IMG/VR virus record: IMGVR_UViG_3300025767_000166
Span: 1 to 20,450 of that record
Direction: 5' to 3' (one strand)
Source of the DNA: a virus
Length of the DNA: 20,450 nt
Position 1 is the first letter of the stretch. Each line of letters starts with the position of its first letter. Made by a program: the position numbers and the translations under genes. The notes beneath the pieces are model-generated. The model saw nothing but the letters and a program-made list of their open reading frames with translations. It was not told the DNA's origin and ran no database searches. Below, one piece after another: positions 1-20,450 of this stretch.

Positions 1-659
1 TCTGCTGATGGATTTAACCAACCTTCTAATACACCTTTCAATTCATCATAAGATAACTCAGAATAGATATCGGTAATGTTAGTCTGTCCTTCCAATAATC
101 GAGTAACTTGCGCCGTATCATCAGTAATAGGAGTTTGGCCTGGCTTTACTCTAATTGTAGTTACAGGGTAAGAAGTTCCTGCATCTTCAGCTGATACATA
201 CTCAATAGTGATATCTCTACCAGTTGTTGGGTCAGTAATATCACCATAATCAGGGTCTGCAATGTAACCTAAGATTTCTTGGTATACAGTTTTACCGAAT
301 CCCCAAAATTTGATTCCTTCACCTTCTTCACCTCTAACTAATACAGGTACAAAAGTACGGAGTTTTGGCTCCATCTTCTTTGCTGCTTTCCAATCTTCTT
401 TATCACCCATACGCTTCAATTTATCAGCGAATTCTACGATTGGGTCAGGACGCCCGAACGATGATGGAGATAAGTAAGTTTTGTTGTTGATGTTGTAGTG
501 AAAATACAATTCGATGAATGGATTCTCTTTGTTGAATAGGTAAGGTACGATTCGTACTTGATGTTTACCAGGAGTTGGTTTCCAAAGGTTACTTTTTGAA
601 TTACCAGTGTTTTGTAGTTTGTTCAGTCTACCTCTGATTGCGCTCAAATCTAGTGCCAT
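1..659 (-). CDS. gp32-like single-stranded DNA-binding protein (3' end outside window)
   Basis: This is the first 219 residues of a T4 gp32-like protein, which would coat single-stranded DNA during replication and recombination. The ATG at 659 opens a frame that runs off the window, so the acidic C-terminal tail is not seen. The order follows the gp32 OB-fold core: a basic N-terminus (MALDLSAIRGRLNKL), a WKPTPGKHQVRIVPY strand aligned with the T4 NGQAVIRFLPS region, an IELYFHYNI strand, the KFWGFGKTVYQEILGYI helix region, then a DPTTGRDITIEY strand pair. T4 gp32 holds a zinc ion with Cys residues between the second strand and the next helix; here that stretch (residues 61-75) reads TYLSPSSFGRPDPIV, and there is no Cys in all 219 residues. 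Two host-type promoters and one late-type motif lie upstream, which fits expression both early and late. The family call is by recognised pattern, not by search. Confidence 0.85.
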   Translation of the reverse strand, partial: MALDLSAIRGRLNKLQNTGNSKSNLWKPTPGKHQVRIVPYLFNKENPFIELYFHYNINNKTYLSPSSFGRPDPIVEFADKLKRMGDKEDWKAAKKMEPKLRTFVPVLVRGEEGEGIKFWGFGKTVYQEILGYIADPDYGDITDPTTGRDITIEYVSAEDAGTSYPVTTIRVKPGQTPITDDTAQVTRLLEGQTNITDIYSELSYDELKGVLEGWLNPSA

Positions 660-723
660 AATTGTTTAAATTTTAAAGTTTTATAATTTAATGGTTTTAT
701 TTTAGTGTGTTTCCTACACCATG

Positions 724-733
724 TATAAATATC
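724..733 (-). promoter_or_regulatory. late-type promoter motif before the gp32-like gene
   Basis: The sense (minus) strand reads GATATTTATA, ending 64 bp before the ATG at 659. It belongs to the set of near-identical motifs found in the intergenic gaps of this window. No TTTG element lies 20 bp upstream, unlike the host-type promoters. Confidence 0.55.
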
Positions 734-896
734 AAGAAACCTGCTTTTTAGATGGTCTCTCTCCATTTGTTGATACAAATATACGAAAACTTTTCCATAT
801 ATCCAAACTCTTTTTTACTTTTTTTTCATCGGGTGGAAATCTACTGAAATTACCCATTCCATCGTAGTCTAAATTGCTTGGATTCATCTCTCTCAT
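732..896 (-). CDS. possible small protein, 54 aa
   Basis: An ATG at 896 opens 54 codons (MREMNPSNLDYDGMGNFSRF at the start, ending RPSKKQVS). I recognise no family. The product would be basic and polar, with no signal peptide or membrane segment. In its favour, the start lies about 10 nt after the expected transcription start of the promoter at 911-942, so it would be the first ORF on a short-leader transcript. Against it, a second promoter (776-807) lies inside the ORF. The open frame extends upstream to 941, across the first promoter, and both promoter boxes read FRIFV in this frame, so part of the open frame may simply reflect the duplicated promoter. It may also be untranslated leader. 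Confidence 0.33.
   Translation of the reverse strand: MREMNPSNLDYDGMGNFSRFPPDEKKVKKSLDIWKSFRIFVSTNGERPSKKQVS
776..807 (-). promoter_or_regulatory. Bacteroidota-type vegetative promoter P2 upstream of the gp32-like gene
   Basis: The sense strand has TTTG (807-804), a 20-bp spacer, then TATATTTG (783-776), matching the Bacteroidota -33 TTTG and -7 TAnnTTTG consensus with typical spacing. Expected initiation is near 771, giving a leader of about 110 nt to the gp32-like ATG. Sequence around the box and start (766-789) is nearly repeated at 900-924. Confidence 0.7.
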
Positions 897-910
897 ATTT
901 TTGTTGAACA

Positions 911-942
911 CAAATATACGAAAAATAATTGATATAAACAAA
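911..942 (-). promoter_or_regulatory. Bacteroidota-type vegetative promoter P1, directly after a terminator
   Basis: The sense strand has TTTG (942-939), a 20-bp spacer, then TATATTTG (918-911). Expected initiation is near 906. The TTTG box lies in the 3' flank of the terminator that ends the endolysin operon, so the site both separates it from the upstream late unit and starts a new unit toward the gp32-like gene. The box and start region resemble those of the promoter at 776-807. Confidence 0.7.
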
Positions 943-969
943 CAAAGGAGGAAATTTCTTTCCCCCTTT
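937..969 (-). terminator. intrinsic terminator after the 76-aa gene
   Basis: In the minus-strand RNA an 11-bp stem (969-959 with 954-944) closes on a GAAA tetraloop and is followed by UUUGUUUGUUU. One position is a G-U pair in this RNA but an A-C mismatch in the opposite strand, so the hairpin is built for minus-strand transcripts. It begins 5 bases after the stop codon at 974. Confidence 0.75.
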
Positions 970-973
970 GCGT

Positions 974-1204
974 TTATTTTAAAATTAAAGTGTATTCATC
1001 TGAGTTGATTTGGATTTCACAAATATGATTCATATGATTGAGTACATATTGAAGATTTCCATCTATATCGGGCTCTTCATATTCCCCACCCCTCAAAACT
1101 CTCGTTATATCAGATGGTTCAATGATTTGTTTGGTTTCCTGATTTTGGTACACAATGTGCTCAGGTTCACCAACCTTACCTTTATTTACAACTCTTACTA
1201 TCAC
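974..1204 (-). CDS. small protein of unknown function, 76 aa
   Basis: The last gene of the endolysin operon. The start is a GTG at 1204, one base after the endolysin stop codon (1206-1208), with AAGG overlapping the start. The product begins MIVRVVNKGKVGEPEHIVYQ and is rich in acidic residues in the middle (GGEYEEPDIDGN, about residues 40-51). It has no hydrophobic segment, so it is unlikely to be a holin despite its place next to an endolysin. I recognise no family. A role in lysis or virion maturation is only suggested by position. A terminator follows at once. Confidence 0.6.
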   Translation of the reverse strand: MIVRVVNKGKVGEPEHIVYQNQETKQIIEPSDITRVLRGGEYEEPDIDGNLQYVLNHMNHICEIQINSDEYTLILK

Positions 1205-1205
1205 C

Positions 1206-2129
1206 TTATAGAGATACTAACATATCCAACAACTCTTGTTGTGGGAACATATCGAATTTATCTTTTCTAGTGTTAGTGTGAGTCCATACACCTTTTACTC
1301 TACCATAGTATGCATCTTCGTTAAATTCAAATGCATCTGCACCTTTCTCTTTAACCAATGCAGGTAGACCAGCTGAGATATCAATGTTATCTCTTTCAGC
1401 GATGAATCTTAACCACTTTTCTAATGCTTCGATTTGTTTGTTTGAATATCTATGCCAAGTAGAGTGTCCTCTAAATGGTTTATCCAATGTTACGATTTGC
1501 GATTCTTCAACAGTTGTACCAGCGTAAGTTTTACCATCTTTCACATATCCAAAGTTACATACCTCCATACCAATAGAGTTTACGTGCATCTTTTGTGAAC
1601 CATTCTTACCTAAGTGATATCCCCAGTTTCCAGCAGGGAATGCTTGAACTACTTCACCATCGTATTTTTCATCGTTTCCTTTTACTGATGGTCCTCCCAT
1701 TACGAATTCCGTAGAGATTGCACCATTCTTATCAGCATCCCATTGTTTGATACAATTGTATGGATTGTGCCATCCAGCAGTATGGTGGATAAATACCCAC
1801 TCTGCATTGATAGGTCCTTTTTTGTATTCATCTTCTGGCATGAAGAATTCTACGATATCTAATCCGTTATCAGTTGTGTATTTGTTTTTAGTGTAAGTAC
1901 CTTTAGCATCTTCAGCTTTTGCTGTACCTCCACCATTATCAGTATCCAACAATTCCATTTTGGCGAGTGTACCTCTACCAACTAAACCATCCGCATCTAA
2001 ACCATTTGCGGCTTGCCATTTCTTTACTGCTTCAGCAGTACCTTTTCCAAAGATACCATCGGCAGGAACACCAACGATTTCTTGTACATCTTTTACGAGT
2101 TCTCCTCTAGAACCAACTTTTAGTAGCAT
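1206..2129 (-). CDS. endolysin: peptidoglycan-binding domain plus N-acetylmuramoyl-L-alanine amidase
   Basis: A 307-aa cell-wall hydrolase that would cut the amide bond between muramic acid and the stem peptide to free progeny. Residues 2-58 form a peptidoglycan-binding domain of the PGBD_1 type (repeated DGxxGxGTxxAV/LxK pattern, as in ADGIFGKGTAEAVKKWQ). A Gly/Lys/Thr-rich linker leads to a zinc amidase_2/PGRP-type domain from about residue 107: VFIHHTAGW gives the first zinc histidine (115/116), NSIGMEVCNFG the conserved central strand, FRGHSTWHRYS a further conserved stretch, and VWTHTN (His 284) with KDKFDMFP (Asp 293) the C-terminal ligand region. No signal peptide or holin is visible, so export would need a holin encoded elsewhere. 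It lies between a 135-aa gene (1 base away) and a 76-aa gene (1 base away). It could instead act as a virion-associated lysin, given that it sits among structural genes. Confidence 0.9.
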   Translation of the reverse strand: MLLKVGSRGELVKDVQEIVGVPADGIFGKGTAEAVKKWQAANGLDADGLVGRGTLAKMELLDTDNGGGTAKAEDAKGTYTKNKYTTDNGLDIVEFFMPEDEYKKGPINAEWVFIHHTAGWHNPYNCIKQWDADKNGAISTEFVMGGPSVKGNDEKYDGEVVQAFPAGNWGYHLGKNGSQKMHVNSIGMEVCNFGYVKDGKTYAGTTVEESQIVTLDKPFRGHSTWHRYSNKQIEALEKWLRFIAERDNIDISAGLPALVKEKGADAFEFNEDAYYGRVKGVWTHTNTRKDKFDMFPQQELLDMLVSL

Positions 2130-2130
2130 A

Positions 2131-2538
2131 TTATTTATTGTTTTGATTGAATTCTATAACCTCAAAGATACGAGTCTGAATTCTCTTCGTACCTTCTGTA
2201 TTTGTAAGTATTATTGAGTTTCTGAATTTTTGCCAATCAATCATAAAAGTTTTATCCAATACTCCACCATTCTCTTCTCTCACCAATTGATTTAGAGCAT
2301 TAATAGTGTAAAGAGTATTCGATTCTTTCTTTCTATGTATTAGGATTGTATCTTCTAAAGGTTGGGGAGGTCTGAATTCAGTATTGATATTGTAAGTGAT
2401 AAACAATTCATCCAAATTTGATTTATTCTGAAGAATATAGATGTAGTTGTACACAATTACATAAGTCTCTCTAATACCTTGTAACGTATCTTGTAACGCT
2501 TCTTTCGAAGTGAATGTACATAATAACTGTGTTTTCAT
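2131..2538 (-). CDS. conserved T4-like phage protein of unknown function, 135 aa
   Basis: First gene of the endolysin operon; its ATG at 2538 lies 36 bp after a late-type motif and its stop is 1 base before the endolysin ATG. The protein starts MKTQLLCTFTSKEALQDTL, has a predicted helical N-terminal part with the IRETYVIVYNYIYIL strand/helix, a HRKKESNTLYTINALNQLV stretch (about residues 68-86) and an IDWQKFRNSIILTNTEG segment (about 99-115). The pattern looks like a compact folded domain seen in other marine T4-like phages, but that is from memory and I assign no function. It has no signal peptide or membrane segment. Confidence 0.7.
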   Translation of the reverse strand: MKTQLLCTFTSKEALQDTLQGIRETYVIVYNYIYILQNKSNLDELFITYNINTEFRPPQPLEDTILIHRKKESNTLYTINALNQLVREENGGVLDKTFMIDWQKFRNSIILTNTEGTKRIQTRIFEVIEFNQNNK

Positions 2539-2574
2539 ATGATGTTTTTATCTTAGGGTGCTAGTTTTAACACT

Positions 2575-2584
2575 TATAAATATC
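2575..2584 (-). promoter_or_regulatory. late-type promoter motif before the endolysin operon
   Basis: The sense strand reads GATATTTATA in the 73-bp gap between the 698-aa and 135-aa genes, 36 bp before the ATG at 2538. Sequence and placement match the other late-type motifs. Confidence 0.6.
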
Positions 2585-2611
2585 AAATAATATTTTTGGG
2601 GTAAGATATTA

Positions 2612-4708
2612 TTAAGATTTGGAATCAAAACAATTCTGCATATCCTTACTCCAACCATATACTGAGTTTAATCTACCTAATATACCATTTTTAGAACGTT
2701 GTCTTTTTTCCATAATTGGAATTCGTTTACCCTTTTTAGTAATTGCATATACCAACTTCTTAGAACCAGTTACACCCCCACCTTTACCTTCAACTTCCTC
2801 TACCACACCAACTTCAAAGTTTGATATAAAATCATCTTCATCCTCGATGTTAGCACAATTTTTTAATTCATCAGGCCCAATTGGTACACCACCATTATTT
2901 ACCTCAAACATCCCATCGTATTTGAACACACCCTTATCAGCGTTAATAGCTGTAAAGTGTCCTTTTTCCCAAATATTCTGAGCTTCTAAGTAAGTACCCA
3001 ATCCAACTCGTCTACCATTAATATCAATCTGAGTTTGATTATCCAACTCATCAATCATTTGTTCTTGGATTTCAATGGTTTCTCTACGAATAGTATCAAT
3101 TTCCTCCAATACATCAGGTCCACCAAAGTTATTGTTCAAATCGTTAATTAACTTTTGGTCATTTTTTGGTAAAGAATCTTCGGATTTAGACCAACTATCA
3201 TCAGCACACCAATTTATATATGCTTCCACCATTTGTTCATCAGTAGGTTCACTTATACCTTCAGGCAAATAATCAGATACTCTTTTACGAGGTTCACTAT
3301 CTTTTGGAGGAAGTAGTAAGTTTGGATTTGAGAATCGTTTTTCAACTTGAGATTTCCAATACTTTTGAGGGTCAGCTCCAGCCGAAGCGTTTTTCATTAA
3401 ATTTACAGCCTGCGATGTTTGGATTGTATTACCCATACCTTCTCTCAAAAATTTAGCAGGTGATGAAGTTACATTATTTAACTTATCTTCAGTTTGTTTG
3501 ACTCTATTTGAGTATTCTTTTCTTGTATTCTTTATAGTTTGAGCTTGCTCTGGTGTTAGTTTCTTATCGGAAACCAATCCATCAATATTTTTTTCACTTT
3601 GTTCAATCTCAGCTACAAAACTAGATTGTGCAATTAATGCCGCTGTAGAATCTTTATCCGAATGGAATAATATAGTAGCTACACCAGTTAAATTATTAAT
3701 TATAACAGTACCAGTATCAGATGGATTTTCACCACCACCAGAAGTTGCAACTAATTCTAATGCCTCATCTTTTGAAATAGAATTTCCATTTTGGTCAACA
3801 ATACCATTGGTAGATTCAACCACACCTGCCATTGCTTTTAATCCCTTAGAATCACCAAAGAAATTTAAGGATTTGGTATTTACCCATTGTAATTTTTCGT
3901 TTGCTATTTTAACCTTTTCAGCCTTTCTTTTAGCAGAACGAATAGCTATCAATCGCTTTGAGATTAACTCATTACTCTCACCACCACTTTCATATGGTTT
4001 GGTATCATTAGCGTTAATTCTACCTGGTCTATTTTTTGATTTATTGTTTTGTTGTGCTAATTCACCACCAGCTTCTAACTCTTTAATATGATTATAAGCA
4101 TCTTCTTCACTTGCCATAGGATTATCTAAAAAGTATTCAGAAACTTTACTACTCATAATCTCATTGTACATAGAACCAGCATTACCAGGAGCTGCTCCTT
4201 TTTTATACCCACCTTTGATAAAATTATTTTGAGTTTTTAGATTATCTTTAGATATCTTATCTATTTTTTGGGTATTATCTGTTGTAGACGTATCCGTTTT
4301 TAAATCTGGAGCATCATACCCACTATCTTTTGAAAATATATTTGCGGTTGGTTCGCCATCACCACCATCATCTGAACGAATCGGAAGATATTTACCTGTT
4401 TCAGATTTTTTAAACTTTTCACCACTAAACCCATCTGGATTAGATTGCCAGTTTGAATAATCACCAGCTCTTACATACATCGGTGGTTGTCCACCAATAC
4501 CTTTGTATTTAGAATCCTCATCTGAATTTTCTTCTACTTCAAAAAGATTTTGAAATAATTCACTTTTGATTTCACTCAACTCCATCTCATCCAATACCTC
4601 AGATAAGATATCAATATGAGCAGGATTATCAAAGTTTATGATACCTTCATTGGTTCTATACGAAACCTCCGTTATTAAATCGCTTATAAATTGTTCAAAG
4701 TTTGCCAT
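2612..4708 (-). CDS. large protein of unknown function, 698 aa, probably virion-associated
   Basis: I chose the ATG at 4708 (MANFEQFISDLITEVSYRT) over the longer frame from 4765, because a late-type motif sits at 4730-4739 and an upstream start would leave no leader. The N-terminus (residues 1-57) is a short helical module (FISDLITEV, then HIDILSEVLDEMELSEIKSEL). Next comes a long polar, Gly/Asp/Asn/Lys-rich region without Cys (RAGDYSNWQSNPDG near residue 80). The middle (about residues 235-420) is Lys/Glu-rich and probably helical. The C-terminal part looks like a compact domain with an AITKKGKRIPIMEKRQRSKNG stretch and a GRLNSVYGWSKDM segment. No signal peptide, no membrane segment and no family I know. 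It begins a late unit, so a structural or injected protein is the simplest idea. It overlaps no other gene except within the motif region. Confidence 0.75.
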   Translation of the reverse strand: MANFEQFISDLITEVSYRTNEGIINFDNPAHIDILSEVLDEMELSEIKSELFQNLFEVEENSDEDSKYKGIGGQPPMYVRAGDYSNWQSNPDGFSGEKFKKSETGKYLPIRSDDGGDGEPTANIFSKDSGYDAPDLKTDTSTTDNTQKIDKISKDNLKTQNNFIKGGYKKGAAPGNAGSMYNEIMSSKVSEYFLDNPMASEEDAYNHIKELEAGGELAQQNNKSKNRPGRINANDTKPYESGGESNELISKRLIAIRSAKRKAEKVKIANEKLQWVNTKSLNFFGDSKGLKAMAGVVESTNGIVDQNGNSISKDEALELVATSGGGENPSDTGTVIINNLTGVATILFHSDKDSTAALIAQSSFVAEIEQSEKNIDGLVSDKKLTPEQAQTIKNTRKEYSNRVKQTEDKLNNVTSSPAKFLREGMGNTIQTSQAVNLMKNASAGADPQKYWKSQVEKRFSNPNLLLPPKDSEPRKRVSDYLPEGISEPTDEQMVEAYINWCADDSWSKSEDSLPKNDQKLINDLNNNFGGPDVLEEIDTIRRETIEIQEQMIDELDNQTQIDINGRRVGLGTYLEAQNIWEKGHFTAINADKGVFKYDGMFEVNNGGVPIGPDELKNCANIEDEDDFISNFEVGVVEEVEGKGGGVTGSKKLVYAITKKGKRIPIMEKRQRSKNGILGRLNSVYGWSKDMQNCFDSKS

Positions 4709-4729
4709 AAGTAAATTATTCCTATATCC

Positions 4730-4739
4730 TATAAATATT
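4730..4739 (-). promoter_or_regulatory. late-type promoter motif before the 698-aa gene
   Basis: The sense strand reads AATATTTATA, overlapping the stop codon of the polymerase-like gene by two bases and ending 21 bp before the ATG at 4708. This placement is the main reason for choosing 4708 as the start. Confidence 0.6.
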
Positions 4740-6006
4740 AAAGTTTTCCATAATCCGTTCCCCAATCAGCGCTTATAGGAAATCCAAAGGATTCTATAAT
4801 TTCTTTTAATTTTTTAGCATGTTCTTTAGGGGTATCTAACGGAAATGAAAATAAGAATGAATCATAAGTGTATAAAGTCAACTCGATTTCGGTTTGTTTC
4901 AAAAACTCCATCACTTTCTTCATTACCCCCATATTCAACTCAGTTTCAGTCGCTTGTAGTAAATAGTTAAATACCTTTTGAGGGTTCGCTCCTTCTATAC
5001 TACTCAGAGGGATTCTCCTATGTTGTGTTTGAAGATATCCCACTTCAGTACTCTTACTCCATAATTTATCAATAAACTCTCTAACACCCTTATAATAAGG
5101 TATTTCATCGAACTCCTCAGGTATACCCCCATATAGTAGTTGAAAGGTAATTCCCTTTGATTCATCGTATGGAACTCCGTATTGGTCCGCTAACCATTGG
5201 TGTACGGATGTTTTCGGTAATTCATAATCAATCAACTTCCCAATAATTCGAGGGTGATATGCATCGTAATCCATTTGTAGGAAGATACTATTCTCCTTTG
5301 GTACAAACACTTCTCTCGTTCCATCTTTTTTGTTCAAAGCCGAAAAGTTAATTCCACCAAATCGGTTGGATGGGCGGGAGGTAATGGTGTATGGATTGTA
5401 TTCGGTGTATAGGATGTTATCGGATAGGTGTTTTGTGGCTTGAGGCCATCTATCAAGAAATTTTTCCTCTTCGACCCGAACCCCAAAACGTTCTATATCT
5501 GAGAGAAGGGGAATCATCGTATTATCAATCCAAGAAGGAGATGGAGTAGGTAATGAGAATGAATCAACAAAAGATGTAAGATATTCACTCCACTTCATTA
5601 AAGGTGCAATCTTTCCTAAATTCTCTCTAATACCCAAACGAGTATAATGTGTGATGAAAGGTTGTTCTTCGGGCTTATAACCCAACATACGATTCTCATT
5701 AAAGAAGGTGTAGTTGGATATATCAAATAAATTTTGTATCTTTGTACCCATTTGTAATAAACCTTTCTTATTCCATACCCACTTTGGTTGTGTGGAGGTT
5801 GAGAGGTCTAAATGTTGGGATTTCCCATCAATATGGTTATATATGAGTATAAAGTTAGTATTTCCTATCACAACAAATAAGAACGAAAGTTCGTTATTCA
5901 TTGGATGCTTCTCCAAATCACTCCAAACAGGAATGATGGTGGATGGCTCAGATTCCCATCTTTTTAGGAATTCTTCTTTCTCTTTTGTGGACTCTACTAC
6001 AATCAT
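4738..6006 (-). CDS. compact family-A DNA-polymerase-like protein, 422 aa
   Basis: The C-terminal half carries the ordered core motifs of DNA polymerase I. TSRPSNRFGGINFSALNKKD leads to REVFVP (about 209-236; Pol I TGRLSS..NLQNIP..R.AFVP). Motif A is QMDYDAYHPRIIGKL with Asp246. SVHQWLADQYGVP follows (267-279). Motif B/O-helix is KGITFQLLYGG with Lys284, Phe288 and Tyr292. QATETELNMGVMKKVM (351-366) fits the AER.A.NTPIQG.AAD helix region. Motif C is YTYDSFLFSFP with Asp382. Both catalytic aspartates are kept, but the position of the Pol I steric-gate Glu710 is His251, Arg754 is Tyr280, and HDE is Tyr-Asp-Ser. The N-terminal 100 residues, with SDLE at 29-32 and a hydrophobic strand, may be a worn 3'-5' exonuclease domain (weak). 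No 5'-3' nuclease is present. It has its own host-type promoter and would be translated from an almost leaderless mRNA. Active enzyme versus divergent relic cannot be decided here. Confidence 0.82.
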   Translation of the reverse strand: MIVVESTKEKEEFLKRWESEPSTIIPVWSDLEKHPMNNELSFLFVVIGNTNFILIYNHIDGKSQHLDLSTSTQPKWVWNKKGLLQMGTKIQNLFDISNYTFFNENRMLGYKPEEQPFITHYTRLGIRENLGKIAPLMKWSEYLTSFVDSFSLPTPSPSWIDNTMIPLLSDIERFGVRVEEEKFLDRWPQATKHLSDNILYTEYNPYTITSRPSNRFGGINFSALNKKDGTREVFVPKENSIFLQMDYDAYHPRIIGKLIDYELPKTSVHQWLADQYGVPYDESKGITFQLLYGGIPEEFDEIPYYKGVREFIDKLWSKSTEVGYLQTQHRRIPLSSIEGANPQKVFNYLLQATETELNMGVMKKVMEFLKQTEIELTLYTYDSFLFSFPLDTPKEHAKKLKEIIESFGFPISADWGTDYGKL

Positions 6007-6010
6007 CCTA

Positions 6011-6042
6011 CAAATATAAGAAAAAGATTTGGATTATCCAAA
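6011..6042 (-). promoter_or_regulatory. Bacteroidota-type vegetative promoter of the polymerase-like gene
   Basis: The sense strand has TTTG (6042-6039), a 20-bp spacer, then TATATTTG (6018-6011). It fills almost the whole 36-bp gap between the genes. The expected start is near 6006, which is the A of the ATG, so the mRNA would be leaderless or nearly so. Confidence 0.7.
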
Positions 6043-6396
6043 TTATTTTTGATGAAATTGTAAAAGGTTTGGTAGATAAAGTGAAAGTTTAGGAATATCA
6101 ACAGATGCGATTCGAATTGATGCCGAATTTGATTTCTTAACATCCATAGGTTCTCCTTTGATTCGCCAATCCATTACAGCTATACTATAAAATGGAGTAT
6201 CTTCGATTTTAATAAATGAATTTTTACTAATTTCATATATAGGTGATGATATATCGTTTGATTTTTGGACAAAATATCTTACAATATATCCAGTAGTGTA
6301 ATCCAATTTAGTAGGAGATGGGATAACTACTCTTAACGTTGGTAGTTTGAATCGGTTACCATTTTCATTTATATCGTTATATCTATCAATACTCAT
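6043..6396 (-). CDS. small baseplate-region protein of unknown function, 117 aa
   Basis: Last gene of the tape-measure/baseplate operon; its ATG is 2 bases after the stop of the 768-aa hub candidate. The protein is mostly beta-prone: LPTLRVVIPSPTKLDYTTGY, then YIVRYFVQKSNDISSPIYEI, then a YSIAVMDWRIKGE segment and a C-terminal IPKLSLYLPNLLQF tail. No signal peptide, Cys cluster or membrane segment. Proteins of this shape occur next to hub genes in other T4-like marine phages as far as I remember, and a minor baseplate role follows from position, but I cannot name a T4 counterpart. Confidence 0.65.
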   Translation of the reverse strand: MSIDRYNDINENGNRFKLPTLRVVIPSPTKLDYTTGYIVRYFVQKSNDISSPIYEISKNSFIKIEDTPFYSIAVMDWRIKGEPMDVKKSNSASIRIASVDIPKLSLYLPNLLQFHQK

Positions 6397-6398
6397 TG

Positions 6399-8705
6399 TT
6401 ATGTGTTTTTTCGTCTAAATCCACCAGTTATTTCAGTTTTCCAAACCATACCATCGATTGTATGTTTTACTGAAAGTACTTGGAAAAATCCGTCTTTATA
6501 TTTTTCAGGTATACCATCTACCACAAACTTATCACCTCTCGTAATACCACTTATCCCATGTATTGAAAATGAAAAATTAATTGGCATTAATGGTGATACA
6601 TCACTTGGATTAGCAGCCTTATCACCTCTCTTTAATGATGAAAATATAGTAGAATCTCTAAATGCACCCAAATAAGTCAAATCATATAAATCACCACTTA
6701 CAGTACTTGCACTACTAACTTCTACTCTCGGATAGAAGAATAGTTTACCCAATAATATATTAAGATTATCCTCCTTTAATTGGTCCTCATCTTTTTTGTT
6801 ATTACCTGTTGTTTCCCCAGGAGGGTTTCGTTTCTTTATTGCTATACCCAATAAATCCTTTTCATCCGCAAATAATCTTTTTGGTAATTCCTTAGCATCC
6901 CCATTTAAAGACTGCCCCAACTTTTGACCTATAATCTGATTCATTTTTGCTCCACTAATATCCAAATCAAATGAAGAATCAATAAATATGGAATCAGCTC
7001 CAATTAAGCTAAATTTATATGGTTCTTTACCAACTTTATCTGATGAAAAGTTTACTTCATGTATTCTAAGTTCGGTTGATACGATAACCGTACCATCATC
7101 AAGTGTTCTACTACATTCGTTTTCGGTAATTTGAAAATCCCACATTCCATTTACAGCAGATGACATACCATTTAAAATTTGATACAATGCATCTTTAATA
7201 AAAAAGTTTTTAGTATTTAGTACACTTTTAGCAAATTCAAAGTTTACATACAAATCATCTAACATACCATATCTATATCCGTCTTTGGTAGTAGTTTCTG
7301 CAAGTTTTTCAGATTTAGTTAAGTCTTTTTCCTTTGGGAATTCTACTTGCGCAGCATTATCCTTCGTTGATTTGCTAACTCTATTATCTATTGGTTCGGT
7401 CTTTGATATTAACGATGAAATTGTAGAGTTTGCTGTTACACCAGACAATTTAATATTTGGAGTATATCGATTAGGTATAAATAACTTATCAGGATCGGTA
7501 CTATAAATATTTTTAAATGCAGAACATACGGTATCTTCCGAATTTATTGAGAATTTTATAAGTTTACTCGTATCATTGTTAAAATAATAACCATCTATCC
7601 CAATTTCCGAAATTATCCTCATTAGTGCGCTAAACTTAATAAATTTCTTATCGGATACAATTTTTGTACCAGTTGGGAATTCTACAGTTTCTCCACCAAC
7701 TGTTTTTTCTTCTCTATTTATTTCATATCCAAAAAGTGTAGTACCTTCGGTAGTAGAATTTAATCTTTCCGAAACATCTTCATCAAACCCTATGAAGTTT
7801 TCTAATTTGGATAGTTCAGTTTCCAAACCTTTAATTCTCTTAGTTCTTCTCGAATCTGGTAACTGATTAAATGCAGTCATCCAACGTTGCTTTGCTAAGT
7901 TACCCAAAGGACCGAGATTAGCGGCATTTATAGTAAAAGTACCATACGATTCTGCTGCTATTAACTTTTCATCGGTTTCTCCTGCTCCGGCTTCCCCAGT
8001 TTCGGTTGTAAGTAAATAGGATGGAAGTTCCGTATAGCCTGTACATTTTATGTTAAGTATCCATTTATCACCATCCAATGTTATACCACCACCAGTCATA
8101 AATCCTAAATAGTTATCATATTCATATCCACCCGTACTTCTAGCTTTATCCGTATTTGCAAATGATTGAAATTTCGATACGTTTTCAGCGGATAGATTTT
8201 GTAAACCTTCAACACCACCTTTGGTGTTCCATCCCCATTCGATAAACATAGAATAGCCAGGTTCCATAAAGTATTTAGAAAGAGTTTCCATTTGTTCTTT
8301 AGAGTGGGCAGTTATACTAAAGGATGCCTTTCTAGAAAGATTACCAGCACCTTCATCAATTTCCAAAGATGAAATTATTGGAGAAGGTTTATAACCCTGT
8401 CCCTCACCACTATTTATTGCCTTATCACTCCAATCAGTACCAATAGTACCGGCTAATTTAGAATTACCATAAATACCAGTACCAGCACTACTAGCCGCTT
8501 TAACACCAGTAGCAGCTTTACCAGCCGCTTTAAATAATCCAAAGTTTGGATTGGATACCAATACCATTCCATTTGGACCTGTACCAGATGATATTCTAAT
8601 CCAAGCGTTTAACTTAGATACAGAATATGGGCCACCTTTTCTTCGATTGGTTAACTTCGTTCTTATACCATCTTTGAAATTTGAAAAATTTGGAAATGCT
8701 GACAT
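6399..8705 (-). CDS. baseplate hub candidate / large virion protein, 768 aa
   Basis: Residues about 110-170 carry SPIISSLEIDEGAGNLSRKA, then SITAHSKEQMETLSKYFMEP and GYSMFIEWGWNT, a pattern I associate with large hub or central-baseplate proteins of marine T4-like phages. The C-terminus ends with a beta domain GDKFVVDGIPEKYKDGFFQV, then LSVKHTIDGMVWKTEITGGFR, similar in style to the last domain of hub proteins of the gp27/gpD type, where it helps mount the spike. Two low-complexity Gly/Ala/Thr stretches lie in the first 110 residues. It stands 8 bases after a LysM baseplate gene and 2 bases before the 117-aa gene. The 768-aa length is about twice that of T4 gp27 (391 aa), so it may join hub and further baseplate functions. 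A late-type motif copy at 7502-7511 lies inside the gene and is probably chance. Confidence 0.7.
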   Translation of the reverse strand: MSAFPNFSNFKDGIRTKLTNRRKGGPYSVSKLNAWIRISSGTGPNGMVLVSNPNFGLFKAAGKAATGVKAASSAGTGIYGNSKLAGTIGTDWSDKAINSGEGQGYKPSPIISSLEIDEGAGNLSRKASFSITAHSKEQMETLSKYFMEPGYSMFIEWGWNTKGGVEGLQNLSAENVSKFQSFANTDKARSTGGYEYDNYLGFMTGGGITLDGDKWILNIKCTGYTELPSYLLTTETGEAGAGETDEKLIAAESYGTFTINAANLGPLGNLAKQRWMTAFNQLPDSRRTKRIKGLETELSKLENFIGFDEDVSERLNSTTEGTTLFGYEINREEKTVGGETVEFPTGTKIVSDKKFIKFSALMRIISEIGIDGYYFNNDTSKLIKFSINSEDTVCSAFKNIYSTDPDKLFIPNRYTPNIKLSGVTANSTISSLISKTEPIDNRVSKSTKDNAAQVEFPKEKDLTKSEKLAETTTKDGYRYGMLDDLYVNFEFAKSVLNTKNFFIKDALYQILNGMSSAVNGMWDFQITENECSRTLDDGTVIVSTELRIHEVNFSSDKVGKEPYKFSLIGADSIFIDSSFDLDISGAKMNQIIGQKLGQSLNGDAKELPKRLFADEKDLLGIAIKKRNPPGETTGNNKKDEDQLKEDNLNILLGKLFFYPRVEVSSASTVSGDLYDLTYLGAFRDSTIFSSLKRGDKAANPSDVSPLMPINFSFSIHGISGITRGDKFVVDGIPEKYKDGFFQVLSVKHTIDGMVWKTEITGGFRRKNT

Positions 8706-8713
8706 AACTTTTT

Positions 8714-9004
8714 TTAACTTCTAAATTGATTATTTATTTCTATATAGTTTTGTGGGATTCTTAATATTGTTCCATCTTTCAAACCAAATGGAGCATTGTG
8801 AATGTTATTTGCAGATGCTATTATCCACCATAGTGATGCATCTTGATAATATTGATATGCTAATGTATCCAATCTATCACCAGTTTCCGATGCTACATAG
8901 ATATCATCATCTCTCAATGGAATGTTAGGGTATATCTTAGAACGATATACTCTTCTACCATCGTTAGTTGTTTTTATTTCGTTATTTTCGTATCTACTTG
9001 CCAT
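8714..9004 (-). CDS. LysM-like baseplate wedge protein (gp53-like), 96 aa
   Basis: A compact LysM-type domain occupies residues about 36-86: YVASETGDRLDTLAYQYYQD, SLWWIIASANNI, then FGLKDGTILRIPQNY. This matches the LysM pattern (GDTLxxIAxxYxxxxxxWxxIxxxN...L.xGxxLxIP). In contractile tails such small LysM proteins (T4 gp53 and relatives) join baseplate wedges around the hub and do not need to bind peptidoglycan. It lies between the 590-aa baseplate gene (6 bases) and the hub candidate (8 bases), exactly where a gp53-type gene is expected. Alternative: a tail-tube-interacting LysM protein like those of contractile injection systems. Confidence 0.82.
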   Translation of the reverse strand: MASRYENNEIKTTNDGRRVYRSKIYPNIPLRDDDIYVASETGDRLDTLAYQYYQDASLWWIIASANNIHNAPFGLKDGTILRIPQNYIEINNQFRS

Positions 9005-9010
9005 TATCTA

Positions 9011-10783
9011 TTATGTTGTTGGTTGAAATGAATAGAATTTTTTACCAGCCGTATTTCCTCTACTTTCCAAAAATTTCAATCCTACAGCCACATCTATAAT
9101 CATAGGTAATCTATAATTTTTCTCATCAATCTCCCATGGTGTACTATCATCAAATGTATACGATAGCGACTCTATAAATGAATATTTGTTTTTATACAAA
9201 TCACCTAAAGTAAATTGAATAAATGGTGGTGCAACAGATGAGTTACTAAAGTAGGATTGTGGATAAACTAAGCCGGTTAAGAAGTTTAATTTATCCCAAG
9301 CTATTTTATGTTCATCTACATTTAAAGAAAATATCTTAAAGTTAAAACTAACACTACGTTCGATACCACTATATGTGTAGTAATTAAATGGTGAACCAAC
9401 AAACTTACCACTATCCCAAGATGGTGAAAGTGTTTCACTCAATCCATTAATAGTTGCTCTAAATTGAGTAGTTTTACCAGTTGGTATAGATTTAAACTTC
9501 AATGGTGCGAAATCCAACTTATCATCTTCTTCACCAACCTTTAGTTGGTTTACTCCATCGGATTTAGTATCAATTTTTTGTTTACTAATTATAGTTTTAC
9601 CGATTCTATCAGGTTTTGCTGATATTCTACTTCGTTCGATAGTTAGTTCTATCTTATCGGGGAATTTATCAACTCCATTCTCACCAAAGATAGGTGAATT
9701 TTCCTCACCTTCATCAATTGCCTCACTTATTGTTTTAAAACCAACTTTTTCAGTACCCCTTAATGTACCATCAGTATTAACAGTATCATTAATATCGTTT
9801 CTTTTAATAGTATTGTATAAATCACTATATAATGGTAAATCATACTCACCAGCAGGCAAGTTCATAATAGCAGGTACTTTCAATCTACGTTTTACAACTT
9901 CAGGTGTTTTTGATGCTAACCCACCCTCTTCAGTTGAATCTATAAAGTTTAATTTACCTGGCTCATCATCATCTCTGAACGTTAAATTGAATGTTTTTGA
10001 ATACATCAAACCACCCACATCCGTTATACCAGTATTAGGGTCAGTTTTAATCGTTGCATCTATCAAATTATCAAAACTACCATAATTTACAGTAATATTT
10101 GAACCATCTTTGTTTGAACCAGCTGTATTGAATCCTGTTTTAGAACGGTCTCCAAATAATTTACCTCTAATCTTATCTTTTGCTAAGTTAATTGCTCCAC
10201 CAATTGCTTGCTTTCCAATGGTTTTAAGGTTTCCACCACCACCATCTTTTAGAAATTTACCCAATAAAGAACCTTCACCTGATTTACGGATATCCGCTAA
10301 ATCAATCATTCTATTTTGAGTTTCACCTTTTTTAGAAATTCTATCATCACCAACTACTTTGGTTGGGATTATATTTGATGGGATTCCTAGCTTATCATTT
10401 ACGAAATCTCTAGCACTAGCTATTGCTCCACCAATTAATCCACCATCACCCTCAGTACCATTGGCACCAGCTTTCATTACATCCAACAATGGTGTTGTTC
10501 TTAATGTAAGTCTTGGTAAATCCGAACCATAAATTACTGGTAATGATAATCCTCTGATTATTCGAGTACCTACTACCTCTTGTTCCAAAAGAGTTTCACT
10601 TCCTCTTACACCTAATGTTTTTCTTAATAACCTAGCACCAGCAAAACCAGTATTGTTTACCAAAGGGTCAGACGTTGAAATACGGATATCCTTTGAATTC
10701 TGAATATCATAAGCTTCTTTAGCGGTTTTACCACCTTGTGAAGGTAATTGTTTACTTTTAAATAAATCTATTAATTTTGGCAT
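9011..10783 (-). CDS. baseplate / tail-tube initiator candidate, 590 aa
   Basis: This gene follows the tape measure after 3 bases, the usual place for tube-initiator and baseplate-cap genes. The first 330 residues are long and polar (start MPKLIDLFKSKQLPSQGGKT; GANGTEGDGG and KDGGGGN low-complexity stretches), with little predicted core. The C-terminal part from about residue 420 looks like a tube-like beta domain: RATINGLSETLSPSWDSGKF, then VSFNFKIFSLNVDEHKIAWD, LNFLTGLVYPQSYF, PFIQFTLGDLY and a final PMIIDVAVGLKFLESRGN. That order (tube-like strands, LTGLVYPQ, FTLGDLY, final IIDVxxxLKFLE) resembles baseplate tube-initiator/cap proteins of T4-like phages (gp48/gp54 roles), but I assign it by position and pattern only. 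It could equally be a central spike-associated baseplate protein. Confidence 0.6.
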   Translation of the reverse strand: MPKLIDLFKSKQLPSQGGKTAKEAYDIQNSKDIRISTSDPLVNNTGFAGARLLRKTLGVRGSETLLEQEVVGTRIIRGLSLPVIYGSDLPRLTLRTTPLLDVMKAGANGTEGDGGLIGGAIASARDFVNDKLGIPSNIIPTKVVGDDRISKKGETQNRMIDLADIRKSGEGSLLGKFLKDGGGGNLKTIGKQAIGGAINLAKDKIRGKLFGDRSKTGFNTAGSNKDGSNITVNYGSFDNLIDATIKTDPNTGITDVGGLMYSKTFNLTFRDDDEPGKLNFIDSTEEGGLASKTPEVVKRRLKVPAIMNLPAGEYDLPLYSDLYNTIKRNDINDTVNTDGTLRGTEKVGFKTISEAIDEGEENSPIFGENGVDKFPDKIELTIERSRISAKPDRIGKTIISKQKIDTKSDGVNQLKVGEEDDKLDFAPLKFKSIPTGKTTQFRATINGLSETLSPSWDSGKFVGSPFNYYTYSGIERSVSFNFKIFSLNVDEHKIAWDKLNFLTGLVYPQSYFSNSSVAPPFIQFTLGDLYKNKYSFIESLSYTFDDSTPWEIDEKNYRLPMIIDVAVGLKFLESRGNTAGKKFYSFQPTT

Positions 10784-10786
10784 ATC

Positions 10787-13408
10787 TTATATTGCGTATG
10801 AATTACTACCTACCTTACCTACCACTTTTGAGATTGCAGCAGTAACTTTCTGCCCATCCATATAAACTCCAACTTTACCACCATTAAGGTCAGCTCGTAA
10901 TCCTTTAATTTCTTCTATCAATGAGGATTCACCCCCACCTCCACCTTCATCACCACCAATTCCCAATAAAGAACCAACTCCCATTGCGATTGTTCCAACA
11001 GCAGCAACTGCCATCAAACCAGGTAGAGCAGTAATACCAGCTAAACCAACTAATGTTAATGAACCAGCCAATCCAATTAGTGCTAATGATAATGCGGCAA
11101 TAGGTGCTATATATTGGAACATACCACCTAACACATCTTTAACTTGGGCGATAAGTGATACTACACTTCCCATAGAACCACCAATTGCTTGAAATCCGGC
11201 TGCAGCAACTAATAAACCAGCACCTAATACCACCATCGATGCACCCAATCCAGCCAATGCAAGTAAACCAGCTCCAAATACAACTGCCCCAACTCCACTA
11301 CTCATCAATAATCCTAATCCGAAAATTGCGGCTGAGAAAACTACTAATCCAGCTGCAGCTGCCATTACTGAACCTATATCTAATCCAGCAATTAAATTCA
11401 TTGAGAATGCAAATGGAATAAGTGCTGCTCCTAAAATAGCCACAGCAACTGCACCCTTAATCATTTCACCTTTAGCCTTTCCTAAGATATATGCTATTCC
11501 AGCTAAACCAGCTAAACCAACTAACCCCATCGTAACAGCAGGCCAAGTTACACTACCAAACTCTTGGAATGCTTTAGCGGCAACGAATAGTGCTGCTGAT
11601 AAAATAAGGATTGCTGCAGCACCTTTTAGTAAGCTACTTGCTTTAGGTCCTTTACTACCTGCGGTTTTATTTAATTTATCATTAACTGAAGTTTGTGGTA
11701 CTTTTGATTTTGCACCATCTAAGACTTTAGTTCCACCTTTAGTTCGTATCATCTTACCTTGCGGTGAATCTTTATGGAATAGCTTACCAGATTTGGACTT
11801 AACCATATCACCACCACCCATACCTAAAAGTGATTTGAATTTTTGACCTACACCACCAACGATACCTTTCATAGTATCACCGATACCTCCCAAATTAAAT
11901 CCCATTTGACCAGCTGCAATTGCAGCTGAACCAAGTGTATTAAGTAAACTCAAACCTTGCTCACCAACACCCATTAGGGTTTCCTTCATAGCTTGATACT
12001 GAGATACTTGAATTGAACCATCCTTATTCAACTTATCAGCATTGGTAGCCATCTTTTGGAATTCCTCAACCGATACACCTAATAATGCTGCGGTTTGTTT
12101 CTTTTGGAAGTAATCCATTTTATTGAATTCTTCTATACCACCTAATGATGATAGTGTTTCTCTAACCGCTCCACCAATATCACCTTCGTATGCTAATGCT
12201 CTAGCCCTATCTAAGTTGATGTTTCTACCTAACATTGCTCCCAATTCCAACTCAGCGTTGATTGAAGATTCAAAATCTAATAGGTTATCGGTTACTGCAC
12301 TAATTTGAGACATGGATACACCCAACTTACCAGCAGCAATTGCTGCTTCAGCTATGTTTGTACCACCATCTTTACCAAATAATGCAAATGCTTCAGCTGA
12401 ACCAGCTACATCAGACATAATATCGGCTGGAACTAATCCATTCTGCATTGCTAACTCTTTGGTAGATACCATTAAGTTTTCTGCGGTTTCTGCCGAACCA
12501 TCATTCAACCTAGCAAATGAACCAGTTAGTTTAGCACTTTCACCAGCACTAATACCTAAGTTCTTAGCTAATATGTTTGTTCTGAATTGTGTTTGTAAAG
12601 ATACATCGTTTAATCCACCAAATTCTTTCGAAAGGGATTTTGTAGTTTCAACCGCATTTGGGAAAATTGTTCCAAATAAAGTGGTTGATATGTTTGTATT
12701 ATCTAATAATTGTCCACCTAATTCTCTTTGAGTTGATAATAATTTACCACCAGCTACCGAAGCTCCAATAAGTGCACCACCTAATACTCCACCAACAGTT
12801 GATGTAAGTAAAGATGCGGTTTCTAGTATACCACCAATAGTATCCTTTATACCCTCATAAACATTTTTTTGCTTTTGAAGAAACTCTTTTTGTTTATTGG
12901 TTAATTGTGAATGTGAGTTTGCTAATTCGTTTTGTTGGGTTAAATTACTTACAATATCTTGATGCTCATCAGATATACCATCCAATATGGATTTTTGCAT
13001 ATCATATTCGGCACGTAATGCAGCTTGTTGTAGTACATCCTCTCTACCCAACTGAGCCAACTCTTGATTTATTTGAGCCGTTCTCTTTATTGCTTCCTCT
13101 TGTTGACCCGTTAATCCATGAGCCTTTACTTGAGATAATAATCGTTTTCTATCTAATTTTACTAAATCATCATACATAGAACCCATAGATGATATGGAGG
13201 TTTCCTCCGAAGCTAACCCCTTTATTCTTTCTAAGTTTAGTTTTTTTAACTCTCTACCTAATTCTACAACTTTCTTTTTTTGGTCATCAACAAGTTGATT
13301 TTGCTTCTCTTGAGATAGGGCATTATCTTTCCTAAGCTCACGAATGCGAACTTCTGCTTTCTCAATATCCTTTAGGACATCTAACCTATCCCTTATATCA
13401 TCAGCCAT
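10787..13408 (-). CDS. tail tape measure protein, 873 aa
   Basis: It sets tail length during tube polymerisation and is expelled into the host at infection. Residues 1-190 are strongly charged and heptad-rich (coiled coil; ELRKDNALSQEKQNQLVDDQ and LGRELKKLNLERIKGL). Next comes a hydrophobic/Gly segment (192-222, IGGILETASLLTSTVGGVLG), a globular part with SAGESAKLTGSFARLNDGSA, and LGVSVEEFQKMA near residue 460. From about 590 to 810 a series of Ala/Gly/Leu-rich segments can span or insert into membranes, as in many tape measures. A Gly-rich break (GGDEGGGGGE, about 815-824) leads to a C-terminal VGVYMDGQKVTAAISKVVGK segment. It is the largest gene of the window and lies next to the chaperone region, as in other tailed phages. 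At about 0.15 nm per residue the tail would be near 130 nm. Confidence 0.88.
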   Translation of the reverse strand: MADDIRDRLDVLKDIEKAEVRIRELRKDNALSQEKQNQLVDDQKKKVVELGRELKKLNLERIKGLASEETSISSMGSMYDDLVKLDRKRLLSQVKAHGLTGQQEEAIKRTAQINQELAQLGREDVLQQAALRAEYDMQKSILDGISDEHQDIVSNLTQQNELANSHSQLTNKQKEFLQKQKNVYEGIKDTIGGILETASLLTSTVGGVLGGALIGASVAGGKLLSTQRELGGQLLDNTNISTTLFGTIFPNAVETTKSLSKEFGGLNDVSLQTQFRTNILAKNLGISAGESAKLTGSFARLNDGSAETAENLMVSTKELAMQNGLVPADIMSDVAGSAEAFALFGKDGGTNIAEAAIAAGKLGVSMSQISAVTDNLLDFESSINAELELGAMLGRNINLDRARALAYEGDIGGAVRETLSSLGGIEEFNKMDYFQKKQTAALLGVSVEEFQKMATNADKLNKDGSIQVSQYQAMKETLMGVGEQGLSLLNTLGSAAIAAGQMGFNLGGIGDTMKGIVGGVGQKFKSLLGMGGGDMVKSKSGKLFHKDSPQGKMIRTKGGTKVLDGAKSKVPQTSVNDKLNKTAGSKGPKASSLLKGAAAILILSAALFVAAKAFQEFGSVTWPAVTMGLVGLAGLAGIAYILGKAKGEMIKGAVAVAILGAALIPFAFSMNLIAGLDIGSVMAAAAGLVVFSAAIFGLGLLMSSGVGAVVFGAGLLALAGLGASMVVLGAGLLVAAAGFQAIGGSMGSVVSLIAQVKDVLGGMFQYIAPIAALSLALIGLAGSLTLVGLAGITALPGLMAVAAVGTIAMGVGSLLGIGGDEGGGGGESSLIEEIKGLRADLNGGKVGVYMDGQKVTAAISKVVGKVGSNSYAI

Positions 13409-13417
13409 AGAGAGTTA

Positions 13418-13630
13418 TTACATTTTAGAGATTCTATCTAAGATAGCATCTAATTCTTCTTTATCTTTTTGAAGTTTCGCCATCACATCTGTCAGCTCTT
13501 TAGGTGCTCCAGCTTTTCTAGCCTTATCTAACATTCTGTTTGATGCGTTTTTAGATAACCCATCAAAGAATGCATCAGAGAATTTTTTGGCTGCTGAAAA
13601 CAAACCTTCGTTTACTTTATCTTTTGACAT
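13418..13630 (-). CDS. small charged helical protein upstream of the tape measure, 70 aa
   Basis: It lies 9 bases before the tape measure and is the first gene after the late-type motif at 13658-13667, so it is transcribed with it. The product is a short, highly charged helical protein (MSKDKVNEGLFSAAKKFSDA, FDGLSKNASNRMLDKARKAG, then LQKDKEELDAILDRISKM), likely two helices. I know no family. By position it could be a co-chaperone or a second small tail-assembly factor next to the gp26-like protein, which is inference only. Confidence 0.65.
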   Translation of the reverse strand: MSKDKVNEGLFSAAKKFSDAFFDGLSKNASNRMLDKARKAGAPKELTDVMAKLQKDKEELDAILDRISKM

Positions 13631-13657
13631 GAGTATTTTTTTATAGTTTTATACATC

Positions 13658-13667
13658 TATAAATATA
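13658..13667 (-). promoter_or_regulatory. late-type promoter motif before the tape-measure operon
   Basis: The sense strand reads TATATTTATA, 27 bp before the ATG at 13630 and just after the chaperone terminator. It would drive the long operon from the 70-aa gene down to 6043. Confidence 0.6.
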
Positions 13668-13676
13668 AGATACAAA

Positions 13677-13709
13677 AAAAGTGAGGATTATCTATTAACC
13701 CTCACTTTT
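13677..13709 (-). terminator. intrinsic terminator after the chaperone extension
   Basis: A 10-bp stem (AAAAGUGAGG at 13709-13700 with its complement at 13686-13677) with a 13-nt loop is followed by a run of seven U in the minus-strand RNA. The extension's stop codon (13690-13688) lies in the loop, so the two are compactly fitted. Confidence 0.75.
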
Positions 13710-13894
13710 GATTTTCGTTCTATTTTTTTATGTTCTTCAGCTTCCTTCTTCTTTAAGTCAACCAACTTTTTGAAGTAGAATTTCCTCCATTGTATAGGCA
13801 TGAAGTAAACATCTCTCCAAGTAAACCCATTACCGAAGTTAACCAACTCCCAAATTTGATTATGAAGTTGGATACTATAATCATTCGGAAGGGT
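13688..13894 (-). CDS. C-terminal extension of the tail assembly chaperone, reached by frameshift (68 aa)
   Basis: This frame is +1 relative to the gp26-like gene and overlaps its last codons. It reads TLPNDYSIQLHNQIWELVNF, then GNGFTWRDVYFMPIQWRKFY and FKKLVDLKKKEAEEHKK, ending at a TAA. The composition (aromatic core, then a Lys/Glu helix) looks like a real tail-assembly-chaperone C-terminal domain, but the stretch has no ATG before 13801, in the middle of the recognisable part. The two frames meet at a run of seven T (13901-13895) read as TTT TTT T in the upstream gene. A P-site Phe-tRNA slipping forward one base (or back two) on this run would join them into a 321-residue protein. Tail assembly chaperones of phages commonly make such a G/GT pair; the position between tail tube and tape measure fits. 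A TTG start (at GAG-TTG-GTT) or ATG 13801 (36 aa) are the non-frameshift alternatives. Confidence 0.65.
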   Translation of the reverse strand, partial: TLPNDYSIQLHNQIWELVNFGNGFTWRDVYFMPIQWRKFYFKKLVDLKKKEAEEHKKIERKSKVRVNR

Positions 13895-14654
13895 AAAAAA
13901 AGTTTATCCCAAATGGGATATCTAAGGTCTCCTCCTCCCCTGTCAACTCTGAAGTAAAGTTGAACTTTAAATCCATATCAGGGCTGATTTCTTTTACGAA
14001 CTTTCTAAATGCTTTAGTATCTAATGCTAAGAATCCATTTTGAACCCATTTAGTAATGTATCCTCTATCTTGGTTACCATCTACTGATTGAATCATATAT
14101 TTCAAACGAGTAGTTACATCAAATGAAGTATCACCTTTACCTTTGTACAATCTAGCTAATGCTTGATTTTCTTTGGTAATTTCACTTTCATCACCATGTG
14201 TAAGTAGTTTGAATTCTAATTCAGCTCCACTCTTTGGTAATTTAAATTTGTAAAGATTATCACCATTTAAAATTTCTTCATTGAAATCTTTTGTTCGTAC
14301 CTGTGATAAATCAATAGTTACATTTTGATTTTCTAATGTGAATGGGTCAGTTACCTCTACTTGGTAATCTGCACCATAACCCATTACTCTAGTTGCAAGT
14401 AGAATAGCGTTCTTATCACCAATAAAGATATCATTGATATCCACATTTGGTTCTACAACTACTGATTCGAATAGTTTATCTAAAACTACACCCTTTTTGA
14501 TTAGAGATTGAGAAGAAAGGATATCTTCTTCCCTTGCAGTCATATATTTGATTTCGATATTCCCCTTTCTTAGTGGGTGTCCTTCTGGATATACTAATCC
14601 CTTTGAAGGTAAATCGATAATTTCCGTTGGAAATTCAAATTTTGTATCGCTCAT
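13881..14654 (-). CDS. gp26-like tail assembly chaperone / baseplate protein, 257 aa
   Basis: The start ATG at 14654 lies 22 bp after a late-type motif. The N-terminus has the pattern of the T4 gp26-type baseplate protein family: EIIDLPSKGLVYPEGHPLRK, NIEIKYMTAREEDILSS, LIKKGVVLDKLFES, IGDKNAILLATRVMGYGADY. The middle has LTHGDESEITKENQAL (about residues 153-168). The C-terminus reads DIPFGINFFYPSE and stops at 13881. The gene sits after the tail tube and before the tape measure, the location of tail assembly chaperones, and its end coincides with a seven-T run where a shift would add the extension encoded at 13688-13894. T4 lays out gene 26 and gene 51 similarly upstream of the tape-measure gene 29. 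The family call is firm; the chaperone role is an inference from position and the apparent frameshift. Confidence 0.83.
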   Translation of the reverse strand: MSDTKFEFPTEIIDLPSKGLVYPEGHPLRKGNIEIKYMTAREEDILSSQSLIKKGVVLDKLFESVVVEPNVDINDIFIGDKNAILLATRVMGYGADYQVEVTDPFTLENQNVTIDLSQVRTKDFNEEILNGDNLYKFKLPKSGAELEFKLLTHGDESEITKENQALARLYKGKGDTSFDVTTRLKYMIQSVDGNQDRGYITKWVQNGFLALDTKAFRKFVKEISPDMDLKFNFTSELTGEEETLDIPFGINFFYPSE

Positions 14655-14676
14655 ATTAAACCTTTATTTGTTTATA

Positions 14677-14686
14677 TATAAATATA
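14677..14686 (-). promoter_or_regulatory. late-type promoter motif before the chaperone gene
   Basis: The sense strand reads TATATTTATA, 22 bp before the ATG at 14654, just downstream of the tail-tube terminator. Confidence 0.6.
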
Positions 14687-14704
14687 TAACTTTTCAAAAA
14701 AGAT

Positions 14705-14737
14705 AAAAAAAAAAGGTTCTCACTAAGAGAACCTTTT
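14705..14737 (-). terminator. strong intrinsic terminator after the tail tube gene
   Basis: A perfect 11-bp stem (AAAAGGUUCUC with GAGAACCUUUU, 14737-14727 and 14721-14711) and a 5-nt loop are followed by a U run encoded by ten A on the plus strand (14714-14705). It may also work weakly in the other direction. Confidence 0.85.
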
Positions 14738-14762
14738 CTATTATTAAAATATTTATTGTATT

Positions 14763-15251
14763 TTAGAATTCCAAAATAGCGTAATCATACGATAACGTTA
14801 ATTCGATATCAGCGGCATCATTAGAAGAGAAATCTAAATCATTGAAGTTAGCTGCCTGAATAAATGCTCCTTTTAGTTTCCATTGTTCAATCTTATCACC
14901 AACAGGACCTAACATATAAAAATCAATATCCTTTTTGTAGAAATCAGCGTAACCTTTTCTACCAGTTAATGATTCATATCCTAAACGTACCCATTCCATA
15001 ACTTGCTGTGCGCCTGATGGTACAATTGGGTCATATAATGTGATTGTTATATCTTGCCACTCACCCTTACCTTGTAATTTACGATAAGTGTTAATGTGGT
15101 CCAACTTCACAGTTTCGAATGTGATAGATGGTCTCGCCGCTGTTTTTATTAAGTATGATTGAATACCATCAATCTCCATAATAAATCGGTTCTTCATCTT
15201 CGGTTCGAAGTTGGTGAAGAACATTTCGTTAAATTCTAATACTTCTGCCAT
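14763..15251 (-). CDS. tail tube protein (gp19-like), 162 aa
   Basis: This is the tube through which DNA passes, stacking as hexamer rings on the baseplate. Length (162 aa; T4 gp19 is 163) and pattern match the T4 gp19/gp54 tube fold: NRFIMEIDGIQSYLIKTAAR, PSITFETVKLDHINTYRKL, QGKGEWQDITITLYDPIVPS, VMEWVRLGY, then a final AANFNDLDFSSNDAADIELT and LSYDYAILEF. No signal peptide or Cys. It follows the sheath gene, preceded by a late-type motif (AATATTTATT, one mismatch) 22 bp before the ATG, and a terminator closes it. High tube expression would fit its having an almost private transcript. Confidence 0.93.
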   Translation of the reverse strand: MAEVLEFNEMFFTNFEPKMKNRFIMEIDGIQSYLIKTAARPSITFETVKLDHINTYRKLQGKGEWQDITITLYDPIVPSGAQQVMEWVRLGYESLTGRKGYADFYKKDIDFYMLGPVGDKIEQWKLKGAFIQAANFNDLDFSSNDAADIELTLSYDYAILEF

Positions 15252-15273
15252 TTTATTTTTTCTCTTTTATACT

Positions 15274-15283
15274 AATAAATATT
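15274..15283 (-). promoter_or_regulatory. variant late-type promoter motif before the tail tube gene
   Basis: The sense strand reads AATATTTATT, one base off the others at the last position, 22 bp before the ATG at 15251. It lies inside a CTAATA/TATTAG palindrome (15272-15285), so part of the similarity could come from that. Confidence 0.45.
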
Positions 15284-15301
15284 AGTTATTCACTTTTTTG
15301 T

Positions 15302-17614
15302 TTATGCCGAGAACGATGCTCCAGTTGGTAAGATGTTGAAATCAATTACAATGAATTCAGCTGTCTTAGCCGGTTGTAAGAAAATCTGTCCAGCAAGTAT
15401 GTTTCTATCAACCACATCAGGTGTGTTGTTAGATTCATCCATAACTACTTTAAATGCGTACAATCCTTGTCTTTGTTGGATACCCTCTAAATAAGGTTGT
15501 ACAGTGTTGATAAATCTACCTCGTGTCTGAGCGGTATTTTGTTCGAACACTAAGAATCTAGAAGTAGATGCTACAAACTTCTTAACAGTAATCAACAATC
15601 TTCTCACATTGATTCTATCCAATGCTGATGCTTTATCTTGCAACGTTTTCTGTCCGAATGCCACAATACCTTGTCCAGGGAAAGTTGCTATTGGATTTAC
15701 TTTGTTTTCGTATAAAGTATCTCTTTCAGAATGTGTTAATCTATTAAGAACTGAAACTGCTCCTACAATACCACCTCTATTCAAACCAGCAGGTGCGAAC
15801 CATTCAGCTGCAATAGCGTCATTTGCTGCAAATACAGCTGGCATCAATACTGATGGTGGAACTGAGATTAGTTTGTTAGTATTCGTATCTACTGTCTTAA
15901 CCCAAGGGTAGTAAGAACCTATGTAGTTTGAATCGATTGCGTTAGCTTGAGTAGTTGCCTGAGCGATTGTATCATTTACTGTTGTTAAATCAGCGATGTA
16001 AAATGCATCTGAACGGGCTTCTACCATATCCAATACATCAGTTACAACTGAAGTATGTAATCTTCTTACAATACCCGGAGTTACAACCATATTGATATCA
16101 TACTCATCAGCGTTAGAAATTGCGTTCACAGCTTTAGCGTATGCAACAGAACCACTAGCGGTTGAATCAGTTAAATCAAATCCTTGTGAGTTACCAGCAG
16201 AAATTGAACTTCCTAATGCAATCTCTCTAGCAGGACTCATACCATCAAATCCACCTTGGAATGCTAATGTGAATTGTCTCTTAATCATATCAACACTATC
16301 CGAACCAGTCATTTCCATTGTTAAACCAACTCCACTTACATTTCCATCAAATCCGAAATCTACGTTTGAACCTACTCCTACACCTTCAGGTAGTGGTTTC
16401 AAATAGTTAGCGTTATCAGTTTTTACACCAGTAGTTTCGAAATCGAAACCAGCGTATTGATATGGATTACCAGTTGAGTTAGAAATTGAAGATGTTTGGA
16501 ATACAACAGATGGAACGATTGTTTCATCAGTTGCTAATATTGGGTTAGTGTAAGCTCCATGTCCGAATGGTGCAGCTGATACAGGGTAAGAACCTTGTGC
16601 AGCAACCTCTACTCTAATGTAGCTTGAGTTGTTTAACCAATCCCCATTTTCAGTAATCTTACCATTAGAATCGATAGTCATATATCTATCACCAATTACT
16701 CTTGCGATATAGTTAGGTGATGATGGGTCTAAGTTTACGTTGTTGAATGATTCCAATACAACTTTTCTCTTATCAGTATCAGCGAATCCTCTAATAGTTA
16801 CTGAGAACGTTGAGTAATCAGTTGAACCATCTTCACCAGCTGCCTTCACACCAGATATAGAAACTTTGAAACGAGTATTCTCATTATTACCATGACCTAA
16901 AGTATGGAATTTGAATAAGTCGTATCTTTCACCAGAGATAAGTTGTGATTTTACAAACGGAGTAGATGCTTCACTTGCATCATATGTAAAGTTTTGTGTT
17001 GGTAAAGCCTCAGCCAATACAGCGTTTCCACCAGATACTTGAAGATTCATATCACTTACTGTGTTACCAAAGTAAGAATATACATACCCATCTTTTAAAC
17101 CTAATGGTGATTTACCAAATACATCAGTTACATCATTGTTAACATTTGATAATAATGAAGATGAAACCTCACCAATACCAGAACCACTTACTACAAATGA
17201 ACCAGATGTAGTTAAAGATGAATTTACACTAAATCCATCAAATCCAACTTCTTCATCACCATTATTAGTTGAATGAATAGTTGAAATCAACTTTACAGTA
17301 CCATCTGAACCACTAGCAACTAAACCAATAGGTGCTACTTGGTTATATCCACCAATACCAGCCGTTCTAACAACTGTTACACTTCCTGCTTCTCTTAAAT
17401 AGTTTTGTACTGCATATTCCGTATAGTAAGTACCATCCGGTGTACCAAATTTATCTTCAAACTCAGATTGAGTTCTAATGATTGTTGGAACGAACGCTGG
17501 TCCTTGTTTGAAAGGTCCTATAAACGCTGCTCCTATTTCTCCTACACCTTGCGATAAAAACGAAAGGTCATTTTCTCTCGTAAATACTCCAGGTGATACA
17601 ATTCTTTCTGCCAT
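15302..17614 (-). CDS. tail sheath protein (gp18-like), 770 aa
   Basis: The contractile outer sheath. The N-terminus MAERIVSPGVFTRENDLSFL, GVGEIGAAFIGPFKQGPAFV and PTIIRTQSEFEDKFGTPDGT are typical phage sheath opening motifs. The conserved C-terminal region has INVRRLLITVKKFVASTSRF, FEQNTAQTRGRF, QQRQGLYAFKVVMDESNN, and DRNILAGQIFLQPAKTAEFI. A Ser/Thr/Gly-rich stretch (about residues 100-420), with beta-rich inserts such as YSTFSVTIRGFADTDKRKVV, probably forms the protruding domains, and makes this sheath longer than T4 gp18 (659 aa). The start ATG at 17614 is preceded by GGAG at a normal distance and lies 39 bp after a late-type motif. Upstream is the 129-aa gene; downstream the tail tube. 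Confidence 0.94.
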   Translation of the reverse strand: MAERIVSPGVFTRENDLSFLSQGVGEIGAAFIGPFKQGPAFVPTIIRTQSEFEDKFGTPDGTYYTEYAVQNYLREAGSVTVVRTAGIGGYNQVAPIGLVASGSDGTVKLISTIHSTNNGDEEVGFDGFSVNSSLTTSGSFVVSGSGIGEVSSSLLSNVNNDVTDVFGKSPLGLKDGYVYSYFGNTVSDMNLQVSGGNAVLAEALPTQNFTYDASEASTPFVKSQLISGERYDLFKFHTLGHGNNENTRFKVSISGVKAAGEDGSTDYSTFSVTIRGFADTDKRKVVLESFNNVNLDPSSPNYIARVIGDRYMTIDSNGKITENGDWLNNSSYIRVEVAAQGSYPVSAAPFGHGAYTNPILATDETIVPSVVFQTSSISNSTGNPYQYAGFDFETTGVKTDNANYLKPLPEGVGVGSNVDFGFDGNVSGVGLTMEMTGSDSVDMIKRQFTLAFQGGFDGMSPAREIALGSSISAGNSQGFDLTDSTASGSVAYAKAVNAISNADEYDINMVVTPGIVRRLHTSVVTDVLDMVEARSDAFYIADLTTVNDTIAQATTQANAIDSNYIGSYYPWVKTVDTNTNKLISVPPSVLMPAVFAANDAIAAEWFAPAGLNRGGIVGAVSVLNRLTHSERDTLYENKVNPIATFPGQGIVAFGQKTLQDKASALDRINVRRLLITVKKFVASTSRFLVFEQNTAQTRGRFINTVQPYLEGIQQRQGLYAFKVVMDESNNTPDVVDRNILAGQIFLQPAKTAEFIVIDFNILPTGASFSA

Positions 17615-17653
17615 GTTATCTCCGTATTATTAAATAATCTATTAGTTACCTTA

Positions 17654-17663
17654 TATAAATATA
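17654..17663 (-). promoter_or_regulatory. late-type promoter motif before the sheath gene
   Basis: The sense strand reads TATATTTATA in the 71-bp gap before the sheath gene, 39 bp upstream of its ATG. No TTTG box lies 20 bp further upstream. Confidence 0.6.
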
Positions 17664-17685
17664 ACTAAAAAGTTGAAACCCTATT

Positions 17686-18075
17686 TTATTCTGCTGAACC
17701 TGTATCAGGTGTTGGTGTTACTGAACCAGTTGACCAAGGTAGTAAATCTTCGTTTACTTCATCAACTGCATCATCAACTTCATCAATTTTCTTTTGAATT
17801 TGTTCTTCGATATGGTCCCAATATCCTCTAGGTCCAGTTACCGATGAAGATACCCAACCAATTACTAAGTCTTGAGTCAAATCACCATATTGAACGAATT
17901 CATCAGTAGATGATGGGTCAAAATCCAATGGAGTTGCTCCAACAAATCTACCCTCTGTCCCAGTAGATGATTCAGTACCGATTAATTCCCATCTTGCATG
18001 AAGAACTACGTTATCGTTATCACCAACTGTCTTTTTAGTCATTTGTGTTATTTTCCAACTATATGAAACTGCCAT
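17686..18075 (-). CDS. conserved phage protein of unknown function, 129 aa
   Basis: I chose the ATG at 18075 (MAVSYSWKITQMTKKTVGDN) over a longer frame from 18120, because a late-type motif at 18096-18105 would otherwise lie inside the gene. The opening MAVSYSWKIT, the VVLHARWELIG strand, the GATPLDFDP and YGDLTQDLVIGWVSSSV segments, and a closing EDLLPWSTG fit a small family I remember from T4-like cyanophages and other marine phages (possibly DUF7936, from memory). An acidic coiled stretch (EEQIQKKIDEVDDAVDEVNE, residues about 93-112) and a Pro/Thr/Ser tail end the protein. It sits just before the sheath gene and next to the fibre operon; a structural role is plausible but unproven. Confidence 0.75.
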   Translation of the reverse strand: MAVSYSWKITQMTKKTVGDNDNVVLHARWELIGTESSTGTEGRFVGATPLDFDPSSTDEFVQYGDLTQDLVIGWVSSSVTGPRGYWDHIEEQIQKKIDEVDDAVDEVNEDLLPWSTGSVTPTPDTGSAE

Positions 18076-18095
18076 AATTTTATATTTTCTTTGTT

Positions 18096-18105
18096 TATAA
18101 ATATA
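18096..18105 (-). promoter_or_regulatory. late-type promoter motif before the 129-aa gene
   Basis: The sense strand reads TATATTTATA, 20 bp before the ATG at 18075 and directly after the terminator of the fibre operon. Confidence 0.6.
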
Positions 18106-18108
18106 GAC

Positions 18109-18131
18109 AAAAATCCCCAAAGAGAGGTTTT
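18109..18131 (-). terminator. intrinsic terminator of the fibre operon
   Basis: In the minus-strand RNA, AAAACCUC pairs with GGGGAUUUU (one U-G pair and one bulged A) around a UCUUU loop, and the 3' arm runs into five U. The stem is weaker than the other terminators of the window, but it sits between the fibre operon and the next late-type motif. Confidence 0.5.
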
Positions 18132-18166
18132 GTATATATAAGTATTAACTATTTTACGAAAACTTA

Positions 18167-18388
18167 TTAACTTATTACACTACTACTAACTAATGCCCAA
18201 ATATCCTGCACCAATTGAGATTCTGATACGATATGGTGTTCGTTCTTCAAAGTATAAACAGTTTCAGTATGGTCACGTGTTATCTCAACACTATCTTCCA
18301 AAAAAGATACTCTTCGTACTACTTCTATTTTAGGTATTTGGACATTAATATCCAATTTATTCAAAACTTCTTCTTTTGTAATTGCCAT
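18167..18388 (-). CDS. small protein downstream of the tail fibre, 73 aa
   Basis: The ATG at 18388 follows the fibre stop (18390-18392) after a single base, so the two are probably translated together. The product is mixed helix/strand: MAITKEEVLNKLDINVQIPK, then VEVVRRVSFLED-like strands (EVVRRVSFLEDSVEITRDHT) and an ESQLVQDIWALVSSS helix. No signal peptide or membrane segment, and no family I can name. Its tight link to the fibre suggests a fibre-assembly or fibre-tip accessory role, which is inference from position only. Confidence 0.65.
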   Translation of the reverse strand: MAITKEEVLNKLDINVQIPKIEVVRRVSFLEDSVEITRDHTETVYTLKNEHHIVSESQLVQDIWALVSSSVIS

Positions 18389-18389
18389 A

Positions 18390-20450
18390 TTACTTTTTAT
18401 TTAATAATTGTTTCATCATTTCTTTCATCTCTGAAAGTTCTGATTTTAAATATTCAATTTCTTCTTTTTGAGTTTCAACAATCTCTTTTTGTTCGTTGAT
18501 TGCGTTTACCAATAACGGAACAACTCTATCGTACTGAATGGTTTTATAATCATAACCCAATCTCTCAGCCTTTGGAGCAGGGTGTACGATTTCAGGTAAA
18601 ATTGATTCAACATCTTGAGCAGAAAGACCAATTTGTACTTCGTTTCCTTCGTACCCAATCATATTGGCTTCTTTGTTGTTTCTGTAATAGAAACCATTCA
18701 ATTTACCAACCTTATCTAAAGCGTTCTCAATATCACCAACTTTATCCTTCAATCTCATATCAGAATAGTAAGCGATAACATCACCTTCAGCATAAACCCA
18801 ATTGTTTACTCTAATACCACCCGAGTCAGCTCTCATTTTCCATCCACCATTGTAGTAGAGGTAAGTGTAAGAATTGTTTACACCCTGTATAAAGGTTTCA
18901 TTGGCCTGAGTCTTTAATTCCATTGAGTTTGAGTCATCATCAAACCGTAGACGTGAACAAATTGTACCATTCGAATCTCTAAATAAAAGTTCTCCATTAT
19001 CTGAACTATTTGAACCTATACTTAGTGAATCTGCATCATCATCCGAAAAGTACCAACCATTATTCCAAGTAACACGGTTGATAGTCATTGTGTTTAATCT
19101 GGAATCACTAGCAGGGTTTACATAGTAATCAGTATTATTACTATCATAGAAAATAGGTGCTCTTAATGAATTTGCTGCAGTTAAATAGTTGTTTACATAA
19201 ATGTATCCAGAAGAATACATTTCCATATTTGTTCTACGAGTACCACCAGTATCAGTATTATAGAAATAAGTGTGTCCAGTGGTTGAGAACCTCATATAGG
19301 CCTGTCCAAATCTAGTGTTAGGTCTACCAAAGTAGTATGCACCACCACCACCATTTAGTGCGTTATCAACATTATATCCAAATCCGGCCCAATCCCAAGT
19401 GTTACCTGGTTCAGATGCCCACATTTGTAAAACAACTTCACCAGTTCCAGCACCATTGTTACCAGATTCAAGAGATACTCTCATTGCTGAGTTTCCATGG
19501 TCTCCTCTTACATGCAATCTCTTAGCAGGTAACCCATATCCAACTCCCAATTGCCATAATCTAGAATCACCATTACCATCAATTCTATATGCGGTATCGT
19601 TCGAATCATAGAATATTGGTGCTCTTAACGAATCTCCAGCTTGTAGGTTGTAGTTAACATACACATTATTTCCTCCCAATGGGTCAGTTGCGTTGTTCAC
19701 AGACATCACCTGAGTTGCCATAGTATAATCATTGTAGAAACGCATACCATTATAGTTTGCGTTTGCTCCAAACTTAATACCTGTATGGAATGCGATTCTT
19801 AAATCAGGATATCTATAAGACCAACCACCCGATTCTCTAAAGATTGCATATGCTGAACTTCTATCAGATGAGAAGTACATACCATATGTTGTATTTGATG
19901 ATACACCAACTCTATTTCTTAAATCGTTTGACCGATGTGAATTAAATACAGAAGTACCATTCGGGTCAATGTAATATCCAGTATCATTTGAATCATAGAA
20001 TTGTGGTGCACGGAATGAATTTTCCGTATAAACCTGCCTATCATTGGAAATCCACATAATAGAAACATTGTTACCACTACTCCAACCCCTACCGATACCA
20101 TAATGTGGATTCGTATTGTTTGGTGAATATCCAAAGTGTAAAGAAGTTGCGTTTGTTGCAGCCGTACCAATTACCCAATGTTTAAAGTTACCCGAAGATG
20201 CATTTGAAGAAGTTGCGTTTGTTGCAGCCGTACCAATTACCCAATGTTTAAAGTTACCCGAAGATGCATTTGCACCATCATAACCAACGAATCTTAAAGT
20301 AGGTCCGTGAGTACCATTATTTATCTCAGAGGACATTAAGTTCAACTGAGGATATTGCCCTTTAATGGTTAAATCAGGTCTACGAGTTTCTTCTACTACA
20401 CCATTATATAAATTCGATTCATCACCGATGTGAATACGATATGGAACTCT
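18390..20450 (-). CDS. tail fibre with C-terminal S74 self-cleaving chaperone (5' end outside window)
   Basis: The frame is open to the window edge (686 codons visible; the earliest residues read RVPYRIHIGDESNLYNG), so the start is upstream; a TTG at 20345 is not a credible start. It is a receptor-binding fibre. The shaft has three spaced modules of the form SxRAPxFYDSNxTxY (near 20010, 19615 and 19150), each followed by a variable beta segment. The last 124 residues, from the Ser codon at 18764-18762, form a peptidase S74 intramolecular chaperone: SDMRLKDKVGDIENALDKV, then NGFYYRN, VQIGLSAQDVESILPEIVHP, KTIQYDRVVPLLVNAINEQ, and a coiled coil ending in KQLLNKK. In this family the domain trimerises the fibre and then cuts itself off just before the SDxRxK serine. 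A perfect 66-bp tandem duplication lies at 20141-20272. It is the first gene of the visible late region. Confidence 0.9.
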   Translation of the reverse strand, partial: RVPYRIHIGDESNLYNGVVEETRRPDLTIKGQYPQLNLMSSEINNGTHGPTLRFVGYDGANASSGNFKHWVIGTAATNATSSNASSGNFKHWVIGTAATNATSLHFGYSPNNTNPHYGIGRGWSSGNNVSIMWISNDRQVYTENSFRAPQFYDSNDTGYYIDPNGTSVFNSHRSNDLRNRVGVSSNTTYGMYFSSDRSSAYAIFRESGGWSYRYPDLRIAFHTGIKFGANANYNGMRFYNDYTMATQVMSVNNATDPLGGNNVYVNYNLQAGDSLRAPIFYDSNDTAYRIDGNGDSRLWQLGVGYGLPAKRLHVRGDHGNSAMRVSLESGNNGAGTGEVVLQMWASEPGNTWDWAGFGYNVDNALNGGGGAYYFGRPNTRFGQAYMRFSTTGHTYFYNTDTGGTRRTNMEMYSSGYIYVNNYLTAANSLRAPIFYDSNNTDYYVNPASDSRLNTMTINRVTWNNGWYFSDDDADSLSIGSNSSDNGELLFRDSNGTICSRLRFDDDSNSMELKTQANETFIQGVNNSYTYLYYNGGWKMRADSGGIRVNNWVYAEGDVIAYYSDMRLKDKVGDIENALDKVGKLNGFYYRNNKEANMIGYEGNEVQIGLSAQDVESILPEIVHPAPKAERLGYDYKTIQYDRVVPLLVNAINEQKEIVETQKEEIEYLKSELSEMKEMMKQLLNKK
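20141..20272 (-). repeat. perfect tandem duplication, 2 x 66 bp, in the tail fibre gene
   Basis: Copies 20141-20206 and 20207-20272 are identical base for base. The unit is 22 codons, so the frame is kept and the protein repeats a block containing ASSGNFKHWVIGTAATNATS twice. No other part of the fibre repeats at this level of identity, which points to a recent event or an assembly artefact. Confidence 0.95.

Follow-up and report, generated by a model that had tools for sequence, protein, structure and literature searches.

A gp26-family tail chaperone gene that probably makes a short and a long product by a +1 ribosomal frameshift in a T4-superfamily contractile phage

In a T4-superfamily contractile phage, a single gene between those for the tail tube and the tape measure very probably yields the short and the long tail assembly chaperone alike, by way of a +1 ribosomal slip. 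The stretch analyzed here (the window) is an IMG/VR virus record of 20,450 bases. As judged from sequence comparison, most ribosomes would read the gp26-like frame to its stop at 13881 and release a short form of 257 amino acids, while a fraction, with tRNA-Phe on TTT, would slip +1 onto the TTT that overlaps it (in the family, TTY), read past that stop, and complete a minor product of 321 amino acids containing the junction peptide ...FGINFFTLPNDY.... By analogy with lambda gpG/gpGT, from which both roles are taken as described in a major review (PMC5009743), coating of the tape measure protein would fall to the short form, and the long form, through its additional helical domain, would bring in tail tube subunits; given these roles, slip frequency would set the ratio of the two forms. 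That the ribosome is the agent that slips, and how often it would do so, we infer from the arrangement of the junction. Identification as a tail assembly chaperone rests on gp26 family membership, the conserved slip, and the link of the extension to T4 gp51 through relatives with a -1 frame. A T-run frameshift giving short and long tail assembly chaperones was what a previous, sequence-only reading of this DNA had proposed, and it stands as the best account.

The minus strand of the window carries a contractile-tail module (Table 1), in which the gp26-like gene occupies the place of chaperones of the lambda G/GT type. The tape measure candidate resembles the protein annotated as tape measure in Flavobacterium phage immuto (32% identity over 183 amino acids, E 3e-14). 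Because terminator-like hairpins flank both sides, gp26 and its extension look like a transcription unit of their own; the downstream hairpin covers the last codons of the extension. The 70-amino-acid open reading frame (ORF) that follows gave weak Pfam and PHROG matches, all subthreshold, and Mel-JY01 has a 71-amino-acid ORF in the equivalent position (locus L082, 4069-4284). Elsewhere in the window, a 422-amino-acid protein encoded at 4738-6006 (minus strand), inside the structural gene block, showed a partial match to family A DNA polymerase (PF00476, E 2e-7, below the cutoff). Near the contig end, a perfect 66-bp tandem duplication (20141-20272), possibly an assembly artifact, falls in frame within the tail fiber gene (18390-20345).

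Table 1. Positions of genes and junction elements in the window
Feature	Position	Strand	Basis or remark
Sheath gene	15302-17614	-	Contractile-tail module
Tail tube gene (gp19-like), upstream neighbor of the gp26-like gene	14763-15251	-	PF06841 E 1e-9; PHROG 4542 tail tube
Intrinsic-terminator-like hairpin between tail tube and gp26-like genes	14709-14739	-	Fold
gp26-like gene, short form (257 aa), 0 frame	13881-14654	-	PF12322; PHROG 150
Candidate stimulator: stem-loop TATCCC-ATTT-GGGATA, 3 nt upstream of the T run	13905-13920	-	Fold; enrichment
Stretch open in both frames (23 nt)	13881-13903	-	Frame reading
Slippery run TTT TTT T, proposed +1 step site	13895-13901	-	Conserved in relatives
+1-frame extension, about 70 residues from FF, long-form domain	13688-13899	-	dN/dS 0.081; profile matches; fold
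Intrinsic-terminator-like hairpin over the end of the extension	13677-13709	-	14 pairs plus T run
70-aa ORF	13418-13630	-	Between chaperone extension and tape measure gene
Tape measure candidate, downstream neighbor	10787-13408	-	Similarity to immuto tape measure protein

The gp26-like protein is a member of the T4_baseplate family (PF12322; E 4.8e-7, 30.1 bits against a cutoff of 24.5) and aligned with positions 10-232 of the 282 in PHROG 150. The extensions of some -1 relatives match the same profile from position 231 onward, so PHROG 150 already includes the fusion. The short form and the extension were folded separately, not as the fusion. AlphaFold2 modeled the short form with a mean pLDDT of 91, and in BFVD its strong Foldseek matches were models of T4-like baseplate hub (assembly) and chaperone proteins. 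Against the PDB, Foldseek returned no significant match for the short form (the HK97 chaperone 2OB9 was listed at rank 15, with a probability of 0.18 and a TMt of 0.38). A profile search of solved structures gave nothing.

The junction has the anatomy that the sequence-only reading had described: the gp26-like stop (TGA, 13883-13881), the T7 run (13901-13895), and the extension stop (13690-13688) all lie where it placed them, and skipping one base in the T run gives exactly the 321 amino acids claimed for the fusion. Directly upstream of the overlap, a TAA (13906-13904) terminates the +1 frame, so any shift must fall within 13903-13881, which reads as the tail of an AAC codon and then TTT TTT TAC CCT TCC GAA TGA. 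Among 80 close IMG/VR relatives (86-100% identical), TTTTTTTACCC (T7 plus ACCC) was unchanged in every one, while neighboring codons vary. A sequencing error in the T run, whose conservation had been named as a check on the frameshift, is ruled out by the identical T7 in 80 contigs. Across 42 distinct close sequences, both Phe codons of the slip are always TTT, whereas the other Phe columns mix TTT and TTC (13 of 13). Together with selection on the extension, this invariance of T7 and of the two Phe codons argues that the junction arose neither by chance nor by sequencing error.

The extension is under purifying selection: beyond the overlap its dN/dS was 0.081, against 0.087 for gp26 itself and about 1.5 when the same bases were read in the other two frames. 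A +1 extension of at least 60 amino acids was present in 195 of 195 readable relatives, and it is predicted to form a small helical domain (pLDDT 80). The alternative -1 frame of 43 codons, dismissed from the outset, is open in the close relatives and mostly short elsewhere (often 3-12 codons), which leaves it without conservation outside the close group. A possible identity of the extension with DUF6760 (PF20546), a small family that in bacterial contractile injection systems neighbors PF12322, found no support: of nine extensions, with bacterial relatives sampled from one MAG contig, none matched it, or any Pfam family, meaningfully.

Further IMG/VR searches and a phage collection gave 267 loci with a readable gp26 end; a distant alignment (A1) was too diverse for locus search. 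Wherever a +1 extension is present (208 distinct gp26 genes), the junction holds TTT followed by T or C, spelled TTT TTT T, TTT CTT, TTC TTT T, TTT CTA, or CTT TTT T, and in all of them the P-site tRNA could re-pair one base 3'. The lone exception flagged by script (L084) also fits when read by hand (AAC TTT CTA). This set, with identities down to about 25%, includes Mel-JY01, immuto, SP-15, LIS04, GXN1, and RM378. In the Mel-JY01 record the extension is misannotated as a TTG-started overlapping gene, and in that of immuto as a 36-amino-acid ORF.

Only two motif-less relatives were found in the +1 clade, L182 (TTC TTG TAT) and L187 (TTC CTT TGG). Both lack TTT, and both carry an extension that starts with ATG just after the gp26 stop. 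In the gp26 tree they form a fully supported pair nested inside the +1 clade and adjoining immuto, so motif loss and start gain count as one event rather than two. The coincidence of this loss and this gain in a single lineage is the best evidence that the motif joins the frames. Finding the extension in a relative as an ATG-started gene of its own had been named beforehand as a result that would speak against the frameshift. Such genes do exist, but in exactly the two relatives that have lost the slippery codon, and they therefore argue for it.

These two genes also favor reading the extension as a separate small gene translated by re-initiation after gp26 termination, as do some -1 relatives with an ATG just past the stop (S-SSM7, where it is annotated as gp51). 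This coupled translation seems barely credible for the window, where, as had been pointed out, no ATG occurs in the first half of the extension; the earliest ATG falls midway through the conserved core (FMPI), and the earliest TTG at 13846. In 139 of 170 distinct +1 extensions, ATG is absent from the first 30 codons or from the whole extension, and an independent start would leave the frozen TTT codons unexplained. The size of the step had been given as +1 or -2. A -2 step with full Phe pairing is possible in 158 of 208 relatives, the window included, yet it is impossible in the other 50, whereas +1 fits all 208 with their TTT-T/C; the +1 step is favored on that account, and a -2 step appears highly improbable.

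Across 65 representatives, windows adjoining the slip had a mean folding z of -1.0 +/- 0.17 relative to synonymous versions (background, -0.14), and values of -0.3 to -0.5 persist for about 60 nt upstream. Of the 65, 29 had a stem of at least 5 pairs whose end lies no more than 6 nt from the slip; the synonymous controls gave 14.2 +/- 3.1, and among the -1 relatives the number was 2 of 13. Covariation in the stem was weak, with p 0.03 for pair 11-20 and none at pair 8-23, so what is supported is an excess of stems rather than a fixed stem register. The 5' stem-loop is a lead as a candidate stimulator. Other signals were sought around the slip: no downstream RNA structure stood out (z -1.4), the codons right after the slip include no stop and none that is obviously slow, no clear or consistently spaced Shine-Dalgarno-like element was seen (by eye in aligned relatives, unscored), and Rfam gave no match.

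The same stem-loop raises the question of whether RNA polymerase slips instead, the 5' hairpin causing one U to be lost (or two gained) in some mRNAs, from which normal translation would give the long form. A hairpin at 13920-13905, 3 nt before U7, has the layout of stem-loop-mediated transcriptional slippage, described for a Roseiflexus insertion sequence element by Penno et al. (2015) as summarized in the review (PMC5009743); T7 with a 5' hairpin suits such a mechanism, as does the excess of 5' stems over synonymous controls beside the slip. However, relatives with TTTCTTT, TTCTTTT, or TTTCTAT keep the +1 layout without a long T run, and the hairpin is present in 9 of 9 TTTCTTT representatives (probably related to each other) but in 17 of 48 with T7, the reverse of what polymerase slippage predicts. 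The -1 relatives, moreover, mostly use a classical ribosomal heptamer. Polymerase slippage is therefore unlikely, and a +1 slip by the ribosome remains the preferred explanation. It is conceivable, if rather doubtful, that the 5' stem-loop is a new forward-frameshift stimulator that let the lineage switch from -1 to +1, or else drives polymerase slippage in T7 members. As a stimulator, it would refold behind the ribosome and push it +1; as a driver of polymerase slippage, it would mean that the chaperone ratio of T7 members is set in the mRNA.

A homologous extension is found in the -1 frame in cyanophage S-SSM7, Cronobacter phage S13, Vibrio phage R10Z, Caulobacter phage Cr30, OLIVR5, and AS-yj, as well as in Xanthomonas phage X1, Stenotrophomonas phage Yut2, Sinorhizobium phage phiM9, marine virus AG-345-O18, and a jumbo-phage clade (L089, L273-275). 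The slip site of these relatives is mostly T TTT TTC (U UUU UUC), with GAT TTT TTT in Cr30 and TCT TTT TTG in phiM9. Profile comparison showed +1 and -1 extensions to be homologous (hhalign E 7e-8) and the -1 extensions to be related to the C termini of T4 gp51 (E 2e-11); the +1 profile compared directly with gp51 C termini was not significant (hhalign probability 4%). By way of the -1 forms, the extension is indirectly linked to the gp51 C terminus. Both T4 gp26 (208 amino acids) and gp51 (249 amino acids) belong to PF12322, and gp51 has an extra C terminus that gp26 lacks. The suggestion that the two are a chaperone pair gains support from this family membership and from the link of the gp51 end to the extension.

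Two side observations concern how these -1 extensions are arranged or recorded. In Vibrio phage K369 (L294, ~2155-2180) the extension is joined at A CTT TTC, without a canonical heptamer and with an ATG closely after the stop; this may be another lineage moving to a separate extension gene. In S-SSM7 (L290, 2172-2363) and phiM9 (L292, 2187-2366) the records call the extension "gp51 baseplate hub assembly catalyst" and place its start no earlier than the gp26 stop; judging by the junctions, it may instead be made as a gp26 fusion.

In a gp26 tree built with the junction columns removed, the +1/-1 label required at least 2 changes, against about 12 to 14 with shuffled labels; the T4 branches are long and their placement is unsure. 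One protein family thus shows three solutions to the ratio of chaperone forms: (i) a -1 slip, (ii) a +1 slip, and (iii) separate genes, whether as T4 paralogues or as a detached extension. Their occurrence in one family makes it a clean case for studying how recoding signals disappear or come to act in the other direction, and the comparison bears on the purpose of T4 gp26 and gp51.

Chaperone frameshifting itself is known, and the split of the T4 function into two genes, as cited, was published in 2022. The major review describes the tail chaperone frameshift as widely conserved "except T4" (PMC5009743). The title of Vladimirov et al. (2022) refers to the chaperone genes of T4-like phages and to a mechanism that is not frameshifting; in two later papers, it is cited for a short gene plus a longer fused gene (PRFect) and for poly-T -1 signals in T4-like TAC-N (Adele). 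In the open-licence papers searched, neither a +1 version in the gp26 family nor the change of direction nor the stem-loop 5' of the slip was found to be reported; to that extent, the family-wide +1 form, the switch, and the hairpin seem new.

Among known systems, the lambda gpG/gpGT gene resembles that of the window in being one gene with two forms between the tube and tape measure genes, with a slip just before the stop; lambda shifts -1, whereas the window gene would shift +1 at TTT-Y, and the likeness shown is one of layout. Likened by description, the chaperones of Vandenendeviridae were reported to frameshift -1 (PMC12846349), in contrast to the +1 proposed for the window, and that of the haloarchaeal myovirus HSTV-2, with a host from a different domain, was reported as very likely +1 (PMC5009743), like that of the window. 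Closer are S-SSM7, S13, R10Z, Cr30, OLIVR5, and AS-yj, which have the gp26 family in common with the window and a homologous extension in the equivalent place; most -1 T4-like chaperones use U UUU UUC, whereas the window clade uses TTT-Y and the +1 frame. In T4 itself, gp26 corresponds to the short form described here and gp51 to the short form plus the C-terminal domain: what T4 encodes as two diverged genes on opposite strands, the phage of the window would make from one gene by a +1 shift.
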